Notes: generated from the sequence alone by a model not told the origin. Shown: positions 1-64,000, numbered from the stretch's first letter. The stretch: 64,000 bases of DNA from Chryseolinea lacunae (GCF_016735595.1 NZ_JAERRB010000005.1:124001-188000), one strand, 5' to 3'. Program-made: numbers and translations.

Positions 1-1092
1 TGTGCCTACAGCTTCCCTTATGGCTACTTTGATCATGAAACTATGAATGACTACCCCATGAACGAAGTTCTTGCCAAGTCAATGATCGACCTTCAATACT
101 ATGGCAAAAAAGAGTCAGGTAACATTAACAAGGGAAAACTCAGTACCTATCCGTTCCATCCAGCTGCAAACCCGGACTCCGAACAACAAACAGAAGTGTA
201 TATTGAAAATGCCATAAGGGCTGGCATAAGATATCAGATTTCCATTGGCCTTAATAATATCGTTATTCCAAACTTCTATGAAAACGATGACTTGGACAAA
301 CTCATAATCGTCATAAAAAATATCAACAGCTGGCTGGTCTCAAATAAGGTAGACGGAAAGAAATACTATATGACTATCCCGATAGCCAATCACACCGTTA
401 TTGATGCATCCAAAATGGACAAACTTCTATACTCCTTAACCGACATTGATATTCAATATGATGGATACTACATCGTCTGTGAAGCCCGACCAGAACATCG
501 ACAAAAAATATCGACAGATTTCAAATACCTGAATAATCTCTCTCGCTTTCTCTCTGTCCTTAAGAAACAAAAATTTGAGACGATTTACTCCTATGCCAAC
601 TGGGATGTCCTTATTTTTTTAGCCGTCACCAACATAGACTTCATAACAATTGCTTCTTACGAAAATCTTCGAAATTTCTCAATACGAAGATTTCTAATAA
701 ACGAAGATGGCGGCCCATCAAAGGGATGGTACTTTTCTGAAAAAATATTAAATTTCATCAAAGCTCAATTAATTGATTTAGTCAGAAGTCAGGGCGGATT
801 AAAAGTTATAAAAAATGAAAAAAACATTTTTTCCGATTCATGTCTCGAGGAATATTATGCATGGAGCAACCAGAAACCCGACGTTCATAAGAACTACCTC
901 CTATCAATAGATAGACTTCTTAAAAAAGTCGCATCAATAGCAGACTTAAATGAAAGAAAAAAATATGTTCTTTCTTTAATAGAGGACGCCATTCACGCCT
1001 ATCGAAAATTAGAGGAAAAGAAAATTTTTCTCACAGATGAGAGCAAAAATTATCACCTCGAGACTTGGAAATCATTTCTTCTTACCAAGTAA
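1..1092 (+). CDS. Unrecognised protein, 5' end outside window
   Basis: The frame is open from base 1 (it reads CAYSFPYGYF before the first ATG at 43), so the gene probably begins upstream; at least 363 residues are visible. No family recognised. Hydrophobic strands alternate with amphipathic helices: GLNNIVIP, KYYMTIPIAN, YDGYYIVCEA, FETIYSY, VTNIDFITIASYENLR. This resembles a TIM-barrel-like alpha/beta fold, followed by a helical lysine-rich C-terminus from about residue 275. No signal peptide or membrane segment is visible. Coding is extremely AT-rich compared with the rest of the window. Its stop overlaps the 3' end of the convergent nuclease-like gene by 21 bp. Coding status is likely; function unknown. 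Confidence 0.7.
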   Translation, partial: CAYSFPYGYFDHETMNDYPMNEVLAKSMIDLQYYGKKESGNINKGKLSTYPFHPAANPDSEQQTEVYIENAIRAGIRYQISIGLNNIVIPNFYENDDLDKLIIVIKNINSWLVSNKVDGKKYYMTIPIANHTVIDASKMDKLLYSLTDIDIQYDGYYIVCEARPEHRQKISTDFKYLNNLSRFLSVLKKQKFETIYSYANWDVLIFLAVTNIDFITIASYENLRNFSIRRFLINEDGGPSKGWYFSEKILNFIKAQLIDLVRSQGGLKVIKNEKNIFSDSCLEEYYAWSNQKPDVHKNYLLSIDRLLKKVASIADLNERKKYVLSLIEDAIHAYRKLEEKKIFLTDESKNYHLETWKSFLLTK

Positions 1093-1734
1093 ACTCAATT
1101 TTACTTGCTCACTAAGAAGAATGCTCATGCTTTCATTAATAGGTCTCTCTATTTTAGGCTTAAAGTGCACAGTTAACAGCCCATCGAGATCGATTACTGC
1201 CAGGCCGACATTCATTTTTTTGAAATGACTGAGATTTTTCACAGCAGGTAGGGAATATTTACTATCAAGCACCACGAACGCCTGTGATGCAAACCACCTA
1301 TATCGAAACGCTTGATTCAATGCTCTCTTCCAATCTTTTAGCTTCGCTTCAACGGCCACGCTCTTTGAGATCACATGGGAATACGAGCGCTTTGCTCTAA
1401 ATAATTCATCCTTGCTATCAATATAACCATTCATTTGTAGTTTGTGCAATGATCTCCTGACCTGAAGTTGATTTGCTTTTGTCTTCTCAATGATGTTCAA
1501 AAATGAAGCTTTTTTACTATCAGAAATTACCTTATATATCAGAATATCAAAATGACCCAATTCGTCCTTCACAAATGCAGCTTTGTTAACCTGAGAGATT
1601 ACCAAGTCAGCAATACCAAACCCCAAATCGACCTCCTCCAAAATTTGCGTTTTTGATTTCTCTAAATTCCAGCAACAAATTTCCTTATAGTTAACCCTAA
1701 GTTTTTTCACCAATTGTTTTTCTGTCGCAAACAT
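1072..1734 (-). CDS. Winged-helix domain inserted in PD-(D/E)XK nuclease-like protein
   Basis: 220 residues. Near residue 40 GFGIADLVIS could supply the acidic residue of a PD-(D/E)XK core. Around 127-150 VAVEAKLKDWKRALNQA followed by FASQAFVVLD fits the E-x-K strand, the following helix and the next core strand. Between them, about residues 60-120, lies a segment that looks like a winged helix (IIEKTKANQLQVRRSLHKL then a wing with GYIDSKDELFRA). Seen: both motifs and their order. Inferred: a nuclease or nuclease-derived DNA-binding protein. It starts 6 nt after the PP2C stop, so the two are probably co-transcribed. AT-rich like its neighbours. Confidence 0.6.
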   Translation of the reverse strand: MFATEKQLVKKLRVNYKEICCWNLEKSKTQILEEVDLGFGIADLVISQVNKAAFVKDELGHFDILIYKVISDSKKASFLNIIEKTKANQLQVRRSLHKLQMNGYIDSKDELFRAKRSYSHVISKSVAVEAKLKDWKRALNQAFRYRWFASQAFVVLDSKYSLPAVKNLSHFKKMNVGLAVIDLDGLLTVHFKPKIERPINESMSILLSEQVKLSLLGKKK

Positions 1735-1740
1735 TTTTCT

Positions 1741-2409
1741 CTATTTAATCACCAACAGTGTAGCATCATCAAGATTATTACCTTTGATCATTTTCCTCAA
1801 ATTCTCCCTTATTGTCGACGGCCTCTTCTTATTCAAAACATTAAAAAAAAGTAATTTATTCTTCTCCATCAATGAATAAAATCCATCCGTGCACAAGGCC
1901 AAGAATCCCCGCTCTAGCCTGAATCTTTTCTGTTCAAAATCCCCATGACCTAGTTCTGCCATTCCCAAACATTTATTTAGCACATTTGAATCAGACACCT
2001 TGTCATCCTTACTAATTTGCTCAATGTACTGGTTTGTTACCAAGTAGATTCTACTGTCACCAACTGAAATATAAAAAACATCCTCACTATGCTTCAAAAT
2101 AACAACAATACAAACCGTTGAGAAGGGCTCAATTAAATTTGAGGCAACAATATAGTCATTACACTCGGCAATCATTGCCGACAATCTAATCCGCTCATGT
2201 AAGAATCTCTCATGATACTTTCTTATAAACATCGCAGCCATTTGCGTCGCTTTCTTTGCGTTTTTAGCTGATCCTACACCATCAAAAACAGCAAAAACAT
2301 CATACATCTCACTTTGTATTACCAATCTTGCGTCCTGATTTTGCAATCTACCAATCCCTTTTAAAGAGAGAGCAAAGAAATTCTTATCTCGTTTAACATT
2401 CTCGGCCAT
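1741..2409 (-). CDS. PP2C-family serine/threonine protein phosphatase
   Basis: 222 residues, close to a minimal bacterial PP2C domain. Metal-binding and core motifs in order: VFAVFDGVGSA (about 37-47), ISVGDSRIYLV (about 114-124), LCTDGFYSLM (about 172-181) and the terminal DDATLLVI. All expected acidic metal ligands appear present, so it should be an active Mn/Mg-dependent phosphatase. Cytosolic; no membrane segment or sensor domain. It is the first gene of a two-gene minus-strand unit with the nuclease-like gene. No cognate kinase is visible in the window, though one could lie beyond the left edge. Confidence 0.85.
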   Translation of the reverse strand: MAENVKRDKNFFALSLKGIGRLQNQDARLVIQSEMYDVFAVFDGVGSAKNAKKATQMAAMFIRKYHERFLHERIRLSAMIAECNDYIVASNLIEPFSTVCIVVILKHSEDVFYISVGDSRIYLVTNQYIEQISKDDKVSDSNVLNKCLGMAELGHGDFEQKRFRLERGFLALCTDGFYSLMEKNKLLFFNVLNKKRPSTIRENLRKMIKGNNLDDATLLVIK

Positions 2410-2469
2410 GGAATGATCATCTAAAAAAAACAGAAACTCCCTTAAAGACCAATATCATTACTCTTGTGT

Positions 2470-2895
2470 TCATTCTTTCTTTCGGAACAATTCCTCCAAC
2501 AACACAATCTTCTCATCCTTCTCCTTCAACAACGCCACATACAAACTCTTAATCTCATCTACAAGCTTCTTATTCTCCTCAAGCGCCTGTTCAAGCTTAT
2601 CGTTGAAATGGCAGTTGTGAAAAGGTCCGTTATTTTGTAAAGGCGTAGATGAATCGTAGCTATTCTGAATATTATTAATCACCGCCTCATCATTATAATT
2701 CCTGATCACCTCTGGGGAGAAGCCCAGCACTTTGGCGATGCGGCCGAGGGTCACGTCTTCGATGGTTTCGTTTTGCTCGAGCTTGGAAACCGCCTGTTGG
2801 CTAATGCCCAGCTCTTCGGCCATCGTTTCCTGTTTAATTTCTCTGAGCTCGCGCAGGCGGCAAATGTTGCGGCCAATGTGGGGTGTTTTGGTCAT
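2470..2895 (-). CDS. XRE-family helix-turn-helix regulator
   Basis: 141 residues from ATG at 2895 (an upstream ATG at 2928 adds 11 unconvincing residues). The N-terminal HTH_3 fold covers about 5-60, with core IKQETMAEELGISQQAVSKLEQ, a typical phage-repressor-like DNA-binding helix. The C-terminal third is a Lys/Glu-rich coiled coil (LEQALEENKKLVDEIKSLY), probably for dimerisation. The HTH-coding part is GC-balanced, while the coiled-coil part is AT-rich like 1-2410, so the composition boundary falls inside this gene. No target site identified. Confidence 0.8.
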   Translation of the reverse strand: MTKTPHIGRNICRLRELREIKQETMAEELGISQQAVSKLEQNETIEDVTLGRIAKVLGFSPEVIRNYNDEAVINNIQNSYDSSTPLQNNGPFHNCHFNDKLEQALEENKKLVDEIKSLYVALLKEKDEKIVLLEELFRKKE

Positions 2896-3102
2896 AGACC
2901 AAAGGTAAGGAAAGAAGTCTTTAGTCAAGAGGGTTGAGTATTGAGATTTTTGGGGTCGTTTGGTTGTAGCCGTCTTTTGAATAGGGTCTGTCGGGGTGTA
3001 GCGAACAACCTTGCCGTTGTGATTGTGAATTTAATGCTCGCGGTCTGTTTGGCGGAGGTGAGGTGTTGCGCTATCTTTGATTTCGTACCGTCTGCCTCGT
3101 TG

Positions 3103-3765
3103 ATGCGCCATTTTGTTGTTTCCCTGTTTGTTGCCTGTTGCCTCTTCTCATGCAAGCCCCCGGCTGCGCCCGCCGAGCCACCATTGGCAACCGACACGGT
3201 TGTGCACACAACCGAACCCATCGGGCCGTTGCCGCCACCAAAGGCCCGTGTGCCTTCGTCGATACTATTGTTCGACACTTTGCAGGTGCCGGAGTTTGTG
3301 GCGCTCTTCAAAGTAAAAGAACGACGTGTCTACGATCTGCCCAACGACACCACGCTGGTGCCTATCTGGAACACATCGGGCGTCAAGCATGCGCGCTGGA
3401 TTGTCGTGAACGATTCAGTAAAAGCAGGTCCCCTGCAGGGCTATCCCATGTCGTTCCGCGAAATGAAAGGTGGCATCAAACGCTTCACCGTGGTTAGCGA
3501 ACATGAGAACATCATCTACTTGACCGCCTACACGCTCGACAAGTTCTTCAACATTGTTGACACGGAACATCTGACCTACCAGGGCGGCGATGTTGATGTA
3601 GCCGAAGGAGCCAACGGCAAATTTGTGAACGACTCCACCTACCTGCGAACCGAAATAACAACCGAATATGACATCGTTGGCGACGACCCGCCAGACGTCT
3701 CCACCCACAAGGTGAAGCTGCTCTTTCATGCCAATGGACAGATTGAGGTGAAGGCGCATTTTTAG
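3103..3765 (+). CDS. Predicted lipoprotein, function unknown
   Basis: 220 residues from ATG at 3103; a longer frame from 2941 has poor Cys/Arg-rich content and was not used. MRHFVVSLFVACCLFSC is a lipoprotein signal with the lipobox Cys at 17, followed by a Pro/Ala-rich linker to about residue 50. The mature part has alternating strands (FTVVSEHENIIYLTAY, VKLLFHANGQIEVKAHF), suggesting a small beta domain. Family not recognised. Likely tethered to the periplasmic or outer-membrane side. Convergent with the lipoprotein gene at 3829. Confidence 0.7.
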   Translation: MRHFVVSLFVACCLFSCKPPAAPAEPPLATDTVVHTTEPIGPLPPPKARVPSSILLFDTLQVPEFVALFKVKERRVYDLPNDTTLVPIWNTSGVKHARWIVVNDSVKAGPLQGYPMSFREMKGGIKRFTVVSEHENIIYLTAYTLDKFFNIVDTEHLTYQGGDVDVAEGANGKFVNDSTYLRTEITTEYDIVGDDPPDVSTHKVKLLFHANGQIEVKAHF

Positions 3766-3828
3766 GCACTGATGCCGTCGCCCAGTGCTGTTGGACTCGA
3801 ATTTAGTCCTGAGTAGTTGCCTCTCCCA

Positions 3829-4527
3829 TTATTGCCCGGCACTTTTTGCTTTGTTGCTAAGGGTTAGAAATTGCAACAGGTATTCGCGTTTGTTCACGCC
3901 CAGCGTGTCGAAGTTGTGGCCGTTCCAGGCAATCAGGCAGGTGTAGTCGGTGGTCACCACGGTGGTGTCGTTTTCGTCTTCCACGCTTCTGTCGTCGGCG
4001 TCGTGCACCCAGATCAGGAATTGGGGTTTCGATTTTGTGTTAAAGATCCACGTGCGTTTGTCCATCGAATAGCCCGCGTCTCCAAACGATTCGGCCAATT
4101 CAATAAACTGCTCCTGCACAAACCGCCCGGTGTTGTTGGTCACAAACAATTTAATAGACGAGCTTTCATACTCCGACGGTGTGCGCACCAGCAAACCATC
4201 GTGCACGCTATCGAGTCTTATTTTCAAACAGCGATAAAACGGGTCATACAGCTGCGACGTCACCGGCAACCATCTCAGATCCAGGCTGTCAATTTCCGTT
4301 CCGGTATAGGGATAGTCCGGCTGGCCAAAATAGCTTCCCGAAAAAACTTCGAGCGAGTCTTTCAAAGCCCACTCAAACTTTTCCACGAAAGCCCCAAAGT
4401 CAGCTCTCTCGGGCGTGTGCGCCAGTGTGGTGCTGTCGGCACTTTTCGCACTGTCGGCAGAAGGTGTTTTGCATGCCTGCCAAACAAGCACAATAAAGAC
4501 AACAGAAATCGGCAAGAAGATTTTCAT
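3829..4527 (-). CDS. Predicted lipoprotein, function unknown
   Basis: 232 residues from ATG at 4527; an alternative ATG at 4551 adds MTKYKKTE and is also possible. MKIFLPISVVFIVLVWQAC is a lipobox signal (Cys 19), followed by a Ser/Ala/Asp linker (CKTPSADSAKSADSTT). The mature domain has conserved-looking aromatic and acidic segments (YFGQPDYPYTGTEIDSLDLRWL; FLIWVHDADDRSVEDENDTT). No family recognised. It shares the lipoprotein layout of the convergent gene ending at 3765 but not obvious sequence similarity. Confidence 0.7.
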   Translation of the reverse strand: MKIFLPISVVFIVLVWQACKTPSADSAKSADSTTLAHTPERADFGAFVEKFEWALKDSLEVFSGSYFGQPDYPYTGTEIDSLDLRWLPVTSQLYDPFYRCLKIRLDSVHDGLLVRTPSEYESSSIKLFVTNNTGRFVQEQFIELAESFGDAGYSMDKRTWIFNTKSKPQFLIWVHDADDRSVEDENDTTVVTTDYTCLIAWNGHNFDTLGVNKREYLLQFLTLSNKAKSAGQ

Positions 4528-4609
4528 TTCAGTTTTTTTGTATTTAGTCATGCACTCAACTACTGGCGTCCAGTGCAATTCACCATCAGGAAAAACAAAA
4601 CGCATAGTT

Positions 4610-4630
4610 CCCGCGAGCGGAGACTATGCT
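4610..4630. repeat. Short hairpin repeat, copy 1
   Basis: cccgcgagcgg followed by agactatgct. The same unit recurs at 4719-4740 as a cccgcgagcggg hairpin plus agactatact. The palindromic GC core with an AGACTATRCT tail looks like a dispersed repeat. Confidence 0.45.
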
Positions 4631-4718
4631 ACTACGTGAGTCACGGACGCAAGTATACAATACAAACCACTATCTCCTAAATGCTCAACACTCAACGTCG
4701 CAGCGATCAGTGTCGCAG

Positions 4719-4740
4719 CCCGCGAGCGGGAGACTATACT
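4719..4740. repeat. Short hairpin repeat, copy 2
   Basis: Second copy of the unit at 4610-4630, in the same orientation, with a perfect CCCGC-GA-GCGGG stem. It is followed at 4752-4775 by an 11-bp direct repeat (gactaaatact twice), all in the noncoding gap before the oxidoreductase gene. Confidence 0.45.
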
Positions 4741-4781
4741 CGACAGTGAAAGACTAAATACTCAAGACTAAATACTAAACA

Positions 4782-6146
4782 CTAAACCACCGGATGCACC
4801 CACGGCTCCCGATACGTCCGCTGCAACAGCTTCGTTGCTTCGGCGTCGCCCACAATCTCGCGTTTGGCGGCGTCATATGAGAGTGGTCGGCCTAGCTTCA
4901 TCGACAAGTTGGCGATGATGCAGCTGGCTGTGCTGATGTGGCCTTCTTCGATGTCGGCTACGGGTTTGCCTTTGGTTTCGATGGCGTGCAGGAAGTTGAG
5001 CATGTGCAGGCGTGTGGCGGGGGCGGCGTTCAGCTCGATGTCTTTTTCTTTCAGGTCTTCGGGATACTTTTCTTTTTCGTAGACCACGTCCTGGTGAATC
5101 TTGGTGCCTTTGGGGTCGGTGGGTATGAAGTCATAGCGCATGGTGCTGGCTTTCAGGGTTCCCTTTTCGCCATAGAGAAAGAAGGCCCATGGATAGTCGG
5201 GGTCGGCCGGTGTGCCCCACGCACGGTGTTGCCACACGCAGTTGAGTTCGGGATATTCAAACACGGCGCTTTGGGTGTCGGCAATGTTGCTCTTGCCGGT
5301 CTTGTCTACATAGATGCCGCCCTCGGAGCTGATGCGTGTGGGCCAGCCCAGGTGCAGCATCCAGCGCACGGTGTCGAACATGTGAATGCACATGTCGCCC
5401 ATAATGCCGTTGCCATATTCGCTGAACGTTCGCCACCAGCGCACGTGTGGCAGGCCGTCGTAGGGGCGCAGGGGTGCGGGGCCGGTCCACATCTCATAGT
5501 CGAAATAGTCGGGCACGGCTTGCACGGGTGGGTTGCCGTTGTTGCGCATGTGAAAGTAGCAGCACATTTCCACGTGCGATATTTTTCCCAGCAGCCCGGC
5601 GTCCACCACGTTCTTCTTGGCTTCCATGAGGTGGGGTGTGCTCTTGCGTTGTGTGCCCACCTGCACCACACGATTATATTTGCGGGCGGCGGCCACCATG
5701 GCTTCGCCTTCAATCACATCTACACTAATCGGTTTTTGCACATACACGTTGGCGCCTGCCTTCATGGCTTCGATGGCTTGCAGTGCATGCCAGTGGTCGG
5801 GTGTGCCCACCAGCACAATGTCGAGCTGGTTTTCGGCGAGCATTTTTCTGTAGTCGCCATAGAGGGCGGGGGCTTTGGCGTTTGAGGCAATGCGTTGTTT
5901 CACCAGGTCGCGTGCGGCTTCCAGTTGGTGGCGGTCCACATCGCAGAGGGCCACCACATCAACGGGGGCCACTTGCATGAGGCGAAACAAATCGCTCTTG
6001 CCATACCACCCGGTGCCAATCAACCCTACGCGCAGGGGCTTGGCGGGATGGATAATGTCCATGCCGTGTGCACCCAGCGCAGAGAGCGCCAGCGTGGCCG
6101 TGGCCGAACGAAGAAACAGTCGTCGGTTAATGTTGAAGTCTTTCAT
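4782..6146 (-). CDS. Gfo/Idh/MocA-family oxidoreductase with Tat-type leader
   Basis: 454 residues from ATG at 6146 (MKDFNINRRLFLRSATATL); the upstream ATG at 6185 was rejected because it displaces the twin-arginine leader. A Rossmann NAD(P)-binding domain begins with LRVGLIGTGWYGKSD (about 39-53), then VVALCDVD, VGTPDHWH and VYVQKPIS, the EKP-type motif of the family with Gln in place of Glu. The C-terminal half is the alpha/beta substrate domain with GDMCIHMFDTVRWML. Probably exported folded to the periplasm and acting on a sugar or polyol derivative; substrate unknown. Similar in layout to the protein at 36347-37639. Confidence 0.85.
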   Translation of the reverse strand: MKDFNINRRLFLRSATATLALSALGAHGMDIIHPAKPLRVGLIGTGWYGKSDLFRLMQVAPVDVVALCDVDRHQLEAARDLVKQRIASNAKAPALYGDYRKMLAENQLDIVLVGTPDHWHALQAIEAMKAGANVYVQKPISVDVIEGEAMVAAARKYNRVVQVGTQRKSTPHLMEAKKNVVDAGLLGKISHVEMCCYFHMRNNGNPPVQAVPDYFDYEMWTGPAPLRPYDGLPHVRWWRTFSEYGNGIMGDMCIHMFDTVRWMLHLGWPTRISSEGGIYVDKTGKSNIADTQSAVFEYPELNCVWQHRAWGTPADPDYPWAFFLYGEKGTLKASTMRYDFIPTDPKGTKIHQDVVYEKEKYPEDLKEKDIELNAAPATRLHMLNFLHAIETKGKPVADIEEGHISTASCIIANLSMKLGRPLSYDAAKREIVGDAEATKLLQRTYREPWVHPVV

Positions 6147-6255
6147 GGGGGCGGGAAGGGTAAGGTTGTGCACCGAAGTTATCATGAAATCGTTGGCGAA
6201 GCAACACTTGCGCCAACCGCTGGTGGAAAACCCAACGCCCTGTTCTTCTGCATTT

Positions 6256-6287
6256 GCTCCGGCGGAGCAGCCTGTCTATAGCACAAA
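6256..6287. repeat. GCTCC-hairpin repeat, copy A
   Basis: GCTCC-ggc-GGAGC hairpin followed by agCCTGTCTATAG and, about 11 nt later, TAACGCA. Same architecture as the copy at 6826. Confidence 0.55.
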
Positions 6288-6306
6288 ACACTAACGCAAC
6301 ACCACG

Positions 6307-6330
6307 ACTCCGTTATAGGAGTCTCCTATT
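6307..6330. repeat. GCTCC-hairpin repeat, degenerate copy B
   Basis: ACTCC-gttata-GGAGT hairpin followed by ctCCTATTCTTT. A diverged member of the family 40 bp from copy A. Confidence 0.4.
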
Positions 6331-6445
6331 CTTTCGCACACATGTCGTCTGGTTTTCACCAACGAAAAAAACACCTACGCGTTTTTTCACGGCAATATCA
6401 ATCTGAAACAACGTGGGTGTTGTGTTTCCATCCGCGCTACCGACA

Positions 6446-6631
6446 TTATATCTCGTCGGTGTCGCGCTTGTTCTTCAGCAACCCAATGCCCGACACAAAA
6501 AAGATAAGTCCAAGAATGGCAAGGGCCCACGGGCTCACGGCCACCACATCGGGACCAAACACACCGAGCACGCCAAGAATAAGTCCTGCAATACCCAGTA
6601 CTACAAGAACAAGGGCAAGTATTTTAATCAT
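6446..6631 (-). CDS. Small two-helix membrane protein
   Basis: 61 residues from ATG at 6631; the longer frame to 6718 was rejected because the N-terminal extension is Cys/Arg-rich and shadow-like. Two hydrophobic helices (IKILALVLVVLGIAGLILGV and PWALAILGLIFFVSGIGLL) are separated by a short GVFGPDVVAV loop, and the tail is KNKRDTDEI. No family assigned with certainty. Small Gly/Leu-rich two-helix proteins like this are common in Bacteroidota. Flanked on both sides by palindromic repeats. Confidence 0.65.
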   Translation of the reverse strand: MIKILALVLVVLGIAGLILGVLGVFGPDVVAVSPWALAILGLIFFVSGIGLLKNKRDTDEI

Positions 6632-6825
6632 AGTTGTTTTTGTTAGATCGCACCACGCGAATCTTTTTCTCGCGGAAGCAAAACACATTGCCTCCACACA
6701 CGCCGTGGTCATGCGCATCTCACCAATTTCTATACCTAATCCAAAAGTGCCGTATTAACGGAGAAGGGCAATGTTTCTACACTTCCAAAGGGATTAAGAC
6801 GAATTTGAAGGGGAAGAAATTCTAC

Positions 6826-6854
6826 AGCTCCGTCAGGAGCTCCCTGTCTATAGA
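6826..6854. repeat. GCTCC-hairpin repeat, copy C
   Basis: AGCTCC-gtca-GGAGCT hairpin then cCCTGTCTATAG and, 8 nt on, CAACGCA. This is the best-preserved copy; the shared CCTGTCTATAG tail with copy A defines the family. Confidence 0.6.
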
Positions 6855-6876
6855 GGAAACCAACGCACAAAATTCG

Positions 6877-6896
6877 AGCTCCATCGGAGCTACCTG
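6877..6896. repeat. GCTCC-hairpin repeat, copy D
   Basis: AGCTCC-atc-GGAGCT hairpin followed by aCCTG; the tail then diverges. A CAACGCA motif lies downstream near 6920. Tandem with copy C. Confidence 0.5.
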
Positions 6897-7014
6897 AAAT
6901 TCTGGCCATCATGTTTCAGTCAACGCACCTGGATCCATGTTCACCTCCGTCAATACAAACAACCAACAACAAAAATCAAACAACAAAAATCACACACAAC
7001 AAACATCACATCCA

Positions 7015-7821
7015 TCAATCTCCTCCACAACCGCCACCACATCCTCCCCCACTACAACCACTGTCACCCCCGCTGTCGCCACCACATCCACTATCACCCG
7101 ACGAATTATCGTTTCCGCATGAACTATCAAACTGACTATCATACGTACTGAAATCACTCCAGCATCCACCCCCTGCCACAAACGGCGGCGCCGTCTCTAC
7201 CATGTGCTCCTGCAAGGCCCGCTCTATTGTGCGCGCCAATTCCACATCAATGCCGCTCAATAGAAAAATATTCCCGCCAATGCCCTTCAACATCTCCAAT
7301 GTGTTAGCACGATCCTTTTTCATTTTTTGAGGCAGGTCGCTTTCCAACGTGGCAATCTCGTTTTCAACTTCCGTTTGCCACTGAAGACCCTGACGGGTAT
7401 ATGAAAATTTTCCACTAAAGCGCTGCCAGAAACTTCTTTCAAAAGCAGCGCCTAATGTGGCAGTACTAAAAAGGTCTGTAACATACCAACCACGCGATTT
7501 GGCATTTTCATAGCCAACCTTCACCAGGTTTCTGAACAGGATGCTCAGATCACTATTTTTTTTGCCCGACTTGAACGGCGACAGAAAAACCCTCTCGTGC
7601 ACGCGCGCCTTATAGGTTGCGAACTGCGCGCCGGTCGAAACATATTTATACTTCTGCACAGGCTCCTTCGGGTGTGCCTGTCGCGTCACATCTTTCATCT
7701 CCAGCACCTGCTTCAGCAACAGATCCATGAGGGTGAACTTCAGCATCTCATTCAACGTAACCGTGTCGCCCTTTCGAAGCAACAGGGTTTCTGCGGGGGT
7801 CAGAGTCGAAAGCAGTTTCAA
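7015..7821 (-). CDS. Protein with Cys/Gly/Ser-rich C-terminal tail
   Basis: 268 residues. Residues 1-215 form an all-alpha-looking region (MKLLSTLTPAETLLLRKG, then helices to ALQEHM) with a weakly hydrophobic segment near 185-200 (GIGGNIFLLSGIDV). The last ~50 residues are low-complexity Gly/Ser/Asp/Cys with about ten Cys in GCGG/GCSGG/GCGGD units. Its start overlaps the stop of the DUF1399-like gene by 4 bp, implying translational coupling. Similar Gly/Cys-tailed proteins often accompany glycine-rich-domain proteins in Bacteroidota; function unknown. The Cys-rich tail could bind metal or form disulfides (inference). Confidence 0.7.
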   Translation of the reverse strand: MKLLSTLTPAETLLLRKGDTVTLNEMLKFTLMDLLLKQVLEMKDVTRQAHPKEPVQKYKYVSTGAQFATYKARVHERVFLSPFKSGKKNSDLSILFRNLVKVGYENAKSRGWYVTDLFSTATLGAAFERSFWQRFSGKFSYTRQGLQWQTEVENEIATLESDLPQKMKKDRANTLEMLKGIGGNIFLLSGIDVELARTIERALQEHMVETAPPFVAGGGCWSDFSTYDSQFDSSCGNDNSSGDSGCGGDSGGDSGCSGGGCGGGCGGD

Positions 7822-8306
7822 GCCAGTGGTTTTTTAATGATCCAAAATTTATCAACGTTCACGCGGCGGAAATTCACATCGCGAAAACGCACGTCGTTGG
7901 GTGGCCAAAGATCAGCAGGAGGTGGCTGGTTGAAGGTGCTGGCATAAAACGTTTTGGTGCGCGAATACCAGTCGTGATACTTGTCGCGCTCCTGCCCGCC
8001 GCCCCTGGTGGGGCCGTGATGTATTTTCTGTTGCAGCGTGTGTTCACAAAAATCTTCCCAATACGACCGGGTGTAGAGCAAGTGCAAATGCCACACCTGG
8101 TCCACCGCGTCCGACGGTGTGAGCGGCGTGGGCGAAATGCAGATCAGGAACATAAACCGTTTGTATTCTTCGATGGCGCGCAGGGCAAATTCGAGGGTCC
8201 ATCCATTTTCGCGGGCCAGCCGGTCGCTAAACGTGAACGCCGCCGAGGGATCGTCCACTTCGAACGACCGGATGCTGTTCCAGAGTGCGGTATACGCAGG
8301 ACTCAT
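7818..8306 (-). CDS. Glycine-rich-domain (DUF1399-like) protein
   Basis: 162 residues from ATG at 8306; an upstream ATG at 8381 adds a non-conserved 25 residues. Core motifs DAVDQVWHLHLLYTRSYWEDFC (about 90-111) and HHGPTRGGGQERDKYHDWYSRT are what I associate with DUF1399/GRDP-type proteins, whose His/Trp-rich core recurs in bacteria and plants. Function is not established. Cytosolic by appearance. Forms a coupled pair with the following Cys/Gly-tailed gene. Confidence 0.7.
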   Translation of the reverse strand: MSPAYTALWNSIRSFEVDDPSAAFTFSDRLARENGWTLEFALRAIEEYKRFMFLICISPTPLTPSDAVDQVWHLHLLYTRSYWEDFCEHTLQQKIHHGPTRGGGQERDKYHDWYSRTKTFYASTFNQPPPADLWPPNDVRFRDVNFRRVNVDKFWIIKKPLA

Positions 8307-8973
8307 AGTGCCGGCTTGCTTTTTTCCTTGAATTCGTTTTTCCGGAAAGCACAGGAAACTTCCCCAAAACGAGTTCGTCAAAGATAAAAATTAAAGGCAT
8401 CAACAACGCACATCCCTGTTTTCATGACACACCCGACAAGCCGAAATGACAGCCCGAAATTAACCTGAAAAATTATCGCTCCAAACCCAACCTGCCGACA
8501 CCCGGCCCGTTACACACCCTTGTTTGGAGCGCGATGCCCGAAGCCGACTAACCACCGGGCTACGGGTGTAGCGAAAAACACTAAAAAACCACGTTAACAA
8601 GAATGTAAACGAATCGCTTGGCGCCGCACGGTAGATACACGGTTGCGCCGTTCCGGGAGGGACGTTGGAATTTTTATTCCGTTTCTAAGACAAATCCGAA
8701 ACAAAGCTCAAACCACATGGGGATCTGACGCTATTATGCGCCATTTTTTCCTGTGCAACAGTTTGGCCCAATGGTTGCAATACCCTTCCCGATTGGAAGG
8801 CACAATGCATCCGGGACGGCCCGGACCGTTGGTGAAAAAACTTAGTTCGATTGTGCTTAAAAATCCACATGTCCCTCTCTGTGGGTTCCCGATTCTACAC
8901 TTTGGTAGCGTTTTGACGCCTGTAGCGATTGGAATTGTTTTTGTAATCAGAGCAAAGGAGGGTTTAATCTAAC
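8307..8973. other. 667-bp noncoding region with structured segment
   Basis: Divergent promoter region between the DUF1399-like gene and the L,D-transpeptidase gene. A frame at 8643-8972 looks spurious. It contains a 10-bp perfect inverted repeat with a second hairpin behind it (8477-8560, annotated separately), and an AGGAGGG ribosome binding site at about 8957-8963 for the gene at 8974. Confidence 0.5.
8477..8560. other. Candidate structured RNA/DNA element
   Basis: CGCTCCAAAC at 8477-8486 pairs perfectly with GTTTGGAGCG at 8522-8531. A second stem follows at once: GCCCG 8536-8540 with CGGGC 8556-8560. A competing pairing is possible between ACACCC in the loop (8514-8519) and GGGTGT just downstream (about 8564-8569). 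No U-tract follows, so it is not a plain terminator. Which strand is transcribed is unknown. Confidence 0.35.
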
Positions 8974-10710
8974 ATGTACACATCGTTCAAAATCTCGAAA
9001 AATCTTAACACACTCACGTACCTGACGCTGTCGGCCGCACTGTTCTATTCCTGCAGCCAACGCGTGGCACAGGTTGCCGTGGCACCCAAAGTGGCACAAG
9101 CCGACACCACCACGATGGTGGCGGAGCTACCGGCCAAGCCCGTGGGCATAGATTCCACTGCATTCAACAAAGCCGGCGCCGCCACCCTGGCCAAAGCCGC
9201 TCAATTCTATCGCCAGCACGGCTTTCAAAGCCAATGGCTGTTCGACACCAAGCCCTCGCCGCTCTTTGCCGCCCTTGAAGCAACGCTGAACGATGCCGGC
9301 AAATTTGGCCTGCGCGCCAGCGACTACGACGTGCAAGGCATTCAGGAAAAAGTAAAAATACTCTATAGCGAAAAGGCTGTCGACCGCAAAGCGCTCGCCA
9401 CCCTCGACGTCTACATCACCGAAATGCTGTTCCATTTCACCACACACCTCAGCACCGGCAAAATCACCGAAGTGGTGAGCGGCCGCAGCATCTGGATGCC
9501 TGGCCAGCGCACCCTAAGCAGTGCCGACGTGGCCCTTATGAGCAAGGTGCAGACCCCGGCCGATTTCACCACGGCCATCCAACAGATTCAACCTGCCAAC
9601 GAACAATACGGCAAGCTTCAGCAGGCCCTCGCCTACTATCGTGCCCTCGAAAAAAACACACCGGCCGCCATCGACATTGTGAAAGGCACCAAAGTGAAGC
9701 TGGACGACCACAACGCCATTGTGCCCTCGGTGCGCAAAAAACTTTCGCTCACCGACATGCGCCCCTACGCCATGACGCTCGACAGCCTTACGGGCACGTT
9801 CGATTCGCTGCGCTATGACGCCACGCTGGTCGATGCCGTGAAAATGTTTCAAGCCAAACACGGCCTGGAACCCGATGGTGTGATCGGCGAAAAAACACTC
9901 CGGTTCATGAACCAGTCGTTCAAAGACAAAGCCGACGTGATCGCCCTCAACATGGAGCGCATGCGCTGGTCAACCGAAAAGTATGGCGACAACTACATCT
10001 TTGTGAATGTGCCCGCCTACACCCTCACGGTCTATGAAAACCGGAAGCCCGCGCTGCAAATGCGCGTGATCGTGGGCGCGGTAGACAAACCCACACCCAT
10101 CTTCAGCGACGCGCTTGAATACATTGTGTTCAGCCCCACCTGGACGGTGCCCACCAGCATCATCAAGGAAGAGATCATTCCGCGCCTCAAAAGCAACACG
10201 GCCTATTATGCCGACAAAAACTACGCGTTCTATAAAGACGAAGTGCCCATCGACCCCACCACCGAAGTGTGGGACGACACGGCCAATCCTTACAAATATC
10301 GCATCGTGCAGCAACCCGGTCCTGACAACTCGCTGGGTCTGGTGAAATTCATTATGCCCAACAACATGAGCGTCTACCTCCACGACACACCCAACCACCG
10401 CCTGTTCACCAAAGACTATCGCGCGCTGAGTCACGGCTGCGTGCGCGTAGACGAACCTGCCAAGCTGGCCGCATACCTCATGCGCGATCAGAAAGGTTGG
10501 GATACCAAGCGCATTCAGGAAGCCATGCATGCCACACAGCCTGCCACCATTCACCTGAAAAAGAAACTGGACGTGCACATCGAATACATCACCGCCTGGG
10601 TAGACGAGAACGACACCATCAACTTCCGGGAGGATATCTACGGACACGACAAACGTCAGCTGCAACAGCTTTATCCAAAAGACAAAGCCGGAGCCATTGC
10701 GGGATTGTGA
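8974..10710 (+). CDS. Murein L,D-transpeptidase (YcbB-like, lipoprotein)
   Basis: 578 residues. Lipoprotein-type signal ending LFYSC at about 27. Scaffold domain about 60-230; peptidoglycan-binding domain about 285-312 (VDAVKMFQAKHGLEPDGVIG); YkuD catalytic domain about 330-500 with HDTPNHRLF (His 470) and SHGCVRV (His 487, Cys 489 nucleophile). This layout matches L,D-transpeptidases that form 3-3 cross-links or anchor lipoproteins to peptidoglycan. Lipidation suggests periplasmic action at the membrane. A strong AGGAGGG precedes the ATG. The 3' end is convergent with a second, different L,D-transpeptidase only 8 bp away. Confidence 0.9.
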   Translation: MYTSFKISKNLNTLTYLTLSAALFYSCSQRVAQVAVAPKVAQADTTTMVAELPAKPVGIDSTAFNKAGAATLAKAAQFYRQHGFQSQWLFDTKPSPLFAALEATLNDAGKFGLRASDYDVQGIQEKVKILYSEKAVDRKALATLDVYITEMLFHFTTHLSTGKITEVVSGRSIWMPGQRTLSSADVALMSKVQTPADFTTAIQQIQPANEQYGKLQQALAYYRALEKNTPAAIDIVKGTKVKLDDHNAIVPSVRKKLSLTDMRPYAMTLDSLTGTFDSLRYDATLVDAVKMFQAKHGLEPDGVIGEKTLRFMNQSFKDKADVIALNMERMRWSTEKYGDNYIFVNVPAYTLTVYENRKPALQMRVIVGAVDKPTPIFSDALEYIVFSPTWTVPTSIIKEEIIPRLKSNTAYYADKNYAFYKDEVPIDPTTEVWDDTANPYKYRIVQQPGPDNSLGLVKFIMPNNMSVYLHDTPNHRLFTKDYRALSHGCVRVDEPAKLAAYLMRDQKGWDTKRIQEAMHATQPATIHLKKKLDVHIEYITAWVDENDTINFREDIYGHDKRQLQQLYPKDKAGAIAGL

Positions 10711-10718
10711 GTGCTACA

Positions 10719-11519
10719 CTAGTGTTTGGCGCTGGCCGTCACACTCAGGTTGTTGAGCACTTGTTCGAGGTTGAGATAAGACGAGCCGTGCAGATAGGCG
10801 GCATCGTTAAAGTAGGCAAAGATCAGGGTTCCGTCCTTGATGGCGTTGATAATGGTTTTTGACTGACCAATGGGCAACGCCGGGCAACCCTGGCTGCGGC
10901 CGAGGCGACCATATTTGCGGATCCAGCTTTCGCTCACATATTCGGCTTCGTGAATCACCACGGCGCGGTCGCGCACCTTGTCGTTTACACCTTTTTCCAA
11001 ACCGTCAATCTTGAGGCTGTAGCCTTTGCTGCCCACATAGGTTTCGGCGGTGGTAAAAAATCCAAGGCTGCTTTGGTTGGAGTGCATGATGTTCGAAAAC
11101 GCTTTGGCTTCGTTCTCGCCCGTGTTCTTTCCATGACTCACATAGGTGTAGTATTTCACTTGCATCAACGCCAGGTCGATGGTGTAGAAACGTTTCTTGG
11201 TGCTGGGCTTCGAAAAGTCGATGATGGTGAGCAATTGTTTCGAGCCAATCTTGCCTTGTTGCAGCAGTGAGTTGTAGCCAATCATGCCATAGCGAAACAC
11301 TTCGCGCGACAGACTGTAGTCCGACAAGTTCAAGGCATCATAAAGTTGCGTCACCGTTTCTTCAAACTGCACACGGGCCATCTCCAGGGGTTGGTGCAGC
11401 GACACTTCCACAACAGAGTCGTTTTTCAAAAGCGTGTTGTCGGCAAGGGTGCCTGCGGTGTGAAATGCTGAGGAAAAAAAGAGGGATATTGCCGTCAGCG
11501 GGCCGAAGAGATTGTACAT
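10719..11519 (-). CDS. L,D-transpeptidase catalytic-domain protein (YkuD_2 type)
   Basis: 266 residues from ATG at 11519; signal-peptide-like MYNLFGPLTAISLFFSSAF. The single catalytic domain carries HEAEYVS (about 195) and GRLGRSQGCPALP (Cys about 212), the motif variant of the YkuD_2/murein L,D-transpeptidase family rather than the SHGC type of its convergent neighbour. Expected to act on peptidoglycan tetrapeptides in the periplasm, as a transpeptidase or hydrolase. The upstream in-frame ATG at 11582 was not used because it moves the signal peptide inward. Confidence 0.85.
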   Translation of the reverse strand: MYNLFGPLTAISLFFSSAFHTAGTLADNTLLKNDSVVEVSLHQPLEMARVQFEETVTQLYDALNLSDYSLSREVFRYGMIGYNSLLQQGKIGSKQLLTIIDFSKPSTKKRFYTIDLALMQVKYYTYVSHGKNTGENEAKAFSNIMHSNQSSLGFFTTAETYVGSKGYSLKIDGLEKGVNDKVRDRAVVIHEAEYVSESWIRKYGRLGRSQGCPALPIGQSKTIINAIKDGTLIFAYFNDAAYLHGSSYLNLEQVLNNLSVTASAKH

Positions 11520-11915
11520 GTCGAAAAAATTGAGGGTTATTTTTACTAAACAGTTCAAAAGTAGGCCCCGACCGTTCCCCAAAAAAAGCAGCTACGGCTA
11601 AAAAGGTACGCCGTCCGTTTTTCGCCCGATTATGGCCCTGAACCGACAAAAAGAGGGGACAATTCTCCACAGATCCCGACGAAGAGCGGGTAACGCATCC
11701 CGAAAAAAGGGGCAGAAAAAGAGAAATGTTAAAAAAAGCACGGGATTGATATCCCTTGACCCTCGCAAAACGAAGGTCAATTACGCGCAGTTTTATGCCC
11801 GATCTTCCCCCTGCTCGCTCCTGCCTGGCAGCGTCAATCATGAGGATTTCATCCAACGTCATTCATCAACGACATGCCTTGCGCCGCATTAAATTTTAAT
11901 GAATACATTTGATTG
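11520..11915. other. Noncoding divergent region
   Basis: 396 bp between two divergent genes. Short inverted repeats include GGGAT-tgat-ATCCC (11742-11755), TTGACC/GGTCAA (11756-11780) and a 15-bp palindrome (11887-11901). Frames here look like shadows. Confidence 0.4.
11887..11901. promoter_or_regulatory. 15-bp palindrome upstream of esterase
   Basis: CATTAAA-t-TTTAATG is a perfect palindrome ending 14 bp before the ATG at 11916, an operator-like position. No regulator identified. Confidence 0.35.
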
Positions 11916-12791
11916 ATGAGAAAATTATTCTGGCTTATGATGACGCTAGCGGGAAGTGTTCACGCACAACAAAACGTGATCAGACTATACAACGGTGCTG
12001 CTCCCGGTTCTGAAGGCTGGACATGGGAAGAGCAGATGAACAACAAGAATAGTGTGAACGTGATGTGCGTGTTCAACGTGGTGAACCCCACGCTCACCGT
12101 CTTCACACCCGAACCCGCCGTGGCCAACAGTGCGGCTGTTGTGGTTTGTCCCGGGGGTGGATTTCATTTTCTGGCCATCGATCACGAAGGAAACAACGCT
12201 GCAAACTGGCTTGTCAAAAAAGGCTTCACGGTTTTTGTGCTGCGCTACAGAGTGTTTCACATCACCTCCAACAATCCGTTCGACGACATGCTCAACACCA
12301 AAGATCACGAAGCGTGGGACAGAGAGGCCGACCCCATCATTCCCCTGGCCATTGCCGACGGCCGCGCCGCCATTGCCTATGTGCGCAGCCACGCCGCCGA
12401 CTATAAACTATCACCTCAACGCATCGGCATCATGGGCTTCTCTGCCGGAGGCATGGTGGCCGCCTCCACCGCTTTTCACTACACTGCCGCCAACCGCCCC
12501 GACTTTGTTGCCCCCATCTATGCCGACATGCCCGAGTCGCGACTATCTGCCGTGCTGCCCGACGCACCACCACTCTTCGTAGTGTGCGCCGCCGACGATG
12601 ATTTTGGTTTTGCCACGCACGCGCTCAACATCAGCTCGAAATGGCTGGCGGCGAAACGCCCCGTAGAACTTCATTTGCTTGAAAAGGGAGGACATGGCTT
12701 TGGCATCGGTCAACCCGGCAACACCACATCAAACTGGCTCCAGCGTTTCGAGGCGTGGATGCCCATGCACTATTCGCCGTCGTCGAAATGA
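11916..12791 (+). CDS. Secreted alpha/beta hydrolase (esterase, BD-FAE/xylan-esterase-like)
   Basis: 291 residues. ATG at 11916 is preferred to the TTG one codon earlier. Signal peptide MRKLFWLMMTLAGSVHA. Oxyanion-hole segment VVCPGGGFHFLA (about 75-86). Nucleophile elbow GFSAGG with Ser about 176; acid in CAADDDFG (about 226-229); His about 260 in GGHGFG. The catalytic triad is complete. Proteins of this kind deacetylate xylan or hydrolyse feruloyl and acetyl esters after export; the substrate here is not determinable. No polysaccharide-utilisation genes are adjacent. The last 22 bp overlap the convergent gene ending at 12770. Confidence 0.85.
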   Translation: MRKLFWLMMTLAGSVHAQQNVIRLYNGAAPGSEGWTWEEQMNNKNSVNVMCVFNVVNPTLTVFTPEPAVANSAAVVVCPGGGFHFLAIDHEGNNAANWLVKKGFTVFVLRYRVFHITSNNPFDDMLNTKDHEAWDREADPIIPLAIADGRAAIAYVRSHAADYKLSPQRIGIMGFSAGGMVAASTAFHYTAANRPDFVAPIYADMPESRLSAVLPDAPPLFVVCAADDDFGFATHALNISSKWLAAKRPVELHLLEKGGHGFGIGQPGNTTSNWLQRFEAWMPMHYSPSSK

Positions 12792-13054
12792 TCGATCGAT
12801 CGGGCAATAATCTGTCTGTATTCGGCCAGCAGTCGCTCGTGCAATCCGTCTTCCTGGGTATAGCCCGAAACCTTCACCATCTCCTTGTTTGAATTCTGAT
12901 TGGTGACCGGCGGTGTCACATAACTCACATTCATGCCCGCGCGTTGCATGCCGTGTGTGCCGTTCGTGAAAAAGTTGCTATTGCCCGTCTTGCCGCAAAC
13001 CTCATACGTGCGCTTACCGTCGTCTTTAATGACCAACCAACATTTCGAATACAT
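12770..13054 (-). CDS. Small conserved-looking hypothetical protein
   Basis: 94 residues from ATG at 13054 (MYSKCWLVIKDDGKRTYEVCG). An upstream start at 13189 was rejected because the added N-terminus is encoded by the 72-bp repeat. Compact, soluble, with two Cys near the N-terminus and a helical C-terminus (LLAEYRQIIARSIDHFDDGE). No function recognised. Its 3' end overlaps the esterase gene by 22 bp. Confidence 0.6.
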   Translation of the reverse strand: MYSKCWLVIKDDGKRTYEVCGKTGNSNFFTNGTHGMQRAGMNVSYVTPPVTNQNSNKEMVKVSGYTQEDGLHERLLAEYRQIIARSIDHFDDGE

Positions 13055-13121
13055 AAGCGCCGTGTTAAAAAGCCTGAGAAGCCTCAAAGGTACCCCAATT
13101 CCACCCACCGAACAACCACAC

Positions 13122-13193
13122 ACTGGCGCGGGTCTGCGACCCGTGCCCATCCTCCACTCAGTCTCCGACTGAGTCAGACGAAACCACATGCAT
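13122..13193. repeat. 72-bp direct repeat, copy 1 (two hairpins)
   Basis: Identical to 13824-13895 at 71 of 72 positions, same orientation. It contains hairpin CGGGTC-nnC-GACCCG and hairpin ACTCAGTC-tcc-GACTGAGT, then agacgaaaccacatgcat. In copy 1 the loop of the first hairpin is tgc. No terminal target duplication is obvious and no ORF is carried; it resembles a REP or MITE-like unit. Confidence 0.75.
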
Positions 13194-13294
13194 AATCTAA
13201 GTCAGGTCTCCGTCGGAATCCGGCTGACGGAAACATCCTTTCATGATATAAATCATGCCCTCCCCTGTCACAAGTTTCCTCGCGGGCAAAGGTG

Positions 13295-13317
13295 ATGCGT
13301 CATCTTTGGTGACGTAT
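13295..13317. promoter_or_regulatory. Operator-like inverted repeat
   Basis: ATGCGTCA-N7-TGACGTAT, 7 of 8 half-site positions symmetric, 43-65 bp upstream of the ATG at 13360. The spacer holds catcTTTG, one base from a TAnnTTTG -7 box, so a bound protein would cover the promoter. Regulator unknown. Confidence 0.35.
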
Positions 13318-13359
13318 TCACCACGCATTCAAAAAATCGCTCACTAAAAACATAAAATC

Positions 13360-13806
13360 ATGAAAGCAATCTTCACAATCCTCACGTTCCTGTTCATCAC
13401 CGTCACCCTTGTCAATGCGCAGGAGCTTCCTCCCAAGCACAAGGGCATGCACCCACACCTCAAAGCCGACGGCACGGTGGTTGACGAAGCGGGCAAGCCC
13501 CTTGGCTCTATCAAAAACGGAAAAGTGTGCGACACCAGCGGCAAGGTGATCGGCATCATCGCCGACAATGGCGACGTGAGCACAGCCGCAGGCAAAGGCC
13601 TCGGCACCATCCAAAAAGACGGCAGTTTCAAATCCAAGAAAGGCCACGTGGTGACTACCGACCCCGACGGCGTTGTGAAAGTGGCTGGCAAAACAGTAGC
13701 GCAGGTCGAATCCGGCTACACCAACAAAAGCCATGGCTGCGCTTTGCATTGTTTCTTCAGCTCCGAAAACAAGGACGGCGACGCCGATGGCCACAGCCAC
13801 AAATAG
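13360..13806 (+). CDS. Small secreted protein with short strand repeats
   Basis: 148 residues. Signal peptide MKAIFTILTFLFITVTLVNA. The mature part is built from repeated short units of the form G-x-V-x-D-x-x-G-K-x-x-G-x-I (DGTVVDEAGKPLGSI, NGKVCDTSGKVIGII, NGDVSTAAGKGLGTI, DGSFKSKKGHVVTT, DGVVKVAGKTVAQV): five repeats of about 15 residues, suggesting a small beta-solenoid or hairpin stack. The C-terminus is His/Asp-rich with two Cys (GCALHCFF; DGDADGHSH), possibly metal-binding. Flanked on both sides by the 72-bp repeat. Function unknown. Confidence 0.75.
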   Translation: MKAIFTILTFLFITVTLVNAQELPPKHKGMHPHLKADGTVVDEAGKPLGSIKNGKVCDTSGKVIGIIADNGDVSTAAGKGLGTIQKDGSFKSKKGHVVTTDPDGVVKVAGKTVAQVESGYTNKSHGCALHCFFSSENKDGDADGHSHK

Positions 13807-13823
13807 GGTGAACGAAATCGGAA

Positions 13824-13895
13824 ACTGGCGCGGGTCTTCGACCCGTGCCCATCCTCCACTCAGTCTCCGACTGAGTCAGACGAAACCACATGCAT
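13824..13895. repeat. 72-bp direct repeat, copy 2
   Basis: Second copy, first hairpin loop ttc. It begins 18 bp after the stop of the repeat-protein gene and runs into the 3' end of the DedA gene, supplying that gene's stop codon (13860) and last ~11 codons. Confidence 0.75.
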
Positions 13896-14444
13896 CTTCC
13901 GCGCTGCAAAGTGCTTCACCGCATACCCAATCATCAACCCAAACGATGCAAACCCCAGCATTATAAAAAAGATATTGTCTTCAAACATCGTGGTCTTAAT
14001 ATCCAGAAAACGCCCGATGCTATACCCCACCGCATTCACCGTCGACGACCAGATGAGCCCGCTCACCAGACTATAAAAAAGATATTGCGACAACTTCAAA
14101 TTGCTCATGCCGATAATGAGCGGAATGATGACCCGAAAGCCATACAGAAAACGATACGAAAACAGGATCTGAATTTTGTGTGTATCAAAAAAACGCCGCA
14201 CCGGCGCCAGCTTCTCTTGCAGCTTGGGCCGCCGGGCCACAAAATATTTTCCATTGAGCCGGCCGATGGTGAAATAGAGCCAGTCGCTGATAAACGAACC
14301 GGCAAAGCCAAAGAAAACCGTGTAGGGCGCATCAAACAATCCCTGATGAATGAGTGACGACGCCACCAGAATAGCGGTCTCCCCTTCAAAAAAGGTGCCT
14401 ATGGCAAGGGCGATGTATCCGTATTGTTCCAGGAAATTTTCCAC
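13860..14444 (-). CDS. DedA-family membrane protein
   Basis: 194 residues, about 4-5 hydrophobic segments. Family signatures: N-terminal YGYIALAIGTFFEGET (about 8-23), the central FSYRFLYGFRVIIPLIIGM (DedA Arg-rich/Pro motif, about 95-113) and C-terminal IWSSTVNAVGYSIG. DedA proteins sit in the inner membrane and some are undecaprenyl-phosphate or phospholipid flippases; the specific lipid is unknown here. The C-terminal MHVVSSDSVGD is encoded by the 72-bp repeat, so an ancestral C-terminus may have been replaced. Confidence 0.85.
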   Translation of the reverse strand: MENFLEQYGYIALAIGTFFEGETAILVASSLIHQGLFDAPYTVFFGFAGSFISDWLYFTIGRLNGKYFVARRPKLQEKLAPVRRFFDTHKIQILFSYRFLYGFRVIIPLIIGMSNLKLSQYLFYSLVSGLIWSSTVNAVGYSIGRFLDIKTTMFEDNIFFIMLGFASFGLMIGYAVKHFAARKMHVVSSDSVGD

Positions 14445-14493
14445 AGCGATTGTTGTCTATCTTGATTAACCCATCCTGCTTCACAAATGTTCT

Positions 14494-15468
14494 TCACTCC
14501 ACCGCGGGCTGATCGAGTTTGCAAAAATTATCCATGCCCAAATGCATGAGCGCATCGCCGGCGTTGATCACCGGAATGTTGTTGAGACCAATCACATAGC
14601 CCGTTTCGGAGGCCATCACTTCTTCCTTAAATTCTCCGAACGGATCGGTGATGGTGCCCACCCACTCCCCTTTCATCACCAATTGCCCGCACTTCACGTT
14701 CGACTGAAACAAGCCCGCGTTGCGCGCGCGTATCCACGATGTGCTCCAGATGATGCGGTTTTCTTCTCGCGGCTCGGGCGCCACATCAATCATGTTGAGG
14801 TGTTTCATGAGGCGCATGGTGCCGGCAATGCCTTCTTCGATGGCTTGCTGATCGAAGCGCAGCGATTCGCCGCCTTCATACACAATAATGTTTTTGCCTT
14901 TGCGCGATGCTTCCTTTCGCAGCGAGTTTGGCCGGAAGGGCGCATCGATGGTGAAGGGTGCGTGAAAGGCTTCGGCCATCTTCATGTTGGTTTCGTCTTT
15001 CAGCACGGCGCGCACCTGCGGATAGTTGGCGCGCATGGCGCCACCGGTGTGAAAGTCCACGCCCACATCCACATAGGGAATGACCTGGTGCATGAGGTGA
15101 TAGGCCACGCGGGCGGCCAGCGATCCGTATTTGCTTCCGGGAAATGAACGGTTAATGTCTTTGCCATCGGGCACATCGCGCGAGTAGTTCAGGAAGCCAT
15201 ACATGTTCACAATGGGCATGCACACGGTGACGCCGCGCTTGGGTTTGTGCAGGCCGCTGTCCAATATGCGGCGCACGATTTCCATGCCGTTAATTTCGTC
15301 GCCGTGCATGCCTGCCGTGAGGGCCAGCACCGGGCCATCCTCTTCGCCCCGCGACACATAGATGGGCGTGTCGATGACCGTGTGCGACGGAAGCCGCGCA
15401 ATGTTAATGTCTATCTCTTTAAATTCGCCCGGTTGAATTTCCTGGCCGGCTATGACAATCTTCTGCAA
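14494..15468 (-). CDS. Succinylglutamate desuccinylase/aspartoacylase-family hydrolase
   Basis: 324 residues, M14-like zinc hydrolase. Zinc-site motifs TAGMHGDEINGMEI (about 52-65) and VDFHTGG (about 138-144) supply His, Glu and His. A C-terminal beta domain follows (VSEVMASETGYVIGLNN-like region around 275-310). It lies 25 nt downstream of rimK on the same strand, a neighbour often seen with RimK, so it may remove or process glutamyl modifications rather than act in arginine catabolism (inference). The argE-like deacylase in this window is a different family (M20). Confidence 0.85.
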   Translation of the reverse strand: MQKIVIAGQEIQPGEFKEIDINIARLPSHTVIDTPIYVSRGEEDGPVLALTAGMHGDEINGMEIVRRILDSGLHKPKRGVTVCMPIVNMYGFLNYSRDVPDGKDINRSFPGSKYGSLAARVAYHLMHQVIPYVDVGVDFHTGGAMRANYPQVRAVLKDETNMKMAEAFHAPFTIDAPFRPNSLRKEASRKGKNIIVYEGGESLRFDQQAIEEGIAGTMRLMKHLNMIDVAPEPREENRIIWSTSWIRARNAGLFQSNVKCGQLVMKGEWVGTITDPFGEFKEEVMASETGYVIGLNNIPVINAGDALMHLGMDNFCKLDQPAVE

Positions 15469-15493
15469 GGTGTTTTTTACGGGTATATGAAAC

Positions 15494-16402
15494 TCAAGCG
15501 TTTATCTTATCCTTCTGTATCTTTTTCTTTCCAGCATTTTTCTCAAGATACTGAAAAATCTTTCCTGCGATGTCAACTTTTGTGGCACCTTCAATGCCTT
15601 CCAGCCCCGGCGATGAGTTCACCTCCAAAATCAGCGGCCCGCGTGCCGAGGGCAGCATGTCTACCCCGGCCACATCGAGGCCCATTTTTTTGGCGGCGGT
15701 GATGGCCGCTTGTTTTTCGGGGCGCGACAGCTTCACCACTTTGGCGGTGCCGCCGCGGTGCAGGTTCGAACGGAATTCGCCTTCCTTGGCCTGGCGCCGC
15801 ATGGCGCCCACCACTTCGCCGTTCACCACAAACGCGCGGATGTCGGCGCCCTTGGCTTCTTTAATAAACTCCTGAACAATGATGCGTGCATGCAGTCCGT
15901 GAAACGCCTCGATCACCGACTTGGCGGCTTTTTTGTTTTCGGCCAGCACCACTCCCAGGCCTTGTGTTCCTTCCAGAAGTTTTATCACCACCGGCGCGCC
16001 GCCCACGGCTTCAATAATGCCTTCGGTGTCGCGCGAATAGTCCATGAAAATGGTTTTGGGAAGACCCAGGCCCGCGCGCGAAAGAATCTGCAGGCTGCGC
16101 AGCTTGTCGCGCGAGCGAATGAGCGCTTGCGACTCTACGGCCGTAAACACTTTCATCATTTCAAATTGGCGCACCACCGCCGCGCCATAGAACGTGACCG
16201 ACGCCCCGATGCGGGGAATGATGGCATCGAAATAGTCAAGACGGCGCCCCTGATAGAGCACCACCGGATTTTTCTTTTCAATGAAGAGCACGCACTTCAT
16301 GTGGTCGATAATCTCAACCTTGTGACCCCTCGCCTCGCCCGCCTGCTTGAGCCTGCGGGTAGAATAAAGCTTGGGGTTTCTCGACAGAATGGCAATGTTC
16401 AT
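15494..16402 (-). CDS. rimK: RimK-type ATP-grasp ligase (S6 glutamylase-like)
   Basis: 302 residues, normal RimK length. Start [21 protein letters not shown]. Pre-ATP-grasp domain to about 90; ATP-grasp domain with [17 protein letters not shown] (about 140-156), [17 protein letters not shown] (about 198-214), SNLHRGGTA and the metal/ATP-binding [13 protein letters not shown] (about 264-276). Adds glutamate residues to the C-terminus of ribosomal protein S6, or related targets. Operon rimB-rimK-desuccinylase-like, gaps of 30 and 25 nt. Confidence 0.9.
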
Positions 16403-16432
16403 AAAGTAGCGGAAAAAGGTTGAGTTCTGTTG

Positions 16433-16909
16433 TTAACGATTCTTTTTCTTGACGGCCAAACGGCGACGACGTTTCTCGCGGTAGGAAAGATTTTTCTGCG
16501 TCACGTCTATGAGAAAGCGGTTACGCAAAATTTTCCGGCCAATCAGGATGGGAAACTTCAGGGAGCCACGGTTGCTGAGCGAAAATTCGGTTGTTATTTC
16601 TTCGCCAAAAATTCGCAGCGTGGTGAACACCACAAAGCGGCGCTCCACTTCACCAAAAGAGTTTTTGATGCTGCGCACTTCAAATTCGCGAAAAGAAAAT
16701 TTCTTGCCCGAGAACTTCGGATGTTCGTCGTCGAGCAGAATGATTTCCAGCACGCCGTTCACCACTTCGGCCTTGTGGCAGTGAATGCACGAGGAGAACG
16801 CTCCGGTGTCGATCTTTGCATGGATATTATAGAGCCCAAGCAGGGGCAGGTCAAGGCGGTCGTAGCGTCCTAGAATGTGCATTGGGGCATCGTGGTTATG
16901 CGGGGCCAA
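16433..16909 (-). CDS. rimB: RimB-type retropepsin-like protease
   Basis: 158 residues; an alternative ATG at 16882 would give 149 and places the ILGR motif nearer the start. Aspartic protease-like signature AKIDTGAFSSCIHC (Asp 34), then EFEVRSIKNSFG, and LKFPILIGRKILRNRFLIDV, as in the RimK-associated protease family (formerly called zinc protease). The C-terminus is highly basic (REKRRRRLAVKKKNR). First gene of the rimB-rimK operon; known partner role is stimulating or processing RimK products. Confidence 0.85.
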   Translation of the reverse strand: MAPHNHDAPMHILGRYDRLDLPLLGLYNIHAKIDTGAFSSCIHCHKAEVVNGVLEIILLDDEHPKFSGKKFSFREFEVRSIKNSFGEVERRFVVFTTLRIFGEEITTEFSLSNRGSLKFPILIGRKILRNRFLIDVTQKNLSYREKRRRRLAVKKKNR

Positions 16910-16921
16910 TATGCGGAAAAT

Positions 16922-16949
16922 AAAAAAGCCCCGCCAGCGCGGGGCTTTT
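16922..16949 (-). terminator. Rho-independent terminator after DUF2911 gene
   Basis: GCCCCGC (16928-16934), 4-nt loop, GCGGGGC (16939-16945), flanked by AAAAAA and TTTT. Read on the minus strand it ends in a U-run, separating the DUF2911 gene from the rim operon. Confidence 0.85.
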
Positions 16950-16973
16950 AAATTATCGTGAAGCAGAAGTTGC

Positions 16974-17477
16974 TTAGCCTTTCACTTTAAATGCTACGGC
17001 AGTGTTCTCCCATTTCAACTGCACTTCGTCTTTGCCGAGGGCGATGTTGAAGGTTTCTACTGCGGCTGCGGTTTTGGTGGGCTTCACCTTCACGCGCAAC
17101 ACGTCGTCTTTCTCTTTATAGCTGTAGGCACCCCACTGCTTGCTGTCTTTGTTGATCACGATGGTCCATTCGCTTTCACCGGGAATGGTGAAGAGGGCAT
17201 ACTTGCCGGCGGCCAGGTCCTGGCCTTCAATTTTCACGTCTTTGCTAAATTCGATGGTGGTGGCGTCGTTGGCTCCGGTTCTCCACACTTCGCCGAAGGG
17301 AACAAGACCCCCCATTATTTTGCGACCGCGTGCCGAAGGTTGACAATACACGATGGTGACATCGGCTGCTCCAAGCTTGCCTTTCACCGTGGCCTGAGGG
17401 CTGGCGGGTTTGTCTTGCGCCATAGCACTGGTGAGAACAGTTGCAAGCGCCACCATCAGAAATGTAATTCTTTTCAT
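16974..17477 (-). CDS. DUF2911 secreted protein
   Basis: 167 residues. Signal peptide MKRITFLMVALATVLTSAMA. Mature domain with VTIVYCQPSARGRKIMGGLVPFGEVWRTGAND (about 41-72), the signature I associate with DUF2911, a family common in Bacteroidota and probably a beta-sandwich. C-terminal KDEVQLKWENTAVAFKV. Function unknown; exported. Monocistronic by context: terminators on both sides on the minus strand. Confidence 0.85.
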   Translation of the reverse strand: MKRITFLMVALATVLTSAMAQDKPASPQATVKGKLGAADVTIVYCQPSARGRKIMGGLVPFGEVWRTGANDATTIEFSKDVKIEGQDLAAGKYALFTIPGESEWTIVINKDSKQWGAYSYKEKDDVLRVKVKPTKTAAAVETFNIALGKDEVQLKWENTAVAFKVKG

Positions 17478-17535
17478 ACGTTGTTGAGTTTGGTTGGGTG
17501 GATTGTTAAGGTATTTTACGGTGCACGATAATAGT

Positions 17536-17561
17536 AAAAATGCCCCGAAGTAGTCGGGGCA
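17536..17561 (-). terminator. Terminator on minus strand, distal to ffh
   Basis: TGCCCCGA (17541-17548), loop agtag, TCGGGGCA (17554-17561); the minus-strand RNA then reads UUUUUAC. It lies 228 nt beyond the ffh stop. Confidence 0.75.
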
Positions 17562-17615
17562 TCTTTACTAATTTATATAACAACCTGTAAACTGTAGTAA
17601 GAACGGTGGATATGT

Positions 17616-17672
17616 CGGTTTGGTTTATGTCTTCGCGTTATATTTTCTAAAAAATATTCGCGTCGCAAACCG
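17616..17672. other. Nested stem-loop in ffh 3' region
   Basis: Outer stem CGGTTTG (17616-17622) with CAAACCG (17666-17672); inner stem CGCG..ATATTTT (17634-17646) with AAAATAT.CGCG (17651-17662). No U-tract. Could be part of a long ffh 3' UTR or a separate RNA element. Confidence 0.35.
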
Positions 17673-17788
17673 GTCCTACATTCTTTCTTCGCAACCCGTC
17701 TGTAAAACTTTGAGGGACATCATTTTCACTTATTTCCGTAAGCACGTGAAAGACGTTGCGCAACAAAATTGATTAACAATCGCCCGGG

Positions 17789-19120
17789 CTATCGGCCGAA
17801 TGGATTCAGGGCCGACAAGGCGCGTTTGCCGCCACCCATTTTGTTCATGGTCTTCATGAGCTTGCGCATGTCGCTGAACTGTTTCAGCAGTTGATTCACC
17901 TGCTGCACAGATGTTCCGCTTCCCACCGCGATGCGGTTCTTGCGGCTGCTGTTGAGGATGTCCGGATTCTCGCGCTCGGCCAGGGTCATGGAACGGATAA
18001 TGGCTTCGATGGGCTTGAATGAGTTATCGTCGATGTCGATGTCTTTGATGGCTTTGCCCATGCCGGGAATCATGCCCAGCAGGTCTTTCATATTTCCCAT
18101 CTTCTTCACTTGTTCCAGCTGCGACAGGAAGTCGTTGAAATCGAATTGATTCTTGCGGATTTTCTTGTTGAGGCGGGCGGCTTCTTCCTGGTCAAATACT
18201 TCCTGGGCTTTTTCCACCAGCGACACCACGTCGCCCATGCCGAGAATACGGCTGGCCATACGTTCGGGATAGAAGCGGTCTATAGCTTCCATCTTTTCGC
18301 CAAGGCTCATAAACTTGATGGGCTTGTCCACCACGCGGCGGATCGAAAGGGCCGCACCACCACGCGTATCGCCATCGAGCTTGGTCAACACCACGCCATC
18401 GAAGTTGAGGCGTTCGTTGAAGGCCTTGGCTGTGTTCACAGCATCCTGGCCGGTCATGGAGTCGACCACGAACAAGGTTTCTGAAGGGTTCAATGCCGCT
18501 TTGAGGCGCGCAATTTCATCCATCATTTCTTCGTCAACCGCCAAACGACCGGCGGTATCCACAATCACGATGCGGTGGTTGTTTTTCTTGGCGTGTTCAA
18601 TGGCCGCTTTCGCAATTTTCACGGCGTCTTTGTTCTCAGGCTCGGCATAGACCTCCACACCCACTTGCTCGCCCAGCACTTTCAGCTGGTCGATGGCCGC
18701 GGGGCGATAGATGTCACAGGCGGTGAGCATCACCGAACGTCCCTGTTTTTTCAGGTAGTTGGCAAGCTTTCCCGAAAACGTGGTTTTACCGGACCCTTGC
18801 AAGCCGGCAATGAGGATGACGGCGGGATTGCCGTCTATTTTAATGTCTTCGCTGTGGCCACCCATGAGGGCGGTCAGCTCGTCGTTGGTGATCTTCACCA
18901 GCAACTGGCCGGGCGAAATGGCCGTGAGCACATCCTGGCCCATGGCTTTTTCACGGATTTCGTCCGTTACTTCCTTGGCTACTTTATAGTTAACGTCGGC
19001 GTCGATCAGCGCTTTGCGGATTTCCTTTACGGTGGTGGCAACGTTGATTTCGGAGATCCTGCCCTGGCCTTTCAGCGTCTGAAAGGCTTTATCCAGCTTT
19101 ATACTTAAATTATCGAACAT
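17789..19120 (-). CDS. ffh: Signal recognition particle protein Ffh
   Basis: 443 residues, normal length. N domain 1-90; G domain with GLQGSGKTTFSGKLA (about 107-121), DTAGRLAVDEEMMDEI, and TKLDGDTRGGAALS; then the closing-loop GLGE-like SLGEKMEAIDRFYPERMASRILGMGD; then the methionine-rich M domain (FLSQLEQVKKMGNMKDLLGMIPGM... QMRKLMKTMNKMGGG). GTPase that binds SRP RNA and signal peptides and delivers ribosomes to FtsY. No SRP RNA gene is recognisable nearby. Confidence 0.97.
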   Translation of the reverse strand: MFDNLSIKLDKAFQTLKGQGRISEINVATTVKEIRKALIDADVNYKVAKEVTDEIREKAMGQDVLTAISPGQLLVKITNDELTALMGGHSEDIKIDGNPAVILIAGLQGSGKTTFSGKLANYLKKQGRSVMLTACDIYRPAAIDQLKVLGEQVGVEVYAEPENKDAVKIAKAAIEHAKKNNHRIVIVDTAGRLAVDEEMMDEIARLKAALNPSETLFVVDSMTGQDAVNTAKAFNERLNFDGVVLTKLDGDTRGGAALSIRRVVDKPIKFMSLGEKMEAIDRFYPERMASRILGMGDVVSLVEKAQEVFDQEEAARLNKKIRKNQFDFNDFLSQLEQVKKMGNMKDLLGMIPGMGKAIKDIDIDDNSFKPIEAIIRSMTLAERENPDILNSSRKNRIAVGSGTSVQQVNQLLKQFSDMRKLMKTMNKMGGGKRALSALNPFGR

Positions 19121-19213
19121 GGGTCGATGTGTTAATGTTTGATGATGGCGTTCGCACGGTTTTCCGTGCGTTTCCCGAAGGGGAATAAGGGGCCAAAGGT
19201 AAGGCGCTGAGGG

Positions 19214-20338
19214 CTAAAGAAAAAGCGGAATAATGTCTTCTTTGATGCGCTGCCCGATGAGGGAAAAGGCCCGGGCCATGGCTTCGTTTTTATCGGTTTT
19301 CGCATTCACCAGGGCCACCACCTTCACCGCCCCCAGCCGATGCAGCTCTTCCGGGGTCAGGTCGGCCGTGCCGGCCACCACAAACAGGGGCTTTTCATAT
19401 TTCACGGCCAGGTCGGCCACACGTTTCACCACTTTGCCATAGAGCGTCTGGTGGTCTACGCGGCCCTCGCCTGTGAACACCATGTTGCTCTGCGCCACCT
19501 TCTCGTCAAGCTTCACAAAGTCCATCACAAAATCGGCTCCCGACTGGAAGCGTATGTCGAAAAAAACTTTTGCTCCTGCTCCAATACCACCGCCAGCACC
19601 GGCGCCCGCAAAGTTGATGTCAACCCCAAACTGTCGCTGCACCACGGCGGCGAAGTTGCGCAGGCCATCGTCAAGCGTTTTCAGTGCTTCGGCATCTGCG
19701 CCCTTTTGCGGTCCAAACACATACGACGCACCTTCCGGGCCATAGAGGGGGTTGCTCACGTCGCACAGGGCCGTGAATAAAACTTCTTTCACGGCGGGTT
19801 CCAGGTTTGTGGTGTCGATGCGGTCGATGTGAATGAGGTTCTTGCCCACGGGCAATAGACGTTCGCCGCGTGCGTCATAAAAAACCACGCCGAGCGCTTC
19901 GGCCATGCCCATGCCCCCATCGTTGGTGGCGCTGCCGCCAATGCCCAGCACAATGTTTTTAACACCCTGGTCCACCGCATGGCGAATGAGGTGGCCGGTG
20001 CCATAGGTGGTGGTGTATAGTGCGTTTCGTTCTTCGGGCTGCAACAACAAAAATCCGGAGGCCGAAGCCATTTCCAAAAATGCTGTGGTGCCATCGCCCG
20101 ATATGCCATACGTTGCTTTGACCGGTCGGAACAATGGATCGAGCACGGAGCACGTCACGCGTTGTCCATTCGAATAGTGCGTAAGGATTTCGCCCGTGCC
20201 TTCGCCGCCGTCGGCCAACGGGATGGACAGGGCGTGAAAGTCGATTCCTCCCTGGCGCAACCCTTCTTCCATGGCCTGGCAAACCTGCAAGGCGTTGAGC
20301 GATCCTTTAAATTTATCGGGTGCAAAAAGAATGGTCAT
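19214..20338 (-). CDS. Glycerate 2-kinase (GlxK/GarK family)
   Basis: 374 residues from ATG at 20338 (MTILFAPDKFKGSLNA). Family motifs: APDKFKGSL at the N-terminus, PLADGGEGT (about 42-50), VLGIGGSATNDGGMG (about 130-144), GAGAGGGIGAG and TGEGRVDHQTLYGK. Phosphorylates D-glycerate, usually at C2, feeding glyoxylate or serine-derived carbon into glycolysis. No other glycerate or glyoxylate gene is adjacent. Upstream gene moeA is on the same strand, 49 bp away. Confidence 0.92.
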   Translation of the reverse strand: MTILFAPDKFKGSLNALQVCQAMEEGLRQGGIDFHALSIPLADGGEGTGEILTHYSNGQRVTCSVLDPLFRPVKATYGISGDGTTAFLEMASASGFLLLQPEERNALYTTTYGTGHLIRHAVDQGVKNIVLGIGGSATNDGGMGMAEALGVVFYDARGERLLPVGKNLIHIDRIDTTNLEPAVKEVLFTALCDVSNPLYGPEGASYVFGPQKGADAEALKTLDDGLRNFAAVVQRQFGVDINFAGAGAGGGIGAGAKVFFDIRFQSGADFVMDFVKLDEKVAQSNMVFTGEGRVDHQTLYGKVVKRVADLAVKYEKPLFVVAGTADLTPEELHRLGAVKVVALVNAKTDKNEAMARAFSLIGQRIKEDIIPLFL

Positions 20339-20387
20339 CATACACAAAAAAATTATGCATCGATCATCGGTAGTAAAAACAACAGGG

Positions 20388-21581
20388 TTATCCCCGGAAG
20401 GGAATATACGGAAAACTTTCGCCGGCTTTGAAGGCCGATTGATTTAACGGCAGTTCCAAAAAACCCGTCACCTTTTTGAGGTTTGCAAAATCGCCGGAGC
20501 CGCCGCCCGCGTCGGGGTAGGCCATCAACGTTCCGTTTTCATTTTTCACCGTTACCTGCAAAAAATAAGTGAGCGGTGGTGCAAATGAAAAATCCGTGGC
20601 CAATGTCGCCATCAACGGCACTTCTGTAACACCCAAACTCTGCATCACCCACGGGCGGATGTAGCGATAGAAACACATGTAGGTAGACACCGGGTTGCCC
20701 GGCAAGGCAAACACCGTCAGACCTTTGTCTGACACCCCAAACCAAAACGGCTTGCCGGGGCGCTGACTTACCTGATGAAAAAGTTTTTTCACCCCGATGG
20801 CTTCCAGCACATCGGGCACAAAATCAAACTTGCCTTTCGACACACCCCCCGATAAAATGATGACGTCGTTTGCTGCTGCCAGCGCCGTCAACGCTTCCGT
20901 CATGCCGGCCTTGTCGTCTTTCACATGATGACTCTCGCCAGCCCAACCCAGCGTTTGCATGGCGGCCTGAATGGCAAAGGTGTTTGAGCGACGGATCTGG
21001 TGTGGCTCGGGCACAGCATCCACCTCCACCAGTTCGTCGCCACTTGCCACGATGGCCGTGCGTGGAAAGGCAAACACATTCACGGAGCTTTTACCAACCG
21101 AAGCCAGCAAGGCAATCTCGGCCGGCGACAGCACAAGCCCCGGTTCCAGGAGCAACGCATCTTTTTTGCAATCGGCACCCTGGCGGTGGATGTAGCCGTT
21201 TTCTTTTAGGGTGTCGGCAGCGATGGCGGCCACCTTGTTGGCAATGGTCAGGTCTTCGTAACGAATCACCATGTCGGTGCCTTCGGGCAGCATGGCGCCG
21301 GTCATCACTTCGATGGCGTTTTGGTTTTGGGTGAGCTTCTTTCGCGGTTCGCCTGCGGCCTGCACGGCTTCCAGGAGGAAAGCGTGTTGTCCGTCAAGCC
21401 AGGTGTCGCGATGAATGGCCATGCCGTCCATGGCTACACGGTCGAACGGTGGAAAGTCGCGGTCGGCATAAACGGGTTCGGCCAGCACCTGCCCCACGGC
21501 CGCCGTGAGCGCGACACGTTTCTGGCCGGGACGAAAGAGGTGAGAAAAAATTACCGAGGTTGCCTCTGCTACACTTACCAT
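20388..21581 (-). CDS. moeA: Molybdopterin molybdenumtransferase MoeA
   Basis: 397 residues from ATG at 21581 (MVSVAEATSVIFSHLF). A longer frame to 21890 runs antisense through moaC and was rejected. Domains: MoeA N-terminal FDRVAMDGMAI (about 48-58), VMTGAMLPEGTDMVIRYED, then the MPT-binding MoCF domain with VASGDELVEV, IILSGGVSKGKFDFV and FALPGNPVSTY; C-terminal domain IV with LATDFSFAPPLTYF. Inserts molybdate into adenylylated molybdopterin. Divergent from moaC with only 36 bp between starts. Confidence 0.93.
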   Translation of the reverse strand: MVSVAEATSVIFSHLFRPGQKRVALTAAVGQVLAEPVYADRDFPPFDRVAMDGMAIHRDTWLDGQHAFLLEAVQAAGEPRKKLTQNQNAIEVMTGAMLPEGTDMVIRYEDLTIANKVAAIAADTLKENGYIHRQGADCKKDALLLEPGLVLSPAEIALLASVGKSSVNVFAFPRTAIVASGDELVEVDAVPEPHQIRRSNTFAIQAAMQTLGWAGESHHVKDDKAGMTEALTALAAANDVIILSGGVSKGKFDFVPDVLEAIGVKKLFHQVSQRPGKPFWFGVSDKGLTVFALPGNPVSTYMCFYRYIRPWVMQSLGVTEVPLMATLATDFSFAPPLTYFLQVTVKNENGTLMAYPDAGGGSGDFANLKKVTGFLELPLNQSAFKAGESFPYIPFRG

Positions 21582-21593
21582 GTTAATTCTTTT

Positions 21594-21601
21594 TAACTTT
21601 G
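21594..21601 (+). promoter_or_regulatory. Possible -7 box for moaC
   Basis: TAACTTTG matches the Bacteroidota TAnnTTTG -7 element, 16 nt before the moaC ATG. No TTG -33 element lies at the usual distance. Confidence 0.3.
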
Positions 21602-21617
21602 TTTGGACCCAAGTTAC

Positions 21618-22094
21618 ATGAGTAAAGAACAATTTACACACATCGACTCTGCCGGCAATCCCAAGATGGTGGATGTTTCGGAAAAGAAGGTGACCGTTCG
21701 CACCGCCAAAGCCCAGGCCACCGTGCACGTTGGCCCCGACATTCTCAGCCACCTCACGGGCGATGAGATCATCACCAAAAAAGGTCCCGTGTTTCAAACC
21801 GCCATCATCGCCGGGGTGATGGGGGCCAAGCAAACATCGTCGCTCATCCCCTTCTGCCATCCGCTGGGGTTGGAAGATTGCCAGATACACATTGCCGTGC
21901 GCGACGGAAAAATCGTGATCGACAGCAGCGTCACCATCACCGCCAAAACCGGCGTGGAAATGGAAGCCCTCACTGCCGTGACCGTGGCCGCGCTCACCGT
22001 CTACGACATGTGCAAGGCCCTATCGCACGACATTGTTATTCAAAACATTTCCCTGATGTCGAAAACCGGAGGCAAAAAAGACTTCAACCGCTAA
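21618..22094 (+). CDS. moaC: Cyclic pyranopterin monophosphate synthase MoaC
   Basis: 158 residues from ATG at 21618; the TTG at 21603 was not used. Signatures: GNPKMVDVSEKKVTVRTA (about 14-31), the active-site SLIPFCHPLGLEDCQI (about 74-89) and GVEMEALTAVTVAALTVYDMCKA (about 115-137), plus the terminal SKTGGK. Converts the MoaA product to cyclic pyranopterin monophosphate, early in molybdenum cofactor synthesis. The next gene (ion channel) begins 3 nt after its stop, so they are probably co-transcribed. Confidence 0.95.
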   Translation: MSKEQFTHIDSAGNPKMVDVSEKKVTVRTAKAQATVHVGPDILSHLTGDEIITKKGPVFQTAIIAGVMGAKQTSSLIPFCHPLGLEDCQIHIAVRDGKIVIDSSVTITAKTGVEMEALTAVTVAALTVYDMCKALSHDIVIQNISLMSKTGGKKDFNR

Positions 22095-22097
22095 GCT

Positions 22098-22895
22098 ATG
22101 ACCTTACGCCGACGACTATACCTCACGCTCGACCCCACCGAGAAAGGAGGCCTGCTGGAACGCATCTTCGAAATCCTGCTCATCGCCATCATCCTCCTCA
22201 ACATCCTGTCGATCGTGATCGATTCGGTGAAGGAAATCGACCACGAATATTCCACCGTGTTTCGAAACATTGAAGTGTTCTCCATCATCTTCTTCACCGT
22301 CGAATACATTGCGCGCATCTATTCTATTGTTGAGAAGCCAACCTACGAAGACCCCGTGAAAGGACGGCTGAAGTTTGTGCTCACGCCCATGGCGCTGATA
22401 GACTTGCTGTCTTTTCTGCCATTCTACCTCACGTTTCTGCCCATCGACCTTCGCTTTCTGCGCATCTTCCGGCTCATGGCGTTGTTCCGTGTGTTCAAAA
22501 TTGCGCGCTACCTGCATGCGTTAAAAATTTTTAAACGCGTGCTCACGGAACGGAAAGAACAACTGGTGCTTAGTTTTCTGTTCATCCTGTTCATCCTCGT
22601 CATTGTGAGCTTCATCATGTTCTATGTGGAGCGCGAAGCCCAACCCGACAAGTTCAGCAGCATTCCGGCCACCATGTGGTGGGGCATTGCCACCATCACC
22701 ACGGTGGGCTATGGCGACATGGTGCCCATCACCGTGTGGGGAAAATTTCTCGGCGGCATTTTCGCGATCGCCGGTGTGGGTTTGCTTGCGCTGCCTGCCG
22801 GTATTTTGTCGTCAGGATTTTTTGAGTTGCTGCACGAAGACCGGCGGAAGACAATTGTGTGCCCGCATTGCGGGAAGGAGATTCATGAAGAATGA
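22098..22895 (+). CDS. Voltage-gated-type potassium channel
   Basis: 265 residues, six-helix VIC-superfamily layout. S1-S3 about 20-125, an S4-like helix with regularly spaced Arg (RFLRIFRLMALFRVFKIARY, about 117-136), S5, and the selectivity filter TVGYGD at about 201-206 before S6. The cytosolic C-terminus ends CPHCGKEIHEE, a short zinc-ribbon-like CxxC knuckle; no RCK or cyclic-nucleotide domain. Inner membrane K+ channel; a modulating ligand is not apparent. Confidence 0.9.
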   Translation: MTLRRRLYLTLDPTEKGGLLERIFEILLIAIILLNILSIVIDSVKEIDHEYSTVFRNIEVFSIIFFTVEYIARIYSIVEKPTYEDPVKGRLKFVLTPMALIDLLSFLPFYLTFLPIDLRFLRIFRLMALFRVFKIARYLHALKIFKRVLTERKEQLVLSFLFILFILVIVSFIMFYVEREAQPDKFSSIPATMWWGIATITTVGYGDMVPITVWGKFLGGIFAIAGVGLLALPAGILSSGFFELLHEDRRKTIVCPHCGKEIHEE

Positions 22896-22912
22896 CGAAA
22901 TGATTTCCGTAT

Positions 22913-22920
22913 TATCTTTG
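22913..22920 (+). promoter_or_regulatory. Possible -7 box for ACT protein gene
   Basis: TATCTTTG, exact TAnnTTTG match, 34 nt before the ATG at 22955; no clear -33 TTG. Confidence 0.3.
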
Positions 22921-22954
22921 TCTTAGCGAATTCATCTACAAAAAAAATTGTCTT

Positions 22955-23347
22955 ATGCCGGGAGAAAGAAATCTTGAAAAAATTCTCGCCTCTCTCGATC
23001 CGCTGTTGCAGCCGGGAGAGTATGTGTTTTGCAGCGTGGTGGACCCGTTGCAGATCGATGTCTCAAAATGTGTGGCCACGTTTCGCGAACACGAAGGATT
23101 TTCGGTGGTGATGGCGAGAGACGATGCCGACGATGCCAAGCTGGAATATCAACAAACCTTTTCGTGGATTGCGCTCAGCGTGCATTCGTCGCTCGAAGCT
23201 GTGGGGCTCACCGCCGCGTTCTCTACTGCCCTGTCGCAAGCCGGCATAAGTTGCAATGTGGTGGCCGCGTTCTATCACGACCACATCTTCGTGCCCGTGC
23301 CAGACGCCCAACGCGCCGTCGACATCCTGAAAGGACTCAGCGATTAA
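22955..23347 (+). CDS. ACT-domain protein
   Basis: 130 residues. N-terminal strands YVFCSVVDPLQID and a C-terminal ACT-like region FSWIALSVHSSLEAVGLTAAFSTALSQAGISCNVV followed by YHDHIFVPVPDAQRAVDIL. This is the tandem-ACT small protein type (ACT_7/DUF-like) often annotated as an amino-acid-sensing domain. Cytosolic, no catalytic domain. Ligand and partner unknown. Confidence 0.8.
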   Translation: MPGERNLEKILASLDPLLQPGEYVFCSVVDPLQIDVSKCVATFREHEGFSVVMARDDADDAKLEYQQTFSWIALSVHSSLEAVGLTAAFSTALSQAGISCNVVAAFYHDHIFVPVPDAQRAVDILKGLSD

Positions 23348-23406
23348 AAAAACAAAGTCGAGATTGGAAATGGATTGCCTGATGGTTGCGCCATGAACGC
23401 CGCGAC

Positions 23407-24192
23407 TCACTTCAGCACACGGCGGTCCAGCACTTTTTCTTTTGCCACACCGTTTTCTTCATACACATAGTAGGCATTGCTTTGCTCGTTGGCCACCACC
23501 ACTTCCTTCACGGTGTTGTCTTCAAAATAAATGGCCGCACGGTCGTCGCACGCATAGCCGGCCTTGAAGCGTTTGGATTGGATGTAGCCGTGATACAACG
23601 GGCGCCGGGTGGGTTCAGAATCATAGTGCGGGCAGTTGCTGGCCTTGATGAAACCGAGGCCTTCAATTTCTGATATTTCTTTGGGGCGCGAGTCTGTTGT
23701 TCCCTGCTCGAACCAGCAAAGCGACCCGGCGCTGCCCCCCGCCAGGATGATTCCGCTTTCCCAGGCTGTACGTAATATTTTGTCAACACCCTGCGCCTTC
23801 CAGATGGCCAGCATGTTCAACGTGTTGCCGCCGCCCACCACAATGGCATCCATGCTCAGCAACACATCCTCAAACGACTGCTGCTGTCCGTAGCTGGAAA
23901 TGAACATGCGCTGCACAAAGGGTTTCACATTCAGATCCTGACATTGTTCATACCATGCGTTGATGCCCAGCGGACTATCGGCCGAAGCCGTGGGCAGAAA
24001 ACACAGGCGCGGCACGGGCTTGCCGGTGAGGCCGGCCACATAGTTCACAAACTTCGGATTGGTTCCGGCGCCATAGGCCACAATTCTCTTTTTGATTTCG
24101 GATGTCTTCATGTCTTTACGATCGTCTGCCAGCGCCATGTTCAACGCCGTGAGTGTAGCGCCCGTGGCGCCGATAAATTCTCTTCGTTTCAT
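23407..24192 (-). CDS. Peptidase S51 family (cyanophycinase-like) with RR leader
   Basis: 261 residues from ATG at 24192, starting MKRREFIGATGATLTALNMALA, a twin-arginine-style leader; the ATG at 24243 was rejected for that reason. S51 motifs: CFLPTAS (about 61-67), VVGGGNTLNMLA (about 117-128), nucleophile elbow LAGGSAGSLCWF (Ser about 154) and a downstream acidic/His segment SNCPHYDSEP. Family members are dipeptidase E, which cleaves N-terminal Asp dipeptides, and cyanophycinase. Probably exported; no cyanophycin synthetase is nearby, so the substrate is open. Confidence 0.85.
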   Translation of the reverse strand: MKRREFIGATGATLTALNMALADDRKDMKTSEIKKRIVAYGAGTNPKFVNYVAGLTGKPVPRLCFLPTASADSPLGINAWYEQCQDLNVKPFVQRMFISSYGQQQSFEDVLLSMDAIVVGGGNTLNMLAIWKAQGVDKILRTAWESGIILAGGSAGSLCWFEQGTTDSRPKEISEIEGLGFIKASNCPHYDSEPTRRPLYHGYIQSKRFKAGYACDDRAAIYFEDNTVKEVVVANEQSNAYYVYEENGVAKEKVLDRRVLK

Positions 24193-24854
24193 GGTGTTGT
24201 GAAATGGCAAGGTAATACTACGCAACTTCATTGCACACTGCAAGCATCAAACGCGTCGCGTGCTCTCCCCGCGTGTTGCTCCATTCCAAGCCAACGGTGA
24301 TCGCGGCGAAATGATGTCGGATAGACTTCTCGTAGTATAATAACGCCATTGACCTCGGGTCATTCCCATCAAAAACTCTCTTCTTTTAACCACAACAACG
24401 CCCATTCTGCACGCCGCTCAAACCGAAACGGCTGCCCATCCTGGAAATTCATTCAGATAAAGTAAAGCTTTAAGATAGCACAAGGAAGTGATGAACCCTG
24501 CCGGTGCTTCGCCACCTGCGCTCAGGGATTGTGGAAAGAGAATTTTCTAGGGCCATTTCTGCACGAAGGCCTGAATTCTTCGGCATTGGGGTTTGTTTCC
24601 GAAATCAACAATGCTTCATCAAGCTTTCAGTGCTGGGAAAGCGTTTTCGGAAGATCGCGGCAACAAGATTCGTTATGCGTTTTCGATTTGTGTTGTGATT
24701 GGGTTAACTGCGAAACTACTTGCTGGATTTCCCTCTTCCGTTAAAAATTTATGCGGTTACGTGAACCGTAAGTCAGCAACTTTTCATGTATCTATGCGTT
24801 ACATCCGTGAACTAAACACGGGCGTATGTCTGTGGTCTTAAACTAAGTTGGCTT
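24193..24854. other. 662-bp region without a convincing long gene
   Basis: Only short, compositionally poor frames. A 17-bp imperfect palindrome, centred on CGGTT-acgtg-AACCG (24754-24768), lies 87 bp before the micro-ORF at 24855. No tRNA or repeat recognised. Confidence 0.4.
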
Positions 24855-24974
24855 ATGAAAGCACTCGCAAAACTTCACATCAACCCCATCCACCGGGACC
24901 TGCTCATCGCTATGGTCGCCGGATTTATGGTGGCCGTCTTCATTGTCTCGGCAGTGGTGATCGCCATGGGATAA
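24855..24974 (+). CDS. Candidate 39-residue single-pass membrane peptide
   Basis: ATG to TAA. The N-terminal 15 residues are basic and polar (MKALAKLHINPIHRD), followed by one hydrophobic helix (LLIAMVAGFMVAVFIVSAVVIAMG) that runs to the stop. A strong terminator begins 19 nt after the stop, as expected of a real transcription unit. No Shine-Dalgarno is apparent, which is not unusual in this phylum. Topology by positive-inside rule: N-terminus in cytoplasm. Function unknown. Confidence 0.5.
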   Translation: MKALAKLHINPIHRDLLIAMVAGFMVAVFIVSAVVIAMG

Positions 24975-24993
24975 ACATGGGATACACAAAATG

Positions 24994-25025
24994 AAAAAGC
25001 CCCCGCCAACTGGCAGGGGCTTTTT
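24994..25025. terminator. Bidirectional terminator
   Basis: AAAAAGCCCC-c-GCCA ... TGGC-a-GGGGCTTTTT. It sits between the micro-ORF (+) and the moaE 3' end (-) and can serve both strands. Confidence 0.85.
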
Positions 25026-25048
25026 CATTTATAACAGTTTCGCTGCGT

Positions 25049-25480
25049 TCAGACTTTTTCAGCAACGGCCGAGGGCCGGGCCGAGATCCATTCTTCGCCG
25101 TCTTCAAAAACTTCTTTCTTCCAGATGGGCACGTGCAACTTCAGGTTGTCAATAATGTATTCGCACGCGTCAAAAGAATCCTTGCGATGGGGTGTAGACA
25201 CCGCCACCACCACGGCCACTTCGCCGGGGCGCAACGTGCCAATGCGATGGCTCACTGCCCATCCCTGCAACGGCCATTTGTGCGACGCATCGTCTATGAT
25301 CTTTCGGATCTCTCCTACCGCCATGGTTTCGTAGGCTTCGTATTCCAGCCAGACCACATTTTTTCCGTTTGCGTTGTTGCGCACAGTTCCGACGAACACA
25401 TTCACGGCGCCGGAAGCGAGACACGAAGCCGTATCGATGACCTTCTGAATGTCAATGGGCTTTTCCGTTATTTTAATCAT
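25049..25480 (-). CDS. moaE: Molybdopterin synthase large subunit MoaE
   Basis: 143 residues from ATG at 25480 (MIKITEKPIDIQKV). Motifs: GAVNVFVGTVRNNANGKNV (about 24-42), LEYEAYETMA, HRIGTLRPGEVAVVVAVSTPHRKDSFDACEY (about 79-109) and PIWKKEVFEDGEEWI with the catalytic Lys. Transfers sulfur from MoaD thiocarboxylate to cyclic pyranopterin monophosphate. moaD lies just upstream on the same strand. Confidence 0.95.
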   Translation of the reverse strand: MIKITEKPIDIQKVIDTASCLASGAVNVFVGTVRNNANGKNVVWLEYEAYETMAVGEIRKIIDDASHKWPLQGWAVSHRIGTLRPGEVAVVVAVSTPHRKDSFDACEYIIDNLKLHVPIWKKEVFEDGEEWISARPSAVAEKV

Positions 25481-25572
25481 GTTGCTGAGGGTTGGATTGA
25501 ACAATAAGGAAGAGATGATGAAATTAGTGAAATGACCTTCAAATCACAATGAAAATTATGGGATTAAGGGCG

Positions 25573-25815
25573 TCAGCCGCCGCTCACGGGTGGAATCAGG
25601 GCTATTTCGTCGCCGGCACCCAGCACGCGGCCTTCTTCGGCGTAGTCGTTGTTCACGGCGATGTAGAGCGAGCGCAGGCCTTGCAGCCCGGGATAACGTT
25701 CCATCAGTTCAGACCGCAGCGCCGCCACGGTGTCGCCTTTTATTTCCACTTCTGCCTCTTTTCCTCCCAGGAAATCTTTGGTGATCCCAAAGGCTTTTAT
25801 GCGATATCGGTTCAT
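25573..25815 (-). CDS. moaD: Molybdopterin synthase sulfur carrier MoaD
   Basis: 80 residues from ATG at 25815 (MNRYRIKAFG). Ubiquitin-like fold with YIAVNNDYAE, GDEIALIPPVSGG and the obligatory C-terminal Gly-Gly that is adenylylated and thiocarboxylated. 92 bp before moaE on the same strand. No moeB/activating-enzyme gene in the window. Confidence 0.93.
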   Translation of the reverse strand: MNRYRIKAFGITKDFLGGKEAEVEIKGDTVAALRSELMERYPGLQGLRSLYIAVNNDYAEEGRVLGAGDEIALIPPVSGG

Positions 25816-25890
25816 GTGGTGCAAAGCTACAAAAGGATTTTATTCCGCTTTTTAGTTCCCCAAAGAAATAGCCTTTTGCACAGGGGATGG

Positions 25891-25918
25891 TTTGATGTGA
25901 TAAATTTTGCTATACTTG
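25891..25918 (+). promoter_or_regulatory. Candidate promoter for small RNA
   Basis: TTTG at 25891-25894 and TATACTTG at 25911-25918 (one base off TAnnTTTG), 16-nt spacer, slightly shorter than the usual range. Confidence 0.35.
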
Positions 25919-25924
25919 CAGTAG

Positions 25925-26016
25925 AACATCTGAAAAACCTAAGAATTTGCAATAATAACTCGTACCTAACCTAACCTAATGAAGAAAGACCGTCGAGCAA
26001 TTGACGGTCTTTTTTT
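25925..26016 (+). ncRNA. Candidate small RNA, about 90 nt
   Basis: Bounded by the promoter-like sequence above and a strong terminator. The body contains tandem cctaa units (acctaacctaacctaatg, 25964-25981). A 13-codon frame beginning atgaagaaagac could also be read through the terminator stem. The upstream gene is on the other strand, so an independent transcript is the simplest explanation for the terminator. Family unknown. Confidence 0.35.
25985..26016 (+). terminator. Rho-independent terminator
   Basis: AAAGACCGTC (25985-25994), 8-nt loop, GACGGTCTTT (26003-26012), then further T to 26016. No plus-strand protein gene lies directly upstream. Confidence 0.85.
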
Positions 26017-26116
26017 GTGAGGCTGTCCTTTCACGTCCCGCTCCAATGCAGGCTTTGGATGGAAACTGATCGGCGGGAATGTTAAACCTGATCCAACAAA
26101 AAAACTCAACTCACCC

Positions 26117-26728
26117 GTGAAAGAATATACCCTCACGTCCACCTTCGGCGACCGGCCCCGGAAGCTGATCCTGAGCCACGAGCACATCCGCTACGAAAAC
26201 AAAGACCTCGTGGCCGATGCTTTCACAACGTTAAAGCGCGAAGACATCACCGGGTTCAAACATCGCGTGGATACTATTGTCTGGTATAGATTCCCGGTGG
26301 GCCGCCGGTTCATCATTTCCCTGCGCGGCCGCAACAACACCACCATCACCATTTCCTTCGCCAGCTATTTCGGTCTTCAAAAGCAGTCCTTTCAATGGTA
26401 CACCGACATCGTTGAAACCCTTTGGGAATACTACATCCAACCCCAGGTCGACCACCTTGCCGAAATCTTCCACCAGCAGCACACCCTGACCCTCGGTTCC
26501 CTTCACCTCGACGCCAACGGGCTCCACATTCCTCCTGCACCCGCCCTTCGCTGGGACGATCTCGGCCTGCGGGAATACGAAACCTACTTTGCCCTCTATA
26601 AAATCAGCAACCCCCAGGAGCATCTTCGCGTTGGATTCGACGACTGGGATGCGGAAGTCATGTTAAGCCTTGTCCGTCACATTCTCGATCACCGAAAGAA
26701 CGCATCGCTAAACACAACCCTCTCTTGA
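26117..26728 (+). CDS. Hypothetical protein, GTG start
   Basis: 203 residues. GTG at 26117 is the only suitable start before YTLTSTFGDRPRKLIL. The N-terminal half reads like a PH-like/bPH domain: short strands alternating with charged turns (LILSHEHIRYENKDLV, DITGFKHRVDTIVWYRFPVGRRFIISLRG, TITISFASYFG). Then a helix and a second, shorter strand set. Soluble. Overlaps the next gene by 4 bp (TTGA), so translationally coupled to the DUF2071 protein. Function unknown. Confidence 0.7.
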   Translation: MKEYTLTSTFGDRPRKLILSHEHIRYENKDLVADAFTTLKREDITGFKHRVDTIVWYRFPVGRRFIISLRGRNNTTITISFASYFGLQKQSFQWYTDIVETLWEYYIQPQVDHLAEIFHQQHTLTLGSLHLDANGLHIPPAPALRWDDLGLREYETYFALYKISNPQEHLRVGFDDWDAEVMLSLVRHILDHRKNASLNTTLS

Positions 26729-27438
26729 GCAACACTTTTCTACGCGCAGGCTGGCGCAAACTCGTGATGGCAAACTACGCCGTCGACCCCGCTGTTCTGA
26801 AAGATCACGTCCCCTACAAAACCGAACTTGACCTTTGGAACAACACCTGCTATGTGAGCCTGGTAGGCTTCATGTTTGTTGACACCACAGTGATGGGATT
26901 AAAAATTCCGTTTCACGTCAATTTCGAAGAAGTGAACCTGAGATTCTATGTACGCTGCAAAGACGGCCACGAATGGAAACGCGGCGTGGTGTTTCTTAAA
27001 GAAATTGTGCCGCGTGCCGTGCTGGCGTGGGTGGCCAACACCGTCTATCGCGAACGTTATGAAGCACTGTCCATGCGTCACACCTGGGAAGCCAGCGACG
27101 AGAACCTGCGCATCACCTACGGCTGGAAAAAAGGAACGTGGCATACGCTTCAGGTCACCACGTCGTCGCAAGGTCTTGCCATCGCACCGGGCAGCGAAGA
27201 AGAATTTATCACCGATCACTATTGGGGCTACACGCAGGTGGGTCCCGAAAAAACGTCAGAATATCGGGTCGAGCATCCGGCGTGGGAAGTCTACAAAACA
27301 AAAGCCTACAAGATTGATGTTGATTTTGGAAAAGTCTATGGCGAAGCGTTTGGTTTTCTTTCGCAGCAGAAACCCACTTCTGTTTTTCTGGCCGAGGGCT
27401 CGGCCATTGCCGTGAACCATGGCAAGCGGATCACCTAA
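26725..27438 (+). CDS. DUF2071 (YqjF-like) protein, TTG start
   Basis: 237 residues. TTG at 26725 overlaps the upstream stop; it is chosen because the family-conserved FLRAGWRKLVMANYAVDP begins at residue 5, before the first ATG. Other signatures: YVSLVGFMFVDTTVMGLKIPFHVNFEEVNLRFYV and GVVFLKEIVPRAVLAWVAN, and FLTEHY-like FITDHYWGYTQ. Similar to acetoacetate-decarboxylase-like-fold proteins of unknown activity. Cytosolic. Confidence 0.85.
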   Translation: MSNTFLRAGWRKLVMANYAVDPAVLKDHVPYKTELDLWNNTCYVSLVGFMFVDTTVMGLKIPFHVNFEEVNLRFYVRCKDGHEWKRGVVFLKEIVPRAVLAWVANTVYRERYEALSMRHTWEASDENLRITYGWKKGTWHTLQVTTSSQGLAIAPGSEEEFITDHYWGYTQVGPEKTSEYRVEHPAWEVYKTKAYKIDVDFGKVYGEAFGFLSQQKPTSVFLAEGSAIAVNHGKRIT

Positions 27439-27444
27439 GGAAAA

Positions 27445-27530
27445 TTTATTCTTTCGCCTGTGCGCCAAACCCCGGGTGTGCAGACAACGGTGATTGAGGG
27501 TAGGTCGGGCGCACAGGCAAGAATAAAGTT
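27445..27530. terminator. Long bidirectional hairpin terminator
   Basis: TTTATTCTT-tc-GCCTGTGCGCC (27445-27466) pairs with GGCGCACAGGC-AAGAATAAA (27508-27527): 20 bp with a 2-nt bulge, 41-nt loop. T-tracts lie on both sides, overlapping the tonB stop codon. It ends both the DUF2071 operon (+) and tonB (-). Confidence 0.7.
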
Positions 27531-27532
27531 TT

Positions 27533-28294
27533 TTAATTCAATTGAAATTTGATGGGCAACACCATACGCACCATCACAGGTGTGTTGCCTTGGCGACCGG
27601 CCGTCCAGGCGGGCATGGCCGAGATTACGCGTACCGCCTCTGCGTCGCATTCCTTGCTAATGCCTTTCAGCACGCGGGCGTCCATCACGCTTCCATCGGT
27701 GTTCACCACGAAGCTCACATACACAGAACCTTCAATGCCCATGCGGCGCGCCACGGCGGGATAGTGCAGATTTCTTTGCAGATAGCGTATCATACCTTCG
27801 TTTTTAGGCATCACTTCGGCCCATTCTACCGGCTTGGGAGGTTCCATCACCGCGGGTGCCGGTGGGGCTTCAACCGTTGTGCCGGGTCCTGCAGCCAACA
27901 CCACCTCTTGTCCTTCGCCCACGGCTGTCTCAACAACAGGTTGAGTTAATTCAACTTCAACTTCTTCTGTCGTAACAACGGGGGTCACGTTCGCGGCCAC
28001 GCGCTGTTGCGCTGGCGGGGGTGGTGGCGCTACGCGCGCCGCAGGAGGCTGTGCAATGTTGGGAGGAAGATCCATGATGATCACAGGACCTTTGGGAAGC
28101 ACTGGCACTTTCGGAAATATGCTTGGAAAAACAAGCGGCAACATCGCGGCCGCAACCGACGCAAACAGGGCAAAGCCCAGTGCTTTGTGAATGTTGTCGG
28201 AGTAGGCTTTGCGAATGGCATAGGCGCCATACTCTTTGTTCCGGTTTTCGAAAACCAGGTCATCCATGGTCACTTCTTCATTTTCAGATTTCAT
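27533..28294 (-). CDS. Energy transducer TonB
   Basis: 253 residues. N-terminal cytosolic DDLVFENRNKEYGAYAIRKAY (about 11-31), typical of Bacteroidota TonB. One membrane helix (LGFALFASVAAAMLPLVF, about 39-56). Pro-rich periplasmic linker (PPPPPAQQR and further PAP repeats). TonB C-terminal domain about 165-253 with RNLHYPAVARRMGIEGSVYVSFVV and DAEAVRVISAMPAWTAGRQ. Links proton-motive force to outer-membrane receptors. exbB/exbD are not adjacent. Confidence 0.92.
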   Translation of the reverse strand: MKSENEEVTMDDLVFENRNKEYGAYAIRKAYSDNIHKALGFALFASVAAAMLPLVFPSIFPKVPVLPKGPVIIMDLPPNIAQPPAARVAPPPPPAQQRVAANVTPVVTTEEVEVELTQPVVETAVGEGQEVVLAAGPGTTVEAPPAPAVMEPPKPVEWAEVMPKNEGMIRYLQRNLHYPAVARRMGIEGSVYVSFVVNTDGSVMDARVLKGISKECDAEAVRVISAMPAWTAGRQGNTPVMVRMVLPIKFQLN

Positions 28295-28536
28295 AAAACA
28301 ATTGGTTTAGGTTGAACATGAAGCACATCGCGTTGTCAGTTTAAAAAAAAGGCAGTATCGTTCCGGGCAGGTATTTTTTCTAATCCCTTCCCGCGTTGCC
28401 TTCGTCCGTCACGGGCATTGCGTGTGTTGTTTAAAAGCTTGTTTCCCTCATAATTGGTGGAGCGTTTGAAAGTCACAGCTTTTTTGAAAATTTTCTTTTT
28501 GAGTTTCTACTGGGGTAGGCATTGACCTATCCAAGT

Positions 28537-29337
28537 TTAAACAACGGATGTTCGCAACTTCCTGGTTTTCCGAAGGTGCAGCAGCCAGAACACCACACCC
28601 ACTGTCATCACAATCCAGGGCCAGAGGCGCACGGCCTGCAACATCATGCCGAGAAACGCGCGCCAGCCGTTTTGCAGGGCCAGGCCAAGCTCGCGTGCAA
28701 ATCCTGTGGGTGGTTCTTCATGATGCTGTGTGAACGAGAGGTCGATGGTGCAATAGGCCAGCTGGTGGCTCATGTATTTCAATTCGGCTTCCATCGATTC
28801 AATCTCTTCGCGTGTGGTGCCCAGTTGTTCTTCGATGGCCAACATGTCTTTCACCGTTTTGGCTTGTTGCAGAATCTGGTGGTAACGACTTTCAACTTCC
28901 TTTTTTGATTTCAGGCGCACGTTCAAGTCAGTGAATTGCATCGTGACATCTTTTAGTGTAATAGACCGATCGCTCACCTTTTGCCCGAGCGACTCGATGC
29001 GTTTCAGCAGGTGTTCGAATGCATTTTCGCCAACGCGAATGGTCATGGCCATGCGCAACCCGACGTTGGTTTTTTCCTGATGTTCGTCTGACGCGTAGGC
29101 CTGAAACTGGCTTAGCAGAGAACGTAGCGAGTCGGTTGTTGCATTCACATTCTTCACTTGCAGGACGAGCTTGGCTTCGCGAACCAGATTCAGCCGGGGC
29201 ACCAGCGGGGGTGGCGCGTTCATCATCACCGCGTGCGTAATAGCGGGTGGTGCCGCAAATTTTCCTTCAACTTCACGCGACCTGGCATGACACGACAACA
29301 GTCCTGCCAGCAACACAATCAGGTATTTCGTTCTCAT
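28537..29337 (-). CDS. DUF4349 lipoprotein
   Basis: 266 residues. Lipoprotein signal MRTKYLIVLLAGLLSC (Cys 16). The periplasmic part has REAKLVLQVKNVNATTDSLRSLL, RVGENAFEHLLKRI, a long coiled coil (LNVRLKSKKEVESRYHQILQ to IEEQLGTTREEIESMEAELKYM, about 135-185), then YCTIDLSF, and a C-terminal membrane helix (LWPWIVMTVGVVFWLL). This order is that of DUF4349 proteins. Function unknown; an envelope role is likely. Confidence 0.87.
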   Translation of the reverse strand: MRTKYLIVLLAGLLSCHARSREVEGKFAAPPAITHAVMMNAPPPLVPRLNLVREAKLVLQVKNVNATTDSLRSLLSQFQAYASDEHQEKTNVGLRMAMTIRVGENAFEHLLKRIESLGQKVSDRSITLKDVTMQFTDLNVRLKSKKEVESRYHQILQQAKTVKDMLAIEEQLGTTREEIESMEAELKYMSHQLAYCTIDLSFTQHHEEPPTGFARELGLALQNGWRAFLGMMLQAVRLWPWIVMTVGVVFWLLHLRKTRKLRTSVV

Positions 29338-29428
29338 AGCTTTTAACGTTTAGGATACATCCCTGTAATGCGGCGACGGCATGGACGTCACACAAAAAGT
29401 GAAAAAGAAAAAAATCACGCACCACGTT

Positions 29429-29459
29429 TTTGAAATTCTGGACATTTCAAATAGTTTTA
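29429..29459 (+). promoter_or_regulatory. Candidate promoter of gene at 29491
   Basis: TTTG at 29429-29432, 19-nt spacer, TAGTTTTA at 29452-29459 (7 of 8 to TAnnTTTG). The spacing fits the Bacteroidota pattern TTG-N17-23-TAnnTTTG; the start codon is 31 nt downstream. Confidence 0.45.
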
Positions 29460-29490
29460 CATCTATCCAATACAACCCTCTTTTAGTACT

Positions 29491-29880
29491 ATGCCCTCCA
29501 CGATTATCCGCGAAAGCAAACACTACTCCATTTCCATCACGCCCGAAAAAAACAGAGCCTACCTGAAGATTGTCGGGTTCTGGAGAAGCCCCGAAGTTGT
29601 TCCCGACTACATTGCCGATTGGAACAAAGCGGTGTCGCTTTTAAACAAAGGCTTCACCCTGCTCACCGACGCATCGGAAATGAAAACACATCCGCAGGAA
29701 GTGCGAAAGCTGCACGAACAGGCGCAAGCCATTCTGCTGAAAAACGGTGTGCGCAAAGTTGCCGAGCTGGTGAAAGACGAAGTGGCCGAAATGCAATTAG
29801 ACGCCGTGGCCAAGACCACTCAATTTCCCAAGAGGAATTTTAGAAAAGCCGAAGACGCCGAGCGCTGGCTTGATGAATAA
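29491..29880 (+). CDS. STAS/SpoIIAA-like hypothetical protein
   Basis: 129 residues, soluble. N-terminal SKHYSISITPEKNRAYLKIVGFWRSPEVVPDYIADWNKAV, then FTLLTDASEMKTHPQEVRKLHEQAQAIL and RKVAELVKDEVAEMQLDAVAK. The alternating strand/helix pattern with a LLTDASEM core suggests a STAS-like alpha/beta fold. Similarity is by pattern only. Own promoter likely. Function unknown. Confidence 0.65.
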   Translation: MPSTIIRESKHYSISITPEKNRAYLKIVGFWRSPEVVPDYIADWNKAVSLLNKGFTLLTDASEMKTHPQEVRKLHEQAQAILLKNGVRKVAELVKDEVAEMQLDAVAKTTQFPKRNFRKAEDAERWLDE

Positions 29881-29968
29881 TTTTTACAACCGAAACACAG
29901 CATTGTACATCATAATTTTTCCATGACCCTGCAAACAGGTCACGCTGAAATATTATTGCCGAAGCGGC

Positions 29969-30187
29969 TCACAATTTCACATCCCACTTGCCCTGGTCGT
30001 TTTTGAAATACGTGAGGCCGTTGCTCATCACATGAAGCGTCTTGCCCGCCGCATCGGTCTCCGTGCGTTTTTCGTAGACTTTGATTCCTCCGTTTTCACG
30101 GGTCAGCAAATTCACAAGCGCCGTCAGGGTGGGTGAAATATCAGATAGCGATTGTTCGTCGCCTTCTCTTACAAATGCCTGACTCAT
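29969..30187 (-). CDS. Small conserved-type hypothetical protein
   Basis: 72 residues from ATG at 30187 (MSQAFVREGDEQSLSDISPT); the extension to 30244 was rejected. Contains RENGGIKVYEKRTETDAAGKTLHVMSNG and YFKNDQGKWDVKL. I recall similar 70-residue proteins in Bacteroidota with no assigned function. Divergent from the cyclase-family gene at 30294. Confidence 0.65.
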   Translation of the reverse strand: MSQAFVREGDEQSLSDISPTLTALVNLLTRENGGIKVYEKRTETDAAGKTLHVMSNGLTYFKNDQGKWDVKL

Positions 30188-30293
30188 GGTGACTGTTTTT
30201 AGTGTGCAGGCAAGGTACGAAAGAATGACGGGTTTCGTCACCAATGTTGCGCCGGCCAGTAACCCATATCATTTCTTTTCCGTTCTTTGGGGC

Positions 30294-31181
30294 ATGGACA
30301 AAAGAGTGAAATTCGATTTCGAGATCTATTTTACAAATGGCGGAAGCGTGAAAGGCGAAGACTTCAGGCTTGACATTGCCGGCCACGACATCTCAGATAA
30401 AGAACTTGCCGACTACGTTGTGGCCGACCTCCGGCTGCTGATGGTGGGTGAAGCCAAAATTCTGAACAAAGAAATCTTAACCGAGGCACACAAGCGAAAA
30501 CCCATCAATGAAAAAAGTGGTGAGACTGTTTTTGTCGACCTCAGCCATACCATCACCTCGGGCCTTGTCACTTACAAAGGTTTGCCCGCTCCGTTGATCT
30601 GCGACTACCTGAGTCGCGAAGACTCCAAACAATACTATGCCCACGGCACAACCTTCCAGATCGGCAAGATCGAGATGGTGACCAACACGGGCACCTACAT
30701 CGACTGCCCCTTCCACCGTTTTGAGAACGGCAAAGACATATCGGAAATTGGACTCGAACGTTTTGCCGACCTCGACGGCGTGGTGATCCGCGTGCCCTAC
30801 ACGGCGTCGCAGGCCATCACGGTCGAGCATGTAAAAAACCACGAGATCCGAAATCGCGCCGTGCTGCTGCACACCGGATGGGACGAACACTGGAACACCC
30901 CGCGTTATTATGAAGGTCACCCCTACGTGACACGCGAAGCTGCAGAATTTCTTCGCGACGCCGACGTGAAACTGGTGGGCATCGACTCGCACAACATCGA
31001 CGACACCCGCGATTTGCTGCGCCCCGTGCACACCACACTGCTGGGTGCCGAAATTCTGATTGTGGAACACCTGTGCAATCTCTATACGGTTCCCGACGAA
31101 GGCTTCACCTTCAGCGCCATTCCACCCAAGTTCAAAGGCGTGGGAACCTTTCCTGTGCGGGCCATGGCCAAAATCCGCTAG
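30294..31181 (+). CDS. Cyclase/kynurenine-formamidase-family hydrolase with extra N-terminal domain
   Basis: 295 residues from ATG at 30294 (MDKRVKFDFEIYFTNGG). Residues 1-75 form an extra small alpha/beta domain (DFRLDIAGHDISDKELADYVVADLRLLMVGEAKIL). The cyclase domain follows: VDLSHTITSG, HGTTFQIGKIEMVTNTGTYIDCPFHRFENG (metal-site D-x-P-x-H variant), LLHTGWDEHW, and VGIDSHNIDD. Metal-dependent amidohydrolase family including KynB; the substrate is unclear since no tryptophan-degradation genes are adjacent. Cytosolic. Confidence 0.85.
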   Translation: MDKRVKFDFEIYFTNGGSVKGEDFRLDIAGHDISDKELADYVVADLRLLMVGEAKILNKEILTEAHKRKPINEKSGETVFVDLSHTITSGLVTYKGLPAPLICDYLSREDSKQYYAHGTTFQIGKIEMVTNTGTYIDCPFHRFENGKDISEIGLERFADLDGVVIRVPYTASQAITVEHVKNHEIRNRAVLLHTGWDEHWNTPRYYEGHPYVTREAAEFLRDADVKLVGIDSHNIDDTRDLLRPVHTTLLGAEILIVEHLCNLYTVPDEGFTFSAIPPKFKGVGTFPVRAMAKIR

Positions 31182-31388
31182 CGTTTAATTCTTGTTAAAA
31201 CATGGCGTAGTCCGTCATGTCTTCACCGCTTTTCATCGGCAGAAAACGATGGAGGCGTTATTTCCGACCGGCTATAACGCTACGTAGACCATCGCCAACC
31301 CGCGTCAAACACGATTTGACCATTTTCGCGCGTGGTTTCTTTGCCCTACGTTCCTTTGGAACGGTGCCGCACATTGGCGAATATTGAA

Positions 31389-31396
31389 TATCTTTG
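31389..31396 (+). promoter_or_regulatory. Possible -7 box for moaA
   Basis: TATCTTTG, exact TAnnTTTG, 31 nt before the GTG at 31428 and downstream of an alternative GTG at 31332; supports the shorter moaA start. No properly spaced -33 element. Confidence 0.3.
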
Positions 31397-31427
31397 GTCC
31401 TACGCAAAAGATAACCAAGTTCTCCCT

Positions 31428-32420
31428 GTGACACTTTACGATAATCACGGACGTCCATTGAACTACCTCCGGCTTGCCGTGACGGACCGGTGCAACCTGC
31501 GCTGTTTTTATTGCATGCCCGAAGACGGCATCCGCTATCTTCCCAAAAAAGACCTGCTGTCGTTCGAAGAAATCGGGCGTCTCATTTCCATATTGGCCAC
31601 CCTGGGCATTTCGAAAGTGAGGCTCACCGGCGGCGAGCCCTTCGTGCGTCAGGATCTGATGCAACTCATTCACCGCATCACAGAAATTCCCGGCATAAAA
31701 GATTTGCACATCACCACCAATGGTGTGTTGACTGCCCCGCACATTGCTGCCCTTAAGAAGGCAGGAATTGGTTCGGTGAATCTCAGTCTGGACACACTGG
31801 ACCGCGATCGTTTCAAAGCCATCACGCGCCGCGACGAGTTTGCTCCCGTGATGCACACTCTGGAACAATTGCTGGAGCACGACATTCCGGTGAAGATCAA
31901 CGCCGTGGTGATGGAAGGAAAAAACATCGACGACATTTTTCCGCTCATCGAACTCACGCGACACCACAACGTGGACGTGCGGTTCATCGAAGAGATGCCC
32001 TTCAACGGCGAAGGCAACCACTACCCCACCCTGCATTGGACATACACTCGAATTCTGGACTATATCCGGACGCAATATCCCACGCTCACCAAAAAGATCG
32101 ATCCCCAAGGTTCCACCGCGTATAGCTATCACGTGCCAGGCCACCGCGGCGACGTGGGCGTGATCGCGGCGTTCAGTCGCACGTTCTGCGGCACCTGCAA
32201 CCGCATCCGCGTGACCGCACAAGGAACCCTGAAGACCTGTCTCTACGACGAAGGCGTGCTGGACATCCGTGCACTGCTGCGCAACGGATTGCCCGACGAA
32301 GCCATTCAGGAAAAACTTTTGACAGCCTTCCACCAGCGCGCCAAAGATGGCTTCGAGGCCGAGGCACACCGAAAAAATCACGCGCCCGTTTCCGAATCGA
32401 TGTCAACCATTGGAGGATAA
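31428..32420 (+). CDS. moaA: GTP 3',8-cyclase MoaA
   Basis: 330 residues from GTG at 31428 (V-T-LYDNHGRPLNYLRLAVTD), chosen because MoaA normally starts just before this DxHGR segment; the frame is open back to 31332. Radical SAM cluster CNLRCFYCMPEDG (about 20-32); VRLTGGEPFVRQDL; C-terminal second 4Fe-4S cluster FCGTCNRIRVTAQGTLKTC (CxxC-x13-C); C-terminal GG (MSTIGG) needed for activity. Rearranges GTP in the first step of molybdenum cofactor synthesis. Followed closely by the SUOX-fold gene. Confidence 0.95.
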   Translation: MTLYDNHGRPLNYLRLAVTDRCNLRCFYCMPEDGIRYLPKKDLLSFEEIGRLISILATLGISKVRLTGGEPFVRQDLMQLIHRITEIPGIKDLHITTNGVLTAPHIAALKKAGIGSVNLSLDTLDRDRFKAITRRDEFAPVMHTLEQLLEHDIPVKINAVVMEGKNIDDIFPLIELTRHHNVDVRFIEEMPFNGEGNHYPTLHWTYTRILDYIRTQYPTLTKKIDPQGSTAYSYHVPGHRGDVGVIAAFSRTFCGTCNRIRVTAQGTLKTCLYDEGVLDIRALLRNGLPDEAIQEKLLTAFHQRAKDGFEAEAHRKNHAPVSESMSTIGG

Positions 32421-32427
32421 AAAAAAT

Positions 32428-32937
32428 ATGAAGCGAATCCTGTTCACCCTCCTGATCGTCGCGCCCTTTTGCCTCGCTGCACAAACCACCACCAAAACAG
32501 AATCATTCACCGTTAATGGCAAGGTGAAGTCGCCCGTTACCATCACGCTGGCAGACGTGAAGAAACTGAAGGCCTACAACCTCGGCGACGTTGTCATCAC
32601 CAATCACCTGGGCGAAGTGAAGAGCACGGCCAAAAATCTTTCGGGTGTTTTATTGAAAGACGTTCTGAAAGACATCGCCCTCGACACAGACCAACCCAAG
32701 CTCTACAGTGAATATTATTTTGTGTGCCGCGGCAACGACGGCTATAAGGTGGTTTATTCCTGGAACGAACTCTTCAACACTCCGATCGGCAATTCCGTCT
32801 ACCTGCTGACCGAGAAAAACCAGGAGACCATTCAACAAATGAAAGAGAGCATTCTCATGCTTTCATCGCAAGACGAACGCACGGGCCGCCGCTATCTCAA
32901 AAATCTTGAAGCCATCACCGTTAGACGCGCCGAATAG
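32428..32937 (+). CDS. Exported sulfite-oxidase-fold (molybdopterin-binding-like) protein
   Basis: 169 residues from ATG at 32428; signal peptide MKRILFTLLIVAPFCLAA. Short version of the oxidoreductase molybdopterin-binding fold: FTVNGKVKSPVTITLADVKKL, NLSGVLLKDVLKDI, YYFVCRGNDGYKVVYSWNELF, and RTGRRYLKNLEAITV. The Cys at about 100 sits in C-x-G-N, comparable with the Mo-ligand Cys region of sulfite oxidases, so cofactor binding is possible though unproven. 7 nt after moaA and 5 nt before a TauE/SafE exporter gene, which suggests a Mo-enzyme/sulfur-oxyanion unit. Confidence 0.75.
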   Translation: MKRILFTLLIVAPFCLAAQTTTKTESFTVNGKVKSPVTITLADVKKLKAYNLGDVVITNHLGEVKSTAKNLSGVLLKDVLKDIALDTDQPKLYSEYYFVCRGNDGYKVVYSWNELFNTPIGNSVYLLTEKNQETIQQMKESILMLSSQDERTGRRYLKNLEAITVRRAE

Positions 32938-32942
32938 AACGT

Positions 32943-33683
32943 ATGGATCAAACCCTCATCATTCTCATCATCAGTTTTTTTGTTATCGCCCTGGTCTATG
33001 CCTCCGTTGGTTTTGGAGGAGGCACAAGCTATCTGGCCTTGCTGGCGGTGATGCAGGTTAACTTCGAAGTGATGCGCCCCACCGCCCTGCTCTGCAACAT
33101 TGTGGTGGTGACGGGTGGCACCTGGATATTTTTTAAAGAAGGGAAACTTGATCTGAAGAAAAGCTGGCCGTTTCTGGCGGCCTCTATTCCAGCAGCGTTT
33201 CTCGGCGGATTTTGGAAAATCGGTGAAGGCCCGTTCTTCATCATCCTCGGCACGCTGCTGATCATTGCTGCCGTGCTGTTGTGGTTTCAGGGGAGTGAAT
33301 CAATAACGCATCGCGACGCGTCGCCTGTTCTCACCGCAGGGTTGGGAGGAGGCGTTGGGTTTCTGTCGGGGCTGGTGAGCATTGGTGGTGGCATTTTTCT
33401 GTCGCCGTTGCTGCACCTCATCAAATGGGACGAAGCCAAAAAGATATCGGCGCTGGCCAGCATGTTCATTCTGGTGAACTCCATCAGTGGTCTGGCAGGG
33501 CAGCTGGCGCGGTCGGTGGCCATTCCCTGGGCGTTTGTGCTTCCGCTGCTGATCGCGGTGCTGGCGGGTGGCCAAATCGGCTCCCGACTAGGCGCGAGGC
33601 GTTTCAATGCCATCTACATCAAGCGCATCACCGCCGTGCTGATTTTGGTGGCCGGGGTGAATATTCTGAAAGACCACCTTTAA
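32943..33683 (+). CDS. TauE/SafE-family membrane exporter
   Basis: 246 residues, about eight membrane segments. Start LIILIISFFVIALVYASVGFGGGTSYLALL; the two family repeats each contain a Gly-rich GFGGG/GGGVGFLSGLVSIGGGIFLSPLL motif (about 22-26 and 138-160). Inner-membrane carrier family for sulfite, sulfoacetate or other anions. Directly after the SUOX-fold protein, so sulfite or a related oxyanion is a plausible substrate (inference). Confidence 0.88.
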   Translation: MDQTLIILIISFFVIALVYASVGFGGGTSYLALLAVMQVNFEVMRPTALLCNIVVVTGGTWIFFKEGKLDLKKSWPFLAASIPAAFLGGFWKIGEGPFFIILGTLLIIAAVLLWFQGSESITHRDASPVLTAGLGGGVGFLSGLVSIGGGIFLSPLLHLIKWDEAKKISALASMFILVNSISGLAGQLARSVAIPWAFVLPLLIAVLAGGQIGSRLGARRFNAIYIKRITAVLILVAGVNILKDHL

Positions 33684-33800
33684 CACCTGTCTGACTCTGA
33701 ATTCGGGGGGTTGCCGCTGGCGTAATGGCCCCGACATTCCATCGTCTGCGCTTTCCGACTTTGCCACTTCCTGCTTATTTTGCACTCTTTAATCCATTTC

Positions 33801-36254
33801 ATGAAAAAAATAAACTTCGCCAAAGACGTCCTTCCGCATGGCCTGGCCATCGGTGTTTTCCTGATCGTGACGTTTTTCTTTTTTAACCCGGTGTTTTTCG
33901 ATCATAAGGTGATCGCGCAGCACGACATCCAGCAATGGGAAGGATCGTCGAAAGCATCGCGCGACTATCGCGAAAAAACAGGCGAAGAACCCCTTTGGAC
34001 AGAAGCCATGTTCAGCGGCATGCCGGCCTATCTGGTGAACGTGCAATGGGGCAACACGGCGGTGGCCTATCTCAAAAGCATACTCAGCTTCAGGCTGCCC
34101 CACCCTGTCTGCAACATCTATCTGGCTTTTCTCAGCTACTACATTTTGTTGTTGGCCTTTGGTGTCAGACCCTACCTGGCCATTGCCGGAGCGGTGGCCT
34201 TCGGGTTGTCGTCCTACATGATCATCGGGTTGAGCGCGGGTCACAACGGGCGCATCGGTGCCATTGCCTTCATGCCGCTTGTGATCGCGGGCATTCACCT
34301 CGCGTTTTCGGGCAAGCGCTTCCTTGGCTTTGGTGTGACCACCGCGGCCATGGCGTTGCACTTCCGCGAAAATCACTTGCAGATTACGTACTACATGCTG
34401 TTGATCGTGCTCGTCTATGGAGTGATTCAACTGGTTCAGGCCGTGAAGACCGGCGCATTGGTGGAGTTCGGAAAAACCGTTGGTCTGTTGATTGTGGCAG
34501 CGGCCATCGGCGTGGGCACCTTCCTCGGACCGCTGTGGGCCGTGACGGAATACAGCGCCTACTCTACCCGTGGCAAGTCGGAGCTGGTGTCGCCCGCCAC
34601 CACCGGTGAAAACGGAAGCGGTCTTGCCAAAGAATATGCCTTTGGCTACAGCAATGGCATTCTTGAACCCATGGTGTTGCTCGTTCCAAATTTCTATGGC
34701 GGCAGCACCGGCGACTACCTGGTGCGCGATCAGAAGAGCGAAGTCTATACGGCACTGTCGCGTTCGGGCGATGAACAAACGGCCAATCAACTGGCCAGCT
34801 ACACGTCGGCCTACTGGGGTCCACAAGACGGCCTCACTGCGCCTTACTATGCCGGTGCCATCATCGTTTTCCTCTTCGCGCTGGGCATCGCCTTCGCGGA
34901 TAAAAAATACGTGTTGTGGCTCACCATCGTGGCCGCGCTGGGCATCATTCTCAGCTGGGGCAAAAACTTTGAAACGTTCAACTACTTCCTGTTTGATTAC
35001 CTGCCCGGCTATAACAAATTCAGGTCGGTCACTTTCACGCTCGTCATGTTCATGTTTGCCGCGCCGTTGCTGGGCCTGCTCGGCCTGGAGAAGATCATGC
35101 AGAAAGGTTTGACAAAGGAAACCAAGAAAAAACTGCTCATCGCCTTTGCATCAACCGGTGGTGTGTGTCTGCTGTTGTGGCTTGGCGCGGGCATGTTTGG
35201 ATTTATCAAGGAAGGCGAAGGCCAATTGCCACCGTGGTTTGTGAGCGCGTTGGCCGACGATCGCAAGAGCCTTTTCAGAAGCGATGCGCTGCGCTCGTTC
35301 ATCTTTATCGGACTTGCCTTTGTGGTGATCTACTTCGAAGTGTGGAACAAGATTTCGACGGTAGCCTTCTATGCGTTCCTCATCGCCATCGTCACCCTCG
35401 ACCTCGCCGTGGTGGACAGCCGCTATCTTGGCAAAGACAACTATCAGCGCAAGCGCGAAGACACTTTCTTCGCCATGACCGAAGCCGACCAGGCCATCGC
35501 CCAGGACAAGGGGTTCTACAGAGTGTATAACATTCAGCCCGGCGCCTTCACCAGTGAAGCGCACACGTCTTACTTCCACAATTCCATCGGCGGCTATCAC
35601 GGCGCAAAGCTGCGTCGCTATATGGATTTGTATGACTCGTGTTTGTTCAACGAAACCAACGCCTTTATCCAGGATGCACAGGCGGGAAAATTTGACCTTG
35701 AAAAACGCGGCGTCATCAACATGCTGAACATTAAATACCTGGTATACGGACCGAAACGCGACAACATCATTCCAAACCGCGCCGCACTTGGCAACGCCTG
35801 GTTTGTAGACGACGTGGTGACCGTGAACTCGCCCAACGAAGAGCTGGCCAAAACCTGTTCGATCGATACGCGCCACACCGCAGTGGTAGACGGTTCGAAA
35901 TTCAAAGTATCACCCTTCACCGCCGACAGTTCGGCCACCATTGCGCTGACCGAGCACACCCCAAACCGGTTGAAGTACGAAAGCCAGTCGCAGCAAAATG
36001 TGTTCGCACTGTTCTCGGAGATCTACTATGCCAATGGATGGAAAGCGACCATCGATGGCAAAGCCGCCGACATTGTTCGCGCCAACTATGTGCTGCGCGC
36101 GTTGGCCATTCCCGCCGGAAAGCACACCGTAGAATTTAAGTTCGAACCCGATGCCTACATCACGGGTAACAAAATCACCACCGCTTCGTCGTGGGTGATG
36201 CTGCTGGTGCTGCTGGGCAGTCTGGTGTGGACGCTGAAAGAAGAAAAGAAATAG
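33801..36254 (+). CDS. YfhO-family polytopic membrane protein
   Basis: 817 residues from ATG at 33801 (MKKINFAKDVLPHG). About a dozen hydrophobic segments in the first 560 residues, with QHDIQQWEGSSKASRDY in the first large extracytoplasmic loop and GLSAGHNGRIGAIAFMPLV, then a soluble region about 575-780 ending with a membrane helix and KEEKK. This is the layout of YfhO/GT-C-fold proteins, which include glycosyl-transfer or lipoteichoic-acid modifying members; the Bacteroidota forms are uncharacterised. Ends at a strong terminator. Confidence 0.87.
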   Translation: MKKINFAKDVLPHGLAIGVFLIVTFFFFNPVFFDHKVIAQHDIQQWEGSSKASRDYREKTGEEPLWTEAMFSGMPAYLVNVQWGNTAVAYLKSILSFRLPHPVCNIYLAFLSYYILLLAFGVRPYLAIAGAVAFGLSSYMIIGLSAGHNGRIGAIAFMPLVIAGIHLAFSGKRFLGFGVTTAAMALHFRENHLQITYYMLLIVLVYGVIQLVQAVKTGALVEFGKTVGLLIVAAAIGVGTFLGPLWAVTEYSAYSTRGKSELVSPATTGENGSGLAKEYAFGYSNGILEPMVLLVPNFYGGSTGDYLVRDQKSEVYTALSRSGDEQTANQLASYTSAYWGPQDGLTAPYYAGAIIVFLFALGIAFADKKYVLWLTIVAALGIILSWGKNFETFNYFLFDYLPGYNKFRSVTFTLVMFMFAAPLLGLLGLEKIMQKGLTKETKKKLLIAFASTGGVCLLLWLGAGMFGFIKEGEGQLPPWFVSALADDRKSLFRSDALRSFIFIGLAFVVIYFEVWNKISTVAFYAFLIAIVTLDLAVVDSRYLGKDNYQRKREDTFFAMTEADQAIAQDKGFYRVYNIQPGAFTSEAHTSYFHNSIGGYHGAKLRRYMDLYDSCLFNETNAFIQDAQAGKFDLEKRGVINMLNIKYLVYGPKRDNIIPNRAALGNAWFVDDVVTVNSPNEELAKTCSIDTRHTAVVDGSKFKVSPFTADSSATIALTEHTPNRLKYESQSQQNVFALFSEIYYANGWKATIDGKAADIVRANYVLRALAIPAGKHTVEFKFEPDAYITGNKITTASSWVMLLVLLGSLVWTLKEEKK

Positions 36255-36270
36255 TCCTCGAAAAAGAAGA

Positions 36271-36334
36271 GGCGCGAAGACGAAAGGTTATGCAGCGTTT
36301 ATACTGCACCTTTCATCTTCGCGCCTTTTATTTT
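36271..36334. terminator. Long terminator between convergent genes
   Basis: GGCGCGAAGA-c-GAAAGGT (36271-36288) pairs with ACCTTTC-a-TCTTCGCGCC (36308-36325), inner GCAG/CTGC, followed by TTTTATTTT. Serves the YfhO gene (+) and possibly the convergent oxidoreductase gene (-). Confidence 0.85.
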
Positions 36335-36346
36335 AAAGGATGATTT

Positions 36347-37639
36347 TTATAGTTGTGGATATTTCCATTCTCCGCGATAAGCTCTGCTTAACAACGCATT
36401 CGCTTCCGCATCGTTCCTGATCACGCCCTTCTCTCCATCCCAATCCACACCGCGTCCCAGCTTCAGGCTCAGCATGCCCAGCAGGCTCATGTTGGTGGAA
36501 CGTTGTCCGATTTCAATGTCGCATACGGGAAGTTTGTTTGTCTTGATAGCGTTCATGAAATCGGTCCACAGCGCGGCAATGTTCTGTTGATCGGGCATGT
36601 CGAGCTTGGGATCCTGATGAATGATTTGCTTTTTTGTGTCGGAAGGATAGAACGTCCAGCCATCGAGCCATCCCATGTGGAAGGTGCCCTCGGTGCCATA
36701 GAAGTAACAACCGATGTTGGTCTTCTCCGCTTCGTTGCCCGCATACTGGCGATGCTCCCACGACGCGGTGAACGATTCAAATTGAAAGATCACGTTCTGT
36801 GTGTCGGGCGCATCGGTGTTGTCTTGCCGGATGAAGCGGCCGCCGGTGGAGTATACTTTCTTCGGATGTTTTTCTTCTGTCCACCACAGGATCTGATCCA
36901 TCCAGTGAATGCCCCAGTCGCCCAGTGTGCCGTTGGCATAGTCGAGGTATGAGCGGAAACCCTTTGGATGCATGGTCTTGTTGTAGGGCCGCAGCGGCGC
37001 AGGGCCACACCACATGTTCCAGTCGAGTGTGGATGGTGCTTCGCTGTCGGGAGTTTTGGCGCCGGGGCCACCGGGATAATGCACGAAGGCTCTCACCGAC
37101 CCGATCTTTCCGGCCTTGCCCGATTTCAGAAACTCCATGCCCGACACGTTGTGCGGCGACACGCGACGGTGTGTTCCCACCTGCACGATGCGCTGCGTGT
37201 CGCGGGCCGCTTTCACCATGGCTTTGCCTTCGTTGATGGTGTGGCACACGGGCTTCTCCACATACACGTGCGCGCCCGCTTGCATGGCCGCAATGGCAAT
37301 GAGCGGATGCCAGTGGTCGGGCGTGGCCACAATCACAATCTCGGGTTTCTCTTTCGCCAGCAGTTCGCGAAAGTCGCGATAGAGCTTTGGTGTGTCGCCG
37401 GTGAGCTTCTTCACTTCATCCAGCGTTGTGTTGAGCTGGGTTGTGTCCACATCGCAGAGGCCCACAATTTTGCATTGGCCCGATTGCATGGCACAGCGCA
37501 GGATGTTGCCACCCCACCAGCCGGAGCCGATGAGCGCGGTGCTATACTTTTTATCCTTTCCCAGAACTTTGATGAGCGGCGCGGTGGCAAGTCCCACTGT
37601 GGCGGCCGCCGTGGTTTGAATGAATTGTCGGCGTTGCAT
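36347..37639 (-). CDS. Gfo/Idh/MocA-family oxidoreductase with RR-type leader
   Basis: 430 residues. N-terminus MQRRQFIQTTAAATVGLATAPLI is a twin-arginine-like leader. Rossmann domain: YSTALIGSGWWGGNIL, IVGLCDVDT, IVIVATPDHWHPLIAI, and the EKP motif VYVEKPVCHTI (intact Glu, unlike the paralogue at 4782). C-terminal domain with YANGTLGDWGIHWMDQIL. NAD(P)-dependent sugar-derivative oxidoreductase family, probably exported; substrate unknown. It shares the DHWHPL/I and GTHRRVSPH-type motifs with the paralogue. Confidence 0.87.
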   Translation of the reverse strand: MQRRQFIQTTAAATVGLATAPLIKVLGKDKKYSTALIGSGWWGGNILRCAMQSGQCKIVGLCDVDTTQLNTTLDEVKKLTGDTPKLYRDFRELLAKEKPEIVIVATPDHWHPLIAIAAMQAGAHVYVEKPVCHTINEGKAMVKAARDTQRIVQVGTHRRVSPHNVSGMEFLKSGKAGKIGSVRAFVHYPGGPGAKTPDSEAPSTLDWNMWCGPAPLRPYNKTMHPKGFRSYLDYANGTLGDWGIHWMDQILWWTEEKHPKKVYSTGGRFIRQDNTDAPDTQNVIFQFESFTASWEHRQYAGNEAEKTNIGCYFYGTEGTFHMGWLDGWTFYPSDTKKQIIHQDPKLDMPDQQNIAALWTDFMNAIKTNKLPVCDIEIGQRSTNMSLLGMLSLKLGRGVDWDGEKGVIRNDAEANALLSRAYRGEWKYPQL

Positions 37640-37678
37640 GGCGATGCGTATGGTTGAGGTTTAAAGATTTCAAACAGA

Positions 37679-39574
37679 TCAAAAGGTAACTTCCACATAG
37701 CCTTGCGACGGCTGCTTCTGGTGACCGTGCAAAAGTCCGGGCCGCCATGCGGGTCCTTCCTTGACAAGCCTGATCGCTTCGGCATCGTGCGCCGGCGAGA
37801 TGCCTTCCATCACCACAAAATCCCACATCGCGCCGTCGAGGCCCACGTTGAAAATCAACTTCACCGTGCCGCCTCTGAAATCAGGCTTTCGTGTTTGAAG
37901 AAAAAGATATTTATTGAATTCCGCCATGCCCTTTACAGGAAAGGCATAGAAGCTCGTTTGATCGTAGACATAACGTTTGCCCTCGCGATCTTCAGACACT
38001 CCGCGAACAAGCCGGTTGTTGCGATAGAGTTCGCGGTAATACAGTTTGCCGTTGGGATGATAGCCGTACCAGTCGCCTTCGCGCTTCCCATTCTCATATG
38101 TTCCTTCTTCCGAAACTTGTCCATCGGCATACCAGTGCACCACTTTTCCTTTTCCATTTTGCACCTGCTGTCGCCCCAGCGAATCCCACAGGCTGCGCAC
38201 ATAAGCCTCTCCGTTGTAGAAGACCTCGCTTTCCAGCACACCGTTCCAATGATAGACTTCCCACCGCCCCACCGACTCTTCCTTTACATAACGCCCTGCC
38301 GACGTGTAGGTGCCACGGTTGGAGTAATATAAAAAGATACCGCTCTTCATGCCCTTGTCATACACGCCTTTCATCTGGATGGTGCCGTCGCGATAATAGT
38401 CGCGCACGCCGCCCTGCCACCTGCCGGCAGAGTCCACAGTGCCAATGCGATAATACTCCGATGTGTTGGGGTCGTCGGTTTCTTTCCAGGCCGCGTCGAA
38501 AAAAACTTTCTTCATCTCCAACGCCGGGCCTTTGCGCGCCGTGGTGTCGGGAGGTTCCACCGCGTCGGACAGTGTGAAGTTCAAAATGTGCTGCAACGGT
38601 GGAATGTTATTGAACCTTTCTTTCACTACCTCCAGGCTGTCCATGTACACATACGACTCGCGTTCGATGAGGTTGATGCGATACGCCGTCTCATCTTCGC
38701 GCACGGCGATGTATTGTTTCAGTACGGCGGTATCATATGCCAGCTCGGCGGGTACTGCGGGCAACGCATGTAAATTCTGTTGAATGTTTTTCCAGGTAGC
38801 CAGAACGCCGTGAAGGCTGTCGGCCAACGCCTCATCGCTGCGCACATCCCGAAAAAGATTGCTGGTCCTGTTCTCGTTTCCCAACACCCGCTGGAATAGC
38901 TGGTAGTAGCGAACCTCATCTTTTGGCAGGGCAAACAACGTGAGCGGAAAAACCAACAACACCACGGCCAGCATACGGCTATCGTAAAGCACTTTAAATC
39001 TGAAATGAAGCACCGCCAACGCCAACCCCACCACACATCCCCCCACGTGCGCCGCGAGGTCAACACTGAAGCTCAGCGAAATGAACGTGTTCACGACCAC
39101 GAAGATGATAAAGTTGATGATGACCGTGCTGAGCCGTTGCCTATCGTGATAACTTCCAATGAGCTCCGCCCCCAGCCGATAACCAAACAGTCCAAACAAT
39201 GCACCCGAGGCGCCGGCGCTGTTGGCATAGAGATTAAAAAGCAAGCTGGCCAACCCCGCTCCGATGCCACAGATAAAATACACCAGCGTGAAACGCACGC
39301 TGCCGATGGCCGGCTCCAGATCGTTGCCCAGCACATAGAGCGCATACATGTTCATCAACAAATGAATGACACCGAAATGCAAAAACATGGACGTGATCAA
39401 TCGCCACGGTTCGCCTCCCAATGTGAACGGATTGAAGTTGGCTCCCGTGTGCAAAGTGGCCAGGACATCGGCCGGCGCGTCGAGCATGGGGTTTTGCTGA
39501 TGAAACGCCAGCGCGGCATAGGCCAGAAGGTTAAGGCCCATCAAAACATAGGTGGCAATCGGTGTGTTCTTCAT
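37679..39574 (-). CDS. Rhomboid protease fused to MORN repeats and TonB C-terminal domain
   Basis: 631 residues. Residues 1-230: rhomboid with MFLHFGVIHLLMNMYALYVLG, nucleophile GASGALFG (Ser 123) and HVGG (His 176), so the dyad is intact. About 230-385: soluble linker. About 390-525: YwqK/MORN-type repeats (MKGVYDKGMKSGIFLYY; GRWEVYHWNGVLESEVFYNG; GTYENGKREGDWYGYHPNGK). About 545-630: TonB_C-like domain (GTVKLIFNVGLDGAMWDFVV; DAEAIRLVKEGPAWRPG). Start overlaps the upstream protease stop by 4 bp. An intramembrane protease with C-terminal interaction modules; substrate and side of the membrane for the modules unknown. Confidence 0.85.
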   Translation of the reverse strand: MKNTPIATYVLMGLNLLAYAALAFHQQNPMLDAPADVLATLHTGANFNPFTLGGEPWRLITSMFLHFGVIHLLMNMYALYVLGNDLEPAIGSVRFTLVYFICGIGAGLASLLFNLYANSAGASGALFGLFGYRLGAELIGSYHDRQRLSTVIINFIIFVVVNTFISLSFSVDLAAHVGGCVVGLALAVLHFRFKVLYDSRMLAVVLLVFPLTLFALPKDEVRYYQLFQRVLGNENRTSNLFRDVRSDEALADSLHGVLATWKNIQQNLHALPAVPAELAYDTAVLKQYIAVREDETAYRINLIERESYVYMDSLEVVKERFNNIPPLQHILNFTLSDAVEPPDTTARKGPALEMKKVFFDAAWKETDDPNTSEYYRIGTVDSAGRWQGGVRDYYRDGTIQMKGVYDKGMKSGIFLYYSNRGTYTSAGRYVKEESVGRWEVYHWNGVLESEVFYNGEAYVRSLWDSLGRQQVQNGKGKVVHWYADGQVSEEGTYENGKREGDWYGYHPNGKLYYRELYRNNRLVRGVSEDREGKRYVYDQTSFYAFPVKGMAEFNKYLFLQTRKPDFRGGTVKLIFNVGLDGAMWDFVVMEGISPAHDAEAIRLVKEGPAWRPGLLHGHQKQPSQGYVEVTF

Positions 39575-40812
39575 CGGGCAGGTTCATCTAAAGCGTGCAA
39601 ACGACTAAGCAACGGCGGATGCGAATAATGAAAGAACACATACCACGGATGTGGATAGAGATCACTCAGGCTATCGACCGAAAGTCGCTTCAACGCACTG
39701 GCCAACGCGTTGCCATCAAAGGTCTCGCGGGCGTAGGCATCGGCTTCGTATTCATTTTTGCGGCTATAGAGGTGCATCAACAATCCCGTAACAAACGAGA
39801 TGGGCGAAAACAAAATGCCAAACGCCAGCAGGTTGAGGTGAATGGCCAACCGCGTTCCGCCCAAAGCCAGCGACACGTTCTCGCTTCCGATCATGCGCGA
39901 CAACACAAACAGCGTGAACACAATTTGCACCACCGAAAGAATATAGCCCACGATGATGTGTTTCTTTTTGAAGTGTCCCACCTCATGTGCCAACACCGCC
40001 ACAAGCTCTTCTGTGGTGTGGTTGTCGATGAGCGTATCATAAAGCACAATCTTTTTCTTTTTGCCGATGCCCGAAAAAAATGCATTAGCTTTCTTTGAAC
40101 GCTTCGAGCCATCGATAACGAAGATGTTATCGAGCGGGAAATTTACTTTGGTGGCAAACTTCTCGATGGCACTTTTCAACTCTCCTTCCGGCAGTGGGGT
40201 GAGTGTGTTGAACATGGGCAAGATGAGCGATGTATAAAACATGTTCACCACCAGAATGAACACTGCCGCCAGGATAGAAAACCAGATCCAGAAATCGGGA
40301 CCGACCAGTTGAACGAGGTAGATCAATGCGGCGAGCAAACCTCCACCAACAATGGCGCCAAGGAAATAACCTTTCAGCTTGTCGGCAATAAACGTTTTGA
40401 CTGTGGTTTTATTGAATCCATATTTTTCTTCGATCACAAACGTGCCATACCACTGAAACGGAATGGTGAGAATGTCGGAGGCCAGCATGAGAACGCCAAA
40501 AAACACCAGCGCCAGAACAATTTCATTTTCGATAAAAGGACGAAGTTGACCATCGATCCAGCCAAAGCCACCACTCAGCAACATCCCCAGCGACAACACA
40601 AAACTGAAGGCCGAGGTAAGAAATGAAAACCGGGTGAGTTCGCGGTGATAGGCCAATGACTTGAGGTATTTTTCCTTCTCATAGAACGCTTCGATTTCCT
40701 TCGGAATGTCGGTGCGTTGCGACTTCAGGTTAAGGTAGTCCAGGAACTGGTCGAACACATAGTTCACAACCGTGATCGCGAGAATGATGATAAGCAACGT
40801 ATGGGGCGCCAT
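39571..40812 (-). CDS. M48 metalloprotease (Ste24/CAAX prenyl protease 1-like)
   Basis: 413 residues. N-terminal helices and the MFNTLTPLPEGELKSAIEKFATKVNFPLDNIFVIDGSKRSKKANAFFSG segment characteristic of Ste24-type enzymes. Zinc motif HEVGHFKKKH at about 276-285, with the downstream Glu in RKNEYEADAYA. C-terminal HYSHPPLLSRLHALDE. Integral membrane zinc endoprotease; bacterial roles are envelope quality control. Coupled (4-bp overlap) to the rhomboid fusion gene, giving a two-protease operon. Confidence 0.92.
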   Translation of the reverse strand: MAPHTLLIIILAITVVNYVFDQFLDYLNLKSQRTDIPKEIEAFYEKEKYLKSLAYHRELTRFSFLTSAFSFVLSLGMLLSGGFGWIDGQLRPFIENEIVLALVFFGVLMLASDILTIPFQWYGTFVIEEKYGFNKTTVKTFIADKLKGYFLGAIVGGGLLAALIYLVQLVGPDFWIWFSILAAVFILVVNMFYTSLILPMFNTLTPLPEGELKSAIEKFATKVNFPLDNIFVIDGSKRSKKANAFFSGIGKKKKIVLYDTLIDNHTTEELVAVLAHEVGHFKKKHIIVGYILSVVQIVFTLFVLSRMIGSENVSLALGGTRLAIHLNLLAFGILFSPISFVTGLLMHLYSRKNEYEADAYARETFDGNALASALKRLSVDSLSDLYPHPWYVFFHYSHPPLLSRLHALDEPAR

Positions 40813-40919
40813 GCGGATTTCTTTTGTATGGTAATGTTACCCAAATAACCCGAAACCTCCCGCAAAGGATTCACCACAACGGATTTTTTTTGGTCCGTCG
40901 GAAAGAAAAAATATCGTTG

Positions 40920-42254
40920 TTATCCGCGGACGAGGGCTTCCAGTTTCACGTCTACCGTTTCGAATTGGAAACTGCTCACGGCCTGTTGCATGGCCTGGCG
41001 GATTTCAGGAAGACACAGGTTGCCAATGCTGCCCTCGTGCGTGTGTTGCACCATGGCGGCGGGGTGATATTGCCCGAGTTCAATGTCCATCCCCACCTTC
41101 TTGTAGGCATCGCGGAAGGGTGTGCCCGACAGCACCAGTTTGTTCACTTCCTCCACGCTGAACAGGAACTTGTATTTCTCGTCGGCCAGAATATTCTCCT
41201 GCACCTTGATGTTCGAAAGCATGAGGTGTGCCATGCGCAAACAGTCTTTCAGGTTTTGGATGGCCGGGAACAAAACTTCTTTCAACAGCTGCATGTCGCG
41301 GTGATAGCCCGAAGGCAAATTGGCCGTAGCCAACGCAATGTCATTGGGCAATGCCTGCAGTTGATTGCAGCGCGCGCGGATCAGTTCAAACACATCGGGG
41401 TTCTTCTTGTGCGGCATAATGCTGGAACCTGTGGTGAGTTCGTCGGGAAAGCTGACGAACCCAAAGTTCTGGTTCAGAAACAGACAGGCATCCATAGACA
41501 ACTTGGCCAGCGTGGCCGCAATGTTGCCCAGGGCACTGGCCACGATGCGCTCAGTTTTTCCACGCCCCATCTGCGCATACACCACGTTGTAGTTAAGCGA
41601 TTCAAAGCCCAGCAACACGGTGGTCATGGTGCGGTTCAGGGGAAAGGAAGAGCCATAGCCCGCAGCCGATCCCAACGGGTTTTTGTTTGCCACCCGGTAG
41701 GCCGCCTGCAACGTGATCACATCGTCCACAAGGCTTTCGGCATAGGCACCAAACCACAACCCAAACGACGACGGCATGGCCAGTTGCAGGTGTGTGTAGC
41801 CCGGCAACAAATGCGCTTTATGTTTTTCGGATTGCTCCAGCAACAAATCGAACAGGGGCTGCACTTCGGCCACCACATTTCTGATTTCGGCACGAAGAAA
41901 CAATTTGATGTCTACCAAAACCTGGTCATTGCGCGAGCGGCCGCTGTGTATCTTTTTGCCGATCTCACCACAACGCTTGGTCAGCTCCAACTCCACCTGC
42001 GAATGAATGTCCTCCACGCCTTCCTCCACTTTGAAATCGCCGGCAGCAATATGTTTGTAGATGTCCTTCAGCTCGGCCGAAAGAACTTTCAGTTCCTGTG
42101 CGGTGAGCAGGCCGATCGATTCAAGCATGGTGATGTGTGCCAGCGAACCCAGCACATCAAACGGCGCCAGGAACATGTCCATCTCCTGATCTTTGCCCAC
42201 GGTGAATCGTTCAATTTCTTTCAGTGAGCTTTTATCTTTTTGCCAGAGTTTCAT
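40920..42254 (-). CDS. argH: Argininosuccinate lyase
   Basis: 444 residues. Motifs DIHSQVELELTKRCGEIGKKIHSGRSRNDQVLVD (about 84-117), LLPGYTHLQLAMPSSFGLWF and the superfamily signature GSSIMPHKKNPDVFELIRARC (about 271-291) with catalytic Ser. Last gene of the arginine operon, overlapping the isochorismatase-like gene by 4 bp. Cleaves argininosuccinate to arginine and fumarate. Slightly shorter than the usual ~460, no obvious missing motif. Confidence 0.95.
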   Translation of the reverse strand: MKLWQKDKSSLKEIERFTVGKDQEMDMFLAPFDVLGSLAHITMLESIGLLTAQELKVLSAELKDIYKHIAAGDFKVEEGVEDIHSQVELELTKRCGEIGKKIHSGRSRNDQVLVDIKLFLRAEIRNVVAEVQPLFDLLLEQSEKHKAHLLPGYTHLQLAMPSSFGLWFGAYAESLVDDVITLQAAYRVANKNPLGSAAGYGSSFPLNRTMTTVLLGFESLNYNVVYAQMGRGKTERIVASALGNIAATLAKLSMDACLFLNQNFGFVSFPDELTTGSSIMPHKKNPDVFELIRARCNQLQALPNDIALATANLPSGYHRDMQLLKEVLFPAIQNLKDCLRMAHLMLSNIKVQENILADEKYKFLFSVEEVNKLVLSGTPFRDAYKKVGMDIELGQYHPAAMVQHTHEGSIGNLCLPEIRQAMQQAVSSFQFETVDVKLEALVRG

Positions 42255-42841
42255 GCGGTCGTGGGGTTATGTTCGGGGCGAAGCGCGGCCATCACTTCCT
42301 GCGTGGTGGCAATGGTGGCATACTCCCCATTCAAATTTGATAAGGATATCTGATGGATCAAAGCCGACGGTTGTTTTGTGCCGTCGAGCAATACTTTGTC
42401 GAAGGTGGCTGTAGCGTCAGACACCACGGTGGTGTCGAACCCAAATTCGCCGGCCATGCGCGCCGTGGCTTCCACGCTGTTGTTGGTGACAAAGCCCGTG
42501 ATGATGAGCTTTGACACACCTTGTGTTTGCAGATGCTGAAGTAAGTCTGTTTTCATGAACGCGCTGGTGGTCGATTTGTGAATCGACTTTTCGCCGGCCA
42601 GCACGTTCACAAAATCTTTCAATTCGTTTCCACGTTGTCCCGGACGGAACGGCGACGTGGGCGACACAGAGTCGTGTTGCACAATGACGATGACACAGTT
42701 CAATGCGCGGCAATGACGCAACAGTCGTTCAATATTTTCTTCAGCCTCGGGATTGTTCCGGTTTCCGCCCCAATGCGCCACAGCGTCTATGCCGTGTTGC
42801 ACATCGATGAGCATCAACGCAGTTTTTCCGGCTGCCTTCAT
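42251..42841 (-). CDS. Isochorismatase-like hydrolase with Ser at the catalytic Cys position
   Basis: 196 residues. Family motifs: ALMLIDVQHGID (catalytic Asp, about 13), KSIHKSTTSAFMKTDL (Lys about 95) and ITGFVTNNSVEATARMAGEFGFDTTVV, where TxxxCV is replaced by TNNSV. I recall this Ser variant as a known subfamily annotated as cysteine hydrolase. Overlaps argE and argH by 4 bp at each end, so it is translationally embedded in the arginine operon. Its role there is unknown; amide or acyl-amino-acid turnover would fit (inference). Confidence 0.82.
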   Translation of the reverse strand: MKAAGKTALMLIDVQHGIDAVAHWGGNRNNPEAEENIERLLRHCRALNCVIVIVQHDSVSPTSPFRPGQRGNELKDFVNVLAGEKSIHKSTTSAFMKTDLLQHLQTQGVSKLIITGFVTNNSVEATARMAGEFGFDTTVVSDATATFDKVLLDGTKQPSALIHQISLSNLNGEYATIATTQEVMAALRPEHNPTTA

Positions 42842-43899
42842 GACACGATTACGTTGTCGAGAAGTTTGATATAGGTGCTGATGCCCTGTTCAATCTCGTG
42901 GGCAAAGATAAACTCATCGGCCGAGTGCGAACGGGCAGAGTCGCCCGGTCCCATCTTCACCGACGGCACAGGAATGAGCGCCTGGTCTGACGTGGTGGGC
43001 GAGCCATACAATTCCAGTCCCAGCTTCTTCGCCGACAACACCAGCGGATGATCGAGGGCAATGCCCGACGAGCGCATGCGCAGCGAACGCGGCGTCACCT
43101 CGCACGACACATGCTGGCGGATAATATCGAGGGCTTCTTCCAATGTATAAGCATCCGTTACACGAACATCCACTGTGAAACGGCATTCGGCAGGCACCAC
43201 GTTGTGCTGGCTTCCGGAGTTGATGATGGTGACGGTCATCTTCATCTGCCCCAATGTTTCCGAAACTTTATCATAACGATACGTACGGAACCATTCGATG
43301 TCGGGCAACGCCACATAGATGGAGTTGATGCCTTCTTCGCGGGCCGCGTGGCCTGGTTTTCCTTTGGCCAGACAGTCGAGCACCATCAGGCCTTTTTCGG
43401 CGGTGGCCATGTTGCACAGTGTGGGTTCACCCACAATAGCAAAGTCGATGGGTGTGAGGGCCGACCAGATGCTTTCAACGCCACCCGTGCCGGAGATTTC
43501 TTCTTCGGCCGTGGCGGCGATCACCATGTTATATTTCAGGTCGGCGCGATTATAGTAGTGCAGAAAGGTGGAGATGAGCGACACCAGCGGTCCGCCAGCG
43601 TCGTTGCTTCCCAGACCATAGAGCTTGCCGTCGATGATCTCGGGTTTGAAGGGGTCGCGCGTGTAACCCGAGTTGGGTCGGACAGTGTCGTGGTGCGAGT
43701 TCAGCAACACCGTGGGTTTGTCGGGGTTGAAGTGTTTGTTCTTCGCCCACACGTTGTTTGCGCGCCGATAGGTGTGTACGCCACGGCGATCCAAAAAATC
43801 CTCGATGATCGACGCCACCTCTTCTTCTTCCTTGCTGAAAGAAGGCGTGGCGATGAGTTTCATCAGGAGGGCTGTAGCTTCTGTGTGTAATGATTCCAT
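42838..43899 (-). CDS. argE: M20-family N-acyl-ornithine/citrulline deacylase
   Basis: 353 residues. M20 zinc peptidase motifs: VLLNSHHDTVRPN (about 69-81), GLGSNDAGGPLVSLI (about 94-108), TAEEEISGTGGVESI (about 129-143) and HSADEFIFAHEIEQGI near the C-terminus. With an acylornithine carbamoyltransferase in the same operon, the expected substrate is N-acetyl- or N-succinyl-citrulline rather than acetylornithine (inference from Bacteroidota pathway logic). Followed by a 4-bp overlap. Confidence 0.9.
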   Translation of the reverse strand: MESLHTEATALLMKLIATPSFSKEEEEVASIIEDFLDRRGVHTYRRANNVWAKNKHFNPDKPTVLLNSHHDTVRPNSGYTRDPFKPEIIDGKLYGLGSNDAGGPLVSLISTFLHYYNRADLKYNMVIAATAEEEISGTGGVESIWSALTPIDFAIVGEPTLCNMATAEKGLMVLDCLAKGKPGHAAREEGINSIYVALPDIEWFRTYRYDKVSETLGQMKMTVTIINSGSQHNVVPAECRFTVDVRVTDAYTLEEALDIIRQHVSCEVTPRSLRMRSSGIALDHPLVLSAKKLGLELYGSPTTSDQALIPVPSVKMGPGDSARSHSADEFIFAHEIEQGISTYIKLLDNVIVS

Positions 43900-43936
43900 A
43901 GTTCTCAGGCTTCAGGATGCGAACATCTCGAAGCGG

Positions 43937-44725
43937 TTACAAAGTTATCAATGTACCTTCCGTTTGCGCACCTGTGTTTTTCACCAGGTCACCGGCTTCT
44001 CCAATCAACACTTCCTTCACGCCGGCATTCAACGCGTTGTAGGCATTTTCAAGTTTGGGCAAAATGCCATCGGCAAACACGCCTTGTGGCAGGTATTCGT
44101 CGTAGAGGTTGCGTGGCAGATGGCGAATCACCGAACCGGCGTCGGCCACATCGCGCAGCACTCCTTTTTTCTCAAAGCAAAAGATCAAACGCACATCCGC
44201 CACTTTTCCCAACGCCACGGCCAGCACAGAGGCAATGGTGTCGGCGTTGGTGTTCAGTATTTTTCCATCGGCATGTGTCAATGGGGCAAAGACGGGAACC
44301 ACATTTTGGTCGAGCAGTGTCGTCAACAATTTTGTGTTCACGCCTTCGGGCTTGATGTCGCCCACAAAGCCGTAGTCAATGTCTTTCACCGGGCGCTTCT
44401 TCGCGTTTATCAGGTTGCCATCGGCGCCGGTCACACCCCAGGCGTTGCAGCCCAGTTGTTGCAGTTGGGCCACGAGTTGCTTGTTCACGAGCCCGCCATA
44501 CACCATCGTCACCAAATCAAGGGTCTGTGCGTCGGTGATGCGCCGTCCGTTGTGATAGTTGGCCGCGATGCCCAGTTGCTCGCCCAGCTTGGTGGCAATT
44601 TTTCCGCCGCCGTGAATGAGAATACGGGGTGCGTCAATCGACGCAAAGTCTTTCAAAAACGATTCCAACGCCGCCGGATTGTCCAGCACGTTTCCGCCAA
44701 TCTTGATGATGAACAGTTTTTTCAT
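43937..44725 (-). CDS. argB: N-acylglutamate kinase
   Basis: 262 residues, amino-acid kinase fold. MKKLFIIKIGGNVLDNP (phosphate-binding Lys/GG), RILIHGGGKIATKLGEQLGI (about 34-53), GVTGADGNLINAKKRP and NTNADTIASVLAVALG with LIFCFEKKGVL. Second step of acylated arginine synthesis. 18 nt after argF'. An N-terminal extension typical of arginine-inhibited kinases is absent, so feedback inhibition by arginine is not evident. Confidence 0.94.
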   Translation of the reverse strand: MKKLFIIKIGGNVLDNPAALESFLKDFASIDAPRILIHGGGKIATKLGEQLGIAANYHNGRRITDAQTLDLVTMVYGGLVNKQLVAQLQQLGCNAWGVTGADGNLINAKKRPVKDIDYGFVGDIKPEGVNTKLLTTLLDQNVVPVFAPLTHADGKILNTNADTIASVLAVALGKVADVRLIFCFEKKGVLRDVADAGSVIRHLPRNLYDEYLPQGVFADGILPKLENAYNALNAGVKEVLIGEAGDLVKNTGAQTEGTLITL

Positions 44726-44743
44726 AATCGTTCCCGTCTCAAG

Positions 44744-45703
44744 CTACGATTTATGTTTCAAAACCTCCGCCAACACGGCCTGCGCTGCCCACACACGGTT
44801 CGACGCCTGTTGGGTCACCACGCTGTTTGGGCCATCCAGAATTTCATCGCTCAACTCCACATTGCGGCGCACGGGAAGACAGTGCATCACTTTCGCGTTG
44901 TTGGTGCGTGACAATTTTTGATTGGTGAGCATCCATTGCGGATCGTTGCAGTAGATGCGACCATAGTCGACATAGGTACTCCAGTTCTTCACATACACAA
45001 AGTCGGCCTGCTCCAGAGCTTCCGATTGGTTTGTGGTGATGGTCGCTCCTTTTGTGAAACGTTCGTCCAGTTCATAGTCTTCGGGATGTGTGATCACAAA
45101 GTCTGCACCACCCCACGCATTGATCCATTGCGAGAAACTGTTGGCCACACACTGTGGCAACGACTTCACGTGAGGCGCCCAGCTCAGCACAATCTTCGGC
45201 TTCCGAACTTTGGTGTCGAAGTTTTCCATGATTGTTATCACGTCGGTAAGGCTTTGCAGCGGATGCAGCGTCGCGCTCTCCAGGCTGATCACGGGAATGC
45301 CTGCGTATTTTATGAATTGATTGATGTAGAGTTCGCTGTAGTCGTCGGTTTTGTTTTGCAACGATGGAAAGGTGCGAATGCCCAGCACATCGAAATATTT
45401 TCCGAGAATGGGGGCCGCGTCTTTCACGTGTTCCACCGTGTTGCCGCTCATGATGGCTTCGTCTTCAAACTCCAGCGCCCAACCATCCTGGCCCACGTTG
45501 AACACGATGGCTTCCATGCCCAGGTTCTGAGCAGCAATTTGTGTGCTCAGACGCGTGCGCATGCTGGGATTCAGAAACAACAGACCCATGCGCTTGCCCG
45601 CTCCCAACGCTTTTGCTTTGAAGGGATCGTTTTTGAAATCAAGGGCCTTCTTCACAAGTCCCTCGATGTCGGGCGCATCGGCGGCGGAAATAAAATTTTT
45701 CAT
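44744..45703 (-). CDS. argF': N-acyl-L-ornithine carbamoyltransferase (ArgF' type)
   Basis: 319 residues. Carbamoyl-phosphate loop FLNPSMRTRLSTQ (STRT of normal OTCases is replaced by SMRTR), HPLQSLTDVITI and a C-terminal HCLPVRRNVELSDEIL, with VLSWAPHVKSLPQCVANSF. This is the pattern of the acetyl/succinyl-ornithine transcarbamylases of Xanthomonas and Bacteroides, not ordinary OTCase. Which acyl group is used is not settled here. 4-bp overlap with argD. Confidence 0.9.
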   Translation of the reverse strand: MKNFISAADAPDIEGLVKKALDFKNDPFKAKALGAGKRMGLLFLNPSMRTRLSTQIAAQNLGMEAIVFNVGQDGWALEFEDEAIMSGNTVEHVKDAAPILGKYFDVLGIRTFPSLQNKTDDYSELYINQFIKYAGIPVISLESATLHPLQSLTDVITIMENFDTKVRKPKIVLSWAPHVKSLPQCVANSFSQWINAWGGADFVITHPEDYELDERFTKGATITTNQSEALEQADFVYVKNWSTYVDYGRIYCNDPQWMLTNQKLSRTNNAKVMHCLPVRRNVELSDEILDGPNSVVTQQASNRVWAAQAVLAEVLKHKS

Positions 45704-46818
45704 AACTCGGCTTTGAGGGCGGTAAGGAAAATATCGATTTCGTTTTTAGACAAAGCCAGCGAAGGAAGCAAACGGATCACGTTGGGCTTGGCTTCACCGG
45801 TAAATACTCTATGTTTCAGCAGCAAATCGGTGCGCACGGTTTTCTTTTCTTCCGGAAGATCGAAGCCAATCATGAGGCCGCGTCCGCGAAGGTTCTGCAA
45901 CAGCGGAAACTTCTTAAGTTCCTGCATGATGTAGTCGCCTTGCTTTGCAGCGTTCTCCAACAGCTTTTCATTTTCCATCACTTCCAGCACAGCAAGCGAT
46001 GCAGCGCTGGCCAGGTAGTTTCCACCAAAGGTTGTTCCCAACATGCCGGCCCACGGCTTGATGTCGCCTTGAATGAGCAGGCCCCCCACAGGGAAACCGT
46101 TGCCCATCCCCTTTGCCGTGGTGATGAGATGCGGACGTATGCCCGCGAACTGGTGCGCAAAGAATTTTCCTGTGCGACCATAGCCCGATTGAATTTCGTC
46201 AAGAATAAGCAACGATCCATTGGCCCGACATTTCTTGTCCAGCAATTGCAGGAACGAATCGTGCGGCACCTGAATGCCACCCACGCCCTGAATACCTTCG
46301 ATGATAACTGCCGCCACATCGCTGGTCAACGCTTTTTCAAATGCAGCTTCGTCGTTGAAAGGAACAAACACGATGTCGTGTCCGGCGTTGAAGGGGGCTA
46401 CGATTTTCGGATTGTCTGTGGCCGCCACGGCGCCCGATGTGCGGCCGTGAAAGGCTTTGGTAAACGCAATCACTTTCTTGCGACCTGTCACAAACGAGGC
46501 GAGCTTCAGGGCATTCTCGTTTGCTTCGGCACCCGAGTTGCACAAGAACAATTGATAGTCGGGATAGCCCGACAGTTGCCCAAGCTTTTCCGCCAGTTTT
46601 TCCTGTAGTGGATTTTGAACACTGTTGGAATAAAACGCAATCTTGTTCAATTGGTCCGACAATGTTTTCACATAGTGGGGGTGCGAATGACCAATGGAGA
46701 TCACGGCATGACCGCCATACAAGTCCAGGTATTTTTCTCCCTTGTCGTCCCAAAGCCAGGAGCCCTGAGCCTTCACAGGCGTGATGTTGAACAAGGGGTA
46801 TACATCAAATAATTTCAT
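45700..46818 (-). CDS. argD: Acylornithine aminotransferase
   Basis: 372 residues, class III PLP aminotransferase. GEKYLDLYGGHAVISIGHSHP (about 27-47), LCNSGAEANENALKLA, HGRTSGAVAATDN, LLILDEIQSGYGRTGKFFAHQ (about 187-207) and PLP Lys in TTAKGMGNGFPVG. Converts N-acylglutamate semialdehyde to N-acylornithine. Sits between argC (59 bp) and argF' (overlap). Confidence 0.94.
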   Translation of the reverse strand: MKLFDVYPLFNITPVKAQGSWLWDDKGEKYLDLYGGHAVISIGHSHPHYVKTLSDQLNKIAFYSNSVQNPLQEKLAEKLGQLSGYPDYQLFLCNSGAEANENALKLASFVTGRKKVIAFTKAFHGRTSGAVAATDNPKIVAPFNAGHDIVFVPFNDEAAFEKALTSDVAAVIIEGIQGVGGIQVPHDSFLQLLDKKCRANGSLLILDEIQSGYGRTGKFFAHQFAGIRPHLITTAKGMGNGFPVGGLLIQGDIKPWAGMLGTTFGGNYLASAASLAVLEVMENEKLLENAAKQGDYIMQELKKFPLLQNLRGRGLMIGFDLPEEKKTVRTDLLLKHRVFTGEAKPNVIRLLPSLALSKNEIDIFLTALKAEL

Positions 46819-46877
46819 CTCACAGTAGGGTTATTCCCGCCGGCACACATCAGACGCTGACGGGCCGCGGGAGGGTA

Positions 46878-47855
46878 TTAGAATACAATGGATTTCAATT
46901 TCAGTCCGGCAGTTTCTTCGAGGCCACACATAAGGTTCATGTTCTGAACAGCCTGACCGGACGCGCCCTTCAACAAATTGTCGATGGCCGAGTGCACCAC
47001 CAGCTTGTCGCCCTCTTTCTCGAGGGAGATCAGCGCCTTGTTGGTGTTCACCACCTGCTTCAGGTCAATGGTCTCGTCGGCCACAACCGTGAACGGATGC
47101 TGCGCATAGAAGTCGCGATAGATCGCCTTCACTTCGTCGAGCGATTTGTTCACCGTGATGCACGAGCTCACAAATATGCCCCGTGTGAAATCGCCACGCC
47201 AGGGCACAAAATTTATCGGCTCCGAAAATCCGGCCTGCAGCTGATGAATGGAGCGACCAATTTCTTTCAGGTGCTGATGCGTAAGGGTTTTATAGGCCGA
47301 GATGTTGTTGGCGCGCCACGTGAAGTGCGTGGTGTCTTGAAGCTTTTGTCCGGCACCGGTGGAACCGGTGATACCCGTGGCATACACTTCCTTCAACAGT
47401 CCGGCCTTGGCCAGGGGCAACAGCCCCACCTGAATGGCGGTTGCAAAACAACCGGGGTTGGCGATGTTGGAGGCTTGCTGAATGGCGGCTTTGTTCAACT
47501 CCGGAAGGCCATAGACAAAAGCACGGCTGCCACTGGTTTCACCCAGTCGGAAGTCCTGGCTCAGGTCGATCACTTTGGCATTTGCATCCAAAGGATTGTC
47601 TTGTAAAAACTTTTTACTCTCACCATGTCCAAGACACAGAAAGATAACGTCGGCGCCAGCGGGAATGCTATCCGAAAAAGCAAGTTCTGTGTCACCGAGC
47701 AAATCGGGATGCACCGCATAGAGTGGGTTGCCCGCATTGCTGCGGCTGTGCACAAACGCGAGGTCCACGTGCGGATGGTTCAACAACAAGCGAATGGTTT
47801 CGCCACCGGTGTAGCCGGCGCCGCCCACAATGCCTACTTTGAGTTTATTTGCCAT
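46878..47855 (-). CDS. argC: N-acyl-gamma-glutamyl-phosphate reductase
   Basis: 325 residues from ATG at 47855 (MANKLKVGIVGGAGYTGGE); the longer frame to 47900 was rejected since the nucleotide-binding glycines normally lie near the N-terminus. Active-site NPGCFATAIQVGLLPL (Cys about 133), DLSQDFR, and HQHLKEIGRSIHQL. Overlaps the end of argG by 11 bp. Confidence 0.95.
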   Translation of the reverse strand: MANKLKVGIVGGAGYTGGETIRLLLNHPHVDLAFVHSRSNAGNPLYAVHPDLLGDTELAFSDSIPAGADVIFLCLGHGESKKFLQDNPLDANAKVIDLSQDFRLGETSGSRAFVYGLPELNKAAIQQASNIANPGCFATAIQVGLLPLAKAGLLKEVYATGITGSTGAGQKLQDTTHFTWRANNISAYKTLTHQHLKEIGRSIHQLQAGFSEPINFVPWRGDFTRGIFVSSCITVNKSLDEVKAIYRDFYAQHPFTVVADETIDLKQVVNTNKALISLEKEGDKLVVHSAIDNLLKGASGQAVQNMNLMCGLEETAGLKLKSIVF

Positions 47856-49047
47856 CCACGTCTTCTTTAACCTGGTGATAGATGGCCACTTGGTTGCCAA
47901 ATATTTTTGTGAAGCCCATCACGTCTTCGCCGGTCCAGCCGAGGTTCATCTCGCCATACTTTCCGAACTTCGACGACATGAGGTCGTAGGCCGATTCGAT
48001 GCCCAGCACCTGGAACCTGTAGGGATAGAGTTGCACGTGCACATCGCCCGTCACATTTTGTTGCGCGCTGGTGAGGAAGGCCTCGATGTCACGCATGATG
48101 GGGTCGAGGTATTGACCTTCGTGCAGCCAGTTGCCATAGAATTGCGACAGCTGATCTTTCCAGCTCAGTTGCCATTTCGTGAGCACGTGTTTCTCTAACG
48201 CATGATGCGCCTTCAACACCACCATGGGTGCGGCTGCTTCAAATCCAACACGGCCCTTGATGCCGATGATGGTGTCGCCCACGTGCACATCGCGGCCCAC
48301 GCCAAACGGTCCGGCAATCTGTTGCAGGTGTTGAATGGCTTCGGTGGGATGGGCGAAGGTTTTATCGTTCACTTTGGTGAGCTCGCCTTTCACAAACGAG
48401 AGCTTCACCGTTTCAGGATCTTTCTTTGTCACTTGCGTGGGCCACGCTTCTTCCGGCAACATGCCCAACGACTTCAGCGTTTCTTTTCCGCCCACCGATG
48501 TTCCCCACAATCCTTTGTTGATGGAGTACATGGCCTTGTCGAAGTTCATGCTCACGCCTTTGCTTTTCAGGTAGGCGATCTCTTCTTCGCGAGAAAGTTT
48601 CAGCTCGCGTATGGGGGTGATGATTTCGATGCCCGGAACCAGGATGTTCAAAATCATGTCGAAACGAACCTGGTCGTTGCCAGCACCCGTGCTGCCGTGC
48701 GCTACGGCATCGGCCTTGATTTCTTTTGCGTAGATGGCCACGGCCAACGCCTGCGACATGCGCTCGGCGCTCACGCTCAAGGGATAGGTGTTGTTTTTCA
48801 GAGCGTTTCCATAAATGAGGTAACGGATCACCTTGTCGTAATAATTCCGTGTTTCGTCCACGGTCTTGTGCGAGGCCACTCCCAGGTTGCGGGCACGCGT
48901 TTCAATTTCCTTTATTTCCTTCTCATCAAACCCGCCGGTGTTGACGGTGATGGTATGTACTTCATATCCCTTTTCTTCTCCCAAATACTTCACGCAGTAG
49001 GATGTGTCCAGTCCTCCGCTAAATGCTAATACGACTTTCTTTTTCAT
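47845..49047 (-). CDS. argG: Argininosuccinate synthase
   Basis: 400 residues. ATP-pyrophosphatase loop VVLAFSGGLDTSYCVKYL (about 4-21), AVAHGSTGAGNDQVRFD (about 114-130), NTYPLSVSAERM and GIKGRVGFEAAAPMVVLKAHHALEKHVLT. Ligates citrulline and aspartate. Second gene of the operon, 53 bp after the GNAT gene. Confidence 0.96.
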   Translation of the reverse strand: MKKKVVLAFSGGLDTSYCVKYLGEEKGYEVHTITVNTGGFDEKEIKEIETRARNLGVASHKTVDETRNYYDKVIRYLIYGNALKNNTYPLSVSAERMSQALAVAIYAKEIKADAVAHGSTGAGNDQVRFDMILNILVPGIEIITPIRELKLSREEEIAYLKSKGVSMNFDKAMYSINKGLWGTSVGGKETLKSLGMLPEEAWPTQVTKKDPETVKLSFVKGELTKVNDKTFAHPTEAIQHLQQIAGPFGVGRDVHVGDTIIGIKGRVGFEAAAPMVVLKAHHALEKHVLTKWQLSWKDQLSQFYGNWLHEGQYLDPIMRDIEAFLTSAQQNVTGDVHVQLYPYRFQVLGIESAYDLMSSKFGKYGEMNLGWTGEDVMGFTKIFGNQVAIYHQVKEDVDGK

Positions 49048-49100
49048 GTCAGTTTTTTAGGCATCCGCTCCAACCGTTTCGAATGGCGAAGCAAGACGCA

Positions 49101-49904
49101 TTACCAAAAAAATATACTTAATAGTGATCTCTTCTTGTCGGGCGAGTCGCCGTTGCCTTCGTCTTTTCGTCGGAAAGATTTGAGCAACACAAACTGCTTG
49201 AAGCGAACCCATCGGTCGAACAGCTTCAGGTTTCCTTTGAACTCGCGGTGGCGATGGTGCACCAGTTCGCCTTCGGGGCTCACGGTGGTGGTCTCGGGTT
49301 TCTTCACTTCCTGCGCCTGCACTTTGGCGGCCTTGGCTTCGGCGGCTTTCAGCTTGGCTTCGGCCTCGGCAGGATCGAACAACATGGCGGTGCACATACA
49401 GTTCTTCCGACCTTTGCTCATCAGGATTTCGTAGTTCACACAGCTCTTGCAGCCTTTCCAGAACTCTTCGTCAGACGTGAGCTCGGAATAGGTCACGGGC
49501 TCGTAGCCAAGATCGGAGTTGATCTTCATGACGGCGAGGCCGGTGGTGAGTCCGAAAATTTTTGACGTAGGATATTTTTCACGCGAAAGCGCGAAGATCT
49601 TTTGCTTGATCTCGGTGGCCACACCCGTCTTGCGGAACGGTGGCGCCACAATGAGGCCCGAGTTGGCCACATACTTGCCGTGTTCCCACGCTTCGATGTA
49701 GCAGAACCCAACCCAGGTGCCGTCTTCGGTGACGGCGATCACCGCTTTGCCTTCCTCCATCTTCATTTCGATGTAGGCGGGTGAGCGCTTGGCAATGCCC
49801 GTGCCGCGGGCTTTGGCCGACTCTTCCATCTCCGTGGTGATGGTTTCAGAGTAATGTTTGTCGTCGGCTGTAGCCAGCCTGACGATAAGGTTATGATTTT
49901 CCAA
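49101..49904 (-). CDS. GNAT acyltransferase, probable N-acylglutamate synthase, TTG start
   Basis: 267 residues from TTG at 49904; no ATG occurs before the conserved N-terminus. GNAT core about 8-135, with KARGTGIAKRSPAYIEMKMEEGKAVIAV, GFCYIEAWEHGKYVANSGLIVAPPFRKTGVATEIKQ (acyl-CoA loop) and KIFGLTTGLAVMKINSDLGY. A Cys cluster GCKSCVNYEI/KNCMCTAMLF follows (about 151-175), possibly metal-binding, then an Ala/Lys-rich linker and a basic C-terminus. The homologue beside argG in Bacteroides has been implicated genetically as N-succinylglutamate synthase. No classical argA/argJ is seen, so this is the likely first enzyme. Confidence 0.8.
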   Translation of the reverse strand: MENHNLIVRLATADDKHYSETITTEMEESAKARGTGIAKRSPAYIEMKMEEGKAVIAVTEDGTWVGFCYIEAWEHGKYVANSGLIVAPPFRKTGVATEIKQKIFALSREKYPTSKIFGLTTGLAVMKINSDLGYEPVTYSELTSDEEFWKGCKSCVNYEILMSKGRKNCMCTAMLFDPAEAEAKLKAAEAKAAKVQAQEVKKPETTTVSPEGELVHHRHREFKGNLKLFDRWVRFKQFVLLKSFRRKDEGNGDSPDKKRSLLSIFFW

Positions 49905-50322
49905 TGTATTTCAGAATTAATGGACCTATGACGAAAGCATCCGTGCGAAAAGCACAAAAGGCGTAATGTCCTGGACACCACGTCTTTTTATCAACAAAAT
50001 GTGTGATGGAGGTATCAGATACGCACAAAGCGTGTCGGTCGAGGTCGCCTGGTCACCGTGCAGGCAATAGTCAAGAACTGAACCGTTCTTCTGGAATGGT
50101 AAGCAGCGATTGCTGCTGATACGATGGTGAACAATGTTTTCAATTTCTTCCTTAGCGTTTAATTGTTGAACGTCAGATAAAAATCATTCGGTTTCGTTTT
50201 AGTTATCATTTCAAGAATGCAAAATTAAACGATAAAGTTTGGTAAAAGATAACCTTTGCCCTAAAAGACCCTAAATATTTTTGCTTGCTAACGAAAGTTA
50301 GTAATGAATTACACGTTAATAG
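49905..50322. other. Upstream region of arginine operon
   Basis: AT-rich toward 50150-50300. On the minus strand TAATTTTG (50220-50227) is a possible -7 box, giving a leader of about 310 nt before the GNAT start. Hairpins in it include AGCAGC-gatt-GCTGCT (50102-50117) and GTGC-gaaaa-GCAC. No convincing protein gene; one long frame in it lacks an ATG. Confidence 0.4.
50220..50227 (-). promoter_or_regulatory. Possible -7 box for arginine operon
   Basis: Plus-strand CAAAATTA, i.e. TAATTTTG on the minus strand, exact TAnnTTTG. No TTG at the expected upstream distance, so weak. Confidence 0.25.
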
Positions 50323-50356
50323 TTGCGGTTCTTCTTCCATGAATTGGTTACTTTTG
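50323..50356 (+). promoter_or_regulatory. Promoter of small signal-anchored protein gene
   Basis: TTG at 50323-50325, 23-nt spacer, TACTTTTG at 50349-50356: exact fit to TTG-N17-23-TAnnTTTG. The start codon is about 25-30 nt downstream. Confidence 0.5.
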
Positions 50357-50385
50357 CCCAACGTTTAATATTAGGTGTTATGGTG

Positions 50386-50742
50386 ATGAAAAAAATTGTG
50401 ATCTCGAGCATTTTTGTGGGGCTGATTGTTTGCCTGGCTGTTATTTTCAGACCGGTGCCGCCCGCCTCCCCAGAGAACACCCTGAAAACCCACGGCACCG
50501 TGGAGACCGTATTCGAAACCGGCGAGCATGACCTTGTGTTCAAGCTCAAAGGAGACGACCGGATTTACTACCTCAACCAGGGTCCTGAAAACGGTCCGAC
50601 ACTCGCAGAGCTTCGCGAAGATCTGTCCGGACGAAGCATTGAAATCTATTACGTGAAGTACTGGACCCCGATCGACCCCCTCAGCCGCATGAAGCACATT
50701 GCCAAGGTGGATTTGAACAAAACCACGTTGTACGCGAAATAG
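50386..50742 (+). CDS. Small signal-anchored protein, OB-like
   Basis: 118 residues from ATG at 50386 (an ATG at 50380 gives two more). N-terminal helix KKIVISSIFVGLIVCLAVIF anchors or exports it. The mature part has strand pattern GTVETVFETGEHDLVFKLKGDDRIYYLNQG and SIEIYYVKYWTP, resembling a small OB-type beta-barrel. The longer frame from 50323 starts inside the predicted promoter and was rejected. Function unknown. Confidence 0.7.
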   Translation: MKKIVISSIFVGLIVCLAVIFRPVPPASPENTLKTHGTVETVFETGEHDLVFKLKGDDRIYYLNQGPENGPTLAELREDLSGRSIEIYYVKYWTPIDPLSRMKHIAKVDLNKTTLYAK

Positions 50743-50788
50743 GTCTCCCGTTCCCCTTTCCTTTTTTGATTTAAGATTCTTTAAGTCT

Positions 50789-53700
50789 TTAGCGCACCAG
50801 CACAATTTTGCCTTGCTGGGTCATGGACTTGCCATTCACCGTGAGGTGAAGTGTGTAGATGTAGACGCCGCTGGGAAGCGGTGTGCCCTGCAAATCGGTT
50901 CCATCCCAAGCCAGCTCATTTCGGCCGGAGTGAAAATCCGGAAAGTCATCGCGCCCGAAATCAGCCAGCTGGCGACCATTCACGCTCACAATCTGAAGGC
51001 TCGCACCGTCGGGCAACACATCACCCGTGATGAGCACTCCAAAATAGACCTGGTAGTTGAACGGGTTTGGATACGGTGCCATGATGGTGACCGTGCTTTC
51101 ATTTTTCACCGTGAAGGTGATCACATAGGGTGCTACCCCACTCTTGTTGCCCCGCGCATCGGCTCCCTCTACCTGAAGCGTGTACACGCCATCGGCCAGG
51201 TTCTTTGGATTGAACTCTACCCGGAACGGCGTGGTGGTTGTGGCTGCATACCACTTCACAGCATCGCTGTTGAGTGGAATAGCCGTGGCCGCACACGTTG
51301 CCAATGCACACGGGTACGTCAGGAAAATGCGAACACCCACCGTGTCGGTCTTCAATACAAAAGGATCTTCATCCCACACGTTCACCACAATGTTGGGGTT
51401 GGGCGACACAAAGTCTCCATTCACCAAATGCCGTCCGTCTACCAGCACATCCAGCACAGGATTGAGCCGGTCGCTTTGCACATTCAGGTGTGCGGTCAGC
51501 TGAAGGATGTTGTTGTCGTAATACTGCTCGGGCAAGATGAGCGGGTTCACATACACCTCCACATCGTTTAGTCCATCGCGCTGCGCGGTGCTCACGTTTA
51601 CCGTAAACGACGTGGTGTCGCCGGGAGCCGGTGCTTTGATCTTCAAACGATCCTGCTCCGACGTGCGGAGCGCCTGGTTAAAAATATTGTACGCCACCGT
51701 GAGTGAGTCGCTGAATGTTTTGTCGCTGATGTTCACAAAGCCATACTTGCCCTGCCACACCACGCCTTCGTTCAGCACTTCCTGTTCGCGAACACCGCGA
51801 TAGACCAGCAAACCTTCGGGCACCGGTGTGAACGACACCACCCAGTTTCGCAGTTGCGCCGCCGTGAGGTTAATGTCGTCGCCAGCGCGATACACAATTT
51901 TCAGATAGGGATATTCCGCAGCACTCACACCACTCAGATCCTGGTTGCCATTCACACCGGTCAGCACACTCTGCTCGACGCCACTCAGCTTCACCCCCAC
52001 TATGTCGAAGCTCACCAGATCGGTGGCGCCAACTTCCCGCGTATGTGACTTGAGCGACACCCATTGCTGCGCGGGACCAATCAGGCCCGAACTCATGGTC
52101 GCCTCAGCATAACCTCCAGTGATGGTCTGATTTACCTCCAATACCTGCGTGGCCGCGGGCGACTGTGATGTTCTGAAAACTTTTGCCGTTCCTGCCACAC
52201 TTCCCTTGCGGCCAAAGATCACAACGGGTTCGCCACTGGTCAACGCGTCGATCTGCGCCACGCTGATGCCCAGCTCTCCCAGCTTGGTCTTTGCCGATGG
52301 GGGCCACGAGAGGAAATTTGCATCGCCAATGGAAAACAAGAGCACAGAATCGCCTGCGTGAATATTGTCGACATATTGAATGAGGTCGTCGTTGGCGCCG
52401 GTCACCATCTGCTGCGGATAAAAACTGTTGATCACCCAAGGCTCGCGACCACACGCCCGGCCGTTTCGGTTATACCATTTGAAAGGAACACCGATATAGG
52501 GCACGGTAGACTTCCGGTCGAAAGCAATGAGGTTGATCGTGTTGTTGTTGCAATAGAACCCTTGTTGCAGCAGGTTATATTCCGCGCCACCGATTTTCAC
52601 ACTCATGGTGTAGAACGGCGCCGGATTGCTGCCACCTAAAACCTTTAACGACACCGGTGTCACCGTTTCCAGAAACTCCAGTCGACGCGACGTGGCATCC
52701 TTGAAGAAACCTTCGGAGCCGTTGCCGGTATATTGAGGAAATTGAACCTGCGCCCATCCTTCGGGGCCGTTCTTTATAAAGGTGAACGAGCTGGTGGTCC
52801 ATTCTTCGCTTTCTCCCGGCTTGGGGTCCGCCAGCTTGCTGCGCCAATAATATGCCAACGTGTCGGCTACTACCAGCGACACGGGCTGCCGCGCCAGCAC
52901 CTGGCCCTTCACCTTGAATTGTTTTTTGTATTGACTGTCGAATGTATAGGCCGTGTCGAGTTCAATAATAAATTCGCGCTCGTCCGAAAGCAGGTCGGTC
53001 GATTGCAGCGCAAGGCTGACCTGGTCGGTGTGCACAATGGCAAAGGCCGAAGGAAAGAGGTTCTTGGTGCCGTTGGAAGGAATGAACAACGTCTTCGATG
53101 CGGTGTTGTTCTCTTCATTCAACTCCAGCAAAACATCGTCGGGGTCCAGTGTTACGCGAAAGGTGTTGTTTCCGAAGCCCATCTCTCTGCCTTTGCGCAC
53201 AATGAATGTGAGCGTGTCGCTATACTTTGCGGATGGATACAGCGAGTCATAGGTGATCAACGAATTGTCGTTCAGCGTGCGGGTCACTTCAATGCGGATT
53301 GTATTTTCCTTGGCCTGGCCAAAATTGCGGACGATCAATTTTATAGCGAACGAATCTGTGAGCGCGGTGATAGGCTGACCGTTGAACGACTCGAAAGAAA
53401 CGTTGTTGTCGTTAATTTCCAGATCGGCCTTGGGCGCGCCAAACAGTTTTACGGCGGGGTCGCCCAGCAAAATCATTTGCTGCACCTGGGTCACGTTCAC
53501 CGGCGCATCAAACGACGTTGCCAGATAGCGCTTCGCCGTTTCCTTCTGAATGTCACCAATACCTTTATAGATGAAGGTTGAGTCACCAAAGCCAACGTTA
53601 TAGAAAGTCTCCGAATATTTCTTCAACAGGTCCACAAAGCCGTAGAAGCTGTGACCAATGAACCCGGCTGCTCCTTTATCGCGGGCCACCACCCAATCCT

Positions 53701-55720
53701 GTCCAAACAACACATAGTCCATAAAGAACGAACCGGCATAACACCCGTTCATCAGCAGGATGGGATACTTGCCTTTGTTTTTATAGCCCAACACCGGATC
53801 GGTAACATAGCCCACATCAAAGTCGAGCGTGCTGGCCGACGAGTGTCCAAAAAACGTGACGAGGCTCACACCGGCATTCACCTGGTCTGATATGTTGATG
53901 TGCTGAATCTCCTTTGAGTATTTGGCAATGGCCGATACTTTCCCACCCAGATGATAGCTTTCGGCTACTCCCTGAAATTCCTTGAGAAAGGATTGAAACA
54001 GCTGCGGCTCTCCTTCTTCTATGCCGCCGCTGAGGTGCAGAATGTTCTTACGCCACAAGTCATTGTAGGGCAACGCCTCCATCTCCTTCACCTTGTCGAG
54101 ATAGGCGGCCACGTCGTCGGATTTCAGGGCGGGTATGCGTCCCGTGGGAATGGCGGGGTCGTAGGTTGTTCCTCCTAATCCGGCGGAGAAGGCCGCGTCG
54201 GAAGCGGGAAAGCCCGCCGAGGGCACGAAGTCTTTATATACAGGATACGCTGCCGGGTTTCTATAATAAGCATAAAACACGTCCATGCCCTTTCCCACCA
54301 ACAGGAGGTATTTCGGCATTTTCACGTTGGCCATAAATTTCAGAAAACGAAAAATGCCCACCGGTGTCGGCTCGCCATAGCTGAACTGATCATAGAGTTG
54401 TTGGATGTTCACCACCAGCGTATCGTATCGTCCGCCCGCGGTTGACGCTCGATATTCGGCGTAGGCTTTTACGGGGTCGCTATAACCACCCGCCGGTTTT
54501 CTCAACAACGGATGCGTGATGATGAGGTAGTTGTATTGTGACGGCACAATCTGGCGGAAACTCACAGGCCGCAACGACGGCGTGATGGGCGCCGATGTTG
54601 CAAACAGCATTCGTTCCGTCGATGTGGACGACACCACTGCGTTTAACGTACCGCTGCTGGTCGTGCCGATGCGACTCACCGCGTCAGGATCTGTCACGTC
54701 AAACAAACGCATGGACGCGGACGGGTTTTCGATCTGCACGTACGTCTTATTGCCCGCATTGGCTGGCAGTATGAATTTCTTTTCCGTAGCCGAGGCTGCA
54801 TCGGTCTTTTGAGCATACCGCAATTTGATAGCGGCTACGCTGATGCGATCGGGCTGTCCGGCTACACCGTTCACAGTCACCGTGAACTTCACGTTGCCAT
54901 CGGCTCCAATATCCGACCACTCCAGCGTTTCGTGGATGGTGAAGGGATCATAGCCGGAGAAGTCGATCGACCTCAGGAAGCGTCCATTCACGGAGAGGTC
55001 GGCCTGGTGCTGCATGAGCCCGCGGCCGGCAAACACTACCTCCACTTCGGGCTTCCCTCCTGTCGCCACGGTCTGCACAACATTGCTGATAGTAAAGTCG
55101 GCTGATTGTGTCTGATAGATCGTTCTGCCCATCCACCCTTCTCCGATGTCGAAGATGGTGTTCACAATTTCACCATAGTCCACGCCGGCCGAGTAGTCAG
55201 TAAGGATCACTGACAGTTTTTCGTCGAGATGAAATGCCTGCACGGGCAATCCTGAATTTGCTTCGGAGAAAGAAGCCATGCGTTTCCCCGAGGCAGTTCC
55301 TATGGTAAGGAAATAGGCAGACGAGTCGCTATAGAGGTTGTAATACTTGTGAGGTTGTGCTTCGGGCTTGCTGTAAAGCTCGGTGTCGAGTGTGCCGTCG
55401 TTGCGCTGACCATAGAATTCCAGAAAATCGGCGGGATCAAACTGGCTGTCGCCCTCACCGGCCACATAGAGCGCCTGTTCTTTGCCGCGATGAAAAAGCT
55501 GGAGTCGCGTGGGGTTCACGCCGCTCAACGGGAAGCCTGCAGCCTGGAGATCGGCATAGGTGAGCCGATAAATGCCATCTCTGGCCACCGGGATTTTGAA
55601 ATAGGGCTGATTAAAATCAATCCACTCGTTTCCGCTCTGCCCAAAGGCCGAACCCGTCAGCAACAGCCCTAAAAAAAATGCAGCAATCGAAACTTTCATC
55701 AGCAGACGTACAGCACGCAT
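50789..55720 (-). CDS. porU2: Type IX secretion system C25 peptidase-like protein (PorU2 type)
   Basis: 1643 residues from ATG at 55720 (alternatives 55738, 55699). Signal peptide ending GSAFGQ. N-terminal beta region about 30-400; gingipain C25 domain about 415-760 with catalytic His in VTFFGHSSASTLDFD (about 625) and Cys in LLMNGCYAGSFF (about 658), both retained; long Ig-like/beta region about 780-1540; C-terminal FlgD-like/T9SS sorting-type domain with YPNPFN and LPSGVYIYTLHL. Size and composition match the proteins named PorU2 in Cytophagales, paralogues of sortase PorU that cleaves T9SS sorting signals. Located at the cell surface. No other T9SS gene (porV, porT) in the window. Confidence 0.88.
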   Translation of the reverse strand: MRAVRLLMKVSIAAFFLGLLLTGSAFGQSGNEWIDFNQPYFKIPVARDGIYRLTYADLQAAGFPLSGVNPTRLQLFHRGKEQALYVAGEGDSQFDPADFLEFYGQRNDGTLDTELYSKPEAQPHKYYNLYSDSSAYFLTIGTASGKRMASFSEANSGLPVQAFHLDEKLSVILTDYSAGVDYGEIVNTIFDIGEGWMGRTIYQTQSADFTISNVVQTVATGGKPEVEVVFAGRGLMQHQADLSVNGRFLRSIDFSGYDPFTIHETLEWSDIGADGNVKFTVTVNGVAGQPDRISVAAIKLRYAQKTDAASATEKKFILPANAGNKTYVQIENPSASMRLFDVTDPDAVSRIGTTSSGTLNAVVSSTSTERMLFATSAPITPSLRPVSFRQIVPSQYNYLIITHPLLRKPAGGYSDPVKAYAEYRASTAGGRYDTLVVNIQQLYDQFSYGEPTPVGIFRFLKFMANVKMPKYLLLVGKGMDVFYAYYRNPAAYPVYKDFVPSAGFPASDAAFSAGLGGTTYDPAIPTGRIPALKSDDVAAYLDKVKEMEALPYNDLWRKNILHLSGGIEEGEPQLFQSFLKEFQGVAESYHLGGKVSAIAKYSKEIQHINISDQVNAGVSLVTFFGHSSASTLDFDVGYVTDPVLGYKNKGKYPILLMNGCYAGSFFMDYVLFGQDWVVARDKGAAGFIGHSFYGFVDLLKKYSETFYNVGFGDSTFIYKGIGDIQKETAKRYLATSFDAPVNVTQVQQMILLGDPAVKLFGAPKADLEINDNNVSFESFNGQPITALTDSFAIKLIVRNFGQAKENTIRIEVTRTLNDNSLITYDSLYPSAKYSDTLTFIVRKGREMGFGNNTFRVTLDPDDVLLELNEENNTASKTLFIPSNGTKNLFPSAFAIVHTDQVSLALQSTDLLSDEREFIIELDTAYTFDSQYKKQFKVKGQVLARQPVSLVVADTLAYYWRSKLADPKPGESEEWTTSSFTFIKNGPEGWAQVQFPQYTGNGSEGFFKDATSRRLEFLETVTPVSLKVLGGSNPAPFYTMSVKIGGAEYNLLQQGFYCNNNTINLIAFDRKSTVPYIGVPFKWYNRNGRACGREPWVINSFYPQQMVTGANDDLIQYVDNIHAGDSVLLFSIGDANFLSWPPSAKTKLGELGISVAQIDALTSGEPVVIFGRKGSVAGTAKVFRTSQSPAATQVLEVNQTITGGYAEATMSSGLIGPAQQWVSLKSHTREVGATDLVSFDIVGVKLSGVEQSVLTGVNGNQDLSGVSAAEYPYLKIVYRAGDDINLTAAQLRNWVVSFTPVPEGLLVYRGVREQEVLNEGVVWQGKYGFVNISDKTFSDSLTVAYNIFNQALRTSEQDRLKIKAPAPGDTTSFTVNVSTAQRDGLNDVEVYVNPLILPEQYYDNNILQLTAHLNVQSDRLNPVLDVLVDGRHLVNGDFVSPNPNIVVNVWDEDPFVLKTDTVGVRIFLTYPCALATCAATAIPLNSDAVKWYAATTTTPFRVEFNPKNLADGVYTLQVEGADARGNKSGVAPYVITFTVKNESTVTIMAPYPNPFNYQVYFGVLITGDVLPDGASLQIVSVNGRQLADFGRDDFPDFHSGRNELAWDGTDLQGTPLPSGVYIYTLHLTVNGKSMTQQGKIVLVR

Positions 55721-55829
55721 CGTTGAATACCAAAACAAGTGCGAAAGTAATCAAAAAGTGCGGTACATCCGGCCCGGGGAGACACTCTCCTGCCCGGGAA
55801 AAAGCAGGTTAAATTTGAGGGGTTCCCGA

Positions 55830-56132
55830 TTATCCTTCAACCTTGGGCTTGGTCAGAATCTTCATCAGGGAAAGCACGGCATTCCATACCACGGCGATGC
55901 CGCCAACAAAGACGTAGAGTTTCTCGGACGGGCTGAGATCACAATTCAGGGGAAACAAGGCTTTGAAAGAAAGCAACGGACCTCCCACAACGGCCTGCGA
56001 CGCCAGAACAATGCCCGCCACATGCAAAAACACGGCCTTGCTCCGGTGGTTCCAGAGATAGACGCCACACAAAATCATCGCCACGATGATCCCGGCGTAG
56101 AACGAGCTACTTAAAATCTGATAGAAATTCAA
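55830..56132 (-). CDS. Small three-helix membrane protein
   Basis: 100 residues. Hydrophobic helices about 6-27 (LSSSFYAGIIVAMILCGVYLW), 34-54 (FLHVAGIVLASQAVVGGPLL) and 72-93 (YVFVGGIAVVWNAVLSLMKIL). The C-terminus TKPKVEG is basic. No family recognised. Followed upstream, on the same strand, by a 59-residue glycine-zipper-like protein gene 24 bp away; likely an operon. Confidence 0.65.
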   Translation of the reverse strand: MNFYQILSSSFYAGIIVAMILCGVYLWNHRSKAVFLHVAGIVLASQAVVGGPLLSFKALFPLNCDLSPSEKLYVFVGGIAVVWNAVLSLMKILTKPKVEG

Positions 56133-56156
56133 TGGTGATACAACGTTGGTTGCGAT

Positions 56157-56336
56157 TTAACGTGCCTTCTTTTGGCGCTGGGTGAAGAGGGCATGGAAAA
56201 GCATGAACATAGCCCCGGCAATGGCGCCGACAATCGGGATCGTGTTGCCTCCAATCGCATTGCCGATAACGGCTCCCCCAAATGCTCCCGATATTACGTC
56301 TGCAAATACGGGGACCATACTTTCCATGTTTTTCAT
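56157..56336 (-). CDS. 59-residue glycine-rich membrane protein
   Basis: ATG at 56336, stop at 56157. MKNMESMVPVFADVISGAFG then GGAVIGNAIGGNTIPIVGAIAGAM; the GxxxG/GGxxxG spacing forms a glycine-zipper-like hairpin of two short helices, and the C-terminus QRQKKAR is basic. This type is frequent among small membrane or toxin-like peptides, but no toxin-antitoxin context is visible. Too short for standard gene calls; spacing to the next gene supports it. Confidence 0.55.
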   Translation of the reverse strand: MKNMESMVPVFADVISGAFGGAVIGNAIGGNTIPIVGAIAGAMFMLFHALFTQRQKKAR

Positions 56337-56539
56337 ATCCTACAGCATTTATTACACAATTTATACTCTTTTTTCCGAGAAAAAGATACGCCCCAATGCC
56401 CTCGAATACCCTCTCAGCTCTTCAAAAACACATTTTTTGCCGCATATGTCGGACCTTTCCTGATAACCGTCAAAAAGTTGCCAGGATTCGTTGATTAAAG
56501 ATTTTCAACTTTTTTTTAACAGTACTTGGCCATACATAG

Positions 56540-56573
56540 TACTTTTGCGTATATAGTTATGAGAACTAAATAT
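56540..56573 (+). promoter_or_regulatory. padR promoter -7 box and operator-like inverted repeat
   Basis: TACTTTTG (56540-56547) fits TAnnTTTG. Immediately after, ATATAGTT-atgag-AACTAAATAT (56551-56573) is an inverted repeat abutting the padR ATG, of the AGTT/AACT type expected for PadR-family operators. A second pair of AGTACT hexamers (56521, 56538) flanks the -7 box. Suggests autorepression. Confidence 0.5.
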
Positions 56574-56916
56574 GGCGGGTATGAATGTCGAAAACACGCA
56601 AGTACAAATGAGGAAGGGAATATTGGAATACTGCATCCTCCACATAATTTCGCGGGGCGAAGTTTATGCTTCAGATATGTTGGATGAACTCACGTCAGCT
56701 AAAATCATCGTGGTGGAAGGTACCTTATATCCCCTCCTGACACGGCTAAAAAATGCCGGGCTTCTGGAGTATAAGTGGGTGGAGTCTAAATCGGGGCCAC
56801 CCCGCAAATATTACAAACTCACCGATAAGGGAAGCAAATTTCTGGGAAGCCTCACCGAGACCTGGGACGAGCTTGTCCACTCTACACAAATGATCACCTC
56901 CAAACCCATCGCATAA
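56572..56916 (+). CDS. PadR-family transcriptional regulator
   Basis: 114 residues. Winged helix about 18-100: MRKGILEYCILHIISRGEVYASDMLDELTSAKIIVVEGTLYPLLTRLKNAGLLEYKWVESKSGPPRKYYKLT, the PadR signature. No long C-terminal ligand domain, so it belongs to the short PadR-s2 type. 22 bp before the PspC-domain gene and almost certainly its co-transcribed regulator, a pairing common in Bacteroidota. Confidence 0.93.
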   Translation: MAGMNVENTQVQMRKGILEYCILHIISRGEVYASDMLDELTSAKIIVVEGTLYPLLTRLKNAGLLEYKWVESKSGPPRKYYKLTDKGSKFLGSLTETWDELVHSTQMITSKPIA

Positions 56917-56938
56917 TCCTAACCAGACGAATACGTTT

Positions 56939-59323
56939 ATGAAAAAAAATATAAGCATCAACATCAGCGGTATAATCTTTCATATAGAGGAGGATGGTTA
57001 TGATACGCTTCGCAAATACCTTGACTCGATCAACAAGTACTTTGCGAATTTTGAGGATAGCAGCGAAATCCTGGCAGACATTGAGAGCCGCGTGGCCGAA
57101 ATCTTTCTTTCCAAACTGAACGAAGGCAAGCAGGTTATCACTGTCGACGATGTGAACGCCCTGGTGGCCACTATGGGTAGCGTGAACGACTTCAAAGCCG
57201 CCGAAGAAACCGACGGTGCAGGTCAGGAAAGAACAACGCAACAGGCACGGCCCAACGCCCCGCCTGAACCCGAACCTGCCAGCCGCGACACCGGCAGCCG
57301 CCCCTATCGCCCAACCCAGCCGTTGCAACGCGACCAAAAACGCAAAATCATTGGTGGTGTGTGTTCGGGCATCGGAAACTATTTCAACGTTGACCCGGTC
57401 TGGATAAGGCTTTTGTTTGGCTTGCTGGCCTTCGCCTATGGCATCACCCTTTTGGTTTACGTGGTGATGTGGATTGTGGTGCCGGGCTCCTACACATTGG
57501 AAGAACCTGAATTGGCCAAAAAGATGTTCCGCGACCCCGAACGCAAAGCCATCGGCGGTGTGTCGGGTGGCGTGGCCGCGTTTTTTGGAATGGACATCGT
57601 GGCGGTGCGTCTGCTGTTCGTGCTGTTCACCATCTTCTTTGGCGTGGGCTTCATCATCTACATCATTCTGTGGATCGCGTTGCCCGAAGCCAAGAGCATC
57701 ACCGACCGCATGGAAATGCAGGGCGAGCCCGTAACCCTTTCCAACATCGAATCGAACATCAAGAAAAATCTGGGCGAGACCGATAAAGAAGAATCAACTG
57801 CTACGAAGATCCTGTTGTTTCCCTTTCGCCTGATCGGGTTGTTGTTGAGTGTGCTGGGCAAAATTCTGGTGCCCCTCGTTGAAGTGATCCGCGTGGCCAT
57901 TGGCATCATCGTGATCATCATCGGCATCTCGTTCATGCTGGCGGCCATTGTTGTGGGCGGTGTGATGATCGGGTTGTTCTCGGCAACTGCGTTCTCGTGG
58001 CCAGGCATGGGCCCTGCTGAAACAAGCCTGCCCCTGCAGGTGTTCACCAACAGTTTCTCGGGTTGGATTGTGTTGGCCGGTTTCTTAGGCACCATCATTC
58101 CCGCGGTGTTCATCACCTTGCTGGGATCGTCGATCGTGGCCAAGAAATATGTGTTCGGACCCACCGTGGGATGGACCATGTTTGTCCTCTTCTTTGTGAG
58201 CGTTGCCATGCTGAGTGTTGGCATCCCGAAAATTGTCTACTCTTTCAAGGAAGAAGGCGAATATAAAACGGAAGAGACCTTTAAAATCCACGGCAAAACC
58301 GCTGTGTTGAAAATAAACGAAGTGGGCATGGACGATTACCACGTCACACACCTCACCTTGAAGGGTTATACGGGCACAGATTTTAAACTGGTGCAAACGT
58401 TCAAAGCGCAGGGCGCCACAAAACAGAAAGCCATCGAAAATGCACACATGGTTTCCTACAACGTGGATGTGCAAGACTCAACGGTTACGTTCGATTCAAA
58501 CCTTCAGTTCACCGACGACGCCGTGTTTCGTGCACAACGCCTCGATATGACACTCTACATCCCCTACAATTTCCCCTTCATCATGGACGAGCATGTCAGT
58601 CGCTTCATCTCCCAATATGTGGACGAAGAAAAACGCGACAGCTTCACCTGGACAATGACGGAAAAGGGCCTGGTGTGCGAAACGTGTCCCAAGTCGGAAG
58701 AAGAAGAAAATCAGATTGCCGACGAGTTTGGACTGCGCGACTTCAACGAGCTTGAGATCAGCGGTATGTTTGATGTACATGTGAAGCGTGGCGACGACTA
58801 TGCTGTGGAAATGATCGGCCCGGACAATGAAAAGAGCAAGTATAAAATCTTCCGCTCGGGCGATGCCCTGGTGATCCGCTACGAATCCAAAAAGAAATTC
58901 AAGTGGAATTCTGAGATGGTCGACATCGACGAGATGCGCATCAACATCACCATGCCGCAGCTTGAAAAAATAGAAGCCGAAGGTTACGGGAAAGTGCAGT
59001 TCGAAAACTTCGAGAGCGAAAACATGAGCCTTGAAGTGCGCGGTCCCGTGAAAGTGCGCGGCGACTTAAATGTGAAAAACCTGGTGATGGAACTCACCGG
59101 CAAATCGGAAGTGGAATTGTCGGGTAGGGCGCACAACCTGGATGCAGAAATTCTGTTCGCCTCCAAGCTGCGCGCCTACAACCTGGAAGTTCAGGATGCC
59201 GTAGTAGAAGTGAATGGCGCCTCTTCCGCGAAAGTGAACGTGAGCGGAAACCTGGAAATTGAAGAAGGGCTGGCCAGCGACGTGGATTATCGAGGCAACC
59301 CCGCGGTTGTTAAAAAAGACTAA
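56939..59323 (+). CDS. PspC-domain envelope-stress protein with C-terminal GIN (DUF2807) domain
   Basis: 794 residues. N-terminal soluble domain 1-95 (MKKNISINISGIIFHIEEDGYDTL); two tandem PspC domains about 133-185 (IIGGVCSGIGNYFNVDPVWIRLLF) and 201-252 (AIGGVSGGVAAFFGMDIVAVRLLF); four further membrane segments about 275-430; periplasmic region; head-GIN/DUF2807 beta-helix about 595-785 (LEISGMFDVHVKRGDDYAVEM, repeating strands to VDYRGNPAV). Inner-membrane sensor of envelope stress in analogy to PspC; the GIN domain probably faces outside. Regulated with padR. Confidence 0.87.
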   Translation: MKKNISINISGIIFHIEEDGYDTLRKYLDSINKYFANFEDSSEILADIESRVAEIFLSKLNEGKQVITVDDVNALVATMGSVNDFKAAEETDGAGQERTTQQARPNAPPEPEPASRDTGSRPYRPTQPLQRDQKRKIIGGVCSGIGNYFNVDPVWIRLLFGLLAFAYGITLLVYVVMWIVVPGSYTLEEPELAKKMFRDPERKAIGGVSGGVAAFFGMDIVAVRLLFVLFTIFFGVGFIIYIILWIALPEAKSITDRMEMQGEPVTLSNIESNIKKNLGETDKEESTATKILLFPFRLIGLLLSVLGKILVPLVEVIRVAIGIIVIIIGISFMLAAIVVGGVMIGLFSATAFSWPGMGPAETSLPLQVFTNSFSGWIVLAGFLGTIIPAVFITLLGSSIVAKKYVFGPTVGWTMFVLFFVSVAMLSVGIPKIVYSFKEEGEYKTEETFKIHGKTAVLKINEVGMDDYHVTHLTLKGYTGTDFKLVQTFKAQGATKQKAIENAHMVSYNVDVQDSTVTFDSNLQFTDDAVFRAQRLDMTLYIPYNFPFIMDEHVSRFISQYVDEEKRDSFTWTMTEKGLVCETCPKSEEEENQIADEFGLRDFNELEISGMFDVHVKRGDDYAVEMIGPDNEKSKYKIFRSGDALVIRYESKKKFKWNSEMVDIDEMRINITMPQLEKIEAEGYGKVQFENFESENMSLEVRGPVKVRGDLNVKNLVMELTGKSEVELSGRAHNLDAEILFASKLRAYNLEVQDAVVEVNGASSAKVNVSGNLEIEEGLASDVDYRGNPAVVKKD

Positions 59324-59335
59324 CCCCGAACAGTT

Positions 59336-59392
59336 ATGATAATTTTTCTGCTCCTCATTCTCGCATACCTGATCAGCCTCGTGCTCCATTAG
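59336..59392 (+). CDS. Candidate 18-residue hydrophobic microprotein
   Basis: ATG 12 nt after the PspC-gene stop, TAG at 59392: MIIFLLLILAYLISLVLH, one membrane-spanning stretch. It lies between the PspC gene and a very strong terminator, so it is certainly transcribed if the operon is. Translation is unproven; short helices of this sort exist in stress operons. Could also be chance. Confidence 0.35.
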   Translation: MIIFLLLILAYLISLVLH

Positions 59393-59408
59393 AATGCGCT
59401 ACCTTGCT

Positions 59409-59461
59409 CTCCTCGCCACCTTTTCGGAACTTACCGGAAAGGTGGCGAGGAGGCCTTTTTT
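59409..59461 (+). terminator. Strong terminator of padR-pspC operon
   Basis: CTCCTCGCCACCTTT (59409-59423) pairs with AAAGGTGGCGAGGAG (59438-59452), extended by CGG/CCG inside, followed by CCTTTTTT. Confidence 0.9.
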
Positions 59462-59545
59462 CAGGGTTTTGACAACGGAAGAAATTTCTTCAGCCTCACG
59501 CAACCCCTGGCCGAAAGCGTGCATCTTAGTGGCGAGAACCTTTAA

Positions 59546-60133
59546 ATGCAATTCAAAATTTACCGGGCAAAAGAAGACGAACTGATTAAAGGATGCCTCC
59601 GGCGCGACAGCAGCGCCCAGCGGCTTCTGTATGACACCTATTCGTCGAAAATGTACGGCCTCTGCTATCGCTACGTGAAAGATTCGATGGAGGCCGAAGA
59701 CATCCTTGTGACGGCATTTATGAAGGTTTTTGACAAAATTGGACAATTTAAGAGCGAAGGAAGCTTTGAGGGGTGGATTCGCCGCATCGTGGTGAACGAG
59801 GCCCTCACTTTTCTCCGGCGAAACCGTTCCATGTATCTGGAAACAGACCTGGAACAGGCCGACCGCGAACCGGACTACAACAGTCTGAGCGACCACCTCG
59901 AAGCCGAGGATCTTCTGAAAATGATCCAGGAATTGCCAACCGGCTACCGCATTGTGTTTAACCTCTACGCGATCGACGGATACTCTCACAAAGAAATTGC
60001 CGAACAACTGGGAATCAGTGAAAACACGTCAAAGTCACAGCTGAGCCGTGCCCGCGTGTATTTGCAAAAAATACTACAGGATAAAGATTGGGTGGAGAAC
60101 AAAAATTTAAGAAGCGATGAATCAGCAACCTGA
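59546..60133 (+). CDS. ECF-type RNA polymerase sigma factor
   Basis: 195 residues. Region 2 about 10-80: LIKGCLRRDSSAQRLLYDTYSSKMYGLCYRYVKDSMEAEDILVTAFMKVFDKI. Region 4 about 120-175: MIQELPTGYRIVFNLYAIDGYSHKEIAEQLGISENTSKSQLSRARVYL. Its 3' end overlaps the partner gene by 17 bp. No classical zinc anti-sigma domain in the partner; that protein has a short cytosolic N-terminus and one membrane helix, so it may serve as the anti-sigma factor. Confidence 0.93.
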   Translation: MQFKIYRAKEDELIKGCLRRDSSAQRLLYDTYSSKMYGLCYRYVKDSMEAEDILVTAFMKVFDKIGQFKSEGSFEGWIRRIVVNEALTFLRRNRSMYLETDLEQADREPDYNSLSDHLEAEDLLKMIQELPTGYRIVFNLYAIDGYSHKEIAEQLGISENTSKSQLSRARVYLQKILQDKDWVENKNLRSDESAT

Positions 60134-60908
60134 CAAATTTTTCCGCGATAAGCTGGAACACTACCAGCACCCCGCGCCCAGTGGCGCGTGGGACAAGATT
60201 GAGGCGGGCTTGGAAAAAAAAACAACTAGAGGAATCTGGTGGAGAATAGCCGCGTCGCTCCTGCTCGTGGCCCTGGTGAGCTTCACCTTGTGGAAAACAA
60301 CGCATACAGCAACCGACGTGCCGGCGCTTGCCGATCAAACACAACCTGCACCTTCAACAACAATACAACCCGATCAGGCAAAACCACAAGCAACGCCATC
60401 TGAAACGATGCCGGAAAAAACAACCGAAGCGCACATCAGAAAAGAATTAGCACAGACCAAAAAACAAACATCGTCACACCCCGAACCACAGCACCGGAAA
60501 AATATTTCGGTGCCAAATCAATCCGTGGTTTCCGAACAGACCGTGGCACAAAACGCAGCTGCTCCCAAAGATCAACAGGCGCCTACCCTGGACGTTGTGT
60601 CTGAGCCGCTCACTAACAATACGGCAACGGTTGCCACCGCCACGCCCGATGTTGCGCCGGTCGTAGCAGAGAGTGCTCCGAAAAAAATCACGATCACCGT
60701 CACCGCCATCGAGTCTGAAGGGTATCTCGATAAAAAAGCATTGGCCGATGCAACCTCCGGAGAAAAGAAGTCATCTACGTTACAGAAGCTGTTGAAGAAA
60801 GCAGACGACCTGAAAAACAATCAGGATCCGTTTGGCGAACTGAGACAGAAGAAAAATGAAATTCTCGCGCTGAATTTTAAAAGTGAAAAACGTGGACAAA
60901 ACAAGTAA
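60117..60908 (+). CDS. Single-pass membrane protein, possible anti-sigma factor
   Basis: 263 residues. Cytosolic N-terminus 1-40 (MNQQPDKFFRDKLEHYQHPAPSGAWDKIEAGLEK), a segment I associate with the Bacteroidota proteins following ECF sigma genes. Membrane helix about 43-60 (WWRIAASLLLVALVSFTLW). Then a Pro/Thr/Gln-rich low-complexity periplasmic stretch to about 185 and a C-terminal Lys-rich part with ITVTAIESEGYLDKKALADA. Overlaps the sigma gene and abuts the next gene. Role inferred only from position and topology. Confidence 0.7.
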   Translation: MNQQPDKFFRDKLEHYQHPAPSGAWDKIEAGLEKKTTRGIWWRIAASLLLVALVSFTLWKTTHTATDVPALADQTQPAPSTTIQPDQAKPQATPSETMPEKTTEAHIRKELAQTKKQTSSHPEPQHRKNISVPNQSVVSEQTVAQNAAAPKDQQAPTLDVVSEPLTNNTATVATATPDVAPVVAESAPKKITITVTAIESEGYLDKKALADATSGEKKSSTLQKLLKKADDLKNNQDPFGELRQKKNEILALNFKSEKRGQNK

Positions 60909-61904
60909 ATGACTATGAACAGAAATTGGATTTTAACCATACTACTCGGCGCCATCTTTACCGCAGGACAAGCCCAACAAAAAAGCGACACCGTGATTGT
61001 GGAGCTGGCCAAAACCAGCCGCGTGATCTTCACGGTGAAAGACCGGAAAGATCTCGACATCCTGAAGCACTATGACTTCCAGCAACTCTTCCAGGACATT
61101 CTGGTGAAACTGGAGAAGAACGACACCTCTGCCCTCGCGAAAGACACGACCAAAACCAACGACGTGGCCGCGACAACCGAAGACTGGAACACCGACAGCA
61201 GCAGCGACGATGACGACGACGATGATGATGACAATGACAACTGGAACGGTCACAACAACCGCTGGGGACGCACGTGGCAATCGTTCAACTTCGAATTGGG
61301 CACCAACAACTATCTGCAAAACGGAAAATTCCCCGACAGCAACAACGAACTGTATTCCGTTCGCCCCTGGGGATCGTGGTATGTAGGTCTCTCGTCTATT
61401 CAACGCACACGTCTTGGAAAAAAATTCTTTCTCGAATGGGGCGTCGGCATGAACTGGTATAACTTCAAGTTTCAACAAGACAACGTGGTGATGGTGAAAG
61501 ACGACGCCGGTGTACACTTTGCCGAAGACACCCGCGACGTGCACTTCATCAAAAGCAAACTCACCGCGTCATACATCACGGCGTCGCTGGTGCCGGTCAT
61601 CGACTTTGGCGATCACAGTCGCAAGGCGAGAATCTGGGAAGGCTATGGCAACTCGTTTCGCATCGGCCTTGGTCCCTACATCGGCTATCGTGTGGGCAGT
61701 CACTCCAAGCTTGTGTACAACGACGGTGGTCGTGAGAAAGACAAACAACGCGACAGCTTTTACCTCAACAATGTGCGCTATGGTGCGCGACTGCAAATTG
61801 GTTATCGCTCCACCGATTTATTCTTCAACTACGATATGAACGAGTTGTTTTCGGAAGGCCGCGGCCCTGCACTGAATGCCTTTAGCTTCGGCGTTATTTT
61901 CTAG
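60909..61904 (+). CDS. Exported protein with polyaspartate tract, outer-membrane-like beta domain
   Basis: 331 residues; ATG 60909 with a second at 60915. Signal peptide ending AGQAQ (about 20). Residues 60-85 variable. At about 97-108 a run of eight Asp after Ser residues (SSS then Asp8), then NDNWNGHNNRWG. The C-terminal 200 residues have alternating aromatic strands (WQSFNFELGTNNYL, WYVGLSSIQRTRLGKKFFLEWGVGMNWYNFKF, FRIGLGPYIGYRVGSHSKLVY, ARLQIGYRSTDLFFNYDM) ending in F, typical of an outer-membrane beta-barrel. Abuts the previous gene; third member of the ECF operon. The acidic tract could bind divalent cations. Confidence 0.75.
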   Translation: MTMNRNWILTILLGAIFTAGQAQQKSDTVIVELAKTSRVIFTVKDRKDLDILKHYDFQQLFQDILVKLEKNDTSALAKDTTKTNDVAATTEDWNTDSSSDDDDDDDDDNDNWNGHNNRWGRTWQSFNFELGTNNYLQNGKFPDSNNELYSVRPWGSWYVGLSSIQRTRLGKKFFLEWGVGMNWYNFKFQQDNVVMVKDDAGVHFAEDTRDVHFIKSKLTASYITASLVPVIDFGDHSRKARIWEGYGNSFRIGLGPYIGYRVGSHSKLVYNDGGREKDKQRDSFYLNNVRYGARLQIGYRSTDLFFNYDMNELFSEGRGPALNAFSFGVIF

Positions 61905-61926
61905 AGAATACATCGCATCAAGACAT

Positions 61927-61966
61927 AAAAATCCCCGGGTGACAAAAGTCATCCGGGGATTTTTTT
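61927..61966 (+). terminator. Terminator of ECF operon
   Basis: ATCCCCGG-gtgac (61931-61943), loop aaaa, gtcat-CCGGGGAT (61948-61960), flanked by AAAA and TTTTTT. Confidence 0.88.
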
Positions 61967-62002
61967 CTACTAACGATTGTTTGTGGATGTAGAGGTTGAA
62001 AC

Positions 62003-62024
62003 ACTTGATCTTCAATCGTCAAGT
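62003..62024. promoter_or_regulatory. Inverted repeat upstream of tetR
   Basis: ACTTGA-N10-TCAAGT, perfect 6-bp half-sites, about 60 bp before the TetR ATG. TAACTTTA at 62064-62071 is a near -7 box. Possible autoregulatory operator. Confidence 0.35.
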
Positions 62025-62080
62025 ATCATTTCAAGATTTCACGCTCATTACAGATTAATTTTCTAACTTTAAGTTATTTA

Positions 62081-62677
62081 ATGAGTATGTCAGACGCCAT
62101 CGCTAATCTTTCAAGAAAGGAACAAGTCATCCGGAAGGCCGCAGAACTCTTCAAAGACAAGGGATATGCAGCGGCTTCCATGCGCGACCTCGCCCAACTG
62201 CTGGGCATAGAGGCTGCAAGCCTTTATTCGCATATAAAATCCAAAGAAGAAATTCTCCGCAGCCTTTGCTTCGACATGGCGGCAGAATTCCGGAAATCGC
62301 TTGAGGAAGTGGAAAAGCAACACGTTCCGGCCAGCGAGAAATTACGCAATGGAATTATCGGGCACATCCAGGTGATGGCAAAGGACCTGACGGCATCGGC
62401 GGTTTTCATGAACGAGCACCGTCACCTCAGCGAGCCCTATCTGCGCGACTTCCTGCTCCTGCGCATCAACTATATCAACCGTTTCAAGACCATCATCGAA
62501 GACGGTGTGCGCACCGGCGAATTCAAAAACACCATCGACAAGAAACTTGCCGTGATGACGCTTTTCTCGTCACTCAACTGGATGCCCATGTGGTATGATC
62601 CGGATTCCTCTATCGATCCCCAGGCCCTCGGCGACCAACTTGCCGACATGCTGGTGAACGGTCTCAAAAAGGCATAG
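62081..62677 (+). CDS. TetR/AcrR-family regulator (probable phenylacetate-linked)
   Basis: 198 residues. HTH about 12-58: VIRKAAELFKDKGYAAASMRDLAQLLGIEAASLYSHIKSKEEIL, the TetR signature. C-terminal all-helical ligand domain with HRHLSEPYLRDFLLLRINYINRFKTII. Next gene in the same direction is paaA, and a palindrome lies between them, so it is a PaaR-like candidate sensing a CoA thioester (inference from context). Confidence 0.88.
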   Translation: MSMSDAIANLSRKEQVIRKAAELFKDKGYAAASMRDLAQLLGIEAASLYSHIKSKEEILRSLCFDMAAEFRKSLEEVEKQHVPASEKLRNGIIGHIQVMAKDLTASAVFMNEHRHLSEPYLRDFLLLRINYINRFKTIIEDGVRTGEFKNTIDKKLAVMTLFSSLNWMPMWYDPDSSIDPQALGDQLADMLVNGLKKA

Positions 62678-62705
62678 TACCTCGCGCCACCCAATGGCTA
62701 ACAAT

Positions 62706-62720
62706 CGTTTGGTTCAAACG
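62706..62720. promoter_or_regulatory. 15-bp operator-like palindrome between tetR and paaA
   Basis: CGTTTG-gtt-CAAACG, perfect, 100 bp upstream of the paaA start. A TetR-type operator candidate. Confidence 0.5.
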
Positions 62721-62819
62721 TTTTAATGTTGTAAAATCGCTGATATTTATCGGCGGATGGTCTTCCTATTTTGAAGCTATCCGGCGACGCGATTTTTTCA
62801 TTTTAACTTGTAGAAAATC

Positions 62820-63806
62820 ATGTACGGTGGAGGAAACACATTCGAAGGCATAAAAAACGACGGTCTGGCCGAAGAAGATCCTGGCAAGCTGGCCGCCTTT
62901 GAAGCCCGCATTGCCCGGGGCGAAAAAATCGAACCGTCGGACTGGATGCCGCAGCTCTATCGCAAGCAGCTCATCCGGATGATTGAGCAACACGCACACA
63001 GCGAAATTATTGGTGCATTGCCCGAGGGCACCTGGATCACCCGGGCCCCCGGATTCAAACGGAAGCTGGCTCTCATGGCCAAGGTTCAGGACGAGGTGGG
63101 CCACGCGCAGTTGCTCTATAGCGCCGCCGAAACCCTCGGCAAAACACGTGAGGAAATGATCCACGACCTCATCACGGGCAAATCCAAATACTCCAACATC
63201 TTTAACTACCCGGCCTTCACCTGGGCCGACGCCTGTTTCATTTCGTGGCTGGTGGACGCGGGTGCTATTGTGAACCAGCTGGCCAACGCCAAAGGAAGCT
63301 ATGGGCCCTATTGCCGTGCGTTAGAGCGGATCTGTGCAGAGGAATCGTTTCACCTCAAGTATGGCCACCACTGCGTTATTTTTCTAGCCGCGGGCACAGC
63401 ACAACAGCGGGCCATGTTTCAGGAAGCCATCAACCGCTGGTGGGCTCCTATGATGCATTTCTTTGGCCCTTCCGACAAGATTTCGGCACACACCCAAACC
63501 CTCATGAAATGGAAGGTGAAGATGTCGACCAACGACGATACCCGAAATCAGTTTCTGGATATGTATGTGCCTAAAATATGGGAACTGGGCTTCACGGTGC
63601 CCGACCCGGCCCTGAAGAAAAACACCGACACGGGAAAATGGTCCTATACAGAACCCGACTGGGAAGAGTTTAAACGGGTGATCAATGGCGATGGACCGTG
63701 CAACAAAGAGCGATTGGAAGTGCGCAGAGTGGCCGAGGAACGCGGACGGTGGGTGCGCGAGGCGCTGCGATCGGAGAAAATGGCCTACGTCGAGCCGCTG
63801 GCGTGA
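62820..63806 (+). CDS. paaA: 1,2-phenylacetyl-CoA epoxidase subunit PaaA
   Basis: 328 residues, normal length. Diiron four-helix-bundle ligands in [17 protein letters not shown] (about 88-104, E and ExxH) and [13 protein letters not shown] (about 175-187). Other family segments: [32 protein letters not shown]-like [15 protein letters not shown], and [15 protein letters not shown]. Oxygenates phenylacetyl-CoA in ring catabolism. It normally works with PaaC and PaaB/D/E; here no paaB follows, the next gene being convergent and unrelated in appearance. Confidence 0.94.
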
Positions 63807-63821
63807 TGATGACTGTCCAAC

Positions 63822-64000
63822 CTAATTCAACCGTGAAAAAGGTCCGGCCAGCAACAATACTTCTTTCCAAACGGCGGTGAATGCATCGTAGGGCGATTCG
63901 AAACAGCTTTTCAAATAGATCAGGCTGCTACTATCTTCCGGCAGTTCATTGTTGATCCACTTCAGAATATCATCGGCCAACAACAGCAATTCGTTGGAGT
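63822..64000 (-). CDS. 3' fragment of a convergent gene, 5' end outside window
   Basis: Open minus-strand frame from the right edge to the stop at 63822, 59 residues visible: starts SNELLLLADDILKWINNELPED, ends VLLLAGPFSRLN. Helical, Leu-rich, soluble-looking. Product not recognised. It ends 16 bp from the paaA stop, which means paaA has no same-strand follower. Confidence 0.5.
   Translation of the reverse strand, partial: SNELLLLADDILKWINNELPEDSSSLIYLKSCFESPYDAFTAVWKEVLLLAGPFSRLN

Follow-up and report, generated by a model that had tools for sequence, protein, structure and literature searches.

We identify a compact gene set at the left edge of a 64,000-nucleotide stretch of Chryseolinea lacunae DNA (G000:C25:124001-188000, the whole stretch analysed, hereafter the window), which encodes a Ser/Thr kinase, a protein modelled with the fold of tRNA-guanine transglycosylases (the TGT-like protein), a predicted nuclease with an inserted winged helix, and a PP2C-type phosphatase. 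Our analysis establishes the gene set, its modelled folds, its gene fusions, the kinase, phosphatase and nuclease motifs, and the two unrelated phosphatase families that accompany it. The gene set is apparently undescribed so far; two of its three core proteins lie outside curated families, yet the set recurs across many phyla. Our best explanation, to which we would give an even chance, is a toxin-antitoxin-like module for defence or conflict, controlled by phosphorylation, whose role, sensor, direction of regulation and toxicity we infer. The gene combination and the two unnamed core families are what is new, and the mechanism is put forward as a proposal.

Composition and gene layout

The initial annotation of this DNA had described an AT-rich cluster at the left edge, in which a truncated protein converges on a PP2C and nuclease-fold pair, and both descriptions are borne out. 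The G+C figures are reproduced (14/60 at 721-780, the sole block so low among the 1,067 sixty-base blocks of the window, and 34/60 at 9661-9720), and the anomaly is real, since the cluster core of ~3.3 kb (L007:15117-18430, equivalent to contig C25:123117-126430) has 37.4% G+C, as compared with a mean of 51.9% (s.d. 1.7, minimum 46.7) for stretches of the same length in the flanking ~76 kb. Leftward extension of the contig, which the annotation had proposed, uncovered a Ser/Thr kinase gene 5′ of the truncated open reading frame. The module begins 0.9 kb left of the window, and the kinase, a core part, had been overlooked because it lies outside.

The resulting four-gene unit consists of the kinase gene and the TGT-like gene, facing the PP2C gene and the nuclease-fold gene (Table 1). 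Specifically, the kinase and TGT-like genes overlap by 4 bp (ATGA), the latter starting at C25:123914 (window position −86). The convergent TGT-like and nuclease genes share 21 bp at their 3′ ends, and 6 bp separate the nuclease-fold gene from the PP2C gene upstream of it. The Pfam match of the phosphatase agrees with its earlier labelling as PP2C. Searches for direct and inverted repeats around the island returned chance-level matches only, with no obvious insertion duplication, and scans for promoters and terminators likewise stayed at chance level.

Table 1. Genes at the left edge of the window (window coordinates unless a contig is given)
Feature	Position	Strand	Assignment
Ser/Thr kinase, 263 aa	C25:123126-123917, outside window		Pfam PF00069; upstream of TGT-like gene
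TGT-like protein, 392 aa	1..1092 (3′ 363 of 392 codons)	+	TGT fold (modelled)
Nuclease-fold protein, 220 aa	1072..1734	-	winged helix in PD-(D/E)xK-like fold (modelled)
PP2C-type Ser/Thr phosphatase, 222 aa	1741..2409	-	Pfam PP2C_2 7.5e-15
XRE-family regulator, 141 aa	2473..2895	-	XRE/HTH_3 2.1e-10; neighbour, outside module

The kinase and the nuclease-fold protein

The kinase of the window locus has the profile (PF00069, 2.3e-24) and the HRDxKxxN and DFG motifs (HRDFKPQN and DFGI) of a Hanks-type Ser/Thr kinase, and the HRD...N and D[FLVM]G motifs are intact in most of 67 homologues. At nine loci the kinase and the TGT-like protein are fused.

The nuclease-fold protein is without a family of its own in Pfam or PADLOC. 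In its structural model (pLDDT 96), a winged helix, residues about 55-117, is inserted in a restriction-endonuclease-like core, in keeping with the winged-helix/nuclease-fold character first ascribed to it. PaqCI (Z 11.3, 142 residues) and 3dnx (Z 11.5, 130 residues) match the model along the whole chain. Furthermore, residues E34, D43, E129-x-K131 and Q141 are invariant or almost so across 51 homologues and place the E/D...ExK...Q set of PD-(D/E)xK enzymes on the modelled core, which identifies the protein as a predicted nuclease.

In structure comparison, no part of the protein is matched better than the winged helix, and there are weak matches to regulators and AbiEi-type repressors, both of which would suit a system of stress signalling or transcription control in which the kinase phosphorylates a winged-helix, DNA-bound regulator and the phosphatase resets it, with no killing. 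CapK/CapS and VapKSC provide the precedent: CapK, a GHKL anti-sigma-like kinase, works with CapS, a STAS-wHTH protein, such kinase and wHTH pairs control adjacent immune operons, and a variant is known in which VapC is an exchangeable output (PMC13373217). The module resembles them in joining a kinase to a winged-helix partner, and in a PIN (VapC) RNase as alternative output, and differs from CapK/CapS in having a Hanks-type kinase, a PD-(D/E)xK-wHTH protein and a TGT-fold protein. We consider purely regulatory control unlikely, as the conserved catalytic residues would be superfluous for a mere regulator, and the flanking genes vary by locus, with no constant regulated operon.

The TGT-like protein

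The TGT-like protein has no family of its own and no meaningful matches in Pfam, NCBIfam or PADLOC, so the housekeeping family that the initial annotation had named as the result to watch for was not found among curated families. The Pfam model for TGT (PF01702) matches none of 52 members at E ≤ 1, and PDB sequences, searched with phmmer and with profiles, yielded chance matches only, e.g. antibody chains. We modelled the Chitinophaga orthologue (L036), which is 62% identical to the window protein, using AlphaFold2 (mean pLDDT 92). All of the top 50 VIA-align matches to this model are tRNA-guanine transglycosylases (Z 18.9-19.5, 294-315 residues), and 1j2b aligns with Z 19.5 over 294 residues at an rmsd of 3.4. 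The model thus assigns the protein to the TGT superfamily fold, a (beta/alpha)8 barrel, and the original description as TIM-barrel-like was right in kind. A structural search of BFVD returned no informative viral relative. The ordinary TGT of the host is a separate gene on contig C24.

The members of the family differ in their motifs. A CxCxxC...H zinc-type motif is found in 20 of 79 (Patescibacteria, Actinomycetota, Bacillota and Chloroflexota) and is absent in the branch of the window protein, while D59, located where barrel strand 3 ends, is invariant (52/52). We take the catalytic residues of TGT to be Asp102, Asp156 and the nucleophile Asp280 (Zymomonas numbering). By strand order, D59 would fit Asp102, and the positions of Asp156 and Asp280 would be occupied by F/R/Y and mostly by Gly, respectively. 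This mapping is an inference, since the family's profile alignment with 25 TGTs falls short of significance (probability about 1%), although several branches put D59 opposite the Asp of the TGT DSGG motif. In the tree of the family, grouping is largely by phylum, with Bacteroidota mixed with SAR324, Thermodesulfobacteriota and Spirochaetota rows.

A TGT fold beside a PD-(D/E)xK-like nuclease calls to mind Dpd-like restriction-modification, in which a TGT-like enzyme would mark host DNA with 7-deazaguanine and the nuclease would cut unmarked DNA; Dpd, a DNA-marking defence, uses the TGT homologue DpdA (PMC12839542). The likeness to TGT and DpdA lies in the fold over the whole barrel and may extend to the zinc-type motif of some members and to D59 in the strand-order place of Asp102. 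In contrast to TGTs, the family lacks a TGT Pfam match, the Asp residues for base recognition and nucleophilic attack would, by strand order, not be conserved, and the protein is encoded with a kinase and a nuclease. Dpd-like marking is improbable in our view, given F/R/Y and Gly at the Asp156 and Asp280 positions (assigned by strand order only) and no DpdB/DpdC-type partner noticed as a recurrent family among the clustered flanking genes; it would also leave the kinase and phosphatase unexplained.

Recurrence of the gene set

One nuclease motif (five close sequences), used as bait against 84,980 species genomes, retrieved 68 loci, a partial sample because a single motif served as genome bait. 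The homologues are not scattered without co-occurrence, as a TGT-like gene adjoins the nuclease homologue in 66 of these 68 loci from other genomes. The kinase is present at 55 of the 68 and a PIN gene at six; six of the seven remaining loci are cut by a contig end, and the last is a short nuclease-like fragment only. Separate searches of the same 395 Bacteroidota-phylum genomes found the nuclease in six genomes and the TGT-like protein in five; each of these five also has the nuclease, at the same locus (7.7e-11, hypergeometric, relatedness ignored). Furthermore, the three proteins co-diverge across 62 loci (pairwise-distance Spearman 0.57-0.72, against a maximum of 0.22 in 500 permutations). 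The nuclease and TGT-like genes are convergent in 68 of 79 loci, with overlapping ends in 54.

The gene set occurs in Bacteroidota, Pseudomonadota, Actinomycetota, Patescibacteria, Verrucomicrobiota, Chloroflexota and other phyla, and on an archaeal plasmid. Nuclease and TGT-like homologues are adjacent, with the kinase alongside, on plasmids of Priestia, Kineococcus, Kocuria and the archaeon Natribaculum. The loci L073, L075 and L089, which bear the labels Chlorobiota, Peptostreptococcaceae and archaeon, are nearly identical and probably represent mis-binned contigs from a single lineage. Among viral contigs, the TGT-like bait found two loci, both with kinase and nuclease (one being the L020 contig again), and a Bacteroidota-type TGT-like bait found nothing. 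Complete E. coli genomes and phage records contained no match to the module, and the module is not among the models of PADLOC (2023).

Phosphatases and the PIN branch

PP2C adjoins the module in the Bacteroidota-type branch, where its place is the same, and in SAR324 and Smithella relatives; in Desulfocapsa it lies on the opposite side. The archaeal plasmid and six loci of gammaproteobacterial type, including the viral contig L020, instead carry a neighbouring calcineurin-like phosphoesterase with GDxHG/GDxxDRG/GNHE motifs, which is unrelated to PP2C. Two unrelated phosphatase families beside one kinase would, from gene content, make dephosphorylation part of the circuit. The phosphatase is not obligatory, since it is found at only about 30 loci; no cognate antitoxin is evident at loci without it.

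At six Patescibacteria loci, the kinase is absent and a PIN-domain gene (PIN_3, 1.2e-13 for L079) lies between the TGT-like and nuclease genes. The gene content of this branch suggests the kinase and the PIN protein as possible alternative outputs. Two phosphatase families and a kinase-less PIN branch form the pattern of a modular effector circuit.

By analogy, the nearest working precedent is KKP, the prophage module PfkA/PfkB/PfpC, a tripartite, anti-phage toxin-antitoxin system in which a phosphatase restrains toxic Ser/Thr kinases until a phage protein releases them (PMC11341870). Both pair a Ser/Thr kinase with a phosphatase on mobile DNA, here known from the genes alone. Whereas KKP comprises two kinases and one phosphatase, the present module has one kinase and falls outside KKP; it further includes a TGT-fold protein and a predicted nuclease with a winged helix, and its phosphatase is PP2C, calcineurin-like or not found.

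Mobility and defence context

Carriers of the module include plasmids and other elements. Specifically, a P4-like primase lies beside the module in L020, apparent Tn7-like tnsB/tnsC/tniQ genes lie beside it in L060 (Vibrio metschnikovii), a serine recombinase adjoins it in L039, and in L037 it sits on an element with a relaxase and an integrase; the primase, Tn7-like and relaxase labels were read from sequence. On these comparisons, and given the 37% G+C island here, we take the module to be a mobile, horizontally spread gene set. It is absent from five other genomes of the genus (present in 1 of 6), and comparison with these five gave no clean empty site because the surrounding gene order differs among them.

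Proteins flanking the module match 151 PADLOC models, against 5 for a control composed of Bacteroidota tgt neighbourhoods and this window, a control unmatched in taxon and size (106 versus 137 proteins); these are counts of models, of which one protein can match many. The matches include Gabija GajA, an RT-RmuC DRT protein and PDC candidates. Proximity to known defence genes, which had been suggested as a check on the island, is seen at other loci, within the bounds of that control. The window's own copy has no recognised defence genes within about 15 kb and no integrase. The initial proposal of a defence or signalling island consequently stands in part: the kinase-phosphatase pairing, the mobile carriers and the PADLOC-positive neighbours speak for it indirectly, and the lack of recognised defence neighbours at the window copy speaks against it.

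A housekeeping operon for tRNA or DNA maintenance, merely variable in presence, would agree with the TGT fold and with active kinase and phosphatase families that are common in Bacteroidota. We judge it very improbable, considering the patchy distribution (5/395 genomes, 1/6 in the genus), the foreign base composition, the plasmid and mobile-element carriers, and the ordinary TGT that the genome already has.

Proposed mechanism

Drawing on the precedents of KKP, CapK/CapS, VapKSC, Cap10 and DpdA, we therefore propose that a TGT-like sensor acts with a kinase effector and a DNA-binding nuclease, and that a phosphatase resets the system. Linked to the kinase through gene overlap or fusion, the TGT-fold protein would be the sensor or targeting part and may recognise a nucleobase or nucleic-acid state altered by infection or invasion. 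At rest, the phosphatase would hold the kinase targets dephosphorylated. Upon a trigger, the kinase output (or, in Patescibacteria, the PIN-domain RNase) and the nuclease would halt replication of the invader or growth of the host, much as toxin-antitoxin or abortive-infection systems do.

A more specific reading, which we offer tentatively and hold to be possible rather than probable, is that a TGT fold without base exchange serves as a reader of nucleobase state that switches a Ser/Thr kinase or a PIN RNase, with the nuclease attacking DNA and the phosphatase resetting the system. The state sensed might be in tRNA, in invader DNA or in a marked protein. If true, this would define a class of nucleobase-sensing, phosphorylation-driven immune system present in many phyla.

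Cap10 of type IV CBASS illustrates how the TGT-family fold is reused in immunity: it is a TGT-family protein remodelled for a modified protein N-terminus and binds a nucleobase-marked protein (PMC11996544; PDB 9ntn). The module shares that fold, and its defence setting is a putative one, whereas Cap10's is known; unlike Cap10, it has kinase and nuclease partners. Conjugation of this kind, with the TGT-fold protein binding a deazaguanine-marked protein as Cap10 does, is the least probable of the alternatives, for although the Cap10-CdnD complex (9ntn) is in the Foldseek top ten for the TGT-like model, the VIA-align top 50 are all ordinary TGTs and neither a QueC-like (Cap9) nor a CD-NTase gene recurs among the clustered flanking genes.

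The proposed defence or conflict module would join two themes, kinase-phosphatase toxin-antitoxin immunity and the reuse of TGT/QueC machinery in defence. With 3-4 genes in about 3.3 kb, it is compact and lends itself to direct testing in laboratory strains.

The neighbouring XRE gene

The XRE repressor gene had been counted in the cluster, an assignment that we reject. Its homologue is found at no other module locus, and paralogues about 81% identical in DNA lie on contigs C25, C8 and C3 of the genome; on these sequence comparisons we regard the gene as a resident neighbour and not as part of the module. One of the paralogues adjoins a paralogue of the window's lipoprotein gene.

Neighbours and variants of the module

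The module of Vibrio metschnikovii directly adjoins tnsB, tnsC and tniQ-like genes (L060:53-6990), apparently for Tn7-like transposition and identified by eye only, which suggests that this copy is transposon cargo. Chitinophaga carries another Hanks-type kinase gene (L036:13210-14145), 3 kb past the module.

The patescibacterial-type module is without the kinase, and a PIN_3-domain protein sits between its TGT-like and nuclease genes. Two haloarchaeal plasmids encode distant relatives of the nuclease-fold protein (L017:4548-5276 and L018:4626-5423) without a TGT-like gene; a DUF6884 protein adjoins one of the two.

XRE paralogues at contig ends

The window lipoprotein gene (~3102-3765) has a paralogue that adjoins a paralogue of the window XRE gene at the very start of the same C. 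lacunae contig, and this XRE and lipoprotein gene pair is a native pair, duplicated and located at an assembly break. Several of the genome's assembly breaks lie near XRE copies, and a 398-aa metalloprotease-like ORF (HEYAHIVFGH) follows one of the two further XRE paralogues. Elsewhere in the window, one of two coupled ORFs (7018-8381) ends in a glycine/cysteine-rich tail (GGGCGGGCGGD).

XRE paralogues in the C. lacunae genome (G000) and loci of the patescibacterial-type module
Feature	Coordinates	Location
PIN_3 module, without kinase	L074:8684-9118	
PIN_3 module, without kinase	L079:8658-9128	
PIN_3 module, without kinase	L032:6224-6667	
PIN_3 module, without kinase	L081, L082, L085, L091	
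XRE and lipoprotein-gene paralogues, adjoining	G000:C25:137-1353 (= L008:137-1353)	very start of contig C25
Further XRE paralogue	L009:6227-7876	G000:C8, near contig end
Further XRE paralogue	L010:156-593	G000:C3, contig start
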